This document shows, piece after piece, positions 1-64,000 of a stretch of 64,000 bases of DNA. Under the pieces are notes generated by a model. That model was not told where the DNA came from, ran no database searches, and saw nothing but the letters and a program-made list of their open reading frames with translations. Origin of the DNA: Acidobacteriota bacterium (GTDB lineage Bacteria > Acidobacteriota > Terriglobia > Terriglobales > Acidobacteriaceae); assembly GCA_003225005.1 (NCBI GenBank), contig QIAN01000065.1, forward strand, positions 1 through 64,000. Reading direction: 5' to 3'. A program made the translations under genes and the position numbers. Every line of letters starts with the position of its first letter. The stretch's first letter is position 1.

Positions 1-209
1 AACCATTGCCTGCAAGCAGAAAACCCACCTCCCGGTCAATTCTTTTCCGATCCCAAATGCGTTGCAAGACTTACCTAGCAGGCTCCCAGCCCTAAAACAC
101 TTGCTCCAAAACCCAGTAACTCTGCTGGAAAGAAGCTTTGCGAAATCGCTGTATAGAACCGTTTTAATATTGACATTTTCCCCCCTCACATAATCCAATA
201 GCCGCATTC

Positions 210-1595
210 ATGGAAACCGCCTCCGCTGCAGTTTCATCCTCGGCTCCACGTCTGCGCCGCACGCTCACCCTTTGGGACTTGATCTTCTACGGAATCGTTC
301 TCATCCAGCCCATCGCACCCGTGCCGCTCTATGGCGTTGCCCAGAAGCTTTCGGACGGCCACTTTGTCACAATCATTGTGATTGCCCTGTTCGCCATGCT
401 GATAACCGCCGTGAGCTACGGACGCATGGGTGCGCTATATCCGACGGCGGGTTCGGCCTACACCTACGTGGGCCGCGGGCTCAATCCGCACTTGGGATTT
501 CTGGCGGGCTGGGCGATGATCCTGGATTACCTGCTGCAGCCGCTCATCAACACGGTTTGGATTTCTACTGCGCTGCACGAGCGTTACCTGCCGCAGGTTC
601 CGTATATCGCGTGGGCGGCGCTCATCGCCGGGATCATGACCCTACTGAACCTCGCCGGAGTCAAGGCATCGGCGCGCGCCAACAAGGTGCTACTGGCGGT
701 GATGTCGGTGGTTGTGGCCTTCTTCGTCTGGCTCGCGATTCGCTACTTGTGGCATGGGCAAGGATGGGCTGGATTGTTATCGACTGAGCCGTTCTATGAC
801 CCCAAGACTTTTAATTCCCATCGCATCCTGACCGCGACTTCCTTCGCGGCGCTTACCTACATTGGTTTCGACGGCGTCACTACGCTCGCCGAAGACGTCG
901 AGAATCCCAAACGCAACGTCCTCCTGGCGGTTGTGCTGACCTGTATTTTTGCCGGTGTGTGCAGCGGGTTTGAAGCCTATCTAGGGGCACGCGTGTGGCC
1001 CGACTGGCACTCTTTTCCGAATCTTGAGACCGCCTTCATGGACATCTGTCGCCGGGTTGGAGGCCTTCTGCTGTTCAATGCCATGGGCGCGATCCTGATC
1101 GTCGCGGCCTTCGGCAGCGGATTGACCGGCACTCTGGGTGCCGCGCGCTTGCTGTTTGGCATGGGCCGCGATGGCGTTCTGCCCCGCAAGTTCTTCGGAT
1201 ACCTGAAGCCCGGCAGCAGCACGCCGACCTACAACATCCTTCTCATTGGCGGGCTGGCTTTCGCCGGGGCTGTCCTGCTCAACTACATCGGCAGCGCGTA
1301 CGAGCATGCCGGCGAACTGCTGAACTTCGGTGCATTCCTGGCGTTCATGGGAGTCAACTTCGCCTGTTTCTGGCAGTTTTCAATGTTGGCCAAGCCAGGC
1401 TACAAACGGAATCTCTTGCGCGACGCGATACTGCCGCTGATCGGTTTCGCTTTCTGTGGACTGATCTGGTGGAATCTGAACAGCTTGGCAAAAACAGTCG
1501 GTGGCATATGGTTCGCGGTCGGTTTGCTCTACGTTGGATACAAGACGAACTGGTTCCGGGCTGCGCCGGTGATGATCGACTTCAGCGACAATTAG
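210..1595 (+). CDS. APC-family amino acid/polyamine permease
   Basis: A 461-residue, almost entirely hydrophobic protein that fits the amino acid-polyamine-organocation (APC) transporter superfamily, usually 12 membrane helices and 450-500 residues. The first helix (about residues 18-41) follows a short polar N-terminus, and a helix containing YGRMGALYPTAGSAYTYVGR matches the conserved early region of APC permeases. A later stretch, TYIGFDGVTTLAEDVENPKR, is the typical cytoplasmic loop of this family. It probably imports an amino acid or amine with protons, but the substrate cannot be read from the sequence. It stands alone, with a 209-base leader in which nothing was recognised. Confidence 0.9.
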   Translation: METASAAVSSSAPRLRRTLTLWDLIFYGIVLIQPIAPVPLYGVAQKLSDGHFVTIIVIALFAMLITAVSYGRMGALYPTAGSAYTYVGRGLNPHLGFLAGWAMILDYLLQPLINTVWISTALHERYLPQVPYIAWAALIAGIMTLLNLAGVKASARANKVLLAVMSVVVAFFVWLAIRYLWHGQGWAGLLSTEPFYDPKTFNSHRILTATSFAALTYIGFDGVTTLAEDVENPKRNVLLAVVLTCIFAGVCSGFEAYLGARVWPDWHSFPNLETAFMDICRRVGGLLLFNAMGAILIVAAFGSGLTGTLGAARLLFGMGRDGVLPRKFFGYLKPGSSTPTYNILLIGGLAFAGAVLLNYIGSAYEHAGELLNFGAFLAFMGVNFACFWQFSMLAKPGYKRNLLRDAILPLIGFAFCGLIWWNLNSLAKTVGGIWFAVGLLYVGYKTNWFRAAPVMIDFSDN

Positions 1596-1599
1596 AAAT

Positions 1600-1741
1600 T
1601 GTTGATTGTTGAAATTTTGATGGTTGACTGAAAATCAACTGCATACGGATCCAAAGCCGATCTTGGGCAGCTCAAGATGGCTCGGAGGGCCGTGGAAGTT
1701 TGAATGGCTCAATTACCCGATTACCCAATTACCAATTTCCA
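1600..1741. repeat. AT-rich intergenic low-complexity repeats
   Basis: The gap between the convergent permease and glycosidase genes has two AT-rich near-tandem stretches: TTGTTGATTGTTGAAATTTTG-like sequence near 1600-1635 and ATTACCCGATTACCCAATTACC-like sequence near 1712-1735. The surrounding genes are GC-rich, so this composition stands out. No terminator hairpin with a T-run is visible. Confidence 0.4.
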
Positions 1742-4486
1742 TCACTCCACGTTCCAGCCGCTGACTTCTACTACAGGCTTCGACGCGCCCAGTTCACTGG
1801 CCCGGTAGGTCGCGGTCACTTCGCGCTTCTCACCCGGAAGCAGCGAAATGTAGTTGTCCTGCCAGATCACTGGAAGAATTTCGTCACGGTGTGAGCCCTT
1901 ATCCACTTTAAGTCGCACGAAGAAGGCGAGACTCTTGCTCGGATTCGTCAATGTCACGTGCGTGACCGCTTCTTCACCCTTGTGTTCAGTTCGCTCGGTC
2001 ACGTTCAACTTAACCTTGGGCAACTGTGAAAGAGCGCTGTAGTCGGCGTACGATTCCGTCGGCGTCATCCACCAGTTCGACTTCGCCCAGTCCAGGGTCT
2101 CAGGCTTCGTAGACAACCAGTAAAAGTTCGAGCCGACGAGCTTGCCCGTGGAATCTTCCAACCGCAACACAACAAAGTAAGTCGGACTCAGCCCAGACAC
2201 ATCCGGCAGCGTCAAGATCTTCGCCGTGCTGTCCGCGGCAGCGTCCAGCGGATTTTCCTGCGAGAACTTCTCGGTCGCGTCGAGGTTGTATACCTTGGTT
2301 GTGAGCTTCAGACCTTTGACGTCCTGATACTGGCTGCTCACCACCCAAATGGCATGGTCATCGTAGCCATAGATCGGATGTAGCGCTTCCATCGCTCTCT
2401 TAGAACCAAAGTAGCCGCCCCCCGGACGCAAATAATAATCGTACAAATGCCAAATCATCGAGGGCCAGGCATTGTTAAGCATCCATTGAATCACGCCCGT
2501 CGCTTCGTACTTATTCCGGCTGTAGGCTTCATACATGGCACGAACGCCTTCGTAGGTCATCAACTGCGACTTGAAGGCGAAATCTTCCGCGCTGTCAGCC
2601 TCCCCGTAGCGACGAGTGAGCGCCTCATTAAAAACTTGGATGGTCTTGAACTCTCCGCCGCCGGCATGGAAGTTCCACACGTCGTCGATTGGCCATAGAT
2701 GATCTTTGCCCACCATGGCGCCAATGCTTTCGATGGGCGGAACTGCCGGCCCCATGCTGGTTTCCGTGTTGAAGCCGTACGCTCCGCCGCAGCCGCCAGG
2801 ATTGCACTTCTTACGGCCGGGCTGGCCCTGAACCGTGTCCTGTTCCCAATAGGCGGGGGCTACGTACTCATACGGGCCCGTCATTTTGACGCCACTGTCG
2901 CCGGTAACCGAAGTCGGTTTTCCCGTGGCGGAAGACACTACGGGATTCGGCCACAGCAGTTGCTTCTCGATGCTCAAATACATCTGCTCGACATCGGGCG
3001 GAGGTGGATTATCGCTGCCGTTGAGCCACATCACCAAACTAGGATGGCTGCGCAATCGGTAAATCTGGTCACGCAGAGATTGTTGGGCGATCTCAAAGTC
3101 CGCCGGCTTCCACCGTGGCCAGCGCTCCCAGAAATCGCAGCAGCACCATCCGGCCATCACCAGAATTCCTTGCTGGTCCGCCAGGTCGAGAAACTCTTGC
3201 GTTTCCAGCTTGCCTTCCAGACGGATCGTATTTAGCCCCATGTCCCGAACATAGAGAAGTTCATCCCGCAGCCGTTGCGACTTCTCGCGCAGCATCATAT
3301 CGGGCGACCAGCCGCCGCCGCGCAGCAGGATGTTCTTGCCATTGATGTGGAAGGCGCGCCCACCTGTCGCGTTCAGCTCAGAGGTCACCTCCCGAATTCC
3401 AAACTTGCTGGAAGAGCTGTCGCTAACCACGCCGTTGATTTCAAATTCCATCGTGAGCGGGTACAGGTCAGGCGTCCCCATCTGTGCCGGCCACCATATC
3501 CTCGGATTCGAAAAGTTAAGCTGCTGAAATTGATCGGGCGTGAAGGTGACGTCTTGGCTTTGGTTCGGAGAGAGCTCGACTTCGCGCTCGAACCTAACGT
3601 CTTCAATCTTGCCCTTAATGGTCCCTTTGACGGTTTGACCGGTGGCGTTTTTCAGTTGCGCAGTCACCGTCAGGTGAGCTTGGTCGGTAGCTGGCAAATC
3701 AAGTTTGGACACCACGGTGGCATAACGCAGAGCGACCGGGCCGCTGGTGGTGAGATAAACCTCACCCCACAGGCCCATGTTTTTGTCCGGAGGCGCCGGG
3801 TTCCAGTCAACGAAGGTAATGGCGAGATCATTTTCCGTCGGTGCGAAGGCTTGTACCGCGAGAACATTCCCCGCGCCCATTTTCACAGCATCGGTGACGT
3901 TGAACTCGTATGTCCGCCACGCTCCGGCCACGTCATCGGAACTGGCGATCGGTTTACCATTCAGCCAGATATTGGCGCGGTAGTTGATGCCCTTGAAATT
4001 CAGCCAAACAGTTTTGCCTTTATATGCGGCAGGAACGAGAAATGCTTTGCGATACCACCATGAGGCTGCATAGGGGCTGTCGGGTGTCATCGGGATATTA
4101 GAAAAATTTCCGCCGATGGGATAAGTCACGCCCGGGAACTGCCGCAGATTCATGCTGAAGAAAGGATCGGGCAGCGTCTTATCCTTCACCAGCGCGGCCA
4201 CCACGGTGGTGGGCACGGTGGCGTGGTGCCAACCGTTAGGAACGAACTTCGCCGTGGAGATGGCCTTCCCATTGGCCTTGACCTTCAGGGAAGTTTGCAA
4301 CGTCCAGCCTTCGCGCAGCGGCAGTTTGTTCTGGCCAGCGCTCAGGGCACGTCGCGTACCTTGCGGCGTCCCTGCGGTGGAGACCTGAGCCGACACCAGG
4401 CTTGGGCGGATAAGTAAGCCAGCGGCTATTGAGGCAATCGTAATACGCAGGATTGTGCAGGCGCCATGGAGCTTTCCCAGGTTCAT
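1742..4486 (-). CDS. Secreted GH2 exo-beta-D-glucosaminidase-like glycosidase
   Basis: A 914-residue protein with an N-terminal signal sequence (about residues 1-33, ending LVSAQ), so it is exported. The order is a GH2 sugar-binding jelly roll (about 55-250), Ig-like domain (250-365), TIM barrel (365-700) and C-terminal beta domains. WLNGSDN (D492) and GFNTETS (E575) correspond to the acid/base Asp and nucleophile Glu of CsxA-type exo-beta-D-glucosaminidases, a GH2 branch that uses Asp rather than Glu as acid. The IQWMLNNAWPS motif near 666 is also typical. Likely role: removal of glucosamine or a related sugar from the non-reducing end of chitosan-like or plant oligosaccharides. Beta-mannosidase activity is an alternative. 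A LacI-type operator lies 62 bases upstream. Confidence 0.88.
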   Translation of the reverse strand: MNLGKLHGACTILRITIASIAAGLLIRPSLVSAQVSTAGTPQGTRRALSAGQNKLPLREGWTLQTSLKVKANGKAISTAKFVPNGWHHATVPTTVVAALVKDKTLPDPFFSMNLRQFPGVTYPIGGNFSNIPMTPDSPYAASWWYRKAFLVPAAYKGKTVWLNFKGINYRANIWLNGKPIASSDDVAGAWRTYEFNVTDAVKMGAGNVLAVQAFAPTENDLAITFVDWNPAPPDKNMGLWGEVYLTTSGPVALRYATVVSKLDLPATDQAHLTVTAQLKNATGQTVKGTIKGKIEDVRFEREVELSPNQSQDVTFTPDQFQQLNFSNPRIWWPAQMGTPDLYPLTMEFEINGVVSDSSSSKFGIREVTSELNATGGRAFHINGKNILLRGGGWSPDMMLREKSQRLRDELLYVRDMGLNTIRLEGKLETQEFLDLADQQGILVMAGWCCCDFWERWPRWKPADFEIAQQSLRDQIYRLRSHPSLVMWLNGSDNPPPPDVEQMYLSIEKQLLWPNPVVSSATGKPTSVTGDSGVKMTGPYEYVAPAYWEQDTVQGQPGRKKCNPGGCGGAYGFNTETSMGPAVPPIESIGAMVGKDHLWPIDDVWNFHAGGGEFKTIQVFNEALTRRYGEADSAEDFAFKSQLMTYEGVRAMYEAYSRNKYEATGVIQWMLNNAWPSMIWHLYDYYLRPGGGYFGSKRAMEALHPIYGYDDHAIWVVSSQYQDVKGLKLTTKVYNLDATEKFSQENPLDAAADSTAKILTLPDVSGLSPTYFVVLRLEDSTGKLVGSNFYWLSTKPETLDWAKSNWWMTPTESYADYSALSQLPKVKLNVTERTEHKGEEAVTHVTLTNPSKSLAFFVRLKVDKGSHRDEILPVIWQDNYISLLPGEKREVTATYRASELGASKPVVEVSGWNVE

Positions 4487-4547
4487 GCTTCTCTCTTCAA
4501 AGGCGGGGATTCAGTCCAAAGACTGAGAACATTGGATAACACGTTTA

Positions 4548-4561
4548 TTGATACGTTTCAA
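4548..4561. promoter_or_regulatory. LacI-family operator candidate
   Basis: TTGATACGTTTCAA is an inverted repeat centred on CG with one mismatched pair. This is the classic form of LacI/GalR-family operators. It lies 62 bases upstream of the start of the GH2 glycosidase gene, where a sugar-responsive repressor would act. The rest of the 319-base gap between that gene and the next small ORF contains nothing else recognised. No LacI-type regulator is encoded in the window, so the regulator would be elsewhere. Confidence 0.6.
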
Positions 4562-4805
4562 TAGAGAGCCTTTTCGCTTGCTGAAACGCCGCTATCTTGG
4601 GGGGTGTCGGCTCCGCGGTGGAGCGTCGATGAAACGGCGAGCCTGCCGGGCAAGGGGTTTACAGTAGATGCTCAGCTACGGCGCTCAATGAGGAATACTA
4701 CGGTATGTGCGGTATCGCACATAATCTGCCAGTTCGCTATTTTGGGTTAAGCATTCAGCTACATATTGGCAGGTTGCCACTCCGCCGCGAGAGAGAGGTC
4801 TACTC

Positions 4806-4979
4806 ATGAAAGGCGAACAGATTCAGGCCGAAATGATCCAATTGCTCAAACAACAAACCGAAGCTGTTGAGAAGGAAGTTTTTGGCGACTTAACCGATGC
4901 GGAAGAGCAGGAGTACGGTGAGCGAAAAGAACGCATCTCCGAGCTGCAAACCAAGCTTCACATTAAGCCCACCGTGTAG
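4806..4979 (+). CDS. Small charged helical protein, 57 aa
   Basis: Not recognised. It starts MKGEQIQAEMIQLLKQQ, is rich in Glu, Gln and Lys, has no Cys, Trp or hydrophobic membrane segment, and is predicted by composition to be mostly amphipathic helix, possibly a short coiled coil. A purine-rich ribosome binding site (GAGAGAGAGG, about 4788-4799) precedes the ATG. It lies alone between the divergent GH2 gene and ppiD. Codon composition looks like that of neighbouring genes, which supports real coding, but function is unknown. Confidence 0.55.
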   Translation: MKGEQIQAEMIQLLKQQTEAVEKEVFGDLTDAEEQEYGERKERISELQTKLHIKPTV

Positions 4980-5017
4980 AGCCGCGCACTATTTAGCCGT
5001 AACCGTCCGATTCTGAA

Positions 5018-5036
5018 TCAGAGCAGCGCGCTCTGA
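5018..5036 (+). terminator. Hairpin after the 57-aa ORF
   Basis: TCAGAGC-AGCGC-GCTCTGA is a perfect 7-bp stem with a 5-nt loop, 38 bases after the small ORF. It is followed by C-rich rather than T-rich sequence, so it is at best a weak or factor-dependent terminator. Confidence 0.3.
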
Positions 5037-5060
5037 CCCCCTTCCGCCGTGACCTTGGTT

Positions 5061-5066
5061 TATAAT
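5061..5066 (+). promoter_or_regulatory. Candidate -10 box for the PpiD-like gene
   Basis: A perfect TATAAT lies 35 bases before the ATG at 5102. No good -35 hexamer is seen at the right distance. A GGAG ribosome binding site at about 5089-5092 follows it. Confidence 0.35.
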
Positions 5067-5101
5067 TTGGAATTCAGCTTGCATCGCTGGAGTGACAAGA
5101 A

Positions 5102-7087
5102 ATGATTCGTTTTCTGCAAACCCAAGGGCCGGCCAAGAAAATCATCTTGAGCGGCATTCTGCTTGTGATCTGCGCCGCCATGGTCATCGCATTTATTCCC
5201 GGTGGCCTTGGATCGGATTTGATGGGCGCCCCGGGTAAGGGAGTCGTGGCCAAGGTTGATGGCGGAGACGTTACTGTCGAACAGGTGCGTCAGGCTACCC
5301 AACAAATGGTGCGCCAGCAGATGCCCCAGGGCAACTCGGCCAACATGTCGATGCTCCTTCCGTTCTTCGCACAGCGGGCTGCCGACCAGTTGATCACCCG
5401 GCAGGCGCTGGTCTCCGAAGCCGAGCATTTGGGACTTCGCGTTACGCCGCAGGAAGTGCAGGATGATCTTCAGCACGGCCGCTATGCGGCAACGTTTTTC
5501 CCAGGTGGAAATTTCATCGGCAAGGGAGAGTACGAAGACATGCTGGCGCGCGCCAACCTGACACCTCTGATCTTCGAGGAAGAAGTCCGCAAAGAAGTAC
5601 TCCTCGAGAAGCTGCGAGCGCTCGTCTCCGGTAGCGCTTCGGTGAGTGACGACCAAATTCACCAGCAATTCGTCAAAGAAAATAGCAAGGTGAAGTTCGA
5701 ATACGCCATCATAAAACAGGATGATCTGCGCAAGGGCCTACATCCGACGGATGCTGAATTGAAGGCGTTCTACGAGAGTCACAAGGCGCAGTACAACAAT
5801 TCCATCCCGGAAAAACGGAAGGTCAAGTATGCAGCCGTAGATCTCGGCAAGATTCAGAGCGGAATCCAGATCTCGCACGGCGATTTCGAGGCTTATTACG
5901 ACCAGCACCGGGACCAGTACCGCGTCGATCAGCAGGCCAAGGTAAGCCACATCTTGATTAAGACTCCGCTGGCCGGGCCCGGCGGCAAAGTAGACGAGAA
6001 AGGCGTGGCCGATGCGCAGCATCGCGCCGAAGATTTGCTTAAGCAATTGAAGGCTGGCGCGAAGTTTGAAGATCTCGCGAAGAAATATTCTGAAGATCCG
6101 GGCAGCGCCAAAGAAGGCGGTTCTCTGGGTTGGATCGGCAAGGGCCGCACGGTTCCAGAGTTTGAGAAAGCAGCGTTCTCCCAGCCCAAAGGACAGATCG
6201 GTGATTTGGTGAAGAGCAGCTACGGGTTTCACATTATCCGCGTCGACGACCGCCAGGATGCTCACATGAAGACCCCCGACGAGGTCAAAGACCAGATCGA
6301 GCCGCTGCTGAAACAGCAGAAGGCGCAGCAGATCGCACAGAAGCAGGCGGAAGCCTTGCTCAATCAGGCCCGCACCGAAGGACTGGATGCCGCGGCCGCA
6401 GCCAAAGGAGTGCCGGTCATCACGTCGGATTTCGTGGGCCGTAAAGACCTCCTGCCCGGTCTCGGACCGGCGACCCAATTCCTGGATGCGGTTTTTGCCG
6501 CCACCGAAAAGTCGCCGCCCGACATGGCCCCGGTGTCGCAAGGATTCGCGGTGTTCCAGCTGCTGGCGGTGAAGCCTCCTTCTACGCCAAGCTTCGAGGA
6601 AATTCGCACGAAGCTGGAAGACGAATTTAAGAATGAGCGCTCGCGCAACTTACTCTCGCAGAAAGCTCAGGAACTCTCCGATCGCGCTAAGGCCTCACAC
6701 GACTTGAAGAAGGCCGCGAAAGAGCTGGGTGCGACCGTAAAAACCAGCGATTTCGTTCTGCCCGATGGCCAAGTTCCTGACATTGGATCGATGACCGGCC
6801 AGGCCTCGGTTGCATTCAGCATGAAGCCGGGAGAGATCAGCGGGCCCATCAATAGCGGCTCGAACGGGGTCGTGATCTCGGTGCTGGAGAGCCAAAAGCC
6901 CAACGACGCCGACTTCAACGCCAAACGTGACCAGATCCGGGACTCTCTCCTGCAAAACAAGCAGCAGGAACTCTTCGGGCTCTTTATTTCCAATTTGCGT
7001 GACCAGATGCAGAAGTCGGGAAAAATCAAAATCAATCAGGAAGAAATGAAAACGCTGACCCGCTCCGCCAGCGAAGAGGGAATGTAA
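5102..7087 (+). CDS. PpiD/SurA-like membrane-anchored peptidyl-prolyl isomerase
   Basis: A 661-residue protein with one N-terminal membrane helix (about residues 14-34), then a SurA/PpiD-type helical chaperone region (about 45-200), a parvulin domain (about 279-383, from VSHILIK to YGFHIIRVDD) and a second chaperone/degenerate parvulin region up to about 640. This is the layout of PpiD, an inner-membrane-anchored periplasmic foldase that assists newly exported proteins; the usual length is 620-660. The parvulin blocks GGSLGWIGKG and PEFEKAAF are well kept, so isomerase activity is plausible. A GGAG ribosome binding site supports the start. It is 26 bases from malQ, with no obvious functional link. 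Confidence 0.9.
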   Translation: MIRFLQTQGPAKKIILSGILLVICAAMVIAFIPGGLGSDLMGAPGKGVVAKVDGGDVTVEQVRQATQQMVRQQMPQGNSANMSMLLPFFAQRAADQLITRQALVSEAEHLGLRVTPQEVQDDLQHGRYAATFFPGGNFIGKGEYEDMLARANLTPLIFEEEVRKEVLLEKLRALVSGSASVSDDQIHQQFVKENSKVKFEYAIIKQDDLRKGLHPTDAELKAFYESHKAQYNNSIPEKRKVKYAAVDLGKIQSGIQISHGDFEAYYDQHRDQYRVDQQAKVSHILIKTPLAGPGGKVDEKGVADAQHRAEDLLKQLKAGAKFEDLAKKYSEDPGSAKEGGSLGWIGKGRTVPEFEKAAFSQPKGQIGDLVKSSYGFHIIRVDDRQDAHMKTPDEVKDQIEPLLKQQKAQQIAQKQAEALLNQARTEGLDAAAAAKGVPVITSDFVGRKDLLPGLGPATQFLDAVFAATEKSPPDMAPVSQGFAVFQLLAVKPPSTPSFEEIRTKLEDEFKNERSRNLLSQKAQELSDRAKASHDLKKAAKELGATVKTSDFVLPDGQVPDIGSMTGQASVAFSMKPGEISGPINSGSNGVVISVLESQKPNDADFNAKRDQIRDSLLQNKQQELFGLFISNLRDQMQKSGKIKINQEEMKTLTRSASEEGM

Positions 7088-7113
7088 CGCGCGTAAGCGC
7101 GGACGCACTCAGC

Positions 7114-8646
7114 ATGTCTTTTGCGCGCGCCTCAGGCATTCTTTTGCATCCCACGTCGTTGCCTTCGCGCGGCGGCATTGGTGACTTCGGCCCAGCTGCC
7201 TATCAGTTCGTCGATTTTCTTGCCAGTGCCCGCCAGGGAATCTGGCAAATTCTTCCGCTAGGTCCCATCGGTTTTGGAAACTCACCTTATTCGGCGACCT
7301 CGGCGTTTGCTGGAAACCCACTTTTGATCAGCCTGGAGCGGCTCGCCGAGCATGGCTGGATTGGACCCGAGAAACTCGCCGGTCTCTCCGCCGATTCGCG
7401 CTTCGTGGAGTACGATCAGGTTTTCCTCCGCAAGATGCCGCTGTTGTTCGAGGCGGCGCGACATTTCGTGGCTTCGGCAGCCGACGCCGAGCGTGAGCGC
7501 TTCACCGGTTTCCGGCACGAGAATGCCTGGTGGCTTGAGGATTTCGTTCTCTTCGATGCTCTGCGCGCTCGATACAAGTTACAGAGTTGGAACCAGTGGC
7601 CGCACGAGTTAGCTCATCGCCATCCCGCAGCGCTAAAACAGGCGCGCCAGGAATTGGCAGACGACGTCGCCATTCGCGTCGCTCTGCAGTTCGCCTTTGA
7701 TGAGCAGTGGCGGGCCTTGCGTCACTATTGTGCCGAACGCTCGATTCGCATCGTTGGCGATGTAGCAATCTTTGTCAACTACGACAGCGCCGACGTCTGG
7801 ACCAACCGCGAACTGTTCCGTCTGGATGAGGATCTGAATCCGGAAGTGGTGGCGGGTGTTCCTCCAGATTTTTTCAGCAAGACGGGACAGCGCTGGGGCA
7901 ACCCTCTTTACCGCTGGGACAAGCTGAAGGCGTCGGGCTACGAATGGTGGATCAGGCGTCTGCAATGGGCGACGCGCAACTGCGACTACATCCGGCTTGA
8001 TCATTTTCGTGGCTTCGATCAGTTCTGGGAAATTCCAGCTTCCGACCCAACCGCTGTCAATGGTTCCTGGGTCGATGGTCCCCGTGACAATTTCTTCGAC
8101 GCCATTCGCGCTGCTCTGGGCGGCCTGCCTTTCTTTGCTGAAGATCTCGGACACATCACGCCCGAAGTTCACGCTCTGCGGAAGCGGTTGCAGATTCCGG
8201 GCATGGCGGTTCTCCAGTTTGGGTTTGGAAATGAAGGCGCGCACATGTATTTGCCGCATCGTTGCGCGGCCGACAAGGTCATCTATACCGGCACCCACGA
8301 TAACGACACTACCGTGGGCTGGTGGAATTCAGGCGCCGCCGAGCACGAGCGCCGTAACGCGGAAGCCTACGTAGGACGTTGCGACAACGGCATCCACTGG
8401 GCCTTCATTCGCGCGGCGCAGGTATCCCCGGCCAGCCTTTGCATCCTTCCGCTGCAAGATGTTCTGGGTCTGGGCAGCGAGGCTCGCATGAATACTCCAA
8501 GCCTGCATGGTGGAAACTGGAAGTGGCGCTATGCCCCGGCCGCGCTCACGGCTGAATTGGCCGGCAAGCTCGCGCATCTCGCCGAAATGACTGACCGCTT
8601 GCCTGAAGCGCTGCCTGTCCTTTCCGATGAGAAGTTCGCAGCGTAA
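7114..8646 (+). CDS. malQ: 4-alpha-glucanotransferase (amylomaltase)
   Basis: A 510-residue GH77 enzyme that transfers alpha-1,4-glucan segments between maltodextrins in the cytoplasm, in glycogen or maltose turnover. The three GH77 catalytic carboxylates are present: nucleophile D296 in RLDHFRGF, acid/base E343 in FFAEDLG and D396 in GTHDNDT. The N-terminus (GILLHPTSLPSRGGIGDFG) is the family signature, and the length matches bacterial MalQ (about 500). The ATG start is preceded only by a weak ribosome binding site and may depend on read-through from the upstream gene 26 bases away. Confidence 0.96.
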   Translation: MSFARASGILLHPTSLPSRGGIGDFGPAAYQFVDFLASARQGIWQILPLGPIGFGNSPYSATSAFAGNPLLISLERLAEHGWIGPEKLAGLSADSRFVEYDQVFLRKMPLLFEAARHFVASAADAERERFTGFRHENAWWLEDFVLFDALRARYKLQSWNQWPHELAHRHPAALKQARQELADDVAIRVALQFAFDEQWRALRHYCAERSIRIVGDVAIFVNYDSADVWTNRELFRLDEDLNPEVVAGVPPDFFSKTGQRWGNPLYRWDKLKASGYEWWIRRLQWATRNCDYIRLDHFRGFDQFWEIPASDPTAVNGSWVDGPRDNFFDAIRAALGGLPFFAEDLGHITPEVHALRKRLQIPGMAVLQFGFGNEGAHMYLPHRCAADKVIYTGTHDNDTTVGWWNSGAAEHERRNAEAYVGRCDNGIHWAFIRAAQVSPASLCILPLQDVLGLGSEARMNTPSLHGGNWKWRYAPAALTAELAGKLAHLAEMTDRLPEALPVLSDEKFAA

Positions 8647-8687
8647 ACTTCTGCCTGATTCGCTGTGATTTGGTAGTGTTCGCGGAC

Positions 8688-9182
8688 TTACTTGTCGGCT
8701 CGTAGCCGAGTTGCCGGAGTGGGCAGGATGCAGGTGTCAACGGCGCCTTTCAGTGCGATCTCTAAGCCCGCCCCCAACGCCCCAAGTTCCTCTGGTGGCA
8801 GCAGTTCTTGCATGCGCTCGAAAAGCCGGCGCTCTTCTTTCCGAATATGAGAGGAGAGACGCTTCGCAAACGCCAGCAGGTTCGTCGCAGACAGAGCATG
8901 AACTTCCGCTTGAGCAAATTCTTTCCGCAGAGCTGCGTGTTCAACCATCAGTTCTTCAACCACAGGAATCAGTTCCGCAAACTTGCGCGCACCAGGGAAG
9001 AGTAGATCCTCTTCCGCTGCGAAGTGGACTTTTATTTCCTGCTGGAAGTGCTGCGTAATCTCATCCTGCCAAGCATCGAGATGGGCATCTTCAATGGGCG
9101 ATGCCCGGTCAATGCGTACGCATAAAGCCAGCGCGTGCTGGTGTTGACGGGAAAGCGGAACTAAACTCTTGTTGCGCAACAT
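8688..9182 (-). CDS. Hemerythrin HHE-domain protein
   Basis: A 164-residue, all-helical cytoplasmic protein with the hemerythrin-like (HHE) di-iron ligand pattern: H14/H16 in SRQHQH, H53-xxx-E57 in VHFAAEE, H82 in VEHAALR and H112-xxx-E116 in HIRKEE. Such proteins bind a non-haem di-iron centre and act in oxygen or nitric oxide sensing, storage or iron-sulfur repair. Which of these applies here cannot be seen. It is convergent with malQ and 51 bases downstream of the HAD gene on the same strand, so the two may be co-transcribed. Confidence 0.85.
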   Translation of the reverse strand: MLRNKSLVPLSRQHQHALALCVRIDRASPIEDAHLDAWQDEITQHFQQEIKVHFAAEEDLLFPGARKFAELIPVVEELMVEHAALRKEFAQAEVHALSATNLLAFAKRLSSHIRKEERRLFERMQELLPPEELGALGAGLEIALKGAVDTCILPTPATRLRADK

Positions 9183-9233
9183 GTGTTGGCCTGCCTGTGG
9201 TGAGTTCGACAGGCTCGGGCCAACGGCAGCATC

Positions 9234-10070
9234 TTACTGAGAGTCTGCCGCTCCCGATGCCGCCGCCGCAACCGCCGGACGCAGTGTGAAGCGATCGGTC
9301 CGAACCCGTTCCCATTCCTGGATTGGCATGCCGTAGGACTCAAAGAACTCACGAATGCGCACGCGCTTCCAGCCCACGATTTCTTCAAGAATCGGAGCCA
9401 TTACGGCAAACGCATTCGTGCTGAGCACCGTTCGCTTAGCGATTTGAGAAATGTGTGGAGACTCCGAAACCGCGATGGTCAAGCCGTCGCGCGCGTTCAC
9501 ATGCAGCATGACGTGAACATCGGAGCTGCCGTCGCCAACGTAAACCACATGGTCGGGCGCGATGTCACGTTCTATCTGCAACCGGTCGAGAACGGCTACC
9601 TTTCCGTAGCCAGCCGTCGCACGAATGATGCGCTCAATTTCTCCAGAATCACCGTATTCGAACTCCGTGCCATAAATGTGATCCGCGGGCAAAACGCCTT
9701 CTAGAGCCGACTGGATCACCTCTACCGGCGACGCCGAGAGAACATAAAAATCAAAGCCGTGTCCATCGATTCCTTTTTTCAATACTTGATAAAGCAGCGG
9801 AATGTTTTCCTTAAGGCGAATGATTTTTCCTACTTCGCGCAGATGCTCCTGACGCACTCGTGCGCGAAATTCAGGATCGTGCAACAAGAGGTACGCCAAC
9901 TCGGCGCCCTGCTGCACCAGGTTCAGCTTCGCCATACCTTGCGCTTTCCGCTCGAACTCCACGGTCGGTATGCCTACCAGTTCACTCAAGACATAACCCG
10001 AATCATTAAAAGTCAAAGTCTGATCGAAATCGCTGGCAAAAATGTAGCGTTTCAAAGGCTTGTGGCTCAT
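9234..10070 (-). CDS. HAD-family phosphatase (SerB-like)
   Basis: A 278-residue haloacid dehalogenase superfamily protein. Motif I is D14-F-D16-Q-T18 ([10 protein letters not shown]), giving the nucleophile and general acid. Motif II/III regions follow, and motif IV is [11 protein letters not shown] near residue 195. The cap region (about 35-110) is helical, as in phosphoserine-phosphatase-like enzymes. The substrate is not identifiable; phosphoserine or another small phosphomonoester is possible. No signal peptide is seen, so it should be cytoplasmic. Confidence 0.82.
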
Positions 10071-10185
10071 GTTTACATTAGATTCCCACGCAAGACAAAT
10101 GGCTAATAAAAAACATTGATCGAGGCTATCGGGAGGGACGTAGGTTGTAACGCAGTGTTCACAAATGTCGAGGAGCGCAGGTTGT

Positions 10186-10718
10186 TCAAACCACGGTCAT
10201 TGCGAACTTTATTCTCGCGGAACGGACAGCAAGCGGTGGTGAGAAGTCTTCCCCCCGTGAGGTTAACCATCGTTTCAGCGCCGCATATTCCTGCATTAAC
10301 TTTCCGTTCTCGGCATCCATGGGGGGTTGAGCAGTGTTCGGAGTGTTGCCAGTGTCGCGCGCCTTGCTCTTGATGCCAATATAGCGTGCCTTGTAGTCAG
10401 TGTCTCCGAGGTTTTCTACTGTGTGCTTGAATGCCGGAAACCATCGGCACTCGCCGGGCTTGGCGTATACCTGTTGCGTTTACCTTTTTCGTCAGTGAAC
10501 TTGAGATGTCCGCTGGTGAGAACCACAACCACGCCACCCGGTTGGTTGTGGAGCGCCGATTTTTCGCGCGGGCCGTAATGTATATTGACCACCTGCACGT
10601 ATTCATTTTCAAAAGCCAATTGATAATGCTGGGGTTCAACCTTGGTGGGATCCTGCGCTAATGCAGAACGAATGAGGAGGCAGGCATATAGTGCCGCCCA
10701 CAGCATTTTGGATATCAT
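10186..10718 (-). pseudogene. Frameshifted signal-peptide cupin protein
   Basis: Reading from 10718, MISKMLWAALYACLLIRSALA is a signal peptide followed by a cupin beginning (FENEYVQVVNIHYGPREKSALHNQPGG, split over conserved positions, then GHLKFTDEKGKR). At about 10470-10479 the cupin reading jumps one frame: VYAKPGECRWFPAFKHTVENL and KARYIGIKSKA continue the fold in the second frame, which stays open to a TGA at 10186-10188. The simplest explanation is loss of one base near 10473-10479. A hydrophilic tail of about 45 residues follows the cupin. It is either a recent pseudogene or a sequencing/assembly error. The two frames joined give about 177 residues. Function unknown beyond the cupin fold. 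Confidence 0.7.
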
Positions 10719-10988
10719 GTCTATTTTCCGACACGACCTTAATTTGCCAGCAGACTGCCGCAACCGTACCCTCTGCAGCACAGTGTGCAAAGAATTCAGA
10801 GCGGGGAGGCCCAAAGTGGTTACTCAGCAAAACCGTGGCTAAGGTGGCTAAGGCCACCGCCTTTACTAAATTCTTCATCGCGTCCAAAATAGAAAGTTCG
10901 CGGTCGTTTGTTTTCGTGAGTGCTTGGGACTCTGAATTTACGAGCCTCATGTCGCCGAAGCGCCGGGAATCGAAACACAGGAGCCTCA

Positions 10989-11177
10989 ATGCCCGCTACT
11001 GGAGAACTGATTCGCTCGATGAATTACGTCGAGGACATTACCACCACCCTCCGCCGTATTTGCATTTCCATCCCAGCCATGCCCCCGGATGAACGGCAGC
11101 GCTTGGCGGAATCCTTGCGTGCGGCCGGTGCTGCCATTGCGGCAGCCATCGCCGATTTGGAGAAGGCAGGAAAATAA
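10989..11177 (+). CDS. Small helical protein coupled to hbd, 62 aa
   Basis: Not recognised by family. The ATG at 10989 has a good AGGAG ribosome binding site (10979-10983), which decides this start over an upstream TTG-type start and an internal Met (11019). The protein is MPATGELIRSMNYVEDITTT with a C-terminal Ala/Leu-rich helix (SLRAAGAAIAAAIADLEKAGK region). Its TAA is directly followed by the GTG of the 3-hydroxyacyl-CoA dehydrogenase, so the two are probably translationally coupled. It may be a small partner of that enzyme, but this is only inferred from position. Confidence 0.6.
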   Translation: MPATGELIRSMNYVEDITTTLRRICISIPAMPPDERQRLAESLRAAGAAIAAAIADLEKAGK

Positions 11178-12092
11178 GTGGCGCGTGTCGAGACCGTGGC
11201 CGTCATTGGTGCTGGCATCATGGGACGCGGCATTGCGCACGCCGCCGCGCTCGGCGGCTACCGCACTATCCTCGAAGATTTACTGCCTAATGCCCTGCGC
11301 CGTGCGGAAAACGAAATCCGCACCAACCTCGATAAAGCGGTTGAATTAGGCAAGGTGACCGCTCCGGAGGCGAATGCCGCTTTCGAGCGACTGGAATATG
11401 CCGGCTCGGTCGATCAGGCCGCGCGGGAAGCCGATCTGGTTATCGAAGCTGTGCCGGAAGAGATGGAGTCGAAGATTGAAATCTTCACCCTGCTCGACAA
11501 GATCTGCAGGCCTACGACGATCCTTGCCTCGAACACATCCTCGCTGAGCATCACCGAAATCGCCAGTGTCACCTACCGTGCAAAAAAATGCCTGGGCATG
11601 CACTTCTTCAACCCTGTGCACAAAATGAAGCTGCTTGAAGTGGTGCGCGCCCTCGAAACTGACGATGACACGCTGGCCACTGCCGTTGAAGTGGGTCAAC
11701 GAATGGGGAAAGAGGTTGTGGTCATCAAAGAAGCCCCGGGCTTTATCACCAGCCGCATCAATGCCATGATCGGCAACGAGGCCTTCTGCATGCTGCAGGA
11801 GGGCATTGCATCAGCTCGAGACATCGACAAAGCCCTCAAACTCGGATTGAACCATCCCATGGGTCCCTTCGAATTGGTCGATCTGGTTGGCCTCGACACA
11901 CGACTGAATATTCTTGAGTATCTGCACAAAACGCTGGGCGAAAAGTATCGTCCCGCGCCACTACTTGTGCAGTACGTTAAGGCGGGAAGGCTGGGCCGAA
12001 AGTCGGGGCGGGGCGTCTACGAATATCCGGAGACAGAGGCCAAGCCGACCGAGCCTGCCATGGCAGCTTCCGATAACCGCTCTCGGCGGTGA
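11178..12092 (+). CDS. hbd: 3-hydroxyacyl/3-hydroxybutyryl-CoA dehydrogenase
   Basis: A 304-residue NAD-dependent enzyme that oxidises 3-hydroxyacyl-CoA to 3-ketoacyl-CoA (or the reverse) in fatty acid or butyrate metabolism. The N-terminal Rossmann fold has GAGIMG at 11-16; S118 in ASNTSS and H148 in HFFNPVHKM are at the family catalytic positions; the C-terminal domain has the LGRKSGRGVYEY signature. The length (about 285-310) is that of stand-alone short-form enzymes rather than FadB fusions. The start is GTG, immediately after the stop of a 62-residue ORF. An acyl-CoA dehydrogenase lies 12 kb away on the same strand. Confidence 0.93.
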   Translation: MARVETVAVIGAGIMGRGIAHAAALGGYRTILEDLLPNALRRAENEIRTNLDKAVELGKVTAPEANAAFERLEYAGSVDQAAREADLVIEAVPEEMESKIEIFTLLDKICRPTTILASNTSSLSITEIASVTYRAKKCLGMHFFNPVHKMKLLEVVRALETDDDTLATAVEVGQRMGKEVVVIKEAPGFITSRINAMIGNEAFCMLQEGIASARDIDKALKLGLNHPMGPFELVDLVGLDTRLNILEYLHKTLGEKYRPAPLLVQYVKAGRLGRKSGRGVYEYPETEAKPTEPAMAASDNRSRR

Positions 12093-12140
12093 TGTTAACC
12101 TACTGCGGTACTCCTCAACCCAGGCTTGTTCCCGCGGGTG

Positions 12141-13289
12141 CTAGCGGACTACTTGCGTCTGGCCAAAGCTCAGGCCGCTCAGCGAAGCCACTGTTTCCGG
12201 CGCGATTCCTTTGCTCGCCACCAGCACGTGAAAGCTTTCTCCCATGCCCGCCGGGGAAATCAGATGCTTAAGTTGAAGCGCGACTTTTGCGCGCTCCGGC
12301 GGCAGGCTACATTCTTCGAAAGCGTCGGCAAATTGGTTGGCCTCGCCGATCCCCATCAGAAACTGTGATTGCGTGAGCAGTTTCTGCGGCAGCGTGCCCC
12401 GTTGTTCCGCCGCAGCGAGCGCAGTGAAATTGACATCCGCCGTAATGTCTTGCTCACCCGGCGCCTGGTAGACGTCGGCACTTATCGAATGCTGGCGAAC
12501 TGCCTTCAGGGTGCCGCGATGTCGTCCCGCCAGTTGCTCCGCCTGCGTGTAGCCATAGTCGATGGCGATGATGAAGCCGCGCCGGATGCCGTCGGCGATA
12601 CGATCCATGGTTTGCTGTGAAATAAGAGAAGCTTCGACGCGCTCATTCTGCTCGGGATGCACCGAGTAGCGATCCAGAAACTCAAGTTCGGCCGAAGAAG
12701 GTGCCGACCAGGTTTCAACGAAATGTCCGTCGCGTGTATCGATCCGCAAGGATCCCTGCTCGCTCAGTACCTCGACAGGCAGAGCGTCGAAAAATTCATT
12801 GGCGAAAACGATGATGGGAACTTCATGACCTGGAGACGCTGGTTGCGGGGCCCCGACCGATTCGCGTACCTCGGCCTTTCCCGCATCCAGGTGACGATTC
12901 AGCGCAGTTCTGATGCGCTCGCGCAATCGAGCGGAACCTTCGACGAGAACGTAACGCAACGCGCGAAAAAAGTCCGGAAATTTCTTCCCCGACCAATCGA
13001 GCACGTCCCCTGCGAACAATCCCCGGCCAGGGCCCAACTCGAAGATCTCAAGCTTTTCCGGCGAACCCAGGGCTCGCCACATCTCCTCGAATTGCCGCGC
13101 CAGCAAGCGTCCGAAAACGGCGTGTACGTCGCTCGATGTATAAAAGTCGCCTGCCTTGCCAAACGGTTGAGCATTCCGCGAATAGTAACCAAATTCCGGA
13201 TCGTACAGGCAAAGATCCATGTAACGGGAAAAACGCATGGGTCCAAGCTCATGAATCTCATGCTCGATTTGCTGGCGCAGAGGATTCAT
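12141..13289 (-). CDS. MidA/NDUFAF7-family SAM methyltransferase
   Basis: A protein of about 382 residues starting at MNPLRQQIEHEI. A longer open frame runs back to 13451 but would overlap the upstream gene and adds a Cys/Ser-rich, non-conserved leader. ARQFEEMWRALG followed by FELGPGRGLFAGDVL is the SAM-binding region of the DUF185 family, whose mitochondrial member NDUFAF7 methylates an arginine in respiratory complex I. MRFSRYMDLCLYDPEFGYYS and the later DYGYTQAE are family hallmarks. In bacteria the substrate is not established. It is convergent with hbd and 16 bases downstream of a 110-residue conserved-looking ORF. Confidence 0.85.
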   Translation of the reverse strand: MNPLRQQIEHEIHELGPMRFSRYMDLCLYDPEFGYYSRNAQPFGKAGDFYTSSDVHAVFGRLLARQFEEMWRALGSPEKLEIFELGPGRGLFAGDVLDWSGKKFPDFFRALRYVLVEGSARLRERIRTALNRHLDAGKAEVRESVGAPQPASPGHEVPIIVFANEFFDALPVEVLSEQGSLRIDTRDGHFVETWSAPSSAELEFLDRYSVHPEQNERVEASLISQQTMDRIADGIRRGFIIAIDYGYTQAEQLAGRHRGTLKAVRQHSISADVYQAPGEQDITADVNFTALAAAEQRGTLPQKLLTQSQFLMGIGEANQFADAFEECSLPPERAKVALQLKHLISPAGMGESFHVLVASKGIAPETVASLSGLSFGQTQVVR

Positions 13290-13305
13290 GTTTTGTAAGC
13301 GCGGC

Positions 13306-13638
13306 TCACAGCCCCTTCTCCCGGCGATGGGCGCGATCTTGCGGAGTGCGGATGAACATTTCGACGAAGTAATCGTGCAAGGCATCGTAGAGCTGGCGCT
13401 GAAAGCTCCATTCAAACTGAGCATCGTCGAGGTCGCGCGGGTGCATATCAAAATAATAAGTGTGCACCGGCATGGTTGGATCTTTGAATTGAATAATTAC
13501 TTCCACGCCATCTCGCTTGGCGCGCGCCGAAAAATTCAGCAGAGGATGCTCGTAAAGGCGGAGTTGATCGAGAACGCGATCCAGGCGAGCATTGACAGCT
13601 TCGGGCACAATGCGATTGTAAAGCAGAATTCGCCACAA
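13306..13638 (-). CDS. Uncharacterised 110-aa protein upstream of MidA-type gene
   Basis: Not recognised. It begins at a TTG (MWRILLYNRIVPEAV), reads a charged soluble protein with YYFDMHPRDLDDAQFEWSFQ in the middle, and has no signal peptide or membrane helix. It lies between a MacB-type permease and the MidA-type methyltransferase, on the same strand with gaps of 55 and 16 bases, so it probably belongs to one transcript. No clear ribosome binding site supports the TTG, so the start is uncertain. Composition and close packing support real coding. Confidence 0.6.
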   Translation of the reverse strand: MWRILLYNRIVPEAVNARLDRVLDQLRLYEHPLLNFSARAKRDGVEVIIQFKDPTMPVHTYYFDMHPRDLDDAQFEWSFQRQLYDALHDYFVEMFIRTPQDRAHRREKGL

Positions 13639-13693
13639 ATTGCCGATTTGGGAGTGCTCGCGTCAGGGTTGTCACTACTGAGCGAACTGGTTT

Positions 13694-14932
13694 CTATTCA
13701 TAGCGCAGCGCTTCGATCGGATCTAACCTCGCGGCCTTGATGGCAGGAAGCATTCCGCTAATCATCCCCACGAAACTCAAGATCGCAGTCGACCAAATCA
13801 GTGTGGCCGTGTCGATGTACAGGTGAATGTCACCTTCGCTGGCGTTTTCTTCAAATGCGCTCCACAGCGTCAAAGAGCCGACTGACCAGGAAACAAGATA
13901 GGCCAGTATCACTCCCAACAGCCCGCCTAGAGCGGTAATCACCAGTGCTTCCGTCAGAAACTGGAACAGAATATGCCAGCGATGCGCGCCCAAAGCCTTC
14001 TCCACGCCGATCTCGCGCGTGCGCTGCGTTACCGAGACCAGCATGATGTTCATCAGTCCCACGCCGCCGATCCCGAGCGTGAGCAGGCCGATAAATCCCA
14101 GCAGGATCTTGATCCCCGTGCTAATGACCTGCAAATCCATCAGATCCGCGAAAACGTCGAAGACGAAAACGCCGCGCTTATCTTTGGGATCGAAATTATG
14201 GTGGAAGGCCATGGAATCGCGCACCGCCTTAACTACCTTCGCATGATCGCCTTCGTATTCCATCACGACTGCAGTCAGGTGATGGGTGTTGGCCAGATCG
14301 CTCATCGCGGAGAAGGGGACATAGACGTGCTCGTTCATGTTGTCGTCCCCGTTTTGCACCTGGTGTTTGAGCACTCCCACGACTTGGTAGGAAATCCCGC
14401 TCACGCGAATCTCCTGGCCGATGGCGTTCAGGCCGGAGAAGAGTTTTTTCTTCGCGTCGGACCCAATCACCGCGACCCGAGTGTGAGTGAAGTCGTCAGC
14501 TTCGCTGAAAAAACTACCTTCTGTGATGTCCATGCGGCGCATGCGTCCGTAGGCAGCGTAAACGCCGCTGACGGCATACGTGGCGCTGCGGGTGCCGAAG
14601 GCCACGAGACACTGCTTGGCAACCTCCGGCGAAACGTGCTTCAGCAGCGGAACTTCTGCGTGGATGTAGTCGAGATCTTTGACCGTCAGGCGGACCTGGG
14701 TTCCGGCCTTCGTACCGCCAGCTTGTAGCTCAGTACGGCCGGGGAAAATAAAAACTAAATTCGTGCCGAAGGAACGGAACGCAGCCCAAAGTCCGCGCTC
14801 AAAACCGCTTCCGTAGGCGAGCAAAAGTACGACCGTGGCGATGCCCCACGCCATGCCCAGCATGGTGAGCAAGCTGCGACGCCGATTATGCCGCAGCGCG
14901 TTGTAGGCCTGTGTGGCGAGTGCAACCATCAT
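13694..14932 (-). CDS. MacB/FtsX-type ABC transporter permease
   Basis: A 412-residue permease with the MacB topology: one N-terminal helix (about 20-42), a large periplasmic MacB_PCD domain (about 45-270), and three helices in the C-terminal FtsX domain (about 283-405). NIMLVSVTQRTREIGVEKALGA and the C-terminal LDPIEALRYE are family signatures. There is no nucleotide-binding domain, so it needs a separate ATPase. MacB-type systems move substrates from periplasm outward by mechanotransmission. It lies just downstream of a second permease of the same kind, which suggests a heterodimer. No ATPase or adaptor gene is next to it. Confidence 0.9.
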   Translation of the reverse strand: MMVALATQAYNALRHNRRRSLLTMLGMAWGIATVVLLLAYGSGFERGLWAAFRSFGTNLVFIFPGRTELQAGGTKAGTQVRLTVKDLDYIHAEVPLLKHVSPEVAKQCLVAFGTRSATYAVSGVYAAYGRMRRMDITEGSFFSEADDFTHTRVAVIGSDAKKKLFSGLNAIGQEIRVSGISYQVVGVLKHQVQNGDDNMNEHVYVPFSAMSDLANTHHLTAVVMEYEGDHAKVVKAVRDSMAFHHNFDPKDKRGVFVFDVFADLMDLQVISTGIKILLGFIGLLTLGIGGVGLMNIMLVSVTQRTREIGVEKALGAHRWHILFQFLTEALVITALGGLLGVILAYLVSWSVGSLTLWSAFEENASEGDIHLYIDTATLIWSTAILSFVGMISGMLPAIKAARLDPIEALRYE

Positions 14933-15040
14933 AAAAGCAGCTCTTGGCCTTTGGCTCTTCGCTGCCAGCTTCTGGCCAAATCACAAATCGGTTTGGCTAG
15001 GAGCTAGCCGCTAGAAGGGAGCATCCGATAGCGTATCTAC
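14933..15040. repeat. Intergenic AGCTCTTAGC-type repeat
   Basis: The gap between the two permeases is filled by sequence such as GCAGCTCTTGGCCTTTGGC and GGCTAGGAGCTAGCCGCTAG. The second has GGCTA/TAGCC inverted arms. Related sequence occurs in at least four other gaps in this window (25702, 33985, 40156, 54275). Confidence 0.5.
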
Positions 15041-16288
15041 TCACTCCTGCCGCAAGGCCTCCACCGGAGGCAGCAACGCCGCCTTCCGCGCTGGATACAG
15101 CCCAGCGGCAATGCCGGCGACGGCCAGCGAGACGATTGCCGCGAACGCTGAGGCTGGAATAATGCGCGGAGTATCAAAGCCCTCAGGCGCCGGCAACATG
15201 GCCAGCAGCGTGACAAAGCCGGTTGCGATCGCCAGCCCAATGCCTCCGCTGAACGCGGTCAGAAAAGCTCCCTCGATAAAGAACTGGGTCAAGATCGCAC
15301 GGTAAGTCGCGCCCAGTGCCTTGCGCAAGCCGATTTCTTTCGTGCGCTCGGTCACTGAGACCAGCATGATATTGATAATTCCGATAGCGCCCAGTCCGAG
15401 AGTCACGACGCCCACAACACCGAGAAACCAATCCATGGCGTCGAAAATCTTGCCCACGCGCTGCATGTTTTCGATCGTGTCCCAGTCTTCGAAGGCGTCT
15501 TCGAGCCTGGGATCGAAGCCGTGGCGCCGCGCCAGGACCTGGTGAATCTCGCTTTTGGCTTCTGTATGGAGCCCCCTGCTGATCGGCTGGTAATTAATAA
15601 ACGAAATCGCATCCTCAGAATTCGCTTTGATCAGCGGAAACAGATTCCGCATGGTCTCAATCGGGATGAAGATGCGCGAGTTCGTCCCGTTATTGCCGTC
15701 CCGGCCCACCTTGGCGACCACGCCGATCACATCAAAACTCACCCCATTCAGCAGGATGGTTGACCCCACCGCCGGCCGCCCGGGAAACATATTCTTGAGC
15801 AGCTCCCATCCCACAATGGCCACGCGGCGGCGTTCACTGTTGTCCTCATCATTGAACCAGCGGCCTGGTTCCACCGGCACATTGCGAATCCGGTTGTAGT
15901 CCGAGGCAACTCCGAAGATCTGTCCATTGGTTGATCCATAATCGCTAACCGCGCGTATGTCTTCGCGGTTGAGAACGGGCGACAATGCGCCGACAAATTT
16001 GGCCTCGGCCCGCACCGCCAAGTAGTCTTGGTAAGTGAAATAGTATGTCTGCCCCGATTGCGTGCTGCCCGCGACTGCAGGGATGCGCCCGGGAAACATG
16101 AACATGATGTTTTGTCCGAGCGTGGCAAGCTGCTTTTCCTGGCCGCTGCGGAATCCTTCTCCCAAGCCCACCAGCAGCAGAAGTGAGCCCACCCCCCAGG
16201 CAATTCCGAACATGGTGAGGAACGAGCGCAGCTTATGCGCCCACAGAGTGGACAACGACTGCCGGACAATGTCGAGGAGCATTCGCAT
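15041..16288 (-). CDS. MacB/FtsX-type ABC transporter permease
   Basis: A 415-residue permease of the same architecture as its downstream neighbour: TM1 about 18-40, periplasmic domain to about 280, then three helices. Signatures include NIMLVSVTERTKEIGLRKALGA and the C-terminal PPVEALRQE. The two adjacent permeases differ clearly in sequence, so they are not a recent duplication. With no ATPase domain it must use a separate LolD/MacB-like ATPase, which is not in the window. An M1-peptidase-like gene lies 271 bases upstream on the same strand. Confidence 0.9.
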   Translation of the reverse strand: MRMLLDIVRQSLSTLWAHKLRSFLTMFGIAWGVGSLLLLVGLGEGFRSGQEKQLATLGQNIMFMFPGRIPAVAGSTQSGQTYYFTYQDYLAVRAEAKFVGALSPVLNREDIRAVSDYGSTNGQIFGVASDYNRIRNVPVEPGRWFNDEDNSERRRVAIVGWELLKNMFPGRPAVGSTILLNGVSFDVIGVVAKVGRDGNNGTNSRIFIPIETMRNLFPLIKANSEDAISFINYQPISRGLHTEAKSEIHQVLARRHGFDPRLEDAFEDWDTIENMQRVGKIFDAMDWFLGVVGVVTLGLGAIGIINIMLVSVTERTKEIGLRKALGATYRAILTQFFIEGAFLTAFSGGIGLAIATGFVTLLAMLPAPEGFDTPRIIPASAFAAIVSLAVAGIAAGLYPARKAALLPPVEALRQE

Positions 16289-16295
16289 GCATAGT

Positions 16296-16325
16296 CCCCC
16301 ACGCTTCCGGGGAGGAGCGTGGGGG
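16296..16325. repeat. Strong hairpin before permease start
   Basis: CCCCCACGCT and AGCGTGGGGG are perfect 10-bp arms around a 10-nt loop, 8 bases upstream of the permease start codon on the minus strand. It would lie in the messenger leader, between the M1-like gene and the permease. There is no T-run on either side, so it may be an mRNA-processing or stability element, or a dispersed palindrome, rather than a terminator. Confidence 0.5.
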
Positions 16326-16534
16326 CCCCGGTAACGTTCAGGCGAGGGGTCTCAGTCCCGCCTAACCATCTGATCAGTGGTACGCAGCCGGGCTAAGCGA
16401 AGTTCCCTCCTGCTATTTAGTCTCTTAGACCCGCAAGATGGAGGAAAGGTTAGCCGGATGCGCCAGTTTTTCGGTGCGGCTTTGGGACTCGAATCCCCGA
16501 GACCGCTCCCACTCCCGATAGGTTTCGGGCCAGT

Positions 16535-16565
16535 GGCTGAAGCCTAAAGTCTGCAGTCTTCAGCC
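16535..16565 (-). terminator. Hairpin at the end of the M1-like gene
   Basis: GGCTGAAG (16535-16542) and CTTCAGCC (16558-16565) pair perfectly around 15 bases, overlapping the stop codon of the M1-like gene. No T-run follows on the minus strand, so termination would be weak. It may instead belong to the dispersed intergenic repeats. Confidence 0.3.
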
Positions 16566-18641
16566 GTTCTTCGGCTTTTCCCGTGCGTAGGCTTTCTGCA
16601 AATACCTCCGCGCTTCGTCTAGTGCGCCAAAAGTATTGTCGTTGGTCTGAACCGCCTGGCGATATTCGTTTACCGCGCGTTCGCGCTGGCCGGTGATATC
16701 AAAAATCTTACCCAATTGGATGCGGCTCCAAACCTCAGTCCATCGCGGTTCGCCGTCGCCATTGAGAGATTCGCGGTAGGCATTTGCTGCGGCCTGATAA
16801 TTTCTCTGCAGGAAGAAGACATCAGCGATTCGATAGTGCGCCAGCGAACTGTTCTTGTTGATGTCGAGCGCCTTGTTGAACTCGGTGAGCGCCCCGGGCA
16901 AGTCACCCTGCTGCACCAGCGCCTGCCCCCGCATGATGGAGGCGCGCAGCTTGACATCCACGGAGTTGGTAAGCACGTGGTGGTCGGGATCCACCGCTAT
17001 GCGCCGCGGACGACCGAAAGTCTCCACCGTAAAAGGCGAGTTCGTGCCCACAACCTCAATGCGCTTGTCCTCTGTTTTGCCATCAGTATCAATCTTTAGG
17101 TCCACCGGCATCCGGAACAGATCAAGATCCTGGGCAATCTCCCCAGTCACTCGGAACCCTTTATTGCTGCCCAGACGGTACACGGTATATTTCACCTTAA
17201 ATTCGGGCGCCCCGGTCGAATCCAGCCACTGGGAAAAAAACCACGTAAGCTGATCGCCATAGTTCTGCTCTGCAATGGTGCGGAACTCATCGGTGCTCGC
17301 CGATTTTCCGGCAAAATGCGTGGCGAACGAGCGCATAGTTTTGAGGAACTTGTCCTCGCCCATCACCCAGCGCAGCATGTGCAGGATCATCGCGCCCTTG
17401 TCGGTCACCAAAGACTGGAACTCCTGCGAGAACAAATCGAGCCTGCTGGCACTGGAAAGCGGCACCGTGTCATACGCAAGCGAGCCCACCGACATGTCTT
17501 TTACCGCCTCTTCCAGGCCCGCCGCCCCCGCCGCATTCTCCACATACATGGCCTCCGAATATCGCGCGAAGCCGTCGCCCAGCCACCAGTCATCCTTAGA
17601 CGCGGGACTGACCGACACGCCCCACCATTGGTGCGCGATCGTATTCGCCAAAAGCCTGTAGTTGACCTTTTCCGTGATGGTGTGGCCTGAGATCGCAGCA
17701 ATTCCCGGAGCCCACGAAGAGGCTACGGTGTCGTCAGGAATTTCCACCACGTTCAGCTTCGACGAGAGCGGCACGCCATATAACGTAATGTAGTAAGTAA
17801 ATTCCTGGATTGCGGTCGTGGCATACTCCGCCCCCAGTTTCTGATGCGTGGGCTTAAAGAACACGTGCAGCTCAATACCCGCTTCGTCGCTTTTGTATTC
17901 CTGGAAAACTCCGGCCACGATGGTGCCCGGAAAGCTGGGCTTGTCCGATACAAAGGTAAAGGTCTTATTCGGCAAACCACTGGAGTTTGGCTTTTTCGAA
18001 GCTGCGCTGTCGCTGACGGTCTCTTTTCCGCTGCCAATGGCGACCATATGCGCGGGCACGGTTAGGCTGATGGTCGACGTAAAACGGTTGAAACCATATC
18101 CAGTTACCGGGAACCAGCGTCCCGCGTAAAGCAGATAACTCGTATCATCGCCCACATACGCGAGCTTGAGCCCCGGCACCGGACTCTCCTCGACCGTCTC
18201 AAGTTGCCCTTCATATTCGAAAGTCAGGGTGGTCGAGGCATCTTTGGCCAGGCCGCTAGGCAGCGGAACGCGAATGGTGGAGTCCTGTGTGACTCGCTCG
18301 GCGGAGAGCGGCTGATTGTTGGCGTCGAGAACCTTGGTGACGCGTAGGGCGTTATGCAGTTCAAATGTGGCGACGCTTAAGTCTTGCAGCGCGGTAAATT
18401 TCACCTTCACCCGCGCCGAAATCTGGTGCATATGAGGCGTGAGCTCAGCAGCGATCTTGTAGTCGTCCACCCGCAGGCGGGCCTTTTCCACAGCCCAGGA
18501 GGACGACGGCCACGCTACCAACAATAAAATCAGCAGGGTCAGGGCAATCGTGATGGCGCTCTTGCCGCGCCAAAGCTGAATTGACATTAAGGAGAGTCTC
18601 CGCGGAAATGGACCGCCATTCCCTAAGATGAAGATTCTCAC
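16560..18641 (-). CDS. M1 peptidase-like protein lacking catalytic motifs, with TPRs
   Basis: A 693-residue exported protein; the hydrophobic signal segment is about 29-50 (an internal Met19 is an equally good start). Residues 52-480 follow the M1 aminopeptidase fold. Where M1 enzymes have HELAHQWWG, it has NTIAHQWWG: the first zinc His is N333, the catalytic Glu is T334, only H337 remains, and the third-ligand Glu is D356 (LGDGFARYSE). The GAMEN-type substrate motif is also gone (ASSWAPGIA, 307-315). Residues 569-690 form tetratricopeptide repeats. It is probably a non-peptidase binding or scaffold protein in the periplasm. It lies upstream of two MacB-type permeases on the same strand, which suggests joint action. 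Confidence 0.85.
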   Translation of the reverse strand: MRIFILGNGGPFPRRLSLMSIQLWRGKSAITIALTLLILLLVAWPSSSWAVEKARLRVDDYKIAAELTPHMHQISARVKVKFTALQDLSVATFELHNALRVTKVLDANNQPLSAERVTQDSTIRVPLPSGLAKDASTTLTFEYEGQLETVEESPVPGLKLAYVGDDTSYLLYAGRWFPVTGYGFNRFTSTISLTVPAHMVAIGSGKETVSDSAASKKPNSSGLPNKTFTFVSDKPSFPGTIVAGVFQEYKSDEAGIELHVFFKPTHQKLGAEYATTAIQEFTYYITLYGVPLSSKLNVVEIPDDTVASSWAPGIAAISGHTITEKVNYRLLANTIAHQWWGVSVSPASKDDWWLGDGFARYSEAMYVENAAGAAGLEEAVKDMSVGSLAYDTVPLSSASRLDLFSQEFQSLVTDKGAMILHMLRWVMGEDKFLKTMRSFATHFAGKSASTDEFRTIAEQNYGDQLTWFFSQWLDSTGAPEFKVKYTVYRLGSNKGFRVTGEIAQDLDLFRMPVDLKIDTDGKTEDKRIEVVGTNSPFTVETFGRPRRIAVDPDHHVLTNSVDVKLRASIMRGQALVQQGDLPGALTEFNKALDINKNSSLAHYRIADVFFLQRNYQAAANAYRESLNGDGEPRWTEVWSRIQLGKIFDITGQRERAVNEYRQAVQTNDNTFGALDEARRYLQKAYAREKPKNG

Positions 18642-18905
18642 TCAAAAGATGCTGGGAGCACAAGGTTTAGCCACTGAAGAGCTCTGGTTCTAAGTCGGAT
18701 AGAATGGGTTGTAGCTCGTCCCAGTCTGTGGCTTCCACAGCTTCAGCGCACAGTCTGCGTATTCGCTCTTCTCGGTTGGGACGAGGACACATAAGCCCGA
18801 TTCACTCAACCCCGCCATTGTACACTCACTGTACGATAGCGCACGCTTATTTGTGCGGTATACGACATATCGCCATGGCAGGCGACCATATGACGGGGCC
18901 AAAGT

Positions 18906-20126
18906 CTAGCGGTTTGTACGGCGCCTCAGCCTCAGCAGGGACAGAATGATCTCTGCCGCGCCGTCCGCCGGGTGTAACCCCGCAGTATCCCCGTTCCGCG
19001 GCGCGCGCAACCGCGCTTTCACTCGGGCCAGCCCGTTCAACATGCGTTCCCGTGGCGGACCATCGGGCAAGATCTCATTCAATCTCCCAACAACGTTCTC
19101 GGTTGTGAAGTCCCGCTGCACCAGTTCGGGAACAATCTCCTCCCCAGCAATCAAGTTGACCATGGCAAAATGCGGCACTTTAATCCTCGACCTGCCCAAG
19201 AGATAAGTCAAAGGCGTAACCCGGTAAACCATCACAAACGGCGTGGACATCATGGCCGCTTCCACGGTCGCTGTCCCGCTGGCAATAATGCCCGCCCGCG
19301 AATGCCACAGCGCCGGCAACGCCTCATGCACAAGATGAATTGCAGGGAGCCCGGCTACGAGAGCCCGCAGAAGATCCATATCGAGCGTCGGCGCGATGGG
19401 AAGGAGGAATTCATAACCAGTGCCCAGTGCCCCAGCCGATTCCAGGATCGTGGGCAGGTTTATCCGCACTTCCTTCACCCGGCTGCCCGGCATGAGAGTA
19501 ATCCACTGCTTCGCCCAGTCGAGTCTATGTTGCAAAGCATAGTCCCCCCGATCAATCGGTGGATCAGGCAACTCCGCCAGCGGATGCCCCACAAAGGTAG
19601 CGTCCACTCCCCGCTCGTGATAGAACTTCTGTTCAAACGGAAATATAACCAGCACCTTGTCGACGTAATCGCGCAGCAGCCGCACCCGTCCCTGACGCCA
19701 GGCCCAGAACTGAGGCGCGACGTAATAGACCACCGGAACATCGCGCTTCTTCATCTCCCGGGCCACGCGCCAGTTAAACGCCGGCGAATCAATCACGACG
19801 GCGACATCAGGTTTTCGCTTGTCGGCTTCGAAGATCAGCTTGCGGAAGAGTCCATAGATTTTCGGCAATTGGCTAAGAATTTCGGTGATGCCGACCACAG
19901 CGAGGTCTTTAGCGTCGACCACAGTCTCGCACCCCGCAGCTCGCATCTGCTCTCCGCCCACGCCGAAGAACTCAAGCGCTAGTGCTCGGGTGGGGGCAGC
20001 CGCCCCCGGCTGTCCGGCGGAGCAAAACTCGGCAGACCTCCGCTCGTCCGCCCGCCGCAAAGCTTCAATAAGCTCTGCCCCATACATTTCCCCGGACGCT
20101 TCGCCGGCCGAGATCAGAATGCGCAC
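18906..20126 (-). CDS. lpxB: Lipid-A-disaccharide synthase with in-frame insert
   Basis: A 406-residue GT19 enzyme that joins UDP-2,3-diacylglucosamine to lipid X to form the lipid A disaccharide at the inner membrane. The N-terminus (MRILISAGEASGEMYGAELI) and later blocks VIDSPAFNWRVA, FPFEQKFY, LMPGSRVKEV and GTATVEAAM are LpxB signatures. Residues about 29-48 are an insertion not found in typical LpxB, whose chain passes directly from the first helix to the FFGVGG strand; its DNA is GC-rich and palindromic (separate entry). The rest of the chain, including the C-terminal catalytic half, is intact, so the enzyme is expected to work. The MsbA-like exporter lies upstream on the same strand, in keeping with LPS assembly. 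Confidence 0.93.
   Translation of the reverse strand: MRILISAGEASGEMYGAELIEALRRADERRSAEFCSAGQPGAAAPTRALALEFFGVGGEQMRAAGCETVVDAKDLAVVGITEILSQLPKIYGLFRKLIFEADKRKPDVAVVIDSPAFNWRVAREMKKRDVPVVYYVAPQFWAWRQGRVRLLRDYVDKVLVIFPFEQKFYHERGVDATFVGHPLAELPDPPIDRGDYALQHRLDWAKQWITLMPGSRVKEVRINLPTILESAGALGTGYEFLLPIAPTLDMDLLRALVAGLPAIHLVHEALPALWHSRAGIIASGTATVEAAMMSTPFVMVYRVTPLTYLLGRSRIKVPHFAMVNLIAGEEIVPELVQRDFTTENVVGRLNEILPDGPPRERMLNGLARVKARLRAPRNGDTAGLHPADGAAEIILSLLRLRRRTNR
19983..20042. repeat. GC-rich palindromic insert within lpxB
   Basis: About 60 bases, encoding the extra LpxB residues around SAGQPGAAAPTRA. On the plus strand it contains GGGGGC-AGCC-GCCCCC and the overlapping CAGCCG-CCCC-CGGCTG, two mutually exclusive hairpins. 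A related sequence is inserted in the endonuclease III-like gene (45825-45929). In the gene sense, GGAcAGCCgGGGGCGGC here matches GGAgAGCCcGGGGCGGC there (15 of 17 bases). Confidence 0.55.
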
Positions 20127-20224
20127 CGAAGCATTGTACCGGGCGTATCTCTCCGATCGAACAGAAGCCCGCTACCGGATGCAGAATTTCGATCTTCAGC
20201 GCGACGACGAACTGATACGGATAG

Positions 20225-20464
20225 TCACTCCTTCGTCACAATCAGATACATCAAACTCGAAGTTGGCACAAAGAAGAGAGGAGCATCAATCTGCTGAACT
20301 TCCGCCTTCCATGCCGCATCATTTCGCATCTGTTCAATCAACGCAGGGGACTCGATCCAGAAGCCGTCAGCCTCAACCAGCTTCACAACGCCAGCGAAGA
20401 CCCCAGCACTGTTAACAAACCGGAAAACGACTTGTTTATCTCGCAAATGCGCTTTGTCATTCAT
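20225..20464 (-). CDS. Uncharacterised 79-aa protein between exporter and lpxB
   Basis: Not recognised. A small soluble protein (MNDKAHLRDKQVVFRFVNSA...) with alternating hydrophobic positions suggesting a small beta-barrel, ending SSLMYLIVTKE. It has no signal peptide. It lies 98 bases upstream of lpxB and 153 bases downstream of the MsbA-like gene on the same strand. The pattern VVFRFVNSAGVFAGVVKLVE recalls Sm-like or SH3-like barrels, but this is only a visual impression. Confidence 0.6.
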   Translation of the reverse strand: MNDKAHLRDKQVVFRFVNSAGVFAGVVKLVEADGFWIESPALIEQMRNDAAWKAEVQQIDAPLFFVPTSSLMYLIVTKE

Positions 20465-20617
20465 GGCGGCGCGAATTATACGCTGGGAGGAACCGTGAAA
20501 GCGTAACTCGCTGATTCAGAGTATGTTAACCGCAAATCGCCCATTCTTGGTCTGATCTGGATCGATCTGCTGGAGGGGATTCATTTGAGGCCGAAAGGGC
20601 GCGCATGATCCTCTGCC

Positions 20618-22648
20618 CTAGTCATCTGCGTTAGCGGTAATTTCCGGACGAGCACTCTGTCCATTTTCAAGCACCGCCGAAACTTCTTGGTCCTTGTACT
20701 GGAGCTGGTAAAGCTTAAAGTAAATGCCGCGCTGGGCCAGAAGCTGCTGATGAGTGCCCACTTCGCGCACATGTCCTTTGTGCATGACGATGATCTTATC
20801 GGCACGCTGCACCGTGGATAGGCGGTGCGCGATCACCAGCGACGTGCGCCCTTCGACCATGCGACTGAGCGCGTCGCGCACGCGGAATTCGGTTTCGGTA
20901 TCGACGCTTGAAGTTGCTTCATCAAGAATAAGCACGCTGGGATTATGCGCCAGCGCCCGCGCAAACGAGATGAGCTGCTTCTGCCCGGTGGAAAGAGTCG
21001 ACCCGCGCTCGCGAACCTCCTCTTCAAATCCTTTGGGCAACGAGCGGACGAAGTCACCAAGGTTCACATCCTCCGCGGCCTTGTGAATTTGTTCATCGCT
21101 AATGCGCTCCGTCCCCAGCCGAATATTTCCGCCGATGGTGCCGCTGAACAGGAACGGATCTTGCAGCACCACGCCGAATCGTCCGCGCAACTCGGCGAGA
21201 TCCATTTCTTTCACGTCGACGCCATCGATGCGAACCGCCCCGCGCTGCACATCGTAAAAACGCAACAGCAGCGAGATGAGCGTGGTCTTGCCCGCACCAG
21301 TATGGCCAACAATGGCGACGGTTTCTCCGGGCTCAATGGCGAAGCTCACATCCCGCAGAACCCAGTCCGGCTCAGACGATTCGCTCGACCCGCTTTCGTC
21401 CGATGCACTCTTGGTAAGCTCGGAGCCGTTGCCCGAATCGTCGTCGCCACGTTCGGCGGGCACGTCGCGATACGCGAACCAGACGTGATCAAATTCGATG
21501 CGGCCGGGGCCCGCCGGCGTTTTCGTCACCACAGGGGAAACCACTTCCACCGGCGCATCCAGCAGCTTGAAGATGCGTTCGCTCGCGGCCATTGCCGACT
21601 GGAGGATGTTGTACTTCTCGCTGAAGTCCATGATCGGACGGAAGAAGCGCTGCGCATACTGCATGAACGCGACCAGCACGCCCAGTGACGCCACAGTCGC
21701 CACCAAATGAAACGAAATAATGGCGGGCCACCTGAACTCAATCGCAACGCTGCTGACCGTAGTCCCAGCGATGACATCTTTTCCACCGAACCAGATCACC
21801 GAGGCAATTGCGATGGACGAAAGAATTTCGACCACGGGATAGTAAACCGCGTAGGCCATGATCGCATCTTTGAACGCGTCCATGTGGCTGCGATTAATTT
21901 CCGCGAAGCGGTCGTAGGCTTTGCGCTCGCGGTTAAACAGCTGCAGCACGACCATTCCACTGACATGCTCTTGCAGGTAAGCATTGATGCGCGCTATGGC
22001 GGTACGAATCCGGCGATAAGAGTCACGAACTTTGTCGCGAAAGATCTTGGTGGCCACCACAATCAGCGGCAGCACCGCAAAGGTAATCAGGGCCAGCTCC
22101 CAGTTCATGCACAGCATGATGCCGACGATGCCGGCCAGCACAAAGATGTCCTCAAAAATTGAAACCACGCCCGAAGTGAACATCTCGTTCAAGGCATCAA
22201 CATCAGTGGTAACGCGGGTGACCAGGCGGCCGACTGGATTTTTATCGTAGAAAGCGACGTGCATGCTCTGCAGGTGGCGGAAAATCTGGCTACGCAAATC
22301 GAACATGACTTTCTGCCCGGTCCACTGCATGTAGTAGGTCTGCAAGAACTCAAGCAGAAAGCTGAAGATCAGCAACCCAACATAGACTGCCGCAATCTGC
22401 CCAATGCCGGCCAGGGGATGCGGGCTGAGCCAACTCCACATGCCGGAAGTAGATTCCTTAGTGGGCGCCAGGTAGCGATCGATCGCAACCTTCGTGAGAT
22501 AAGGCCCGAGAACGTCGGCAAAAGCCTTGAACAAGATCGAGAGCAGCGCAATCGCCACCTGCCAGCGATAAGGACGCAGATAGGTCAGCAGCCGCCGCAT
22601 CAATCGGCTGTCATACGCCTTGCCTAATATTTCTTCTTCGTGGGCCAT
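20618..22648 (-). CDS. MsbA-like ABC exporter (fused permease/ATPase)
   Basis: A 676-residue half-transporter: six membrane helices in residues 1-340, then an ATPase domain with Walker A GHTGAGKT (448-455), signature LSTGQKQ (552-558) and Walker B LILDEATS (D576, E577). This is the type IV ABC exporter form of MsbA/MdlB/lipid and drug exporters. Residues about 398-427 are an acidic Ser/Asp/Glu-rich insert just before the ATPase core, which is unusual. The neighbouring lpxB makes lipid A flipping a sensible guess, but multidrug or other lipid export cannot be excluded. Confidence 0.9.
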   Translation of the reverse strand: MAHEEEILGKAYDSRLMRRLLTYLRPYRWQVAIALLSILFKAFADVLGPYLTKVAIDRYLAPTKESTSGMWSWLSPHPLAGIGQIAAVYVGLLIFSFLLEFLQTYYMQWTGQKVMFDLRSQIFRHLQSMHVAFYDKNPVGRLVTRVTTDVDALNEMFTSGVVSIFEDIFVLAGIVGIMLCMNWELALITFAVLPLIVVATKIFRDKVRDSYRRIRTAIARINAYLQEHVSGMVVLQLFNRERKAYDRFAEINRSHMDAFKDAIMAYAVYYPVVEILSSIAIASVIWFGGKDVIAGTTVSSVAIEFRWPAIISFHLVATVASLGVLVAFMQYAQRFFRPIMDFSEKYNILQSAMAASERIFKLLDAPVEVVSPVVTKTPAGPGRIEFDHVWFAYRDVPAERGDDDSGNGSELTKSASDESGSSESSEPDWVLRDVSFAIEPGETVAIVGHTGAGKTTLISLLLRFYDVQRGAVRIDGVDVKEMDLAELRGRFGVVLQDPFLFSGTIGGNIRLGTERISDEQIHKAAEDVNLGDFVRSLPKGFEEEVRERGSTLSTGQKQLISFARALAHNPSVLILDEATSSVDTETEFRVRDALSRMVEGRTSLVIAHRLSTVQRADKIIVMHKGHVREVGTHQQLLAQRGIYFKLYQLQYKDQEVSAVLENGQSARPEITANADD

Positions 22649-22879
22649 TGACCGTTGCCCGTGGCTCGCGGCTCAGTCTGCGGCGCCGCCTCAGTCGCTC
22701 CTACTCAGTCGCTCTTACAAAGAGTACCCCAAATAGATGGAAAAGGAAGCCGCAAGGATGGAAAACGTTTGGGCCTCAACCGCGGCAGGCTGAGGTGGAT
22801 AATCAAAGACGGCGTCCCCATAACCGATTGTGCAGGGGCAATCAAAGGGATAATCAAACACTGCCGTCATGATCAGACC

Positions 22880-24088
22880 GTGAGCTTAGGCATCTACATT
22901 TCCGTTCCGTTCTGCCGCACGAAGTGCAGCTACTGCAACTTTGCGTCGGATGTATTCTCGCGCGTGTTGTTTGATCGCTACGTGGAGCGTGTGTGTGCTG
23001 ATATTGAGAACGCACCCGTCATTGCGCGGGAAGTAGGCGGGCAGATCGAGCGCGGGGCGGATTCCGTCTATCTCGGCGGAGGGACGCCGACCGTGCTCGA
23101 CACGGCGCAACTGGAGCGGATCTTCGCGACAGCGCGGGCCAACCTTGAAGTGCAGTCCGACGCGGAGATCACGGTGGAATGCGCTCCTGGCACGCTCACT
23201 CAGGAGACGCTCGACGCGCTGCTGCGATGCGGCGTGAACCGCGTCAGCCTGGGGGTGCAGTCGTTTGTAGATCAGGAAGCTGCGGCTGTGGGCCGCTTAC
23301 ACAAGCGGACGACCGTGCTCGAAGACATTTCTCGACTGCGGGCGGCGGGAATTACGAATATCAATGTTGATCTGATCGCCGGGCTGCCGCACCAGACAGC
23401 GGAAAGCTGGAATGTCTCGCTCGAGGAGACGATCGCGACCGGCGTCCCGCACGTGAGCGTTTACATGCTGGAGGTGGATGAGGATTCGCGACTCGGACGC
23501 GAACTCATGGCCGGCGGCATACGCTACCACGCGCATTTTGTGCCCGATGACGAAGCCACGGCGGATTTCTATCTTGCCGCGTGTGAGCGGCTGGATGCGG
23601 CGGGCGTTCCGCAATATGAAATTTCCAACTTCGCGCGCCAAGGGTTCCAATCGCGACACAACCTGAAATACTGGACGCGGCAGCCTTACTTCGGTTTTGG
23701 CGTGGACGCGCACTCGATGCTGGTGTCTGCCACTCCTGATCAGGGCGCCGTGCGATTCGCAAGCCCCGATTCGCTGGAACATTACATTGCCGAAGCACCC
23801 TTGCAGCGGACCGAGGTGTCGCGCCAAGCAGCATTGGAGGAGAGTTTCTTTCTTGGGCTGAGGCTAACCCGGGGACTGGATCTGGGAGAACTGTCAGCGG
23901 ATTTTGGAGAAGAGGCGTTAGGGAATTTCGAAAACGAGGTTTCCCAGTTCCTGAAAGGCGGGTTGATGGAGATTGACGGCAGATATGTTCGTCTCACGCC
24001 TCAGGGGCGGCTGCTTTCGAATGAAGTATTCCAGCGCTTTCTATCACCCCTCAAGCCCGCCGAGGTGGTGCGAGCAACGATGATGTGA
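22880..24088 (+). CDS. hemW: Radical SAM protein HemW (HemN-like)
   Basis: Starting from the GTG at 22880 this is about 402 residues, beginning VSLGIYISVPFC. The radical SAM cluster motif C12-xxx-C16-xx-C19 (CRTKCSYC) sits where HemW proteins have it. YLGGGTPT, SLGVQSF and NVDLIAGLPHQT follow as family blocks, and the C-terminal HemN domain (from about 290) is present. HemW is a haem chaperone or coproporphyrinogen III oxidase-like enzyme. The open frame continues upstream to 22655 with a non-conserved basic leader, so the longer start is unlikely. It is divergent from the MsbA-like gene; the 231-base gap shows only repeats of CTCAGTCGCTC. Confidence 0.88.
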   Translation: MSLGIYISVPFCRTKCSYCNFASDVFSRVLFDRYVERVCADIENAPVIAREVGGQIERGADSVYLGGGTPTVLDTAQLERIFATARANLEVQSDAEITVECAPGTLTQETLDALLRCGVNRVSLGVQSFVDQEAAAVGRLHKRTTVLEDISRLRAAGITNINVDLIAGLPHQTAESWNVSLEETIATGVPHVSVYMLEVDEDSRLGRELMAGGIRYHAHFVPDDEATADFYLAACERLDAAGVPQYEISNFARQGFQSRHNLKYWTRQPYFGFGVDAHSMLVSATPDQGAVRFASPDSLEHYIAEAPLQRTEVSRQAALEESFFLGLRLTRGLDLGELSADFGEEALGNFENEVSQFLKGGLMEIDGRYVRLTPQGRLLSNEVFQRFLSPLKPAEVVRATMM

Positions 24089-24172
24089 TCGTGTTGCCGA
24101 TCAGACTGGTCCGTTACTTTGGTTCTCTTTTGCATGGTCGAACGCATGGTGTTTGATGGTCACTGAAGGACC

Positions 24173-24415
24173 ATGAGCGACGATCGGCGGTCAGGCTTCT
24201 TGAAGAGATTCGCGACATTCAGAATCAGAAAGAGAACGCGGCAAACTACAAGGTGGCTTTGCAGAACCAGCAAGAAGCCATGGCCATACAGAAGCGGGGG
24301 ATACCGAGGGGCCAGGCAGCGTTTGCCGGGCTTGGTTGTGTTGTTTATCTTTCTGGGAGGGACCTACCTCGTGTCTCTCCTCTCCTGGTTTTTCAATTGG
24401 ACGCTCCGGCACTAA
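24173..24415 (+). pseudogene. Small coiled-coil plus TM protein with two compensating frameshifts
   Basis: The main frame (24173-24415) opens MSDDR after a GAAGGA ribosome binding site and ends in a clear membrane helix (LPGLVVLFIFLGGTYLVSLL). Between them the natural protein reads in another frame: VRLLEEIRDIQNQKENAANY and KVALQNQQEAMAIQKRG, a Gln/Glu-rich helix. The frame changes near 24185-24195 (one base lost) and returns at the GGGGG run 24296-24300 (one G too many). Joined, it gives an 80-residue cytoplasmic helix plus one membrane helix. The scrambled stretch happens to stay open, so a naive call looks intact. Function unknown. The cause may be sequencing error or real mutation. Confidence 0.65.
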
Positions 24416-24558
24416 GCGTCCGCGATTCGGTGTCAAGCCCGTCCAGACCGAACGGTCGGTTCGAGCGTTATCTTCAACCTGAACTACTATGGTGTAATGA
24501 ACATCCCGCTGCGTCAAAGACGACTTGAGTATGTCGGCCCACAGCAATCGGAGGGTTG

Positions 24559-25701
24559 TTGGATTTCCAACTGAACGAAGAGCAACTGCAATTGAAGAAA
24601 GCCGTGCGCGAGTTCGCTCAGCGCGAGATCGCTCCCAACGTTATGAAATGGGACGAAGCCGGTGAGTTTCCTCTGGCCACGGTCAAGGAAATTGGCAAGC
24701 TGGGGCTGATGGGTGCTGTCTTCCCCACCGAATACGGCGGTGCGGGCATGGGCTATGCCGAATACGTGATGATCATCGAAGAGCTTTCGCGGGTTGATGG
24801 GTCGGTCGGGATTATTATTGCCGCGCACACCTCGCTTTGCTCGAACCATATCTTCCTCGCCGGCCATGAAACGCAAAAAAAGAAATACATCAACAAACTG
24901 GCCACGGGCGAATTCATTGGCGCATGGGGATTGACCGAACCCTCTTCTGGATCGGATGCGGGCAGCGCGCGCATGACCGCGGTTCGCAAAGGCGGGAGCT
25001 GGGTGTTGAACGGAACCAAGACCTTTTGCACCAACGGTCACTACGCCGACGTGATCGTTGTGATCGCCGTGACCGATCGCGCCGCGCACACGCACGGGCT
25101 TTCGGCATTTGTGGTGGAGAAGGGAACCAAGGGATTTCGTCCCGGCGAGAAAGAAAACAAACTGGGCCTACGCGCCAGCGACACGGCGGAACTGATCTTT
25201 GAAGATTGCGTGATCCCGGCGGAGAACTTGTTGGGCGCGGAAGGCCAGGGATTCGTCGACGCGATGCGGGTGCTCGACGGCGGGCGCATCTCGATTGCGG
25301 CTCTATCGCTGGGCATGGCGGAGGGAGCGTACGAGGCGGCCCTGAAATATTCCAAAGAGCGCAAGCAGTTCGGCAAAGCCATAGGCGAATTTCAGGCTAT
25401 TCAGTGGAAGCTGGCCGACATGGCAACCGAAATCGATGCCGCCAAGCTGCTCACCATGCGGGCTGCGTCGATGAAAGATGCGGGCATGAAGACCACGCTG
25501 GAGTCATCCATGGCGAAGCTCTATGCCAGCGAGGTCGCGGTGAGGTGCGCCAATGAGGGCGTGCAGATTCATGGCGGCTATGGCTTCATCAAAGAGTATC
25601 CCGCCGAAAAGTTTTACCGCGACGTGAAGCTGTGCACCATCGGCGAAGGGACCAGCGAGATTCAGCGGCTAGTGATTGCGCGGCAGTTGCTGAAGGACTA
25701 G
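24559..25701 (+). CDS. Acyl-CoA dehydrogenase
   Basis: A 380-residue FAD enzyme starting at the second of two TTG codons; the GGAGG at about 24550-24554 gives usable spacing to 24559 but not to 24556, and MDFQLNEEQ is the usual start. The substrate/FAD blocks [17 protein letters not shown] and [11 protein letters not shown], and the C-terminal E363 in GEGTSEIQR (the catalytic base position of short/medium-chain enzymes) are present. It performs the first oxidation of fatty or branched acyl-CoA; chain length is not decidable. MeaB and methylmalonyl-CoA epimerase lie downstream on the same strand, which fits odd-chain or branched acid breakdown. Confidence 0.94.
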
Positions 25702-25740
25702 CTCTTGGTTCTTAGCTGCTAGCTCTTAGCCACACCTGCC
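25702..25740. repeat. Intergenic AGCTCTTAGC-type repeat
   Basis: Directly after the acyl-CoA dehydrogenase stop: CTCTTGGTTCTTAGCTGCTAGCTCTTAGCC in two overlapping phases, with the internal palindrome GCTAGC. Same family as 14933, 33985, 40156 and 54275. Confidence 0.5.
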
Positions 25741-25879
25741 ACATGATCAATGCCAGTCGCTGGTCGCCAGCGCTACGAACAGGCACGTCCATTGGGTGTG
25801 GCCGATAACGAACTGTGTCCCCTCAGCCACGTCGCGCCGAAGATTTCAGTTTGTCTCACCTCTGCTTTACACTGACAGT

Positions 25880-26833
25880 TTGAATCAGGACATCCAGGCA
25901 TGGATCGACCGACTGCGGGCGGGCGATACGCGCGCTTTGTCGCGCGCCATCTCCACCGTCGAGAACCGCGCGACGGGGTGGACGGATCTGCTAAAGGCTC
26001 TGTTTCCGCATAGCGGGAAGGGGCGTGTCCTTGGGCTCACTGGCGCGCCGGGGGCGGGCAAGAGCACTTTGGTTGATCATCTGGCGCGGCATTATCGAAA
26101 ACAGAATCGTACAGTTGGAATCATCGCGGTTGACCCGACCAGTCCCTACACCGGTGGGGCGATTCTGGGCGACCGCATTCGCATGCAGGAGCATTTTTCT
26201 GATCCGGGGATTTACATTCGTAGCATGGCGACGCGCGGATCGCTGGGGGGACTGGCGCGGACGACGGCCGATGTCGCCACAGTGCTCGACGCCTCGGGCC
26301 GTGACATCGTTATGATCGAGACGGTGGGTGTGGGCCAGGATGAAGTCGACATCGTGCGCCTGGCCGATGTCACCGTTGTGATTCTTGTTCCCGGCATGGG
26401 CGATGACGTGCAGACGATCAAAGCGGGGATCATGGAGATCGCCGACGTTTTCGCGATCAACAAAAGCGACCACGAAGGCGCCGAGCGGGTGGAACGCGAG
26501 ATTCGAGCGTTGCAATCACTAGCCACGCGTCCTGACGGCTGGACGCCTCCGATCGTTAAGACGGTGGCTAGCGAAGGCGCCGGCATTGCTGAGTTGGCGG
26601 CAGCGATCGGAGAGTACGAGGGGTATCTCCAGAAGGAGAATCTCACGTTCAAGAAAAATGTACAGAATTGGGGTGAGCGGTTGGTCGAAATGCTGCGCGA
26701 CGCAATGCTGGAAAAAGCGCGGGAGCATCTCGGCGATGGCAATGTGGCGCGGATGGCGGCTGAGGTCGCTGAGCACAAGCGCGATCCTTATACTCTGATC
26801 GAGGAGATTGCGGGAAAGATCGGGAAGGGTTAG
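25880..26833 (+). CDS. meaB: Methylmalonyl-CoA mutase-associated GTPase MeaB (ArgK)
   Basis: About 317 residues from the TTG at 25880; the frame is open back to a GTG at 25796 but the extra 28 residues look non-conserved. It is a G3E-family P-loop GTPase with Walker A GAPGAGKST (about 55-63), switch region DPTSPYTGGAILGDR, ETVGVGQDEVDI and the NKSD base motif. MeaB protects and reactivates B12-dependent methylmalonyl-CoA mutase. Methylmalonyl-CoA epimerase is the next gene, a strong functional link. The mutase itself is not in the window. Confidence 0.92.
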   Translation: MNQDIQAWIDRLRAGDTRALSRAISTVENRATGWTDLLKALFPHSGKGRVLGLTGAPGAGKSTLVDHLARHYRKQNRTVGIIAVDPTSPYTGGAILGDRIRMQEHFSDPGIYIRSMATRGSLGGLARTTADVATVLDASGRDIVMIETVGVGQDEVDIVRLADVTVVILVPGMGDDVQTIKAGIMEIADVFAINKSDHEGAERVEREIRALQSLATRPDGWTPPIVKTVASEGAGIAELAAAIGEYEGYLQKENLTFKKNVQNWGERLVEMLRDAMLEKAREHLGDGNVARMAAEVAEHKRDPYTLIEEIAGKIGKG

Positions 26834-26879
26834 TTCCCGAAAGTGGTGCTGGAGGACTCTGAAGCGGAACAGAGTGCCG

Positions 26880-26995
26880 ACGCTACGGGACTCGGTTCTA
26901 GTTGTTTGGGGCTCACCCCGGACTTACGTCCTGGCTATCGTATGCCGCCCCCTGAACGGGGCTGGGGCTCTGTCGCCCAAATCGTCGTGCCTGCC
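26880..26995. repeat. Dispersed palindromic intergenic element
   Basis: Between meaB and mce the sequence has a row of small palindromes: GGACT-TACG-TCC-like near 26920, then GGCTATCGTATGCCGCCCC-TGAA-CGGGGC near 26932-26960. It resembles the GC-rich interspersed repeats I associate with acidobacterial chromosomes; this resemblance is recalled, not searched. Confidence 0.4.
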
Positions 26996-27011
26996 CGGCG
27001 TGTGATTAGCA

Positions 27012-27422
27012 ATGACTGTGCGGATTGATCATCTCGGAATTGCGGTGAAGTCGCTGGCGGCAGCGAAGGCGATCTATGAGAAATTGGGTCTGCGCATAAC
27101 GCCCGTAGAGACCGTGGAGCATGAGCAGGTGCGGGTGGTGATGGTTCCGGTGGGTGAAAGCCGGCTGGAACTGCTCGAGGCAACCTCGCCGGATTCCGCC
27201 GTCGCGAAATTCATCGCCAAGCGTGGAGAAGGTCTTCACCACGTGTGCTTGCGAGTGCCTGACTTGGCGGCTGCGGTGGAGCGCTTGAAGAGAGATGGAG
27301 TGCGCCTGGTTTCGGAAGACATTAAGACGGGCGCGGGCGGGCATAAATACGTGTTTGTGCATCCTTCGGGCGCCGGCGGGGTGTTGTTGGAGTTGGTTGA
27401 GTCCCAGGAAACGCGGCGATGA
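27012..27422 (+). CDS. mce: Methylmalonyl-CoA epimerase
   Basis: A 136-residue vicinal-oxygen-chelate (glyoxalase-fold) protein. It starts RIDHLGIAVKSL with the first metal His in IDHLGIAV, has a second in GLHHVCLRV and the C-terminal Glu in VLLELVE. It interconverts (R)- and (S)-methylmalonyl-CoA so that the mutase can make succinyl-CoA from propionyl-CoA. The length is typical (130-150). MeaB lies upstream. Its stop overlaps the ATG of the next ORF (ATGA), implying coupled translation. Confidence 0.92.
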   Translation: MTVRIDHLGIAVKSLAAAKAIYEKLGLRITPVETVEHEQVRVVMVPVGESRLELLEATSPDSAVAKFIAKRGEGLHHVCLRVPDLAAAVERLKRDGVRLVSEDIKTGAGGHKYVFVHPSGAGGVLLELVESQETRR

Positions 27423-27868
27423 AGCCGAGGGAAGGGGTTGAAAAAGAGATTCTCGAGATTGTGAACCGAGAGACACGGGCTTGGAACGCCAAGGACGTTG
27501 ATCGGTTAATCACAGTTTTCCACCCCGATATGGTTTGGCCCTGGCCTCCGAACAGCGACGCTCACGATCCGATAAAGTGGGTGCTGGTGCTAGGGCGATT
27601 CGACGCGCGCGTTGGAAAAAGGTTTGGCAGGATCTGTGTGCGACTCACACCCTGATCCATAATCAACGTGCAATAAGAAAAATTGAGGTTTCCGATCAGG
27701 GCGACGGTGCCTTTGCGGTTGTGGACGTTGATCCTCTGTGGCGCGACAGCGACGGCAAAGATTTCCATTGGAAAGGGCGCGCTTCGAAAGTCTACAGCCG
27801 GGTGGGAGCGGAATGGGAAAATGACCATGCATACCGGCCTGCTTGCGTACTTGCCCACTGTAATTTGA
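27419..27868 (+). pseudogene. SnoaL/NTF2-like protein with two compensating frameshifts
   Basis: The N-terminus MKPREGVEKEILEIVNRETR to WVLVLGRFD is a SnoaL/DUF4440-type NTF2-like fold. At the CG repeat 27604-27611 the frame slips (two bases too many) and the protein goes on as RWKKVWQDLCATHTLIHNQR and DGAFAVVDVDPLWRDSDG in the second frame; at the GGG 27815-27817 one extra G restores the first frame for KMTMHTGLLAYLPTVI and a TGA at 27868. Joined, it is a normal-length domain of about 148 residues. The unrepaired first frame ends early at 27655. The ATG overlaps the mce stop. A small-molecule or polyketide-like ligand role is typical of the fold, but none is assignable. Confidence 0.75.
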
Positions 27869-27905
27869 TCGTTCGCGATGGTGCGACTTGGGCAACTTCT
27901 TGCAC

Positions 27906-28577
27906 ATGCTTCTTCTCGCCATAGACACTTCCGGCAGGTTGGGCAGCATCGCGCTGGCGCGCGGCCATGAAGATGGAAGCTGCGATGTGATCGAAGTTGT
28001 CCCCTTGGCCGGTGGAACTTTTTCGGCGCAGCTGGTACCGCAAGTCGCTGCTTTCCTTTCTAAGCATGGATTCACCAAGTACGACATTGATGCTTTCGCC
28101 GTGGCCTCGGGACCGGGTTCGTTTACCGGATTGCGTGTCGGTCTGGCGGCGATCAAGGCGCTGGCGGAAATTCTAGGAAAACCAATTGCGGCGGTGTCCT
28201 TACTGGAGGGACTGGCCCTCGCCGGGGTCGCTAAAGGGAAGGTTTGCGCCGCCTTGGATGCCGGGCGCGGAAAAGTTTATTCCGGCGAATATGAGCTCGC
28301 CGGTGATTCGGCGCAGGTTTTACGGGAAAAGCTTCTTACAAAAGAGGAATTCGTTGCTGCGGCTCGCGGATGGCAGATCGTTACTCCCGACGCTGGGCTG
28401 GTTGCAACGGCTGAAACTGCGGGATTGTCCGCCATGCTGGTTGAACCGCTCTCAGCCGGTGCCGTGGCCAGAGTAGGCTGGCGCAAGCTCCGCCAGGGCC
28501 AAGCGGTCTCACCCGAGCAATTGGAAGCCAATTACATTCGTCGTTCCGATGCCGAGATTTTCGGCGCTAAAGGCTAG
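27906..28577 (+). CDS. tsaB: tRNA threonylcarbamoyladenosine protein TsaB
   Basis: About 223 residues from MLLLAIDTSG (a TTG at 27888 is an in-frame alternative). LAIDTSGRLGSIALARG and ASGPGSFTGLRVGLAAIKAL are the TsaB signatures of the ASKHA fold. TsaB is a partner of TsaD and TsaE in making the t6A base at position 37 of ANN-decoding tRNAs. rimI follows 81 bases downstream, the common bacterial tsaB-rimI pairing. Confidence 0.93.
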   Translation: MLLLAIDTSGRLGSIALARGHEDGSCDVIEVVPLAGGTFSAQLVPQVAAFLSKHGFTKYDIDAFAVASGPGSFTGLRVGLAAIKALAEILGKPIAAVSLLEGLALAGVAKGKVCAALDAGRGKVYSGEYELAGDSAQVLREKLLTKEEFVAAARGWQIVTPDAGLVATAETAGLSAMLVEPLSAGAVARVGWRKLRQGQAVSPEQLEANYIRRSDAEIFGAKG

Positions 28578-28658
28578 CAACACAGCGAAGCAGGTGCGAG
28601 GGCAATCTCACACATCAGCCGGAAGGAATCCGGCGCCCATCAGTAAACAGGAAACGAA

Positions 28659-29114
28659 TTGCGCGTACGTTCCGCCACAGCCGCCGACATCCCCGCAATT
28701 ATGGAACTGGAGCGTCAAAGTAGGGCTGCAGCGCACTGGTCAGCCGAGCAGTATGAGCGAATGTTCGAAGCAACCCCGCCTAGCCTTCCACATTTTGTGG
28801 GGCTCGTTATCGAAGATGAATCCGGCATTCAGGGATTTTTAGTCGGCCAAGCCCATGCCGATGAGTCGGAGCTTCAGAGTATTGCGGTTCGAGCGGCCGG
28901 TCATCGCCGCGGTTTCGGAAGCCAGCTGTTGACTGAGTTCCTGGAGCAAGCTCGGGAGGGGGGAGCCAAGTCTGTGCATTTGGAAGTTCGCGAGTCGAAT
29001 CAGGCCGCGCGAGCCTTCTATGAAAAATGGCTATTTCAGGAAAGCGGGCGACGAAAGGACTATTACACGGGCCCTGTGGAGGACGCGGTTCTGTATTGCC
29101 GGCGCCTTTCATAA
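28659..29114 (+). CDS. rimI: Ribosomal-protein-alanine N-acetyltransferase RimI-like
   Basis: A 151-residue GNAT-fold enzyme starting at a TTG (MRVRSATAADIPAI) with an AGGAAA ribosome binding site at 28649-28654. The acetyl-CoA pyrophosphate loop is GHRRGFGSQLL, followed by LEVRESNQAARAFYEKW, the RimI-type alpha4 region. RimI acetylates the N-terminal Ala of S18 in E. coli. Position right after tsaB supports RimI over other GNAT enzymes. Confidence 0.88.
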   Translation: MRVRSATAADIPAIMELERQSRAAAHWSAEQYERMFEATPPSLPHFVGLVIEDESGIQGFLVGQAHADESELQSIAVRAAGHRRGFGSQLLTEFLEQAREGGAKSVHLEVRESNQAARAFYEKWLFQESGRRKDYYTGPVEDAVLYCRRLS

Positions 29115-29216
29115 GTCGATTCTCAGAAAGAGACTGCACCATAAATTTGGCATTGAACCGGTTTTAAAAGCTATGATAACTTTGAGTCAGTTACTTCCCG
29201 GTTGGAGGTCTGCTGG

Positions 29217-29447
29217 ATGCTGACTCCGAGAGACCATCTCATGACTCGCGATCAGGAATTTCAAAAACTAGCGCAAGAACACACACAATATTCATCTCGC
29301 CTCGATTCCCTAACCCAGAAGCGTTATCTCAGCGAAGACGAAAAGCTCGAAGAAGTCCGACTCAAGAAGCTGAAGCTGCGGCTCAAAGACCAGATGGAAG
29401 CCATTGAGCGGCAGTTCCGGCAGCAGTTCGGGACCAATGTAGCCTAG
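29217..29447 (+). CDS. DUF465/YdcH-family small protein
   Basis: A 76-residue charged helical protein; the GGAGG at 29204-29208 sets the ATG at 29217 rather than the TTG at 29202. FQKLAQEHTQYSSRLDSLTQ and DEKLEEVRLKKLKLRLKDQM are typical of the YdcH/DUF465 family, a helical hairpin of unknown function. It stands as its own unit: a terminator follows at 29503. Confidence 0.8.
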   Translation: MLTPRDHLMTRDQEFQKLAQEHTQYSSRLDSLTQKRYLSEDEKLEEVRLKKLKLRLKDQMEAIERQFRQQFGTNVA

Positions 29448-29502
29448 TCTCTGTCCAACCTTTCGCGGCTGTTGCCGCGCAGGGAATATTGTATCTTCAG
29501 CA

Positions 29503-29525
29503 GGGCGCTATCCAGCGCCTTTTTT
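29503..29525 (+). terminator. Rho-independent terminator
   Basis: GGCGCT-ATCC-AGCGCC forms a 6-bp GC-rich stem (extended by one G-T pair) with a 4-nt loop, directly followed by TTTTTT (29520-29525). This is a textbook intrinsic terminator, 56 bases after the DUF465 gene. Confidence 0.85.
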
Positions 29526-29572
29526 CTTGCTACCTTCCATCTGGAATGGCGATCCTCGAAGGTCCGCTGCAC

Positions 29573-29578
29573 TATAAT
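29573..29578 (+). promoter_or_regulatory. Candidate -10 box of the psd-lptE operon
   Basis: A perfect TATAAT 14 bases before the psd ATG and just after the terminator at 29503. No clear -35 is present. The short distance would give a very short or leaderless transcript. Confidence 0.4.
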
Positions 29579-29592
29579 AATTAACACTCCTC

Positions 29593-30258
29593 ATGGTTCG
29601 CGACGGCTATCTTTATGCAGTCCCGTTGATTGCCGCCAGCTTCGTGTTTGGCTGGCTCACTCGGCCCGCCTGGGCGATTCCGCCGCTGCTGCTGGCACTT
29701 TTCTTGTTATGGTTCTTCCGCGATCCGGAACGGGAAATCCCGGATGCTGCTGGGGCCGTTGTTTCTCCGGCGGATGGTAAGGTTACCGATGTTTCTTTCA
29801 TTGCAGCCGGCGGCGAGAAGCGGACGCGCATCAGCATCTTTCTAAGCGTTTTCGACGTGCATGTGAACCGCTCGCCCATTGCCGGGGTGGTGCGTGAGGT
29901 GCGCTATCAGCGGGGACGATTCCTGAACGCGATGAACGCAGTGTCCGCTGAGCACAATGAGCAGAATATTGTCACCCTGGAAGGCTCGGGCCAGGTTGTC
30001 ATCTTCAAGCAGATTGCCGGATTGCTGGCCAGGCGGATCGTTTTTTATCCTAAAGTGGGGGACCTTCTACAGCGCGGCCAGCGCGTCGGACTCATCAAGT
30101 TTGGCTCGCGCGTGGATGTGCTGGTCGGCGCCGATGCCCGGCTGCAAGTGAAGGTTGGCGATAGGGTTCGGGGCGGTTCGACTGTTATCGCCTATTTGCC
30201 AGCTCGGTCTGAGTTGGTGGCAGCAGGTGGTGCCTCGGCAAAGGAAAGCGCGCGATGA
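29593..30258 (+). CDS. psd: Phosphatidylserine decarboxylase proenzyme
   Basis: A 221-residue protein of the short, archaeal-type Psd group. Two N-terminal helices (about 5-45) anchor it to the inner membrane. [11 protein letters not shown] and [16 protein letters not shown] (with the conserved His) match the family, and KFGSR near the C-terminus is the self-cleavage site, where Ser becomes the pyruvoyl group. It turns phosphatidylserine into phosphatidylethanolamine. Its stop overlaps the pssA start by four bases, so the two enzymes that make PE in sequence are translated together. Confidence 0.94.
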
Positions 30259-31130
30259 TGGATTCCGATAACCCCAAACCGTCGCACAATCCGCAGCGCC
30301 CGCGCCGCCAGAGCAAGGGCATGTACATCCTTCCCTCGCTTTTCACCACGGGAAACATGGCGGCGGGGTATTACGCCATTTTGCAGATCATGCACGCCAC
30401 GGCAAATGAATTCTGGCACCTGGACAATGCAGCTATCGCGATCGGTTTCGCGGTGCTGTTTGATGGCCTTGATGGCCGTATCGCGCGCATGACCGGCACC
30501 AGCAGCGATTTTGGCAGAGAACTGGACTCGTTGGCGGATGTGATTACGTTTGGCGTCGCTCCGGCCATGTTGGCGTGGACCTGGGGATTTCACCTGATGA
30601 CTCCGGTCACGCTGACTCAGCTGCACCTTAACCTTGGCAAGTTGGGCGCGATTGCTAGTTTCCTGTTCTTAATGGCTGGGGCCAGCCGTTTAGCGCGCTT
30701 CAACATTACGACGAATCCGCAACCTTCCAATCCCGGGCGCCCCGGAAAGAAGTACTTTGTGGGCATGCCAATTCCGGGAGGAGCCGGCGTGATCGCTGCG
30801 GTTGTACACTTTGCAGCTGGTGATCCGATCACATCCTGGTATACCGCGCTGACCTGGCTGCTCATGGTCGCCGCGATCGCGTACCTCATGGTAAGCACCT
30901 GGCGTTTTTACAGTTTCAAGGACATCGATTTCGGCTCGCGTCACCCGTTCCGCCTGATTTTGTTCCTGGCCGCATTGTTTGCCTCCATCTACTATTTCTC
31001 GCGTCCCGTACTTTTCGGCGTGGCCTTGCTTTACATGTTGTCCGGCGTGTTCTGGCGGCTGCAGTGGGTTTTCCGGCGGAGGAGCGGCCCACCGCCGCCT
31101 ACCTACAAGGAGGCATCGCTCACCTCATGA
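30255..31130 (+). CDS. pssA: CDP-diacylglycerol-serine O-phosphatidyltransferase
   Basis: A 291-residue inner-membrane enzyme of the CDP-alcohol phosphotransferase family. The motif D-G-xx-G-R is DGLDGRIAR, continuing GRELDSLAD, giving the metal-binding Asp residues. It makes phosphatidylserine, the substrate of the upstream psd. ATGA overlaps join it to psd before and to the Asd-like gene after, indicating one operon. Confidence 0.94.
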
Positions 31131-32206
31131 GTTCCTCCTCGAAGCCCGCCATTTCTGTCCCTCACGCCACGAGCCCGCGCGGCAATCAGTATCGAATCGC
31201 CATCGTGGGCGCCGCTTCGCTCAAGGGGAAAGAAGTTGCCGACATGCTCAATGAGCGGAACTTTCCCGCCGTGGATGTGCGGCTGCTTGACGATGACGAG
31301 TCACTCGGCCAACTAGAAGCCATAGGAGACGAAATCAGCTTCATCCAGAGCGTCAGAGCGGAACAGTTCGATAATGTGGATTTCACGTTCTTTGCCGCAG
31401 ACGGCGCGAGCGCCCAGCGAAACTGGAGGACTGCGCGCGACGCCGGCAGCACCATTATTGACCTATCGGCCGGCCTCGAGGATGAATCCGGCGCTACAGT
31501 GCGCTCACTTTGGGTAGAACGAGAGCGGGGACAAGTTCAGCCGCCTGAACTTCAGCCCGGACCTTGCGTCACCGCTCACCCTGCGGCCGTGGTTCTGGCG
31601 TTGTTGTTGCTGCGTGCAAGCAGCGTGGGGAGCGTTCGTCGAGTGGTTGTCACTTTGTTCGAGCCCGCCTCGGAGCACGGACAGAAAGGCATGGACGAAC
31701 TGCACCAGCAAACCGTGAATCTTCTTTCCTTCCAGCCACTGCCGAAAGACGTGTTCGACGCGCAGGTCGCGTTCAACCTGATTGGCAGCTACGGACAAAA
31801 GTCTCAGCCTTCACTGGGCTCAGTGGAAAAGAGGGTGCTGCGCCACTACCAGAGAATTGCCGGGGAGAATGCCCCGCAGCCCTCGCTCCTGCTGCTGCAG
31901 GCGCCGGTCTTTCACGGCTATGCGATGGCTGTCTTTCTGGAAATGGAACAACCTGTGGACTGCGGTCAATTGTCGTTGGCGGTCAGCGGAGAGCACGCTA
32001 CCATCGCGGGCGCTGAAGAAGAGGCGCCCAACAATGTGAACGCGGCCGGACAAGCGGCGGTTCTGCTGTCGGTTAAGGGCGATGTAAATAATACCAATGG
32101 AGTCTGGCTTTGGGCTGCTTTCGATAACCTGCGCATCTCAGCCATTAGCGCCGTCGAGAGCGCCGAAAGCTTGATTGCCACGCGGCCGATTGGAAAGATT
32201 CAATGA
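31127..32206 (+). CDS. Semialdehyde dehydrogenase-family protein without catalytic His
   Basis: A 359-residue protein starting at the ATG overlapping the pssA stop. RIAIVGAASLKGKEVADML is the NADP-binding start of aspartate-semialdehyde dehydrogenases. The active-site region is altered: the NCS-type catalytic motif is replaced by PGPCVTAHP (C147 may or may not be equivalent), and the VPVxxGHxEAV motif is APVFHGYAMAV, with Tyr265 where the catalytic His belongs. It resembles USG-1-type paralogues, which are not believed to be functional dehydrogenases. It sits between phospholipid synthesis and lptE, joined by ATGA overlaps, so a structural or regulatory role in the envelope is possible. Confidence 0.8.
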   Translation: MSSSSKPAISVPHATSPRGNQYRIAIVGAASLKGKEVADMLNERNFPAVDVRLLDDDESLGQLEAIGDEISFIQSVRAEQFDNVDFTFFAADGASAQRNWRTARDAGSTIIDLSAGLEDESGATVRSLWVERERGQVQPPELQPGPCVTAHPAAVVLALLLLRASSVGSVRRVVVTLFEPASEHGQKGMDELHQQTVNLLSFQPLPKDVFDAQVAFNLIGSYGQKSQPSLGSVEKRVLRHYQRIAGENAPQPSLLLLQAPVFHGYAMAVFLEMEQPVDCGQLSLAVSGEHATIAGAEEEAPNNVNAAGQAAVLLSVKGDVNNTNGVWLWAAFDNLRISAISAVESAESLIATRPIGKIQ

Positions 32207-32724
32207 GGCCCGCGGCGGCGGTCGCGTCCGCGATGTTGCTGTTGGTGGCGACGGGGTGCGGTTATCACACGGCTGGGCATGCGGTCCAACTTCCGCAGAA
32301 CATCAAGACCATATCTATCCCCACCTTCGCCAGCCAGACCAAAACCTACCGGATCGAGCAAATTCTAACTGCTTCTGTGGTGCGTGAATTCACGACGCGC
32401 ACGCATTACCGAATCCTCAGCAATCCAAATGACGCGGCCGACGCTACCTTGCACGGAACTGTGATATCCACGTCGGCGTCACAGGTTACCATCGACTCCG
32501 CGACCGGCCGTGCTGCCAGCGCCCTGATCGCGGTGAGCATCAAAGTTTCGCTGTCCGACCGCAAGGGCAAGGTGCTCTACGAGAATCCGGCGTACGTTTT
32601 TCGCGAACAGTACGAAGTCTCGCAAGACCTCGGCAGCTTCTTTGAAGAGGACTCGCCCGCTTTCCGTCGGCTCTCCCAGGATTTTGCGCGCACTCTGGTT
32701 TCTGACATCCTGGAGGGTTTTTAA
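32203..32724 (+). CDS. lptE: LptE-type LPS-assembly lipoprotein
   Basis: A 173-residue lipoprotein with signal peptide and lipobox LLVATGC (Cys at residue 19), followed by GYHTAGH and a beta-strand pattern (IKTISIPTFASQT, TLHGTVISTSAS). This matches the LptE/LPS-assembly family, the plug of the outer-membrane LPS translocon with LptD. It overlaps the Asd-like gene by four bases. LptD is not in the window. Confidence 0.85.
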   Translation: MRPAAAVASAMLLLVATGCGYHTAGHAVQLPQNIKTISIPTFASQTKTYRIEQILTASVVREFTTRTHYRILSNPNDAADATLHGTVISTSASQVTIDSATGRAASALIAVSIKVSLSDRKGKVLYENPAYVFREQYEVSQDLGSFFEEDSPAFRRLSQDFARTLVSDILEGF

Positions 32725-32856
32725 CCGCTTGCAGAGGAATGTGCAATCGGTACCGGGCAGACGCCGTGGTTCCGGCTTGAAAGTTCTTTCCCGGAGAGAT
32801 GTATTAACAATGAACGGTAAAATGTTCGCGATGTTTTACATGACGGAGCTCTTCTA

Positions 32857-33981
32857 ATGCGGGCATTTGCGCAGGCCGAGCGCTTCGTCAGCGAACTCGA
32901 ATCGCGCAAGTTGCGCTCGGCCTACGTGTTCGTGGGAGATGAGGCCTTCTTTCGCAAGCGCTTTCGCGATGCCATCCTCGAGCACCTGGTGCCTGCGGAT
33001 CTCCGTGACTTTGGCCTTTTCGAATATGACCTTGCGGAAACCGACTTGGCTGAAGTTCTCGACCGTGCTCGCACTCCGTCGTTGATGGCGCCGTTCCAGG
33101 TCTTTTTTGTGCGCGGGGTAAAGAATTTGTTTGGTCGCGGCTCTAACCAAGAAAAACTTGCGGCCGTCGAAAATTATTGCCGAAACCCCAATCCCGACGC
33201 GCTGGTTGTCTTCGTGGCTGATCACATCAGCATTCCCGCTGACGTCCGCCGCATGGAGATGCAGGACAAAGAGCGCTACCAGCGCATTCGCGAAACCATG
33301 GGCCGGTACTGCGGCATCGTCGAGCTGGCCCGGGTTGAAGAAGGCGAAGCGGTCCGCTGGATCGGCGACTACTGCGCCAGCCGTAGCGTGAAGATCGATC
33401 CCGACGGCGCGCGCGAATTAGTCGACTCGCTCGCAGGCGACATGATGATGATCTCCAACGAACTGGAAAAACTCATCCTGTACGTCGGTGAGAAGAAACG
33501 CCTCACGCTTGGTGACATTGAAACCATGGTGCTTGCCGCCAAGCAGCGATCGCTATATGAATTGACGGACGCCATCTCCTCCAAAGACCGCGTGCGCGCA
33601 CTCGAAGTGCTGGACGCGATTCTGACCTCGGGAGACGGTGAAGAAGCCGCCATTGGACACCTCTACATGCTGGCCAAAACCTTTCGCCAGATGCTGGTGA
33701 TTCTGGAGCGCAACGTCCGCGATCAGCGCATGCTCTGGGCAGCGCTGTGGCAGGGTTTCCGTGTGCCTCCGTTCGCCGCCGATGACATCATCAAGCAAGC
33801 CCGCCGTTACAAATCCCGCCGCGACTTGACCCGAGCCATTCGCCTCGTAGCGAGAGCGGATCTGTCGCTGCGCTCGAATCCCGTCAGCAAGCGCCTGGTG
33901 CTGGAAAAGCTGGTCATGGATCTGACTACCGAAGCGAAGGTGGAAACAGCTGGGTGGATGCAGGAGCAGTTGCCGGTGTGA
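32857..33981 (+). CDS. holA: DNA polymerase III subunit delta
   Basis: A 374-residue HolA: AYVFVGDEAFFRKRFRDAI is the degenerate AAA+ start, followed by the family blocks DFGLFEYDLAETDLAEVLDRA and AAIGHLYMLAKTFRQMLVI in the C-terminal collar domain. Delta opens the beta clamp in the clamp loader. It follows lptE by 132 bases; lptE-holA adjacency is common in bacteria. Confidence 0.93.
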   Translation: MRAFAQAERFVSELESRKLRSAYVFVGDEAFFRKRFRDAILEHLVPADLRDFGLFEYDLAETDLAEVLDRARTPSLMAPFQVFFVRGVKNLFGRGSNQEKLAAVENYCRNPNPDALVVFVADHISIPADVRRMEMQDKERYQRIRETMGRYCGIVELARVEEGEAVRWIGDYCASRSVKIDPDGARELVDSLAGDMMMISNELEKLILYVGEKKRLTLGDIETMVLAAKQRSLYELTDAISSKDRVRALEVLDAILTSGDGEEAAIGHLYMLAKTFRQMLVILERNVRDQRMLWAALWQGFRVPPFAADDIIKQARRYKSRRDLTRAIRLVARADLSLRSNPVSKRLVLEKLVMDLTTEAKVETAGWMQEQLPV

Positions 33982-33984
33982 GAA

Positions 33985-34040
33985 AAGCAGCTCTCCGCTG
34001 TTAGCCGTCGGCTTTCAGCCGTCGGCCTTCAGCCCTGCCC
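33985..34040. repeat. Intergenic AGCTCTTAGC/TTCAGCC-type repeat
   Basis: AGCAGCTCTCCGCTGTTAGCC followed by near-tandem copies CGTCGGCTTTCAGC and CGTCGGCCTTCAGC. Combines the AGCTCTTAGC family with the TTCAGCC palindromes. Confidence 0.5.
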
Positions 34041-34068
34041 TCGACATCGCCGTTGGATTTGGAACTGC

Positions 34069-34821
34069 ATGACGGACGTCCAATCTTATCTCGCCCGCGT
34101 TGGCTATAAGGGATCAACGTCGCCTACCCTCGAAACCCTGCGCGCGATCCATTACGCCCACCTGCTTAACGTTCCTTTTGAGAATCTCGACATCGCGTTG
34201 GGCCGGAAGATTGCGCTCGATGAAGACTCCTTTATCCGGAAAATCGCAGAGCGACGGCGAGGTGGATTCTGCTACGAGTTGAATGGCGCCTTCGCCGCGC
34301 TACTACGGGCGTTGGGATTTCGAGTCACCCTGCTCTCGGCGCGGGTTGCTCTCAGCGATGGCGGCGAGAGTCCGGAGTTCGATCACCTCACGTTACGTGT
34401 CGACCTTGATGAAACTTGGCTGGCGGACGTGGGTTTCGGAGAATCGTTTCTAGAGCCGCTGCGAATCGAGCCCGGCGTTGAGCAGATGGACCGCGCGGGG
34501 ACGTTCCGCATTGTCGAGCGTGGCGAGCGCCTGCTACTGGAAAAGAAACAACCGGTCGGCACTTGGAAAGGCCAGTACTCATTTACTTTCCAGTCGCGCC
34601 GACTGGAAGAGTTTGCCGGCATGTGCGAGTACCACCAACGGTCTCCCGAGTCGCATTTCACGCAGAATGAGATCTGCAGCCGAGCCACACCGGAGGGACG
34701 GATCACCCTCGCGGGCATGAAATTGATTGTGACCAGGAACGGTGAACGCGAGGAGCGACGACTGAAGTCCGAAGACGAGTGGAGAGATACTCTCCGGGAG
34801 CGCTTTGCGGTCGTTCTGTGA
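34069..34821 (+). CDS. nat: Arylamine N-acetyltransferase
   Basis: A 250-residue cysteine acetyltransferase. The catalytic triad is visible: C68 in RRGGFCYELN, H106 in DHLTLRV and D120 in ADVGFG. NVPFENLDI near residue 34 is another NAT block. It moves an acetyl group from acetyl-CoA to arylamines or hydrazines; the native substrate is unknown. It stands alone. Confidence 0.93.
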   Translation: MTDVQSYLARVGYKGSTSPTLETLRAIHYAHLLNVPFENLDIALGRKIALDEDSFIRKIAERRRGGFCYELNGAFAALLRALGFRVTLLSARVALSDGGESPEFDHLTLRVDLDETWLADVGFGESFLEPLRIEPGVEQMDRAGTFRIVERGERLLLEKKQPVGTWKGQYSFTFQSRRLEEFAGMCEYHQRSPESHFTQNEICSRATPEGRITLAGMKLIVTRNGEREERRLKSEDEWRDTLRERFAVVL

Positions 34822-34830
34822 GTCGGGCTG

Positions 34831-34905
34831 AAGTCTCTTTTTGCGAGTCAACTGCGGCGCGACTGAAGCCGCGGACTTTCACAGCCCGACCACGCGTGGC
34901 CCAGG
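34831..34905. repeat. Dispersed intergenic repeat (GACTGAAGCCGCGG type)
   Basis: CTGCGGCGCGACTGAAGCCGCGG and GGACTTTCACAGCCCGACC lie between the convergent nat and rpsT genes. It is similar in style to the pair of inverted repeats at 63345-63399. Confidence 0.4.
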
Positions 34906-34927
34906 AGGCGTAGCAAAACGACCGAAT

Positions 34928-35191
34928 TTACTGCAACGCCTTTACTCGTGCCGAGAGCCTAGACTTGTAGCGGGAAGCTGTTTTGTCGTGCAGCGTGCCC
35001 TTCTGGATTGCCTTATCGAGGGCGGAGACTGTCTGGCGGTAGACCTGTTCGGCGGCCTGTTTATCGCCCTTGGCGATGGTCTCGCGCAGTTCCCGCAGGG
35101 CGCTGCGGAGGCGGGAGGTGTTGGCGCGGTTGCGGGCAGTGCGCCGTTCGGTCTGACGGGCGCGTTTCAGCGCCGAAAAATGATTAGCCAT
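34928..35191 (-). CDS. rpsT: 30S ribosomal protein S20
   Basis: An 87-residue, Lys/Arg/Ala-rich helical protein beginning [21 protein letters not shown], the S20 signature, and of normal length. It binds 16S rRNA early in 30S assembly. It is divergent from the Ycf46-like ATPase gene, whose longest open frame would overlap it. Confidence 0.97.
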
Positions 35192-35282
35192 GAATGGTTC
35201 GTTACCTTCGTGTGTATCGCGAGATATTCGGCGAGTAGCGAATACGTTATTCTACGAGACTAAGTCTCTGCCGGTCAAACAG

Positions 35283-36878
35283 GTGGCATTGCCTCTCATC
35301 CCGGATCCGCTGGCGCGGCTGAAAGTGCTGCTTGATTCTTCGACGCCCATTGTGGCGATTGAGAGCGTCGAGGAAGTCCGCGCTGTCCGACTGGTACGTG
35401 CGGCTTGTGCGGCCTTGAACCTCGCGACATTCGAGTGGACGATTGCCAGCGGCCTAGTGCGCTGCGGCAGCGATGTTGGCGAGGTAGTGCCCGAAGCGCG
35501 GGCAGTTAGTACATCGGCTTATGGCGCAGCCGCTCAGGAGGCCCTCGTGAACTCGAAAGCCATCTACAACAGTCAGGAACCAGCGCAAATGCTGGCTAAC
35601 CTCGAGGGCATTTCCGTCGGCGCGGCCTTCATCCTGAAAGACCTGCACCGCCATATGGGTGAGCCAGTGGTCGTTCGGCGTCTGCGCGATGTGGGGCAGA
35701 AATTCTCCGAGAACCGCCGCACCATCGTTCTGACCTCACCGAAAATTGAGATTCCTGCCGAGCTCGAAGGGCTGGTGGAATTTCTGCAGTTCCCCCTGCC
35801 CGACCGCCGACGCTTGCGCCAGATCATCGATGAAACCGTCGCCAGAATTTCCAAGAATCACACTTTGCAGCGGAGGCTTGATGACCAGGGCTATGACGCA
35901 GTGGTGGACGGCCTGCGTGGCCTTACCGAAGAAGAAGCAGAGCGTGCCCTTTCTCAGGCGCTGGTTGCGCGCAATGGATTGTGCGCTGAAATTGCGGAGG
36001 ATGTGCACGATACTAAGAAGTGTTTGCTCCGGCGCTCTGAAATGTTGGAGTTCGTGGAAGCGGGCGATGCCTTGGCCGGTGTGGGCGGAATGGACAATCT
36101 CAAGCGCTGGCTGGCTCAGAGGCGCGGCTCATGGGAAGACGCGGCGCGCGAGTTCGGCTTGGAAGCGCCACATGGCGTAATTGTCCTGGGAGTGCAGGGA
36201 TGCGGAAAGTCGCTGTGCGCGCGTGCCGTAGCGGGCGAGTGGAATCTGCCGCTTGTGAAGTTCGACACCGCCGCCATCTACGATAAATACATTGGCGAAA
36301 CCGAAAAACGCATCCGCAAGGTGTTTGAGGTCGCTGAAGGACTTGCTCCGTGTGTCCTCTGGATCGACGAGTTAGAGAAAGTGTTCGCCGGCAGTGGGCC
36401 AGACTCGGCGTCGGCCGACGCTGGCGTTTCTTCACGGCTGCTGGCGTCGTTCCTTTCGTGGATGCAGGACCGCAAGACACCTGTCTTCGTGGCCGCCACG
36501 TGCAACAACGTTAGCGCGTTGCCGCCGGAACTGATCCGCAAGGGGCGTTTCGACGAACTTTTCTTCGTCGATCTACCCAATCAGGCGGAGCGCGAGCAGA
36601 TCCTCTCGATTCAATTGAAGAAGCGGAAACGAAATCCAGGGGAGTTTGATCTGCAAACCGTGGCCACCGCGGCCAAGGGATTCTCCGGAGCGGAGATCGA
36701 CGCTGCCGTGCAGACCTCGATGTACGCGGCCTACTCGAGCAAAAACGACGTGTCCACCCAAGCCCTGCTGGATGCCCTCAGAGCGACCGTGCCGCTCTCC
36801 ACCACCCGGGCCGAAGAGATTGAAGCCTTGCGCCAGTGGGCGCGGACGAGGGCCGTGCCAGCGTCGATCGCGGTCTAA
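35283..36878 (+). CDS. Ycf46-type AAA ATPase
   Basis: About 531 residues from the GTG at 35283 (MALPLIPDPLARL). The frame is open to an ATG at 35190, which would overlap the divergent rpsT start, so the shorter form is favoured. In it, Walker A is GVQGCGKS (about 303-310), Walker B is LWIDELEK (D362, E363), and KGRFDELFFVDLPNQAEREQI is the sensor-2/helical region. It fits the Ycf46 clade of single-domain AAA proteins with a helical N-terminal region. Their role is poorly known (photosynthesis-related in cyanobacteria); no function is assigned here. Confidence 0.85.
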   Translation: MALPLIPDPLARLKVLLDSSTPIVAIESVEEVRAVRLVRAACAALNLATFEWTIASGLVRCGSDVGEVVPEARAVSTSAYGAAAQEALVNSKAIYNSQEPAQMLANLEGISVGAAFILKDLHRHMGEPVVVRRLRDVGQKFSENRRTIVLTSPKIEIPAELEGLVEFLQFPLPDRRRLRQIIDETVARISKNHTLQRRLDDQGYDAVVDGLRGLTEEEAERALSQALVARNGLCAEIAEDVHDTKKCLLRRSEMLEFVEAGDALAGVGGMDNLKRWLAQRRGSWEDAAREFGLEAPHGVIVLGVQGCGKSLCARAVAGEWNLPLVKFDTAAIYDKYIGETEKRIRKVFEVAEGLAPCVLWIDELEKVFAGSGPDSASADAGVSSRLLASFLSWMQDRKTPVFVAATCNNVSALPPELIRKGRFDELFFVDLPNQAEREQILSIQLKKRKRNPGEFDLQTVATAAKGFSGAEIDAAVQTSMYAAYSSKNDVSTQALLDALRATVPLSTTRAEEIEALRQWARTRAVPASIAV

Positions 36879-37127
36879 TCCCGGCAAGCAGAGTAAGCCG
36901 AAGTAAGCCGAGGCCGCCATTGACTCCCACCTCGGGGCGGGGTAGGCTTAAATTAATGGCAGTCGCTTGCCCCTTGGGCGCGAGCATTTCGGCTGGTTTC
37001 ACCTCCCCAGAGAACAATTTTGTTTTGCCAACCGGACAGGATATGCCTGCCCGGAGGGAACGGCATCTAATTTCGGCGGTTGAAAAGTAGTGCGCAACAG
37101 GCGCGCGGAGGGGTGCGCCAAAACTGA

Positions 37128-38228
37128 ATGAAAAAGAGTATCGGGATTACTCCCAACATTGAGACTCTGTTCGGCACCCGCGATGAAAATGTGCGCGTGC
37201 TGGAAGATGGCTTGAACGTCACCATTGACCTGAAGTCGAACTGCATTGAACTGGAAGGCGCGGCACGCGATGTGGCCCGCGCCGAGCAAGTATTCGCTGA
37301 TTATGAAAGCTTGCAGCGCTCGGGATACACATTCAACAATGGCGATCTCAACAGCATGCTGCGGGTGCTGGCGGCGGATGCCAACTCAACCCTGAAGGGC
37401 TTAGCTGAAGTCGGCCGGCAGCGCTCATTCGGGCGGCATACGGTGCAACCGAAAAGCCCAAATCAGCGCCGCTATCTGGAAACCATCGAAACCCATGACA
37501 TGGTTTTTGGTGTAGGCCCCGCGGGCACGGGCAAAACGTATCTGGCCGTGGCCATGGCGATTTCGGCGCTGCTTTCAAAGCGTGTGAATCGCATCATCCT
37601 GGCGCGTCCGGCGGTGGAAGCGGGAGAGCGCCTGGGCTTTTTGCCGGGCACGCTGCAAGACAAGATTGATCCATACCTGCGTCCGCTCTATGACGCGCTA
37701 TACGACATGCTCGATCCGGAACGTGTCGATCGCTATCTGGAGAAAAACGTTATCGAGATCGCGCCCATTGCCTTCATGCGCGGCCGCACATTGAACGATT
37801 CGTTCGTGATTCTCGACGAGGCGCAGAACACCACATCGGAGCAGATGAAGATGTTCGTCACCCGCCTGGGATTCAACTCCAAGGCGGTGATTACTGGAGA
37901 CATTACGCAGATCGATCTCCCCAGCGCCCGCCGCAGCGGGCTTCTCGAAGCGATCGATGTATTGAAGAGCGTGGAGGGTTTGGCGTTTGTCCACTTCGAC
38001 GAGGCCGACGTGGTGCGGCATCACCTGGTGCAGCGCATTATCCGCGCTTACGACGAGCACAAAACGCGCATTGCCGAGCAGCAGATTCTGCTGTTGCCGG
38101 AAGTTAAAAATGGAAATGCAAAAGGCACGGAAGTCGGTGAACGAACCAACGGAAAGTCCAGTGCCCCTGGAATAGGAAGCGGGCAGGACGTTGCCGGGTC
38201 ACGGGCGGAAATCGGAACTGAGGAGTAA
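37128..38228 (+). CDS. phoH: PhoH-family ATPase
   Basis: A 366-residue protein with an N-terminal KH-like part (1-100) and a PhoH P-loop domain: Walker A GPAGTGKT (130-137), [19 protein letters not shown] and Walker [10 protein letters not shown]. PhoH/YbeZ proteins are ATPases linked to RNA metabolism and partner with YbeY, whose gene follows here. The 249-base leader contains palindromes (CCTCGGGGCGG; GCCTGCCCGG) but no clear promoter. Confidence 0.93.
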
Positions 38229-38244
38229 GGTACAGGTTCCACAC

Positions 38245-38280
38245 GGGAGGGCGCCGGATTGGGCCCTCCCTGTTTGTTTT
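38245..38280 (+). terminator. Hairpin with T-rich tail after phoH
   Basis: GGGAGGGC (38245-38252) and GCCCTCCC (38263-38270) pair over 8 bp with a 10-nt loop, followed by TGTTTGTTTT. It probably reduces read-through from phoH into ybeY, or terminates it. Confidence 0.6.
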
Positions 38281-38310
38281 GGCCAGCGCAGACGCAGATC
38301 CATGGTTGGG

Positions 38311-38370
38311 CAGAAAAGAAATTTAGCGCAGAGTTCGCCGAGAAAGGCCGCACAGGTCGCGGAGAGGAAA
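38311..38370. repeat. Purine-rich GCAGAG-type intergenic repeat
   Basis: AGCGCAGAGTTCGCCGAGAAAGG and CGCACAGGTCGCGGAGAGG are imperfect repeats of a CGCAGAG/CGCCGAGA unit. The end of the stretch supplies the GGAGAGG ribosome binding site for ybeY. Confidence 0.35.
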
Positions 38371-38883
38371 GTGGTCACTTTGAAGAGGCGAAGGGGTGGG
38401 CTCAGCGGCGCGATGCTCGAAGGCTTTGTGCTGCGGGCGCGACGGGTCGTGGGATTAAAGGGCACGGTCAACGTCCTGGTGACGGGCAGCAGCGAGATGC
38501 GAGTTTTGAATCGAAGGTTTGGCGGCAAGGACAAGCCCACAGACGTATTGTCATTCCCCGCTTTGGCGCAGATCGAGGGAGGAAAATTCGCTGGGGATGT
38601 TGCTGTCTGTGCCGACATTGCCGCAAGAAATGCCCGGCGGCTCGGACATTCCGCGGTCGAAGAGGTGAAAATCCTGACGCTACATGGAGTTCTCCATCTG
38701 GCGGGCTACGACCACGAGAGCGATAATGGCAGAATGGCCCGCAAGGAGAGCAAGCTCCGGCGAGAGCTGGGGCTGCCCACGGGGCTGATCGAGCGAAATA
38801 AGCAAGCAGGAACCAAAGGACTCCCAGTGCGCAAAACTCGCGCATCAAGCCGCGGTGCCGCAGGCTTGCGGAGGCCGAGATGA
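38371..38883 (+). CDS. ybeY: rRNA maturation endonuclease YbeY
   Basis: From the GTG at 38371 (171 residues), chosen because GGAGAGG lies just upstream and length then fits the family; the frame is open to 38191 but overlaps phoH. The zinc motif H-xxx-H-xxxxx-H is HGVLHLAGYDH (H105, H109, H115), and NRRFGGKDKPTDVLSFP is the YbeY signature. The enzyme works in 16S rRNA 3'-end maturation and ribosome quality control. It sits between phoH and the corC-like gene, and its stop overlaps the latter by four bases. Confidence 0.93.
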   Translation: MVTLKRRRGGLSGAMLEGFVLRARRVVGLKGTVNVLVTGSSEMRVLNRRFGGKDKPTDVLSFPALAQIEGGKFAGDVAVCADIAARNARRLGHSAVEEVKILTLHGVLHLAGYDHESDNGRMARKESKLRRELGLPTGLIERNKQAGTKGLPVRKTRASSRGAAGLRRPR

Positions 38884-40145
38884 ACCTTGCGGTTGCCGTG
38901 GCGCTGCTTCTGCTGTTGGGTTTGCTGATCCTGGTTTCCTACGTGGATCGGGTCTACCAGGAGATCGGCAAGTTTCTCTCGCGCGAATTCCAGAGTAATA
39001 TCGACATTTTTGAGCAAAAGATTGAACCTAAGCTGCGCGTTAGCCGCAGCCGGGCATCGCTTTCCATGGCGGTGCTCACCCAGTTGATCACCGCCGTCAT
39101 TGGCTTGCTGCTGGGTTTCACGGTTTTCAATGATCAGAGGTGGAGTGTCTACGAAATCCTCCAGGCGACCCTGAGCCTGATTCTGATTGTGATTCTGTGC
39201 AACCGTTTCCTACCGTTCGTATTTTTCTCCCGCACCGACGGCGCATGGCTCATACGCTGGACACCGATGCTCACAATCCTGATCTATTTAGTGCTGCCGG
39301 TCACAATCGTGTTGGGATTCCTTCAGTCCGTTGCCTCGCTCACTCGGCAAAACACAGGAGAACAGCCGGAGAGCCCGGCAGAAGCTGTGGACGCGCTCAT
39401 TGAGGCCGGGCGGGAAGAGGGCATTCTGCAGGAGGGTGACCGTGATCTGATTCAGTCGGTGGTGGAGTTCAGCGGTAAGACAGTGCGTGAGGCGATGAAA
39501 CCGCGTCCCGAGATATTTGCCGTCCCCCGTGACACTACGGTGGAGCGATTCATCGAGTTGCTGCGGACCAAACACTACTCCCGCGTCCCCGTGTATGAAG
39601 GGAACATCCACAATATTAAGGGAATCGTTTACGCGCAGGACGTGCTGCAGGTGCCGGATAGTGAGGCGCGGGTCCGGACGCTGGACAGCTTGATGCGGCG
39701 TGACGTTTATTTCGTACCGGAGAGCAAGCTCGGAAGTGATCTGCTCCGCGAGATGCAGAAGAAGAATATCCGGATGGCGATTGTCGTAGATGAGTACGGC
39801 GGAGTCGCCGGGCTGGTCACGATTGAAGACCTGGTGGAAGAGATCGTGGGTGAGATCCGCGACGAGCATGAGAAGCCTGAGATCATCCGCGAAAGCGAGC
39901 GTTCTTACATCGTTTCCGGAGGAATGGATGTAGACCGCCTGGCGGAACTCTTTGGGGTGAAGCCGGAGGGGAAGGAGTCGTCGACCCTGGCCGGGCTGGT
40001 CACCGAGTTGGCCGGACGCATTCCGCAGAGAGGCGAAGTAATCGAGGAGGACGGTTTGCGCTTCGAGGTAGTGGAATCTACAAACCGCAAGGTTGAACGA
40101 GTACGAGTTAGCGTGCCGCAGCCGCAACAGTTGAAGTTGATTTGA
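38880..40145 (+). CDS. CorC/HlyC-type CBS-domain hemolysin-family protein
   Basis: A 421-residue inner-membrane protein: helices about 1-20, 60-85, 90-112 and 125-148, then a CBS pair (about 195-320; [20 protein letters not shown] and [20 protein letters not shown]-like) and a C-terminal CorC_HlyC domain (about 330-415). It belongs to the group linked to magnesium/cobalt efflux. A similar protein with a DUF21 domain is at 61783. Position between ybeY and era is the common bacterial gene order (ybeZ-ybeY-ybeX). Confidence 0.9.
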
Positions 40146-40155
40146 GGAACGCTAC

Positions 40156-40345
40156 TGGCGGTGAGCTTCTAGCTGCTGGCCAACCCGTTCACGCCTAAGC
40201 CCACTCTCTCTGTCTGAGGTCGTAAACGGGCTCGCGCATCCCCCAAATTGAATACAGCATTTGATTATTGCGGCGGTCGCGTGCAAGTAGCGTGGTGCAA
40301 TGAGAAGCCCGTAGCTAGAAGCAGACAGCTAGTAGTATATTCCCT
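40156..40345. repeat. Intergenic AGCTTCTAGC repeats before era
   Basis: GAGCTTCTAGCTGCTGGCC near 40164 and CCCGTAGCTAGAAGCAGACAGC near 40307 are related and largely inverted to each other. The stretch has no gene. A TAGTATATT just before the era ATG may be a promoter remnant. Confidence 0.45.
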
Positions 40346-41299
40346 ATGCCATTTCGCTCCGGTTTCGTCTGCATTCTCGGCCGGCCCAATGCGGGCAAGT
40401 CGACAATGCTGAATGCGCTCGTCGGTGAGAAGCTCGCGATTATTTCGCCTAAGCCTCAGACCACGCGCAACCGCATCCAGGGAGTGGTTCATTTACCCAC
40501 GGCAAAAGGCCGCGATGCCGGGCAAATAGTTTTGCTCGATACGCCAGGTGTGCACAAGCCAGATAGTTCCCTGGGCCGCAGGATGATGGTGGAAGTGCGT
40601 GAAGCGCTCGAAGGATGCGATCTTGTGCTGGTCATCATGGACGTGACGCGCAAGTTTGACCCACGCGACCAGTTTGCGCTCGACTTGTTGAAGCAATCCG
40701 GCACTGGGGCCTTTCTCATCCTGAACAAAGTCGACCTGCTGCGAGACAAATCGAAGCTTCTGCCGATGATCGAGGAATATCGCAAACTTTATGACTTCAA
40801 GCAAGTCATTCCGATTTCCGCAGTGAAGCGAAGTGGACTCGACGTTCTGCTGAAGGAAGTAATTTCCGCGCTGCCTCGAGGGCCTGCTTATTTCCCCGCA
40901 GATCAGGTTACCGACCAGCCAGCCCGGTTCATGGCGAGCGAGATCATTCGCGAACAGGTTTTGATGGAAACCGAAGAGGAAATTCCTTACGCGACCACTG
41001 TGGTTGTGGACACCTTCGAAGAAGGGAAAAAACTGACGCGTATTTCCGCGACCATTTACTGCGAGCGCGACGGCCAGAAGGGAATTCTTGTTGGCAAGCG
41101 TGGACAGATGCTGAAGCGAATCGGTACGGGGGCACGGCTGCAGATCGAACGTATGCTGGGGACGAAGGTCTTCCTGGAGCTATACGTCAAAGTGCAGCCG
41201 GGCTGGCGCGATTCCCGGAGTTTCGTGCAAGAGCTTGACTGGCGAAGGCAGTTGGAGCAGCTGTCGACGTCTCGCGGCTCGCTTGACGAAGAGCGATGA
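40346..41299 (+). CDS. era: GTPase Era
   Basis: A 317-residue GTPase with G1 GRPNAGKST (12-20), G3 DTPG (65-68), G4 NKVD (127-130), and a C-terminal KH RNA-binding domain (about 200-300; KGILVGKRGQMLKRIG). Era binds the 16S rRNA 3' end and checks 30S assembly. It follows the phoH-ybeY-corC group, all working on ribosome or RNA maturation. Confidence 0.97.
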   Translation: MPFRSGFVCILGRPNAGKSTMLNALVGEKLAIISPKPQTTRNRIQGVVHLPTAKGRDAGQIVLLDTPGVHKPDSSLGRRMMVEVREALEGCDLVLVIMDVTRKFDPRDQFALDLLKQSGTGAFLILNKVDLLRDKSKLLPMIEEYRKLYDFKQVIPISAVKRSGLDVLLKEVISALPRGPAYFPADQVTDQPARFMASEIIREQVLMETEEEIPYATTVVVDTFEEGKKLTRISATIYCERDGQKGILVGKRGQMLKRIGTGARLQIERMLGTKVFLELYVKVQPGWRDSRSFVQELDWRRQLEQLSTSRGSLDEER

Positions 41300-41403
41300 A
41301 ACAGACCACGGAGCTCGTGCTGCGAATTGGCAGAAGGTTGCCGCGCACCCGGAAATCCCTGTAAAATCACAGTACTGCAAATAACCGAGTCAATGCGAGG
41401 ATC

Positions 41404-41862
41404 ATGTCTTCCGACGGCCCCGACGAACAGTGGTCTGATTACGACTTCGATCCCGAAAAATTGACTCTCCGCCTCCAGGTCACTCTGGCCGCCGATAAGA
41501 GGGCAATTGATGCGGTGGTGGAACAGGTCATGGATACCATTCGTCAAACCAAGTGCGCCGATGGAAAAGAAGACGCCATTGAACTCGCTTTGACCGAGGC
41601 CCTGGCCAATGCCGTGGTTCACGGCGCAAAGGAAGACCCCAGTAAGACCGTCGAATGCGTAGTAGCTTGTGATGAAGAACGTGGCATGATCATCGTGGTC
41701 CGCGATCCAGGATCAGGCTTCGACCCCGCTGCCATTCCTACTCCGACCGTGGGGCAGAACATCTATTCCAATCACGGTCGCGGAATCTTCCTCATCAATC
41801 AGCTCATGGATGAAGTGAAGTTTCTCAAGAACGGGACCGAGATCCACATGGTGAAGCGGTAG
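41404..41862 (+). CDS. RsbW-like anti-sigma-factor ATP-binding protein
   Basis: A 152-residue stand-alone HATPase_c domain. The N-box is ELALTEALANAVVHGA, the DPGSGFDP block follows, and the G2 box is NHGRGIFLI. Such proteins are serine-kinase anti-sigma or anti-anti-sigma regulators (RsbW/SpoIIAB). No partner sigma factor or antagonist gene is adjacent. Confidence 0.85.
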   Translation: MSSDGPDEQWSDYDFDPEKLTLRLQVTLAADKRAIDAVVEQVMDTIRQTKCADGKEDAIELALTEALANAVVHGAKEDPSKTVECVVACDEERGMIIVVRDPGSGFDPAAIPTPTVGQNIYSNHGRGIFLINQLMDEVKFLKNGTEIHMVKR

Positions 41863-41894
41863 GAGCTGCTCACGCCAGAGGTTTCGTGATTTCG

Positions 41895-43250
41895 TCATTC
41901 CTTGGTCGCAATTCCCAGCGTTTTCATCTTACGGTAGAGATGGCTGCGCTCCAGTCCCAATACTTCGGAAGTGCGGCTGACGTTTCCGTGATTTTCATCC
42001 AGCTTTTTCAGGATGTAGTCGCGCTCGTACGCATCACGGGCCTGATGCAGGGTGGAGAACTCGCTTCCAGAGGCGCGGCGATTGCCGTGGCGATAAACCA
42101 AAGGAGGCAAATGTTTGCGGTCGAAGCGGGTGGTGGTGGGATTCATGATCACGATACGTTCAATCACGTTGCGCAATTCGCGCACGTTGCCCGGCCATGA
42201 ATATCGCATCAGCAATTCGATGGCATCGTCGGTGATTTCACGCGGGCGGCGGCCGTAAGTTGCCGCCAGCTCCTTGAGAAAGTACCGAGCGAAGAGTGGA
42301 ATGTCTTCTTTGCGTTCGCGCAATGGAGGGACGAAGAAGGGGATCACGTTAAGCCGATAGAACAAGTCCTCGCGGAAATTACCTTTTGAAATCTCTTCTT
42401 CGAGGTCTTTGTTGGTGGAAGCAATCACGCGCACATCCACAGTGATTGTTTCTTCGCTGCCCACTGGGATAAAACGTTGTTCTTCGAGCGTGCGCAGCAC
42501 TTTCGATTGCGTCTTCAAACTCATGTCCCCGACTTCATCGAGAAACAGCGTTCCCTCGTTCGCTTTCTGAAACTTGCCTTCTTTGTCCGTGGCCGCTCCC
42601 GAAAACGATCCCTTGTGATGTCCGAACAATTCGCTTTCTATGAGATCTTCGGGTATGGCGGCACAATTTACCTCGACGAAGGTCTGCTCCTTGCGCAGGC
42701 TTTGGGCATGAATAGCGTGTGCCACCAGCTCTTTCCCTGAGCCTGACTCGCCGTAGATCAAAACCCGGCCGTTGGTCGGGGCCATGAGTCCAATCTGCTG
42801 GCGTAGAGCCTTCATGGGAATGCTGTCGCCCACGATCGTGCTCCTGGCATGGAGCTGCTTCTTGAGGTCGACATTTTCCCGCTCCAGCTTCTTCGATTCG
42901 ACCGCGTTCTTGACCAGAATCAAAGTCTTGTCGAGGGAGAGAGGTTTTTCGAGAAAGTCGTAGGCGCCGAGTTTGGTGGCGCGGACCGCTGTTTCAATGG
43001 TTCCATGGCCAGAAATCATGATCACTTCGGGCGGGTTGTCGAGCTGGCGAATCCTCTCCAGGGTTTCCAGGCCGTCGATGCCGGGCAGCCAGATGTCGAG
43101 CAGCACCACATCAAACGCGCCTTTCCGCAAGCGCTCCAGACAGGCTTCGCCGCTCTCCGCCGACGAAGCGGAGTATCCTTCATCGGTCAGTACGCCGGCC
43201 AACGAATCGCGGATTCCAGCTTCGTCGTCAACAATGAGGATGTTAGGCAT
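41895..43250 (-). CDS. NtrX-like sigma-54 response regulator
   Basis: About 451 residues from MPNILIVDDE; a longer frame begins at 43277. The receiver domain has D52 in LLDIWLPG and the expected acidic pocket. The AAA+ domain has Walker A GESGSGKE (167-174). The sigma-54-contact loop normally reading GAFTGA is GSFSGA (214-219). A Fis-type HTH (GNVSRTSEVLGLERSHLYRKM) ends the protein. It overlaps the NtrY-like kinase gene by 8 bases, so they form a two-component pair, probably reading redox or nitrogen state as NtrYX does. Confidence 0.9.
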   Translation of the reverse strand: MPNILIVDDEAGIRDSLAGVLTDEGYSASSAESGEACLERLRKGAFDVVLLDIWLPGIDGLETLERIRQLDNPPEVIMISGHGTIETAVRATKLGAYDFLEKPLSLDKTLILVKNAVESKKLERENVDLKKQLHARSTIVGDSIPMKALRQQIGLMAPTNGRVLIYGESGSGKELVAHAIHAQSLRKEQTFVEVNCAAIPEDLIESELFGHHKGSFSGAATDKEGKFQKANEGTLFLDEVGDMSLKTQSKVLRTLEEQRFIPVGSEETITVDVRVIASTNKDLEEEISKGNFREDLFYRLNVIPFFVPPLRERKEDIPLFARYFLKELAATYGRRPREITDDAIELLMRYSWPGNVRELRNVIERIVIMNPTTTRFDRKHLPPLVYRHGNRRASGSEFSTLHQARDAYERDYILKKLDENHGNVSRTSEVLGLERSHLYRKMKTLGIATKE

Positions 43251-45549
43251 GCTGAACGTTTGCCGTGGGGATAACAATCTCGGAAACGACCGGCAGCTCT
43301 ACAATGAAGCGGGCGCCGACTGGCTGGTTTTCTTCAACGCGAATGGAGCCATGGTGCTCCTCGACGACACGACTTACAATCGCCAGGCCCAGTCCCGTGC
43401 CCCGCCTCTTAGTAGAAAAATACGGCAGGAAGAGCTTCTCTTTGAGTTCGCGGGTCACTCCATGACCGGTGTCCGCCACGGTGATTTCCACCACGTCGCG
43501 CGTTGCCACTAATGCGGTCGAAATTTCGATCTCACGGACGAGTGAATCCTGAAGCGCTTCGGCAGCATTATCCACCAGGTTTGCTACGGCGCGTTTGATC
43601 GCTTCCGTATCCGCCATGACTTGGGGAAGATCCGGAGCCAGCGACCTGTGAAGGCTGATTCCATCCAGCCTTCCGTGGAAGAGTGAAATCGCGCTCTCTA
43701 TGATTTCGTTGATGTTTGCGGGCTGCGGACTCGATGCGGGGAAACGTGCCAGTGTGGAAAACTCATCCACAAGCCGGCGGACGGTTTCCACCGCTCCCGC
43801 GATCGTTTCCGCGCAGGAGCGGACAATTTCCAGCGACGCTGGAGTCGTTGAGCGTTCCAGGTGGCGAGTGATACGTTCTGCGGAAAGCGCAATAGGAGTG
43901 AGCGGATTCTTGATCTCATGAGCCACCCGCCGTGCCACCTCGCGCCATGCCGCCTGTTTCTGACCCTTCAATAGATCAGAAAGATCCTCGAAGACAATTA
44001 CGTATCCTGACCGTTCGCCCTGATGCCGCAATGTGGCCACGGTGATCGCAACGTTCAGGGAACTTCGCGGTAGTGGCATTTCCATCTGGCTGGTAGTCAT
44101 GCCCATGCGATCCGCACGGCGCAGGAGTGGCTCGAAGTCTTCCAAAACCTCGCTTGGAAATACGTCAGCCATGGTCGCGCCCCGAAGCATCCGTGCTCCG
44201 CCGTGATGACCGTTGTCGGGCTGGAACATACGCAGCAGCGCCTGGTTGGCGTGGGTTACACGCCGGTCGGCGTCGAGCGAAAGTACTCCGGTCGGGATGC
44301 TTTCAAGAATGGTTTCCATCTGCCGTCCGCGCTGTTCAAGTTCGGTGTTCGCCGCGCTCAAGTCACGGCTGGAAGCCTCGATCTGACGCCGGCTGACTTC
44401 CAGTTCTTCCGCCATGCGATTGAACGATCGAACCAGATCGCCGATTTCATCGGCCGCACTGACATCGACGCGGTAATCCAGCCTGCCCCGGGAGATTTCC
44501 TGAGTGGCTTCCGCCAATGCAGCCAGCGGGCGAGTTACCAGTTTGGACAAGAACAGCGCCAGCCAGGTCGTGACAAACAAGACCATCATGGTGAGCAGCA
44601 ACAGAAGTCCCATGTAGGTTCGGCGAACCAATCGACGCTCACGAGCCAATTGAACATAACGCTGCTGGCTCGCTTCTACCTGGTGCACGGTCTGCGAGAA
44701 TTGCGGAGGAAGCGGAATGGCGACCAGAATCAGTCCCGCATCTCCGACGGGGGCGCTGCCCAGCGTGTAATCTGTTTGTTCCCAACTAAACTGCGCGGCA
44801 TGGCCCGCGGCCGCGGCTTCCAGAGGCAACTTTGACTTCAGAAGTTGCCAGGCTGCAGGCATGTTGACACTGGCCTCGGCCTCGCCATCCTGCACAGCCG
44901 CTGCAAATCCACCTTGCAAGGTGAGTTCATGATTGTGAAATTCGTTGACCACGTTGGAAAAACCGCGGCCGGAGAACGCGCGCTGCGTCTCTGGTGACGC
45001 AGCGATAGCCTGCGCTTCAGTTCGCGCATTCTGCGCCGCATAGCTTGCCAGCAGGGACGCCATGGCATGTGTGTCGGAACGTACCTCTTCCACCGGCGTA
45101 GAGAACCACTTGTCGATGGAGCGATTCATCAATCCATAGGCGAACCAATACATCACCATCACCGGCACGAAGGAGAGTAGTAGCGCTCCTACCACCATGC
45201 GGGTGCGAAACTTCGAGCCCAAGACTCCCAGTCGCCGCTCCGCAAACAGTTTCAGCAGGTTCCGGCCCAGGACGAACGTCAACGCAGCGAACAGAAGACA
45301 AATCAGCGCTGAAAGCGCCGCAAAGACTACGATCTCCTGATTGTTTCCTGGTTGGAGGAAGCGCAGATCGAAAGCGGTCTGCGACACCAGAATAACGAGC
45401 AGCAGAAAGACGCCGATAGCCAGCAGAATGATGGCCTGCTTGCGGTTGGGGGCGTTCGATATTCGAGTTGGAGCGGGATGTGCCACGGCAATATTGTCGC
45501 CCACACCGTGAGGAGACGCCGGATTCTGTGCACGGCAGAGACGTTGCAA
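43243..45549 (-). CDS. NtrY-like membrane sensor histidine kinase
   Basis: A 768-residue kinase starting at a TTG (a GTG at 45504 is an alternative). Helices about 37-57, 70-92, 115-135 and 300-325 surround a periplasmic/extracytoplasmic region, then HAMP (about 325-380), PAS (about 400-510) and the HisKA/HATPase core: RRVAHEIKNPLTPIAL gives the phosphorylated His, and TVADTGHGV and GTGLGLAIVSRVVEEH the ATP-binding boxes. This is the NtrY layout. It precedes the NtrX-like regulator. Confidence 0.9.
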   Translation of the reverse strand: MQRLCRAQNPASPHGVGDNIAVAHPAPTRISNAPNRKQAIILLAIGVFLLLVILVSQTAFDLRFLQPGNNQEIVVFAALSALICLLFAALTFVLGRNLLKLFAERRLGVLGSKFRTRMVVGALLLSFVPVMVMYWFAYGLMNRSIDKWFSTPVEEVRSDTHAMASLLASYAAQNARTEAQAIAASPETQRAFSGRGFSNVVNEFHNHELTLQGGFAAAVQDGEAEASVNMPAAWQLLKSKLPLEAAAAGHAAQFSWEQTDYTLGSAPVGDAGLILVAIPLPPQFSQTVHQVEASQQRYVQLARERRLVRRTYMGLLLLLTMMVLFVTTWLALFLSKLVTRPLAALAEATQEISRGRLDYRVDVSAADEIGDLVRSFNRMAEELEVSRRQIEASSRDLSAANTELEQRGRQMETILESIPTGVLSLDADRRVTHANQALLRMFQPDNGHHGGARMLRGATMADVFPSEVLEDFEPLLRRADRMGMTTSQMEMPLPRSSLNVAITVATLRHQGERSGYVIVFEDLSDLLKGQKQAAWREVARRVAHEIKNPLTPIALSAERITRHLERSTTPASLEIVRSCAETIAGAVETVRRLVDEFSTLARFPASSPQPANINEIIESAISLFHGRLDGISLHRSLAPDLPQVMADTEAIKRAVANLVDNAAEALQDSLVREIEISTALVATRDVVEITVADTGHGVTRELKEKLFLPYFSTKRRGTGLGLAIVSRVVEEHHGSIRVEENQPVGARFIVELPVVSEIVIPTANVQHA

Positions 45550-45701
45550 GTCATTATAGATGCAGAGTCAGACCCGCGGCACACTTGGATCTCCGCGGCG
45601 AAGCAACTGGAGGCAGGTTGCGAGGTCTCCACTGCTAACTTGCCAAAGCAGAATCGGGCTGACACTGCACTCACCGGGCCGCGCTTCGGCGGAGGACCTG
45701 C

Positions 45702-46553
45702 TTAACCATGCGGGAGGAAACTTCGTAAAGGGCACTCGTCACATTGAGCCTGTGATTTTCGGCAATAATTCTTGCCTACGCCGACGATCAGACCATGCAT
45801 CTCGTTGTAAACCTGCGCCACAGTCGTGCGCCGGCTGGTGCTCATGCGAGATGGAGGGTGGCCGGCGCCTCCGACGCTTGGCCGGTGTGCCGCCCCGGGC
45901 TCTCCAGACTTTGCGGTCAGGGCTTCCGCGGCGAGGGGATTTAATGCCCGTTCGAATAGTTGGCGGATGTCTTCATAGTCGGTTTTTTCTGGCAGAATGC
46001 CGTGCCGATCGAGAATGCGCCGGGTGTAGGCATCCACCACGAAAACAGGGTAATTTCCTGCATAGAGAAGAATGGAATCCGCAGTCTCGGGCCCTACGCC
46101 GTTCAGGCTCAGCAATTCCTGGCGGAGTTTTGGGGTAGGTTGCGAGAACAATTTGCTAAGTGATCCGCCGTAATGCTGATCTAAGAAGGCTACAAACGTC
46201 TTTAGTCGGCGAGCTTTCTGCCGAAAATACCCAGCGCAGTGAATTAGGCGTTCCAGCTCCGGCAGTGCCACTTGCCGAATTCCTTCCAGGTTAAGAAGAC
46301 GCGCTGAGCGAAGACCCGACAGAGCGCTTTCTACGTTGGTCCACGCCGTATTCTGCGTTAGATAAGCTCCGACAATCACCTCGAAACGGGTGCGTGCGGG
46401 CCACCAATGCTGGCATCCCCAGGTGGAAAACAGTATCCGGTAGTAGGCCTGAATCTGCTTTTCTTTTCTACCAATCGGCACGGCAAGAAGTCCCTCAGGT
46501 TGAGTGTAACTCTCTCCCCCAGCATCGGCGGGAGCGACCGGGTCGATGCGCAA
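45702..46553 (-). CDS. Endonuclease III-like HhH-GPD protein with insert
   Basis: A 283-residue HhH-GPD glycosylase. The helix-hairpin-helix is LNGVGPETADS with E156 at the position of the endonuclease III lysine, and the catalytic Asp is D174 in VVDAYTRR. The loss of Lys suggests a monofunctional glycosylase without AP-lyase activity. The C-terminal iron-sulfur loop keeps three cysteines (C264, C271, C274) but the fourth is absent (CPLRSFLPHG ends the protein). Residues about 209-243 are an insert from a GC-rich repeat (separate entry). The TTG start is uncertain. Target base unknown. Confidence 0.8.
   Translation of the reverse strand: MRIDPVAPADAGGESYTQPEGLLAVPIGRKEKQIQAYYRILFSTWGCQHWWPARTRFEVIVGAYLTQNTAWTNVESALSGLRSARLLNLEGIRQVALPELERLIHCAGYFRQKARRLKTFVAFLDQHYGGSLSKLFSQPTPKLRQELLSLNGVGPETADSILLYAGNYPVFVVDAYTRRILDRHGILPEKTDYEDIRQLFERALNPLAAEALTAKSGEPGAAHRPSVGGAGHPPSRMSTSRRTTVAQVYNEMHGLIVGVGKNYCRKSQAQCDECPLRSFLPHG
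45825..45929. repeat. GC-rich repeat within endonuclease III-like gene
   Basis: About 105 bases encoding the extra segment with SGEPGAAHRPSVGG and GGAGHPPSRM, between LNPLAAEA and AQVYNEMHG, which are contiguous in normal family members. In the gene sense GGAgAGCCcGGGGCGGC closely matches the insert in lpxB, and the encoded peptides (SGEPGAA and SAGQPGAA) are alike. Confidence 0.55.
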
Positions 46554-46587
46554 TTCTTACCGAAGTGCATGTACCTGAGCCCTCCCT

Positions 46588-46605
46588 TCGTGCGGCATCG
46601 CACGA
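46588..46605. promoter_or_regulatory. Hairpin upstream of pilB
   Basis: TCGTGCG-GCAT-CGCACGA, a perfect 7-bp stem with a 4-nt loop in the gap between the divergent endonuclease III-like gene and pilB. Role unknown. Confidence 0.35.
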
Positions 46606-46703
46606 AAAACCGCATTTGGCGCGCTTTTTAGAAACGCACTCCTGTCCGACCATGAGTGTCTTCCAAGGCCAAGTACTAAAGTTACTGGTGCGGTAACCCC
46701 GTT

Positions 46704-46726
46704 GCGTTGACAATTTGTGTCAACGC
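46704..46726. promoter_or_regulatory. Perfect inverted repeat upstream of pilB
   Basis: GCGTTGACA-N5-TGTCAACGC: 9-bp perfect arms, 102 bases before the pilB ATG. It contains a TTGACA hexamer (46707-46712), but no matching -10 is found 16-18 bases on. The form fits a dimeric-regulator operator. A smaller GTTAC-N7-GTAAC repeat (46681-46697) lies just before. Confidence 0.5.
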
Positions 46727-46827
46727 GAAAAGCGCTGCTCTCCTCTCCCCACTCAAGGCAGCAGTTCGCGCCTAATGCCAGTGCAGTCGTTCGCCATGGT
46801 TTCACCGCGTGGATAGGAGATCGACGT

Positions 46828-48543
46828 ATGTCTCAACGGCTGGGTGACCTTCTCGTCAAAGAGAAGATCATTACCCCAGAGCAGTTGGACCAAGCAAATA
46901 AGGTCCAGAAAGAAACCAAATGTCGCCTGGGCTCCGCCCTGGTGAAGCTTGGCTTCCTCACGGACGAAGACGTCACCAACTTTCTCTCCCGTCAGTATGG
47001 CGTCCCCGCTATCAACCTTTCCTATTTTGAAATTGACCCTGCCGTAGTCAAGCTGATTCCCTTCGAAACCGCCAAACGTTACCAGATTCTTCCGCTGAGC
47101 CGCGTTGGCGCGTCGCTCACCATCGCCATGGTGGATCCCACCAATGTGTTTGCGATGGACGACATCAAGTTCATGACTGGCTTCAACATCGAGCCGGTCG
47201 TGGCTTCGGAAAGCTCGATTCAGGTGGGCATCGAGAAGGCCTACGGAACCACTAAGGACGAAGATCTCGAAACCGTAATGCAGTCCATGAATGAGCTGAA
47301 CGATGCCGACGTGGAACTGCAGGCGGAAGAGACGCAGATGGAGTTGGCCGAACTGGAGAAGGCGGCCGACGAAGCTCCTGTCGTCAAGCTGGTGAACCTG
47401 GTACTCACCGATGCAGTGAAACGGGGCGCGAGCGACATTCACATGGAGCCTTACGAGAAAGAGTTCCGCGTGCGGTTCCGCATTGACGGCGTGCTCCAGG
47501 CCATCATGTCACCCCCGCTGAAGCTGAGGGACGCGATCATTTCACGCCTGAAAATCATGTCCAAGCTGGACATCAGCGAAAAGCGTCTGCCTCAAGACGG
47601 TCGCATCATGCTCAAGATGAATATCGGCGGCCGCAAGAAGCAGCTCGACTTTCGTGTCAGCACGCTTCCTACTCTGTGGGGCGAAAAGATCGTGCTGCGG
47701 TTGCTCGACAAAGAGAATCTCCGCCTGGACATGACCAAACTTGGCTTCGAGCCTGAGTCACTGGTCAAGTTTGAAAAGGCAATTCTGAAGCCCTACGGGA
47801 TGGTGCTGGTCACGGGGCCCACAGGATCAGGAAAGACGAACACCTTGTACTCCTCGATTTCGCGATTGAATCAGCCCGACACCAACATTATGACTGCGGA
47901 AGATCCAGTTGAGTTCCAGTTGCAGGGCGTCAACCAAGTGCAGATGAAGGAACAGATTGGCCTGAACTTCGCGGCGGCTCTGCGCTCCTTCCTGCGGCAA
48001 GATCCGAACATCATTCTGGTCGGCGAAATTCGTGACTTCGAGACTGCGGAAATTGCCATCAAAGCAGCGCTCACCGGCCACCTGGTGCTGTCTACGCTAC
48101 ACACCAACGGCGCTCCCGAGACCATCACGCGTTTGATGAATATGGGCATCGAGCCATTCCTGGTGGCCACGTCGGTTCACCTCATCTGCGCTCAGCGGCT
48201 GATACGCCGCATTTGCAAAGACTGCATCGAGACGGTGGAAGTGCCCGTTCAAACGCTGATTGAAGAAGGTTTCTCGCCGGAGGAAGCCAAGACCATCAAG
48301 ATTCAAAAAGGCAAAGGCTGTGGTGTGTGCAACAACACAGGATACAAAGGCCGCTGCGGTTTGTACGAAGTCATGGAAGTGGACGACGAAATCAGGGAAC
48401 TCGTGCTGGTAGGAGCATCGGCTGTGGAATTGAAGAAAAAAGCAATAGAGCGAGGCATGATCACGCTGCGGCGTAGCGGATTAATCAAGGTGGCTGCCGG
48501 CATGACTACTCTCGAAGAAGTGGCCCGCGAAACCATTCACTAA
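46828..48543 (+). CDS. pilB: Type IV pilus extension ATPase PilB
   Basis: 571 residues from the ATG at 46828, fixed by the AGGAGA at 46815-46820 (an open frame extends to 46717). The N-terminal MshEN domain (1-150) begins MSQRLGDLLVKEK. The secretion ATPase domain has Walker A GPTGSGKT (330-337), Asp box and Walker B (ILVGEIRDFETAE), and two C-x2-C pairs (CKDC; CGVC) forming the zinc site. It powers pilus extension, first in an operon with pilT and pilC. Confidence 0.96.
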   Translation: MSQRLGDLLVKEKIITPEQLDQANKVQKETKCRLGSALVKLGFLTDEDVTNFLSRQYGVPAINLSYFEIDPAVVKLIPFETAKRYQILPLSRVGASLTIAMVDPTNVFAMDDIKFMTGFNIEPVVASESSIQVGIEKAYGTTKDEDLETVMQSMNELNDADVELQAEETQMELAELEKAADEAPVVKLVNLVLTDAVKRGASDIHMEPYEKEFRVRFRIDGVLQAIMSPPLKLRDAIISRLKIMSKLDISEKRLPQDGRIMLKMNIGGRKKQLDFRVSTLPTLWGEKIVLRLLDKENLRLDMTKLGFEPESLVKFEKAILKPYGMVLVTGPTGSGKTNTLYSSISRLNQPDTNIMTAEDPVEFQLQGVNQVQMKEQIGLNFAAALRSFLRQDPNIILVGEIRDFETAEIAIKAALTGHLVLSTLHTNGAPETITRLMNMGIEPFLVATSVHLICAQRLIRRICKDCIETVEVPVQTLIEEGFSPEEAKTIKIQKGKGCGVCNNTGYKGRCGLYEVMEVDDEIRELVLVGASAVELKKKAIERGMITLRRSGLIKVAAGMTTLEEVARETIH

Positions 48544-48574
48544 GAAGTTGAGGCAAGGAAGAGGAAAAACCGTT

Positions 48575-49711
48575 ATGGCGCTTTCGTTAAGTGATCTGCT
48601 CAAGAGAATGCTGGAGATGGGAGGCAGCGATCTCCACATCACCACCAACTCGCCGCCGCAAATTCGTGTACATGGCCACCTGGTTCCTCTCGACCTGCCG
48701 CAGATGACGCCGGCCGAGACCAAGCAATTGGCCTATAGCGTCATGACCGACTCCCAGAAGCATCGGTTCGAAGAAAGTCTAGAACTAGATTTCTCCTTCG
48801 GATTGAAGGGACTGGCCCGCTTCCGCGCCAATGTGTTCAATCAGAGGGGCGCCACCGCCGCGGTTTTCCGTCTGATTCCGTTCGAAATCAAGTCGTTCAA
48901 CCAACTTGGCCTGCCGGCAATAGTGAGCAAGATGTGCGACAAGCCGCGCGGACTGGTGCTGGTGACGGGACCGACGGGCTCGGGAAAATCGACAACGCTG
49001 GCCGCCATGATCGACAAGATCAACAGCGAACGACATGACCACATCCTCACCATTGAGGACCCGATTGAATTCGTGCACATGAATAAGAACTGCGTGGTCA
49101 ATCAGCGCGAACTGCACGCCGACACCAGGAGCTTTACCGACGCGCTGCGCGCCGCGCTCCGTGAAGATCCGGATGTGGTGCTGATCGGCGAAATGCGCGA
49201 TCTCGAAACTATCGAGTCGGCGCTGCGTATCGCTGAGACCGGCCACTTGACCTTCGGGACACTGCATACCAATTCTGCATCCTCCACGATCAACCGAATC
49301 ATTGACGTCTTCCCGGCACACCAGCAGCCGCAAATTCGCGCGCAGTTATCGCTGGTGTTGGAAGGGATCCTGTGTCAGACCCTGCTGCCCAAGATCGATG
49401 GCAAGGGCCGCGCCATGATTATGGAAATCATGACGCCCAACGCTGCCATCCGAAACCTGATCCGCGAAGACAAAATCCATCAGATTTATTCCTCCATGCA
49501 GGCTGGGCAGGAGAAGTTCGGCATGCAGACATTCAACCAGGCGCTGGCAACCGCTTACTTCCAGAAACAGATCTCGCTGGAAGTTGCGATGCAGCGCTCC
49601 AGCAACCAGGATGAGTTGCAGGAAATGATCAACCGTGGGACAGGGCTGTTGCATAAGCCCACGACAGCCGGGACAACCCTGGCCCGAGGGGCAGCGCCTT
49701 CGAAACGCTAG
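48575..49711 (+). CDS. pilT: Type IV pilus retraction ATPase PilT
   Basis: 378 residues from MALSLSDLLKRML, with an AAGAGGAAA ribosome binding site; a TTG at 48548 extends the frame. Walker A GPTGSGKS begins at residue 132, and ILTIEDPIEFVH, VLIGEMRDLETIE and TGHLTFGTLHT are PilT signatures. It depolymerises pili for twitching. It follows pilB by 31 bases. Confidence 0.96.
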   Translation: MALSLSDLLKRMLEMGGSDLHITTNSPPQIRVHGHLVPLDLPQMTPAETKQLAYSVMTDSQKHRFEESLELDFSFGLKGLARFRANVFNQRGATAAVFRLIPFEIKSFNQLGLPAIVSKMCDKPRGLVLVTGPTGSGKSTTLAAMIDKINSERHDHILTIEDPIEFVHMNKNCVVNQRELHADTRSFTDALRAALREDPDVVLIGEMRDLETIESALRIAETGHLTFGTLHTNSASSTINRIIDVFPAHQQPQIRAQLSLVLEGILCQTLLPKIDGKGRAMIMEIMTPNAAIRNLIREDKIHQIYSSMQAGQEKFGMQTFNQALATAYFQKQISLEVAMQRSSNQDELQEMINRGTGLLHKPTTAGTTLARGAAPSKR

Positions 49712-49829
49712 GGTGAAGCATAGACAGTCATAGGGCTCGTCCTGCGGGTGGCGGCAGGATGGGGGTGAAGAGAAACCAGCCGCGAAGGATTTCGACAGAC
49801 AAGTCGCACAGCGAGGAGAGGTCAAAACC

Positions 49830-51038
49830 ATGCCAGTTTTCACATTTTCGGGTAAAGATGCCGGCGGACAAAAAGTTGCCGGGGAGCGAATGGCGGCAAA
49901 TAAACAGGTGCTGGCGCAGCAGTTGCGGCGCGAGCGCATCACGCCGGGAGCGATCCGGGAGAAGGGCAAGGAATTCGCCATGCCCACTTTCGGCTCGGGC
50001 AAAGTCAAGACCAAGGAAATCGCGATTTTCTTTCGCCAGTTCTCGGTCATGATCGATGCCGGTCTGCCACTGGTGCAGTGTCTGGAGATTCTCGCCGCCA
50101 ATCAGGAGAACCAATCATTCCAGAAGACGCTCAATGGAGTACGCACCACGGTGGAAGGCGGCGCTACTCTGGCCAACGCCATGCGGCAATATCCCAAGAT
50201 ATTCGACGATCTGACCACCAACATGATGGAGGCGGGTGAGACCGGCGGTATTCTCGACGTTATATTGCAGCGTCTTGCCACCTACGTTGAGAAAGCCGTC
50301 CGCCTGCGGTCCGCGGTCAAGTCGGCGCTGATCTATCCCGTCGCAGTTGTGAGCATGGCAGTATTAATCGTGGGCGCACTGCTCAAGTTTGTGGTGCCGA
50401 TCTTTGCAAACCTGTTTGCCGGCCTGGGAGTAACCCTTCCCTTACCCACGCGCATCGTCATGGGTCTGAGCGCATTCGTGCAAAGCTTTTGGTGGCTGTT
50501 TCTCGTCGGTGGGGCGGGCGCAGTGTTTGGCGTCAAGCAGATGCGTAAGCATCCGCGGGGACGCTACTACTTCGATAAGATGCTGCTCCATCTTCCCGTC
50601 ATGGGTTCGTTATTGCGCAAGATCGCGGTTGGGCGTTTTACACGTACTCTCGGTACCCTGATTACATCTGGCGTCCCCATCCTGGAAGGGTTGTCTATTA
50701 CAGCCAAGACTTCCGGCAACGCAGTGCTGGAAGAGGCTCTGTTGAAGGTGCGCAAGGCCATTGAAGAGGGACGCACTATCGTTGATCCCCTCAGAGAGTG
50801 TGGTGTATTCCCGAACATGGTGACGCAGATGATCGGAGTCGGCGAAGCTACGGGCGCCATGGATTCCATGCTCCAGAAGATCGCCGACTTCTACGAGGAG
50901 GAAGTGGACGCGGCCACCCGAGACATGCTGGCCATGCTGGAACCGGTCATCATCGCCTTGCTGGGCGTCAGTGTGGGCGGCATTGTGATTGCGCTCTACA
51001 TGCCGCTGTTTGCCATGATCGCAAAACTGGCGGGCTAG
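49830..51038 (+). CDS. pilC: Type IV pilus inner-membrane platform protein PilC
   Basis: 402 residues, with two GspF/PilC domains (about 70-190 and 270-395) and three membrane helices (about 170-195, 210-240, 370-395). KTKEIAIFFRQFSVMIDAGLP and GRFTRTLGTLITSGVPILEGL are the two family signatures. It connects the PilB/PilT motors to the pilus fibre. pilT lies 118 bases upstream. Confidence 0.95.
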   Translation: MPVFTFSGKDAGGQKVAGERMAANKQVLAQQLRRERITPGAIREKGKEFAMPTFGSGKVKTKEIAIFFRQFSVMIDAGLPLVQCLEILAANQENQSFQKTLNGVRTTVEGGATLANAMRQYPKIFDDLTTNMMEAGETGGILDVILQRLATYVEKAVRLRSAVKSALIYPVAVVSMAVLIVGALLKFVVPIFANLFAGLGVTLPLPTRIVMGLSAFVQSFWWLFLVGGAGAVFGVKQMRKHPRGRYYFDKMLLHLPVMGSLLRKIAVGRFTRTLGTLITSGVPILEGLSITAKTSGNAVLEEALLKVRKAIEEGRTIVDPLRECGVFPNMVTQMIGVGEATGAMDSMLQKIADFYEEEVDAATRDMLAMLEPVIIALLGVSVGGIVIALYMPLFAMIAKLAG

Positions 51039-51054
51039 AGGAATCGAAACGTCC

Positions 51055-51086
51055 GCAGACCGGGTCGCTCAGGCGAGCCGGTCTGC
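51055..51086. terminator. Large hairpin between pilC and pilS
   Basis: GCAGACCGG (51055-51063) and CCGGTCTGC (51078-51086) pair over 9 bp, with an inner TCGC-TCAG-GCGA stem. Only TT follows, so this could attenuate transcription, or protect the pilBTC message, rather than fully terminate it. Confidence 0.5.
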
Positions 51087-51177
51087 TTAACATATCGGAC
51101 TCGCTACTTCGCCGGGCTCGCAGAGAAACGGCGGGATGAGGGCAAAATAGCCCGTTTTAAGATTCACTAGGATCGCA

Positions 51178-52887
51178 ATGCAATCGACCTTCGACGAGCG
51201 GAATTGGTTGGCCTGGCTGGTCAAGGTTCGAATTCTTATACTGACATTCCTCCTCGGTCTGGAGTTGCTGGTTGCACACTTCACGCCGACTCCACTCCCC
51301 CTGCGACTGTTCATCGGCACGATTCTGTTGTGGTACACGCTGTCGCTTTTTTACGTCGTTCTGCTTTCCTTCTGGCAGGAGCACCGGCTACAGGCGTCAT
51401 TGCAAGTTCTTACCGACCTTGCCCTGGTCAGCCTGGTGGTGCACGAGACCGGGGGCTGGGATAGCTCGCTGAATTTTCTTTATCCCCTGGTCATTATCGT
51501 TGCCAGCGTCCTGTTGCCGCGAGTATGGGCGCATTTGGTCGCGGCGCTGGCTTTCATCCTCTACGGCACAGTTCTTGAGCTCAATTACTATGGCCTCGTC
51601 CATTCTTATTGCACTACCCATCCAGAACTGAAGGCGTTGCAAGCGATCATCTTCGTTAACCTGTTTGCCTTCCTCGCCGTGGCTTATCTTGGTGGCCTGC
51701 TGGCCGCTAAGCTGCGGCAAGTGCGGGTCGAACTCAAGGACGCCAGCGGGGCGTTGGAGAACCTTCAAGCCCTGCATGAGAACATTATTCACTCCATCAG
51801 CAGCGGACTCATTACTACTGGTCTCGACGGCCGCATTACTCTGGTCAATAGCGCCGCGCAAAAACTTCTCGAGCGTTTTCATAGCGAGCTGCTTGGCACT
51901 CCCGTCAACAAACTTTTCCTGGATGCATTGCCAAACATGGAATCAGAGCGGTCGCACGCTGAAGTTCGGCTTGATGCGCCAGGCGCCTACCGCAAGACGT
52001 TTCGGGTCCGAGTCGCCGCTTTGACCGTGCCGGGTCGGGGAGTATTGGGCTATGTCTACGCTCTCGACGACTTAACCGAGATCCGGCGTCTGGAGCGGGA
52101 AGTTCGCATGCAAGACCGTCTGGCTGCCGTAGGACGCCTGGCGGCGGCTATTGCCCATGAAATCCGCAATCCGCTGACTTCCATTGCAGGATCCGCCAGT
52201 ATGCTTTCGGCGGCGACGGAGATGAGCGAGGAGCACAGAAAACTGCTCGAAATTGTGACCCGCGAATCTCAGCGGTTGAACAATATCATCTCCGACTTCC
52301 TAGCATACTCCCGCGGCAAGCAATATCACTTCGATAAAGTCGACTTGCTACCGCTCGTGGAGGACACTCTCACCCTGATGCAGCACCGCATGACCGCAGA
52401 GAACACCGGCATCTCCATAGAACGTCACTTTGCGGTTCGCGAAGCCTGGGTGCTGGCTGATGGTGACAAGATCAAGCAGGTATTTTGGAATTTTTGCGAA
52501 AATGCGGTGCGCGCCATGCCAAGCGGAGGCACGTTCACTGTGGGTATCGAGCCGCTGGGAGCCGACTGGCAGCTTAGTTTTGCCGACAGCGGAACCGGTA
52601 TGAGCCCGCAGCAGATAGAAAAGATCTTCGAGCCATTCCAATCGAGCTTCGAGGGCGGTACCGGGCTGGGCCTCGCCATTGTGTACCAGATTGTGCAGGC
52701 GCATGAAGGCAAAGTGTGGGCGCGATCGAGGCAAGGTCAGGGAACTGCTCTCGTGCTTAAACTGCGGCGCTTGGAGACAGAGAGAACATTCTCCCTGAGG
52801 CTGGGCAAGGTCGCTGGGCGCCAGCCGCAAACCGGTCTGCCCGCGGAACCGGCGTCCGTGGCCGCACCAGGGAGGGCTCGTGGCTAA
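51178..52887 (+). CDS. pilS: PilS-like sensor histidine kinase
   Basis: A 569-residue kinase: six N-terminal membrane helices (about 10-190) without a large external domain, as in Pseudomonas PilS; a PAS domain (about 210-310); HisKA with AIAHEIRNPLTSIAGSAS; HATPase with NAVRAMP, SGTGMSP and GTGLGLAIVYQI. In Pseudomonas PilS controls pilin gene expression through PilR. It overlaps pilR by 8 bases and follows pilBTC, so this role is very likely here. Confidence 0.9.
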   Translation: MQSTFDERNWLAWLVKVRILILTFLLGLELLVAHFTPTPLPLRLFIGTILLWYTLSLFYVVLLSFWQEHRLQASLQVLTDLALVSLVVHETGGWDSSLNFLYPLVIIVASVLLPRVWAHLVAALAFILYGTVLELNYYGLVHSYCTTHPELKALQAIIFVNLFAFLAVAYLGGLLAAKLRQVRVELKDASGALENLQALHENIIHSISSGLITTGLDGRITLVNSAAQKLLERFHSELLGTPVNKLFLDALPNMESERSHAEVRLDAPGAYRKTFRVRVAALTVPGRGVLGYVYALDDLTEIRRLEREVRMQDRLAAVGRLAAAIAHEIRNPLTSIAGSASMLSAATEMSEEHRKLLEIVTRESQRLNNIISDFLAYSRGKQYHFDKVDLLPLVEDTLTLMQHRMTAENTGISIERHFAVREAWVLADGDKIKQVFWNFCENAVRAMPSGGTFTVGIEPLGADWQLSFADSGTGMSPQQIEKIFEPFQSSFEGGTGLGLAIVYQIVQAHEGKVWARSRQGQGTALVLKLRRLETERTFSLRLGKVAGRQPQTGLPAEPASVAAPGRARG

Positions 52888-54274
52888 TATCCTGGTCTGC
52901 GACGACGAGCGCTCCATCTGCGAAATGCTTGACATCGCACTGCGCCGCGATGGTCACCGCGTCGAAACCGCACACTCCGGTCAGGCGGCGAAAAACAAGA
53001 TTGACGGCGCCCTTTACGACGTCATCGTCACCGACATTAAGATGCCGAATATTGATGGCATCGAGGTGCTTCGCCATGCCCACCGCATATCGCCCGATTC
53101 GGCCGTCATCCTCATTACCGCCGTAGACGACTATGAAGCCGCGGTTGAAGCGGTCAAAGCCGGCGGCGCCACCGATTACATTCGCAAAAGTCCCGGGCTG
53201 GTGGACGAGATCAAATTGGCGATCAATCGCGCCCTCGAGAAACTTGTTCTGAGCACGCAGAATTTTGCCTTGCGCCGGGATGCCGCGACTCGGAACTCAT
53301 TGGATAACATCATCGGCTCCAGCACGGCCATGGAGAAACTCAAGCAAACCGTCCGCACCGTCGCATCGACAGCTAGCACCGTCCTCATTCACGGCGAAAG
53401 CGGAACCGGTAAGGAGCTTGTGGCGCGCGCGCTTCACGTCTGCTCGCCGCGCGCTACGGAACCGTTCGTGTCGGTAAACTGCGGAGCCTTTCCCGAAACG
53501 TTGCTCGAAAGCGAACTGTTCGGCTATTTGAAAGGCGCTTTTACCGGTGCTAACCAAAACAAGCGCGGACTGTTTGAAGTGGCCGGCGGGGGCACCATTT
53601 TCCTGGATGAGATCAGCGAAATGACACCGACCATGCAGGTAAAACTGTTGCGCGTATTACAGGAGCGGACGGTTCGTCCTGTGGGGAGTACCAGTGAAAT
53701 CTCTATTGACGTACGCGTCATCGCCGCGACCAACCGCGATCTCGATAAGGCAGTAGCTGAAAACGTTTTCCGCGAAGATCTGTATTACCGGCTCAACGTA
53801 ATCCCTATCCTGGTGCCTCCTCTTCGTGAACGGCCGGAGGACATTCCTTTGCTGGCGAATCACTTCCTCAAGAAATATGCGAGTGCCGCTGGGCGGGGCA
53901 TTCTGCGTGTCCACAAAGAATCGATCAACTCCCTGTGCGGTTATGAGTGGCCCGGCAATGTCCGCCAGTTGGAAAATACGGTGGAACGTGCGGTTGCTCT
54001 GGAGACAGCAGACGAACTGCACGTCGAATTGCCGGTCGAGCGTCCTAAGGCCCGGGCTGCCGCGGCTGCAGCTGGCCAGCCGGGTTTGACGGAAAAGGGA
54101 TCAGACTCGATCCTTCCTGAAGGCGTAGGCATGGAAACCTACGTTGCGGGAATCGAACGCTCGCTGCTGCAAAATGCACTGAATCAGTCCAACGGAGTGC
54201 AAACCAAAGCTGCCGACCTGCTCAGTATTTCCTACCGCTCTTTCCGCCACCTGATGAAGAAGTATGAGCTGTAG
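52880..54274 (+). CDS. pilR: PilR-like sigma-54 response regulator
   Basis: 464 residues from GTG. Receiver D52 in VTDIKMPN; AAA+ Walker A GESGTGKE (172-179) and an intact GAFTGA loop (219-224); Fis-type HTH (QTKAADLLSISYRSFRHLM) at the end. The intact GAFTGA contrasts with the GSFSGA of the other sigma-54 regulator in this window. It should activate sigma-54 promoters, typically pilA. No pilin gene is in the window. Confidence 0.92.
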   Translation: MANILVCDDERSICEMLDIALRRDGHRVETAHSGQAAKNKIDGALYDVIVTDIKMPNIDGIEVLRHAHRISPDSAVILITAVDDYEAAVEAVKAGGATDYIRKSPGLVDEIKLAINRALEKLVLSTQNFALRRDAATRNSLDNIIGSSTAMEKLKQTVRTVASTASTVLIHGESGTGKELVARALHVCSPRATEPFVSVNCGAFPETLLESELFGYLKGAFTGANQNKRGLFEVAGGGTIFLDEISEMTPTMQVKLLRVLQERTVRPVGSTSEISIDVRVIAATNRDLDKAVAENVFREDLYYRLNVIPILVPPLRERPEDIPLLANHFLKKYASAAGRGILRVHKESINSLCGYEWPGNVRQLENTVERAVALETADELHVELPVERPKARAAAAAAGQPGLTEKGSDSILPEGVGMETYVAGIERSLLQNALNQSNGVQTKAADLLSISYRSFRHLMKKYEL

Positions 54275-54381
54275 CTTTTGGCTCTTAGCTCTTAGCGACA
54301 AACCCTTCCTGCACGTCCTCGAATGACACATCTGACTGCGCAAAAACCCGGTGCAAAAGCCAAGAATCAGAAGCCTAAAAC
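54275..54381. repeat. Intergenic AGCTCTTAGC repeats, inverted pair
   Basis: After the pilR stop: AGCTTTTGGCTCTTAGCTC with a repeat of CTTAGC; near 54357-54392 the inverse form AAAGCCAAGAATC and CCTAAGAGCTC. The two can form a long imperfect stem between the convergent pilR and TPR genes. Same family as 14933, 25702, 33985 and 40156. Confidence 0.55.
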
Positions 54382-54738
54382 CTAAGAGCTCGTCCCCTTC
54401 AACTGCTGCTTCCATCCCAGAATCCTGGCCTTGTTCCCCTCAGCCTCAGCCTCGGGAATCATGCCCTTCTTCTGATAAAGCACCGATAAACTGGTATGCG
54501 CCAGCACGTCGTCAGGATCGAGTTCAGCAATGCGCTGGGACACCGCGATAGCCTCGTCGTAGCGCTGCAAGTCCTGGAGGGCGCGTGCCAGCCCGTGCAT
54601 CGCCTCGGTAAACGTAGGATCGGCAGCCAGCGATTCCTGATACGCGGCTACAGCCATTTCCAGGTGCCCATCACCCATCAGGTCCAACGCCGCATAGTAG
54701 TGGTCTTCCGCTTTCTGGCGGGCGTTTGGGTCAGGCAT
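54382..54738 (-). CDS. TPR-repeat protein, 118 aa
   Basis: A small soluble protein made of about three tetratricopeptide repeats (HYYAALDLMGDGHLEMAVAA, YQESLAADPTFTEAMHGLAR, IAELDPDDVLAHTSLSVLYQ). No signal peptide. TPRs bind partner proteins. It is next to the pil operon but on the opposite strand, so a link is not shown. Confidence 0.8.
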   Translation of the reverse strand: MPDPNARQKAEDHYYAALDLMGDGHLEMAVAAYQESLAADPTFTEAMHGLARALQDLQRYDEAIAVSQRIAELDPDDVLAHTSLSVLYQKKGMIPEAEAEGNKARILGWKQQLKGTSS

Positions 54739-54953
54739 ATGAGGAAGATCCCTGGCGGAGACTGGATTCTAACACGCAACGCGGCCACAGCCGCGAAAGC
54801 TGGTTGCCACGCGAGTCGAGACTTCAACGCCGGCAGGAGAACTTCCGGTGTCAATGCGCCGCAGGTAAGGCCGAAATCCGGAATCAGCGAAGTCCCATTT
54901 TTATTCGTGCCGCTCGTCATTCCTATTTATGATGGTGTTCCGGTCACATTGTC

Positions 54954-55187
54954 ATGCGCTACCCTGTCCGTTTTCTCTGGAACGCGACCAAAGGCCACCG
55001 GCTGGCGCCGTGGCGAAGTCCTTACCTGTTGTGGCGCATCGAGACCTATTGCGGAGTAAAGATGACGCAGATCGGCTTCCTGGAGTTTTGGGAATTCATG
55101 TGGCGGGAACGCGGCAATCTCTGGCGCTTTCTCAAATGGACCGGTGAGATGGAACGGTACGTCCATCCCAAACCCAACAGATCTTAA
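54954..55187 (+). CDS. Uncharacterised Trp-rich 77-aa protein
   Basis: Not recognised. MRYPVRFLWNATKGHRLAPW begins a basic protein with ten Trp residues, no signal peptide and no clear membrane helix. Its pattern LLWRIETYCG and FLEFWEFMWRERGNLWRFLKW suggests an amphipathic helical protein. The 215-base gap before it has nothing recognised. Composition supports coding. Confidence 0.55.
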   Translation: MRYPVRFLWNATKGHRLAPWRSPYLLWRIETYCGVKMTQIGFLEFWEFMWRERGNLWRFLKWTGEMERYVHPKPNRS

Positions 55188-55441
55188 GAAAAGCTCATTT
55201 CCGACGGTGCGGGGACCGAAAAGCAAATCCGCCGTTGCTTCTGGCGACCGGCCGAGATAATCTTCCCGCTAGATTCGTGTGGACTTCCCCGTTTACTTTG
55301 GCGGTCGTGGGGATAGTCGCTCTGCGGAGCAATGACAAGTCTGGATTGGCAAGAGGCGCAGGAATTGCTTTCGCACTGGTATTTTTTATAAACGTAATTT
55401 GCGGTGTTAGCTTCCTGGGAAGGCAGGGGAGGCTGCTAAAC

Positions 55442-56269
55442 TCAAGCGCCTTTGCCCGCCGCTGCAGCCTCTCCCGACACGATGTTCACGTCGCTGCCTT
55501 TTCCTGCGGCCGCGAGTTGTGCGGCGGCTCCGCGATTGGCTGCGATTTCAAGAAAGCCCATGCTTCCGAGGATGCCGAAAACCTCTCCCGGAGCGCCACC
55601 GGCGTAGACTTGCCTGATCTCGGTAATCTCGCAGTTGCCGACTGCGATCTTGAACGGCGCGGGCTGAGCTTCGAACAGCTTGGGAGCATCCGCGGGTGTG
55701 ATATTCGTAATCAAGTTTCCAAAGCGATCAACCTTTAGCACCACCCCGCGGAGAGTGTTCTCCGAAATCTTGGGACGGGGCGCTGAGAAACGCGCAAAGT
55801 CTTCAATCTCTTCTCCAAACTTCTTCGTATCCACCATTTTTGCCAGGTAGGCACCCACCGGAGCGAAAATGTCCCGACCGTGGAAGGTGTTGCTCACGGG
55901 CTGTAAAAAGTAGTGTTCAGAAGTAACGTGCCGCACGTGCATCCGTTCCTCACGCGCATAAACCAGGGAAAGCACGCCATTGTCTGGCGCTACAAAATGA
56001 TGGCCGTCGCTCGACGCAATGATCGGCCGCCTTGCAGTACCCACGCCCGGGTCGACCACAACCACGTGTACGGTCCCGGTCGGGAAGTAGGAATAGGCTT
56101 GCGCGACGGTGAGCGCTCCATCGAGCACATCAAAGGCCTGAACCGAGTGGCTGATATCGACGATCGCGGCATCGGGCGCAATATTCAGGATGACGCCCTT
56201 CATGGTGCCAACGAAGTGATCGTTAATCCCGAAATCAGTGGTCAGTGTGATGATCGGACGTTGTGGCAA
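55442..56269 (-). CDS. SAM hydrolase/chlorinase-fluorinase family protein (DUF62)
   Basis: A 275-residue protein with ITLTTDFGINDHFVGTMKGV at the N-terminus (the family start), VDPGVGTARRPI and APDNGVLS in the middle, and a C-terminal beta domain. The family splits into halogenases and the far commoner S-adenosyl-L-methionine hydrolases (SAM hydroxide adenosyltransferases), which cut SAM to adenosine and methionine. The hydrolase is more likely. The 254 bases after it (55188-55441) hold no convincing gene. Confidence 0.85.
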   Translation of the reverse strand: MPQRPIITLTTDFGINDHFVGTMKGVILNIAPDAAIVDISHSVQAFDVLDGALTVAQAYSYFPTGTVHVVVVDPGVGTARRPIIASSDGHHFVAPDNGVLSLVYAREERMHVRHVTSEHYFLQPVSNTFHGRDIFAPVGAYLAKMVDTKKFGEEIEDFARFSAPRPKISENTLRGVVLKVDRFGNLITNITPADAPKLFEAQPAPFKIAVGNCEITEIRQVYAGGAPGEVFGILGSMGFLEIAANRGAAAQLAAAGKGSDVNIVSGEAAAAGKGA

Positions 56270-56553
56270 GCTTCCCTCACTAGGAAAAAAACAGAATACT
56301 CCCTACGAATGTGAAGTTAATTTGTGGAGGAGCGCGGCGTCAAGGCACGGAGGTAATGATCGAGGGGTTTGTATTGACATTGAGTTTTATCCTTGTGGGT
56401 CCGTAAGAACGCCAACCAGACGATCGCCGCTTGGAAGCGAGTGGGTGCGGGTCCGCAAGTGCCTGCTAGCGGCGTTCTCACTGAATTCGAGACGCAATCG
56501 GATTTGCACTGATTCTGGTTTCGGGTACCCGAGGATCGAGCCTCGGCGCTCGT

Positions 56554-57810
56554 CTATTCGTATCGCAATGCCTCGATCGGATTCAGCTTGGCCGCCTTTA
56601 GTGCCGGGAAGAATCCGGAAATGATGCCTACGAGCGAAAGAATCGCAAAGGAAACAGTCATCACGCTCGCCGAGGCATGCAGGAAAATGGCTCCTTCGTG
56701 ATTCGCCGTCTTATAGAACTCGTCATACAGCGGCATGGGCGGGATCGCCCATGTGAGCAGCACCGCTACCGCCATACCGATCAATCCTCCGGCGAAGGTT
56801 AAAACCAGCGCTTCCAACAGAAACTGCACAAGAATGTGCCGCGGACGTGCTCCCAGAGCTTTACGTAGTCCAATCTCACGCGTACGTTCGGTGACCGAGA
56901 CCAGCATGATATTCATCACGCCAACGCCGCCCACGGCCAAGGTTACGGCCCCAATCAATCCGAGCACCGCCTGCAGGCCTAATGAGAAGCGGTTAATCAT
57001 GGCCCTGTCTTCGATCGTGTCCCATTCCGGAGTGGCTTTGTCGTCCTTGGGATCGAAGTGGTGCCGCCTTGCAATTACCTCGCGCACCGCTGCCAAAGAT
57101 TGTTTGTTCAATTCTGCCGCTGTGGGTTGGAAGATGATCTCGTCCGGATCACGAAGATTTTTCAGGTCGCGCATGAGTCCGAAGGGAATGAAGCCGTTGT
57201 CATTGTCCGGGCCGTTGTACATCGAGTCCTGGATTTTGTTGCGCATGGTGCCAATGACCTCGAAATCCAGTCCGCCGATGCTTACGTGCTGACCCACTCC
57301 GGGCGCGCCTTGAAATATTTTTTTGGCCGCCTCATAACCGAGGATCACAACGCGCCGGCGGTCGGCGAAGTCTCCCTCGTCAAAATAGCGGCCATCTTCG
57401 AGCGTGAGTTTGCGCATTTGCCCGTAGGGCATTTCCACGCCGCGCACCTGGATCGTGACCACACGTGTGCCCAGCTTGAACCCAAAATCTCGGTCGATCT
57501 CCGCGCTTACCGCACGCACAATGGGAACTTCGTCGCGGATTGCCTCGACATCTTCGTATTCGTAATTGACCGTCTTGCCTGCGCGCTGCCCACCGGCCTG
57601 CATACTCGTCTGGCCCGGCCACAGCACGATCACATTGCTTCCCATGTTGAGGAAGGCATGGAGGACGCTACCGCCCAGCCCCTGCCCGTAGGCCAGGAGC
57701 AGCACTACCGATGCCAGTCCCCACACGATGCCCAGCATCGTGAGTGTCGAGCGCAGCCGGTCGCGCATCAACGCCTGCCAACCCTGCGAGATGAGTTCTT
57801 TCAGGAACAT
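56554..57810 (-). CDS. MacB/FtsX-type ABC permease
   Basis: About 418 residues from MFLKELISQGWQAL; a longer frame starts at 57894. TM1 is about 22-46, then a periplasmic MacB_PCD domain, then three helices from about 290. NIMLVSVTERTREIGLRKALGA and LNPIEALRYE are signatures. No ATPase domain. It is the last gene of a minus-strand set: adaptor, permease, GSGD-repeat protein, permease. Confidence 0.9.
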   Translation of the reverse strand: MFLKELISQGWQALMRDRLRSTLTMLGIVWGLASVVLLLAYGQGLGGSVLHAFLNMGSNVIVLWPGQTSMQAGGQRAGKTVNYEYEDVEAIRDEVPIVRAVSAEIDRDFGFKLGTRVVTIQVRGVEMPYGQMRKLTLEDGRYFDEGDFADRRRVVILGYEAAKKIFQGAPGVGQHVSIGGLDFEVIGTMRNKIQDSMYNGPDNDNGFIPFGLMRDLKNLRDPDEIIFQPTAAELNKQSLAAVREVIARRHHFDPKDDKATPEWDTIEDRAMINRFSLGLQAVLGLIGAVTLAVGGVGVMNIMLVSVTERTREIGLRKALGARPRHILVQFLLEALVLTFAGGLIGMAVAVLLTWAIPPMPLYDEFYKTANHEGAIFLHASASVMTVSFAILSLVGIISGFFPALKAAKLNPIEALRYE

Positions 57811-57903
57811 GGTTGCCAGAGATGTCTTTTTCCTAAACCACTGCGAGCAGTAGTTAGTGGCCAGTGGCAAGAAGACAAAGCGTCTGCCCCTCACCGCTGC
57901 TCC

Positions 57904-58863
57904 CTACTCGATATGAATATCTCCCGACCCGGTATGCACCTTGAGCACGGGGCCTCCGCCGCGTACTTGGCCGTGGATCGATTTCCTCGACTCCTGGACG
58001 CGCCCCTGTACCGTCATCGTGATCGGTGCGTCAATATCGAGTGTGCCGGAACTGGTGGAAAGATCGGCCTCAAAAGCGGAGTTGCCGGGCAGCCGCACAT
58101 GCACGTTGCCGGAGCCTGTCCGAATCTCCCAAGAGCCGGTTTGCGTACCTTCGGCAGTGATGTCTCCACTGCCGGCCTCACCGCGAAATGTGCCATTCAA
58201 GCCACGGGCCGTGATGTTTCCTGATCCGGTATGCAGGTCAACATCGCCGGAGCCAGTCTCCTCCAACTCGACGTCGCCACTGCCCGTTCCTCCGCGTACT
58301 GGCCCAGAGATCTCGTGGCCACGCAGATTCCCCGAACCGGTTTGAATGCGAATATCGCCGGTAAGGCGTGAAAGTCGCATGTCTCCCGATCCGCTTCGCA
58401 AATCGGCGTTCCCGTGGACTCCTTCAATCGTCTGGTCCCCGGAGCCGGTGTGGGTGCGCAAAGCCGTTTCTGCAGGCACCGTAATTTCGTAATTCACGGA
58501 AATGTTGTGCGCGTTCACATCGTCGATGTGAATGCTGTCGCCTTGCTGGCGCAACGGCGGGTTCTGTTCGATCTCATGCACTTCCCCCGACCTCCTGTCT
58601 CCTCCGAAAAGCCAGTGATCGCCGACAAAGATTTTTCCGCGCACCGAGACCGTTCCCGCGGGGCCGCTGCGCACGGTGATGTCTCCGGAGCGAGTCTGCA
58701 CTTCCAGGTTCACCGGACCGCTCACCTGAAACGTCCTTGCAAAGGTCCCTTGCGGCGGGGATGCGAGGGCCAGGGTGCAGGCGAAAAGCATGACCAGCGC
58801 GATCGCGGAGGAGCGGGCCGGCAAGCAGGAAGAGGAAAATCTCGAGCTCGGATTGCTATTCAT
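57904..58863 (-). CDS. Exported DUF4097-like GSGD-repeat protein
   Basis: A 319-residue exported protein; the signal segment (about 19-36) ends TLALA. The mature part has about eleven repeats of the form TGSGDI/GSGNV spaced roughly 10-20 residues apart, a regular beta-strand ladder as in DUF4097 adhesin-like domains. It overlaps the upstream permease gene by 8 bases and lies 93 bases before the next permease, so it belongs to this transporter operon. It may be the substrate, a partner or a sensor of the transporter; none is shown. Confidence 0.8.
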   Translation of the reverse strand: MNSNPSSRFSSSCLPARSSAIALVMLFACTLALASPPQGTFARTFQVSGPVNLEVQTRSGDITVRSGPAGTVSVRGKIFVGDHWLFGGDRRSGEVHEIEQNPPLRQQGDSIHIDDVNAHNISVNYEITVPAETALRTHTGSGDQTIEGVHGNADLRSGSGDMRLSRLTGDIRIQTGSGNLRGHEISGPVRGGTGSGDVELEETGSGDVDLHTGSGNITARGLNGTFRGEAGSGDITAEGTQTGSWEIRTGSGNVHVRLPGNSAFEADLSTSSGTLDIDAPITMTVQGRVQESRKSIHGQVRGGGPVLKVHTGSGDIHIE

Positions 58864-60115
58864 ATCGTAGAGACTCCACAGGTGTCATTTCTGCGGCACG
58901 CTGGGCTGGATACACCCCCGCGGTTACCGTAATCAAAGAAAGCGTCAGAATCGAAACCACGATCGAAATCGGAGAAATAATCGGATGCGGCACGAAATCG
59001 GGTAAAGGCAGAGCACCCATGGCGATACAAGTCCCTATTCCGAAGCTGAGGCCAAGAAGCCCGCTGACCACGGTCAACATCGCGGACTCCGCGAAAAACT
59101 GGCGCACAATGTCTCGCCGGGTCGCGCCAATCGCTTTGCGCGTGCCAATCTCCCGCGTGCGTTCGGTCACCGACACCAGCATGATGTTCATGACGCCGAT
59201 TCCTCCCAGGCAAAGCGTGACCACGGCTACGCAGCCAAAAAAAATGGTCACCACGCCGAAGATCTTCTCCAGCATCTTGGCGCCGTTCATGGTGTCCCAG
59301 ATGAAAACCGCATCCTTGTCGATGGCGTCGAAGTGATGCACGCGCGCCAGCGCTCTGCGAACCTGCAGAACCGCCGCTTCGTGATCTTCCGGGTCACCGA
59401 CTTCAAAAACAATGTCATCAAGCCACCCACGCGTGATTCCGGCTCCAGGCTTGATGGGCGGAGGGAAATCCCGCGACACTGCTGAGTACGGAGCAAAAAG
59501 ATAGTCGTTATCCGGCCCGCTATAGTTCGAGTTCTGCTTCTTTTCCTGCAAAACTCCGACGACGGTATAAGGCACGCTCTTGACCAGTACTGCCGCGCCG
59601 ACGGCCGGTTGTCCGGGGAACAATTGGCGATGGGCTTTCGATCCCAACACCAGGACGCGCCGGCCTTCGCGCTCGTCATCATCTGTAATCAGGCGGCCTT
59701 CCGCCAGCAGCAACGAACGGAAATCCTGATACGAAGGCCACATCCCGACCACGCCGCGACTCGCCGAATTGAACTGGCTTACTTCCGGAATACTTCGACG
59801 CAACTCCGGGCTGACGTTCTTCACGAGATAACATTCGTTCTGGATCAGGTGAGCATCATCAACGTTGAGCTGGACCTCCCGTCCCGCTGCGCGTCCGCCA
59901 ACCTGCGAACTGGTGCGCCCTCCCCAAACGATCACGAGGTCCTTACCCAGAGTCTGCATGTGCTTTTTCTGGTCCACGCTGAAACCAAGCCCCAGCCCTA
60001 CCAGAAGAATTACCGATGCGATTCCCCACACGATGCCGAACATCGTGAGGAACGTGCGCATCTTGTGAGCGCGGAACGTAGCGAACGCCTGGCGCAGGAT
60101 TTCGAGAACAGTCAT
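58856..60115 (-). CDS. MacB/FtsX-type ABC permease
   Basis: 419 residues; TM1 about 18-42, periplasmic MacB_PCD domain to about 280, then three helices. NIMLVSVTERTREIGTRKAIGA and MTPVESLRYE are signatures. No ATPase domain. The gene directly follows the periplasmic adaptor and overlaps the GSGD-repeat gene. The two permeases of this operon are distinct enough to be a heterodimer. Confidence 0.9.
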   Translation of the reverse strand: MTVLEILRQAFATFRAHKMRTFLTMFGIVWGIASVILLVGLGLGFSVDQKKHMQTLGKDLVIVWGGRTSSQVGGRAAGREVQLNVDDAHLIQNECYLVKNVSPELRRSIPEVSQFNSASRGVVGMWPSYQDFRSLLLAEGRLITDDDEREGRRVLVLGSKAHRQLFPGQPAVGAAVLVKSVPYTVVGVLQEKKQNSNYSGPDNDYLFAPYSAVSRDFPPPIKPGAGITRGWLDDIVFEVGDPEDHEAAVLQVRRALARVHHFDAIDKDAVFIWDTMNGAKMLEKIFGVVTIFFGCVAVVTLCLGGIGVMNIMLVSVTERTREIGTRKAIGATRRDIVRQFFAESAMLTVVSGLLGLSFGIGTCIAMGALPLPDFVPHPIISPISIVVSILTLSLITVTAGVYPAQRAAEMTPVESLRYE

Positions 60116-60160
60116 ACCTTGATCGCAGGAAACGATGCCTGAAAACGCCTCTTAGAACTG

Positions 60161-60187
60161 GGGGCACGGATCTGCGACCCGTGCCCC
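60161..60187. terminator. Hairpin between adaptor and permease
   Basis: GGGGCACGG and CCGTGCCCC, perfect 9-bp arms around 9 bases, in the 112-base gap between two co-directional minus-strand genes. No T-run. Possibly a differential-expression or processing element like those at 16296 and 51055. Confidence 0.4.
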
Positions 60188-60227
60188 AACCTTACCCGGG
60201 TCTCGCGTTCGAGCCCGACAACGATTC

Positions 60228-61442
60228 TTACTGCAGTACCACCTGATCGCCTTCCTTCAAACCGCTAAGCACTTCAGTCTTCGCGCCGTTCGAGATCCCA
60301 ATATTGACCGGGACTTTGTTCTTGCCCTCTTTGCCCTTCGGATCAGGAATTTCGACCGACGCCTTCTTGTCTTTGTCGTAGATAATGGCGCCTTCTGGAA
60401 TCTGGAGCACGCTCTTGTGCTCGTCCAGAATGATTTCAGCGTTCGCGGTCATCTCAGCCTTCAATTCGCCGCCGGGATTGTTGATGGAGACACGCACTTC
60501 AAATGTAGTGACGTTGTCCTTCTCTACCCCCATGGGCGAAATCTTCGTGACCTTGCCCTGGAAGGTCTTGTCCTTGAAGGACTCCACTTTGATCCGCGCC
60601 GGTTGTCCCAGATAAACCTTGCCAATATCGCTCTCGTCCACTTTGCCCTTTACATAAACTTCGCTGGTATCGCCCAGCGTCATTACCAGTGTGGCCGAGG
60701 AACCCAGAACCAGAATCGAGCTGACCGCGTCGCCCATTTGCACATCGCGCGAGAGCACAATTCCATCAATCGGCGAAACCACATCGGTGTAGCTGAGCTG
60801 CTCCTCGAGTTGCTTCAGGTTGGCTTGATCCTGCGCGACCTGCGCTCCCGACTGTGCGATCTTTGCCTTTAATACCGTCATCTGCGCCTTGGCCACGTTC
60901 TGCTTGTTGAGCGACATCTCGTAGTTCTTCTCGGCATCATCCAACGCCGAGGCGGATACGACTCCGTCCTTCGCCATCCCCAGGGCACGATCGTAGGCGC
61001 GCTTCAATAGCGGCACATCCGGTCCTTCCGCATCGACCTTGGCGCGCTCGTAGTCAGCCTGTGAACCTTTCAGATTGGCCTGGGCTGCCTCAAGCGCTGC
61101 TTTCGACTGCTCCACCTGCGCCTCAATTTCTACCTTGTCGAGCTGCACCAGGAGCTGTCCCTTTTTCACGCGGTCGCCGTAATCCACCAGCAGTTTCTTG
61201 ACAATGCCACTAGCCTTGGATTTCACTTCGACTTTGATGATGGGCGTAACTTTGCCCGTAGCCACCACGCTCTTGGCCAGGTCGCCCTTCTCTACCTTCG
61301 CCAGCTTCGACGGGTCAATCTTGGTGCCGCCACGGGTGGCAGCAAACACACCAATAGCAATCAGCAAGACCAAACCCAGCCCAATGCCACCGTAGATGTA
61401 TAGTTTGCGACGCTTTTTCTTATTATTCCCGTTTCCGTTCAC
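60228..61442 (-). CDS. MacA/HlyD-family periplasmic adaptor
   Basis: About 404 residues from the GTG at 61442, favoured by the upstream GGGGGCG; an ATG at 61496 is an alternative. One N-terminal membrane helix (about 14-34), a lipoyl/barrel-sandwich half (ASGIVKKLLVDYGDRVKKGQ), a coiled-coil hairpin (about 95-190), the second half (YTDVVSPIDGIVLSRDVQMG) and a C-terminal barrel. It would bridge the MacB-type permeases to an outer-membrane channel. No TolC gene is in the window. Confidence 0.92.
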   Translation of the reverse strand: MNGNGNNKKKRRKLYIYGGIGLGLVLLIAIGVFAATRGGTKIDPSKLAKVEKGDLAKSVVATGKVTPIIKVEVKSKASGIVKKLLVDYGDRVKKGQLLVQLDKVEIEAQVEQSKAALEAAQANLKGSQADYERAKVDAEGPDVPLLKRAYDRALGMAKDGVVSASALDDAEKNYEMSLNKQNVAKAQMTVLKAKIAQSGAQVAQDQANLKQLEEQLSYTDVVSPIDGIVLSRDVQMGDAVSSILVLGSSATLVMTLGDTSEVYVKGKVDESDIGKVYLGQPARIKVESFKDKTFQGKVTKISPMGVEKDNVTTFEVRVSINNPGGELKAEMTANAEIILDEHKSVLQIPEGAIIYDKDKKASVEIPDPKGKEGKNKVPVNIGISNGAKTEVLSGLKEGDQVVLQ

Positions 61443-61782
61443 AATCGCCCCCTGATGCGCGCTGGAGATGGGCAGCTGTTGTGCGCGTGCCCTCATTCCT
61501 CACGTACGCAGCCAGCCCCACGTTTGTTCCTGAGATTGGGTTAGACGGTATCGGAGATATCCGTCGCTTAACCTAAGCTGATCGTTTAGACCGTGATACG
61601 TGATAAAGGGTAGCGGTCGGAGCTGAATTTTATGACGCAGCGAACGGCGCCATTCATCATTTTAGCCCACGCTTAGCCCCCTTGAGAGTCCGCCATGAGC
61701 TCCCCTGAGCTCGCCGATCCAGTCTGCCCGGTAGGAACCGAAAGCGTCGCATAGCCCTTTGGAATGTTAGAATTACGTTTCC

Positions 61783-63171
61783 ATGATCGCCTTTGTGCTG
61801 CTCCGGGTCTTGTTGATCCTTCTCCTGGTGGCAGCCAATGCCTTTTTCGCAGCCGCCGAATTCTCACTGGTGAGCGTCCGCGACACCCGCATCCAGCAGC
61901 TCATCGCATCCGGACGCGTTGGCGCGCGCATCGTTCAGCGTCTCCACCAGAAGCTGGATGAGGTCGTAAACGGCGTCCAGGTTGGCATCACGATGGTCAG
62001 CTTGACCCTGGGCTGGATCGGCGAACCCATGGTGGCCCGGCTGGTGGAAGGTTTTCAGTTTGTCCACAAGGTTCCGCACGCGGCCGTCTACGCACACAGC
62101 ATTGCCATCGCGATCGCCTTCAGTTTAATCACCTACCTGCACGTGCTCCTCGGCGAGCTCGTGCCAAAAACGCTAGCTTTGCAGCGCTCCGAGCAGGTCG
62201 CTCTTGCTGTCGCCGCGCCCATGGAAGCTTTTCTTACTATCACTCGTCCTTTTCTTTTCTTCATGCGGAAGTCCGGCGGCCTGGTTCTGCGGCTTTTTGG
62301 CGCTCAGGAGTCCCGCCGTCGCGGCGCCGTACACTCACCCGACGAACTCAAGCTGATTGTTACCGCCAGCCGCCAGTTCGGACAGATTCCTGAATTTCAG
62401 GAAGAGATGATTCACAACGCCATTGAACTGGACAGCATTACGGTTCGCGAAGTCATGGTCGCCCGCCCTGACATTTTCTCTTTGCCCGCTGACCTCAGCC
62501 TCGATGAGGCGCTGACCCGTGTTATCGAAGGCCAACACTCCCGCATCCCGATTTACGACCCGCAGCGCGGGCCGGAGCACATTGTCGGCGTTCTCTACTA
62601 CAAAGACTTAATGCGGTGGGTGCGGCTGCGGCTCACCAACGTGGGCCTGCCTGTAGCCCAACGCATCTCGCGCATGACAATCGGCCAGATTGTGCACGAT
62701 GTCCTGGTCGTTCCCGAAACCAAGGTGCTCGCTGAATTATTGGCCGAGTTTAAGCAACGGCGTCGCCACCTTGCGGTGGTGGTCGACGAGTTCGGCTCGA
62801 CCGCCGGCGTCGTCACCGTCGAAGACATTCTCGAGCAATTGGTAGGCAATATCGAAGACGAGTTTGACCTTGCCCCGCCCGAGCCAGCGCTGGAAGACGA
62901 ATCAGTGATGGTGCTCGAAGGCTCAGTCAACATTCGAGACCTCGAAGCCCAGTACGGCGTGACTCTTCCTCGGGATGCTGGCTTTGAAACTCTGGGTGGA
63001 TTCATTCTCGCCCATCTGCAAAGGATTCCCAGCCTGGGTGATACGTTCGAATACGAAGGCCACCGTTATACCGTCGCAGAAATGGAAGGCCACCGCATCG
63101 CCAGAGTGAAGATTGAGAAAACAGGAAACATCGAGGCCGGGGCTGAGTCCGCAAAGCACGCGGGAGACTGA
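61783..63171 (+). CDS. DUF21/CBS/CorC hemolysin-family protein
   Basis: A 462-residue membrane protein with the full layout: DUF21/CNNM helices (about 1-190; VAANAFFAAAEFSLVSVRDTR is the signature), CBS pair (about 215-340; REVMVARPDIFSLPADLSLD, VVDEFGSTAGVVTVEDI) and CorC_HlyC domain (about 365-450). Related to ion-efflux proteins. The window also has a DUF21-less relative at 38880. It stands alone; 286 bases before it lack a clear promoter. Confidence 0.92.
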   Translation: MIAFVLLRVLLILLLVAANAFFAAAEFSLVSVRDTRIQQLIASGRVGARIVQRLHQKLDEVVNGVQVGITMVSLTLGWIGEPMVARLVEGFQFVHKVPHAAVYAHSIAIAIAFSLITYLHVLLGELVPKTLALQRSEQVALAVAAPMEAFLTITRPFLFFMRKSGGLVLRLFGAQESRRRGAVHSPDELKLIVTASRQFGQIPEFQEEMIHNAIELDSITVREVMVARPDIFSLPADLSLDEALTRVIEGQHSRIPIYDPQRGPEHIVGVLYYKDLMRWVRLRLTNVGLPVAQRISRMTIGQIVHDVLVVPETKVLAELLAEFKQRRRHLAVVVDEFGSTAGVVTVEDILEQLVGNIEDEFDLAPPEPALEDESVMVLEGSVNIRDLEAQYGVTLPRDAGFETLGGFILAHLQRIPSLGDTFEYEGHRYTVAEMEGHRIARVKIEKTGNIEAGAESAKHAGD

Positions 63172-63344
63172 CAGATAACTCCGCGAAAGGAAAAATTTCA
63201 TCGCTTGCCTTTGAGTAGCGCAGCGCTTCAGAGCTGCGGTAACCGCCTTGCTTGAGTTCAGCTTTAGCCGCCGAAGGCGCGCATCGACTGCGAGCTGATT
63301 GTGCGGGAGAGTCGGGAGGCACAAACTTACGATTCGGATCAGGA

Positions 63345-63399
63345 CACGACTTCAGTCGTGCCGAAAAGGAGCCTTTTTAACCAGCGGTTTCAGCCGCTG
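63345..63399. repeat. Pair of palindromes in the gap before the DppB-type gene
   Basis: CACGACT-TC-AGTCGTG (63345-63360) and CAGCGG-TTTCAG-CCGCTG (63382-63399), two perfect inverted repeats 21 bases apart, separated by a run of five Ts. This looks like a dispersed intergenic repeat; a relative is at 34831. The rest of the gap (63172-63344) holds TTCAG-containing sequence of the same kind. Confidence 0.5.
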
Positions 63400-63458
63400 A
63401 GGTTCGGAGATTTGACTGAGAACTCGCCCCTAGCCACTAAACACGAGTCACTGACCTC

Positions 63459-64000
63459 ATGCTTCGCCAGCTCCTCCAACGCGTCCTCTACACCCTGCCC
63501 GTCATCTGGTTAGTCGTCTCCCTCGTCTTCCTTCTAATCCACCTCGTCCCCGGAGACCCCATCCAGCAGATGCTCGGCGAAGGAGCGCCACCCGCCGATA
63601 TCCAGGCCACTCGCCACGCCTATGGCCTCGACAGGCCACTAGGCGAGCAATACATCCGTTACTGGAAGGGCGTCCTTCACGGTGACCTTGGACCGTCGTT
63701 CCGCTACAACCAGACGGTCACGCACCTCATGGCCGAGCGTTACCCCTATACCATGGAACTGACGCTGGCGTCACTGTTCATCGCAATCATTCTTTCGTTT
63801 CCAGCCGGCGTATATTCCGCACAGCATCCCAATCGTTGGGAGGACCGTCTGATTTCTGTCGTCAGCCTTTTTGGGTTGTCGTTTCCCAACATCGCACTGG
63901 GCCCGATCCTCATAATTCTTTGTGCCATTAAGCTGGGTTGGTTGCCGGTTTCCGGTTCTGGCGGCGTCGAGTATCTGGTGCTGCCCGCCATCACCATGGG
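63459..64000 (+). CDS. DppB-type peptide ABC permease (5' part)
   Basis: The gene starts at ATG 63459 and runs out of the window, with 180 residues visible. MLRQLLQRVLYTLPVIWLVV is the first helix of DppB/OppB permeases, LIHLVPGDPIQQMLGEGAPP and YGLDRPLGEQYIRYWKGVLH are its conserved loop, and TMELTLASLFIAIILSFPAG starts the transport domain. It should import or export di/oligopeptides or a similar solute with a partner permease beyond the window. Confidence 0.9.
   Translation, partial: MLRQLLQRVLYTLPVIWLVVSLVFLLIHLVPGDPIQQMLGEGAPPADIQATRHAYGLDRPLGEQYIRYWKGVLHGDLGPSFRYNQTVTHLMAERYPYTMELTLASLFIAIILSFPAGVYSAQHPNRWEDRLISVVSLFGLSFPNIALGPILIILCAIKLGWLPVSGSGGVEYLVLPAITM

Follow-up and report, generated by a model that had tools for sequence, protein, structure and literature searches.

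Do an endonuclease III-like gene and lpxB, both lying on the 64,000-nucleotide stretch of DNA analysed here (the window), carry one and the same mobile repeat? A preliminary description of the window had proposed that they do, pointing to a 17-base word that agrees at 15 positions and to peptides that look alike. Our results make it very probable that two different things had been read as one: an old, disordered linker in the endonuclease III-like (Nth-like) protein, and a real REP-like repeat in lpxB.

The endonuclease III-like gene and its 17-base word

The gene that raised the question (45702..46553, minus strand) encodes an endonuclease III-like or MagIII-like HhH-GPD DNA glycosylase of 283 aa, with a TTG start as listed (Pfam HhH-GPD, E 2.3e-14). 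Its top NCBIfam match was 3-methyladenine DNA glycosylase NF010494 (103.6 bits, below the 192-bit cut-off). The C-terminal cysteine motif C-x6-C-x2-C (C264, C271, C274) was invariant in 21 aligned sequences, and on inspection of this motif no fourth cysteine was found in the window's protein; endonuclease III, by comparison, has four.

We compared the length of the suspected insert among relatives, using the spacing between a conserved tyrosine and a YNE/FNE/LQE motif. From 35 matches within the genus, 30 same-genus loci (the window's own plus 29) were aligned, and 8 of the 15 matches from outside the genus were fetched (L420-L427). The spacing was 56 aa in the window's Nth-like protein, 52-61 aa (median 55, from the alignment) in the 29 other same-genus loci, and 18 aa, counted by eye, in 8/8 outside homologues, which makes the stretch ~38 residues longer than in every out-of-genus homologue fetched. 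The proposal of an insert thus holds in so far as the extra residues are real relative to the outside homologues, but the stretch is present in 30/30 same-genus loci aligned, and no empty site was found among these congeners. As all same-genus loci aligned have the linker and none of the outside homologues fetched does, its gain probably predates the radiation of the genus, and the alignments point to the ~38-aa insertion being an old property of the genus and not a recent repeat.

The linker itself (45816..45932, approximate limits, minus strand) is predicted to be disordered and holds no recognisable repeat copy; residues 214-236 of the Nth-like protein have an AlphaFold2 pLDDT below 50. It ends in a conserved tail, GHPPSRMS in the window (45840..45869, minus strand), which follows the pattern H.PS.[MI]S in 29/29 congeners aligned. 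HPPS occurs in 23/29 and GAAHPPS in 13/29 of these, where the window reads GAGHPPSRMS, and residues H232, P234, S235, M237 and S238 were invariant in 21 sequences. The stretch is most probably a linker joining the HhH-GPD catalytic core to the C-terminal cysteine-bearing segment; predicted to be disordered, it probably serves as a flexible tether. A structured RNA in this stretch was also considered and rejected (z-score 0.71).

What had suggested a common origin is the word GGAGAGCCCGGGGCGGC (45889..45905, minus strand), which resembles the repeat core. The reported count is correct: the word is identical at 15 of 17 bases to lpxB positions 19999-20015 (also minus strand). Words as close to the lpxB 17-mer occurred on average 0.02 times in shuffled windows, and the word in Nth is therefore nominally unusual. 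Across the genome, 22 words had at most two mismatches to the lpxB 17-mer, against 3 for a reversed control; 12 of these are element copies by our covariance model of the repeat (E<=1), and the other 10, including the one in Nth, are not. No element surrounds the word in Nth. Past the 17 bases the TGTCC second arm is missing, so that the palindromic core is incomplete, and neither a first hairpin nor a CCAC tag is found.

We then scored the Nth genes with the covariance model. The window's Nth gene reached at best 2.4 bits (E 1.2), as against 58.4 bits (E 5.1e-10) for lpxB, and no match was found inside any of the 30 same-genus Nth genes at E<=0.1; a lone 19-bit match among the Nth loci falls outside the gene (L047:3514-3554). 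The 15/17 bases and the similar peptides (SGEPGAA and SAGQPGAA) would fit an in-frame insertion of the lpxB repeat in Nth, yet we find this reading hardly credible: the low score, the missing hairpin, arm and tag, the lack of a model match at E<=0.1 inside any of the 30 genes and the near-constant length of the linker in 30/30 loci all speak against a repeat copy. Aligned to full repeats, the Nth stretch is clearly unrelated, and its kinship with the lpxB insert, as first described, fails because the linker occurs in all 30 loci at nearly constant length and has no similarity to the full repeat.

We also compared the linkers with peptide profiles built from the element in six frames. In the AGQPGAAVP frame, the window's linker scored 4.8 bits (shuffle p 0.005 and 0.01 in two runs; ~0.03-0.06 after allowing for six frames), and 2/30 Nth linkers, the window's own and 1 of the 29 others, reached p<=0.05. 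One other frame matched 9-10/30 linkers at p<=0.05 (best 5.2 bits, 0/200 shuffles); the four matches that were aligned in that frame depend on RTA, a tripeptide in the shared tail, and once the tail was taken away 1/30 was left. We read the peptide-profile matches as a chance likeness within a loose Gly/Ala/Pro stretch.

Two further histories of the linker can be weighed on these data. A fragment of the element core might have been copied into the window's linker, by short conversion or a microhomology-mediated patch, leaving its length unchanged; the 4.8-bit score with its low shuffle p in the AGQPGAAVP frame would fit, as would the fact that, among the 30 Nth loci, only this species has the matching bases. 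Set against a match of just 17 bases in a fast-changing stretch, and against the 10/22 equally good genome words that lie outside model-recognised elements, we consider such copying quite unlikely. The genus-wide linker could instead be an ancient repeat insertion, domesticated beyond recognition. It is extra relative to 8/8 outside homologues fetched, and its HPPSAM..AK tail, judged by eye, slightly resembles the element's QPPSAV..AK frame; but the profile of that frame matched 3/30 linkers at shuffle p<=0.05 (best 3.4 bits) and the repeat model found nothing in the 30 Nth genes, which leaves this origin very improbable. A recognisable fossil repeat in the genus-wide linker was ruled out by the element peptide profiles. 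Most likely, the 17-base likeness arose from GC-rich codons in a Gly/Ala/Pro stretch under little constraint. More generally, when GC-rich coding loops resemble each other over 17 bases, this is no evidence for a shared element, and it is comparison with relatives that decides.

The REP-like element in lpxB

The lpxB gene (18906..20126, minus strand) encodes lipid-A-disaccharide synthase (406 aa, GTG start; Pfam LpxB, E 3.1e-83; TIGR00215 above its cut-off). It carries in frame a REP-like two-hairpin element of ~50 bp (19988..20037, minus strand), which is translated as SAEFCSAGQPGAAAPTR and is the copy that scored 58.4 bits. Hairpin 1 of this copy, GCCGAG-TTTT-GCTCCGC (20017..20033, minus strand), is imperfect, and hairpin 2 (19994..20015, minus strand) contains the palindromic core GGACAGCCGGGGGCGGCTGCCC. 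At the foot of hairpin 2 stands CCAC (19990..19993, minus strand), which reads as a GTGG tag on the other strand, directly preceding the stem, and is found in 49/54 copies. No known Rfam family matched the window at gathering scores. The window also holds a 135-bp stretch in four diverged copies (13934-14068, 15257-15391, 56797-56931 and 59072-59206; 64-74% identity to the reference copy); these lie in minus-strand ORFs of 412-446 aa and probably represent paralogous proteins.

The covariance model was built from 54 of 59 extracted copies, leaving out five whose first hairpin was different or odd. The consensus consists of hairpin 1 (GCCGAGC-TTC-GCTCGGC), hairpin 2 (GGACAGCCGAGGGCGGCTGTCC) and a following CCACAT. 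Hairpin 1 covaries, with 41 cells showing two-sided pair changes against 12.9 in shuffled alignments (reached in 0/500 shuffles); counted as pairs with two-sided changes, the figures were 5 against 3.5 (reached in 43/500 shuffles). In each of the six frames, 48 to 54 of the 54 copies gave a stop-free translation of at least 15 aa. At several loci (L138, L173, L176, L192; L066, L341) the element forms head-to-head inverted pairs, ~100 bp apart or closer and with their GTGG tags pointing outward, a layout like that of REPINs. According to PMC6006769, REPs of the short type carry the tag GTAG or GTGG at 0-2 nt 5' of the hairpin, whose stem is 7-20 bp and whose loop is 2-5 nt long, and the element agrees with this definition in its GTGG tag, consensus stem (GGACAGCCG/CGGCTGTCC) and 4-nt loop; the window copy has one changed stem base.

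We compared lpxB among 30 genus loci, taken from 34 matches. The loop after the first helix measured 15 aa between anchors in 9/30 loci (empty) and 31-79 aa in 21/30. It carried the element in 20/30 at E<=0.01, two of them weakly (~24 bits); the long, degenerate insert of L067 gave no repeat-model match. Among the 20 filled loops the element lay in gene sense in 12, antisense in 5 and in both orientations in 3, and the sister loci L057 and L061 (branch 99/97) differ in its orientation. On the lpxB tree, in which L067 was hand-labelled 'anti', the distribution of filled and empty loops needs 6 changes (bootstrap 5-7), a count to be read with the weakness of the tree (6/27 inner branches starred); the starred branches force just one filled/empty change, at least three for 'same' and 2 for 'anti'. 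Residues 38-46 of LpxB, within the element loop, have a pLDDT below 50.

Spread across the genus and copies inside genes

The tagged element pattern was found in 37/37 genus genomes (1 to 167 copies each) and in 0/24 other relatives, with none for the reversed control. The covariance model agreed (37/37 and 0/24), and as 98 candidates were scored per genome, its high counts are lower bounds. The window's own genome holds at least 28 copies at E<=0.001 (150 of 6597 first-look candidates scored). The element is thus dispersed in the manner of REPs, with many scattered copies in its own genome and matches in every genus genome. Among the at least 80 loci listed with exact matches, the organisms were named Candidatus Sulfotelmatobacter, Acidobacteria, Acidobacteriaceae, Terriglobia and, once, Candidatus Acidiferrum; the element-bearing genus is probably Candidatus Sulfotelmatobacter. 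The palindromic core is also present in two IMG/VR viral contigs (L428, L429).

Of the 28 copies in the own genome, 13 were counted in coding frames, the other 15 being intergenic or unclear. For nine of the 13 a Pfam match spans the element or splits around it: lpxB, tgt, mnmE, mutS, nrdJ (class II ribonucleotide reductase), ubiD twice, a peptidyl-arginine deiminase-like gene and an ABC transporter. Four lie outside the Pfam match, in genes for a hydantoinase, a dihydrouridine synthase, a DsbH-like protein and a second ABC transporter, the last with the weakest coding signal (-0.09 and 0.13). A coding-compatible, mobile-looking repeat family, as the preliminary description had supposed, therefore does exist, in lpxB and in 12 further in-frame copies of the genome, but Nth is not a member. 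Nor does the family keep to one reading frame: in-gene copies of the own genome use all six frames, with 7/13 in the HVGTAA frame.

Copies inside genes were likewise found in relatives. In genome G026, where the context of 49 of 62 pattern copies was examined, 5/49 were clearly in genes (DsbH-like, M28 peptidase, MutS2, MetH, Lhr), in addition to its lpxB (L055). Searched in 25 genus genomes, mnmE carried the element in 10/22 anchored loci and tgt in 7/24 (24 anchored of 25 loci; the unanchored L334 also carries it). In-frame insertion into otherwise conserved genes is thus found in lpxB, tgt and mnmE, each with filled loops alongside empty or short ones. The DsbH-like genes of the window's genome (G000; L366) and of G026 (L260) both have the element in an identical frame, 219 aa from where the domain match begins, a position that could be either inherited or a shared landing site. 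One ubiD gene bears two copies ~600 bp apart in different frames (L363 and L374; G000:C386:74198-74247 and 73600-73649), and its Pfam UbiD and UbiD_N matches each fall in two stretches.

Other repeats were seen in the tgt loop between EVPW and SLFG (L325-L345). In other species, short tandem units arranged as inverted arrays (CAGTACTCAGTA.., GGCAACTGGCAACTGG.., TTTCCAGTTTCCAG..) and a palindrome that codes for IPRFARND (GATTCCTCGCTTCGCTCGGAATGACAA) sit in frame in this loop. Tentatively, and with slightly less than even confidence, we suggest that the tgt, mnmE and lpxB loops are shared landing sites, in which unrelated repeats (the two-hairpin element in both orientations, the IPRFARND palindrome and the inverted tandem arrays) settle in frame repeatedly. 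Were that so, essential enzymes would hold a rapidly changing record of the mobile repeats in the genome.

How the element spreads can be sketched in outline. Most likely it would be a non-autonomous, REP-like passenger moved in trans by an HuH (tyrosine) transposase, and copies within genes may survive selection only where they are in frame, free of stops and within a disordered loop; among the element-carrying proteins, disorder was modelled for LpxB. To the transposase step, taken by itself, we give about even odds. Y1_Tnp genes are present in 35/37 genus genomes. An element adjoined such a gene in 1/25 sampled loci, which by our own arithmetic is about background density, so that the mover is inferred, and a RAYT-like match lay near the element in 2/165 element loci (with a crude set of 7 query proteins). 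With filled and empty sites available among congeners, both the neutrality of the insertions and the enzyme that moves them become testable.

Comparison with known systems

The Nth-like gene shares its catalytic core with MagIII and endonuclease III-like HhH-GPD glycosylases. It differs from them in its genus-specific linker of ~38 aa, and from endonuclease III in having C-x6-C-x2-C only, with the fourth cysteine missing.

The element in lpxB has closer relatives in kind. As with the REPs described in the accessible parts of PMC3733652 and PMC6006769, it is a short hairpin with GTGG at its foot, dispersed, and in some places found as inverted pairs. The same parts of PMC3733652 describe REPs inside genes of several bacteria, many of them in repair genes, and copies here likewise stand in frame in genes, including those for repair and RNA modification. 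In contrast to REPs, the element consists of two adjoining hairpins and was found in a single acidobacterial genus, with no match in the 24 other relatives. For an acidobacterium, K. versatilis, the passages available from PMC3733652 mention one family of TIR repeats. No description of the two-hairpin family was found in the accessible portions of the open-access literature on acidobacterial repeats and REPs, and therefore it is, as far as we can tell, a previously undescribed family within a class already known, that of intragenic REPs and Rickettsia palindromic elements.

With the latter the likeness is one of behaviour only. Rickettsia palindromic elements, as the available text of PMC10969869 describes them, are in-frame palindromic repeats of ~150 bp in unrelated metabolic genes; the element here is also an in-frame palindromic insertion, but is ~50 bp long, belongs to another phylum and is read in all six frames. 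The finding of wider importance is that a REP-like element stands in frame within genes for tRNA modification, repair, ribonucleotide reductase and lipid A in a soil-bacterial genus far from Rickettsia.
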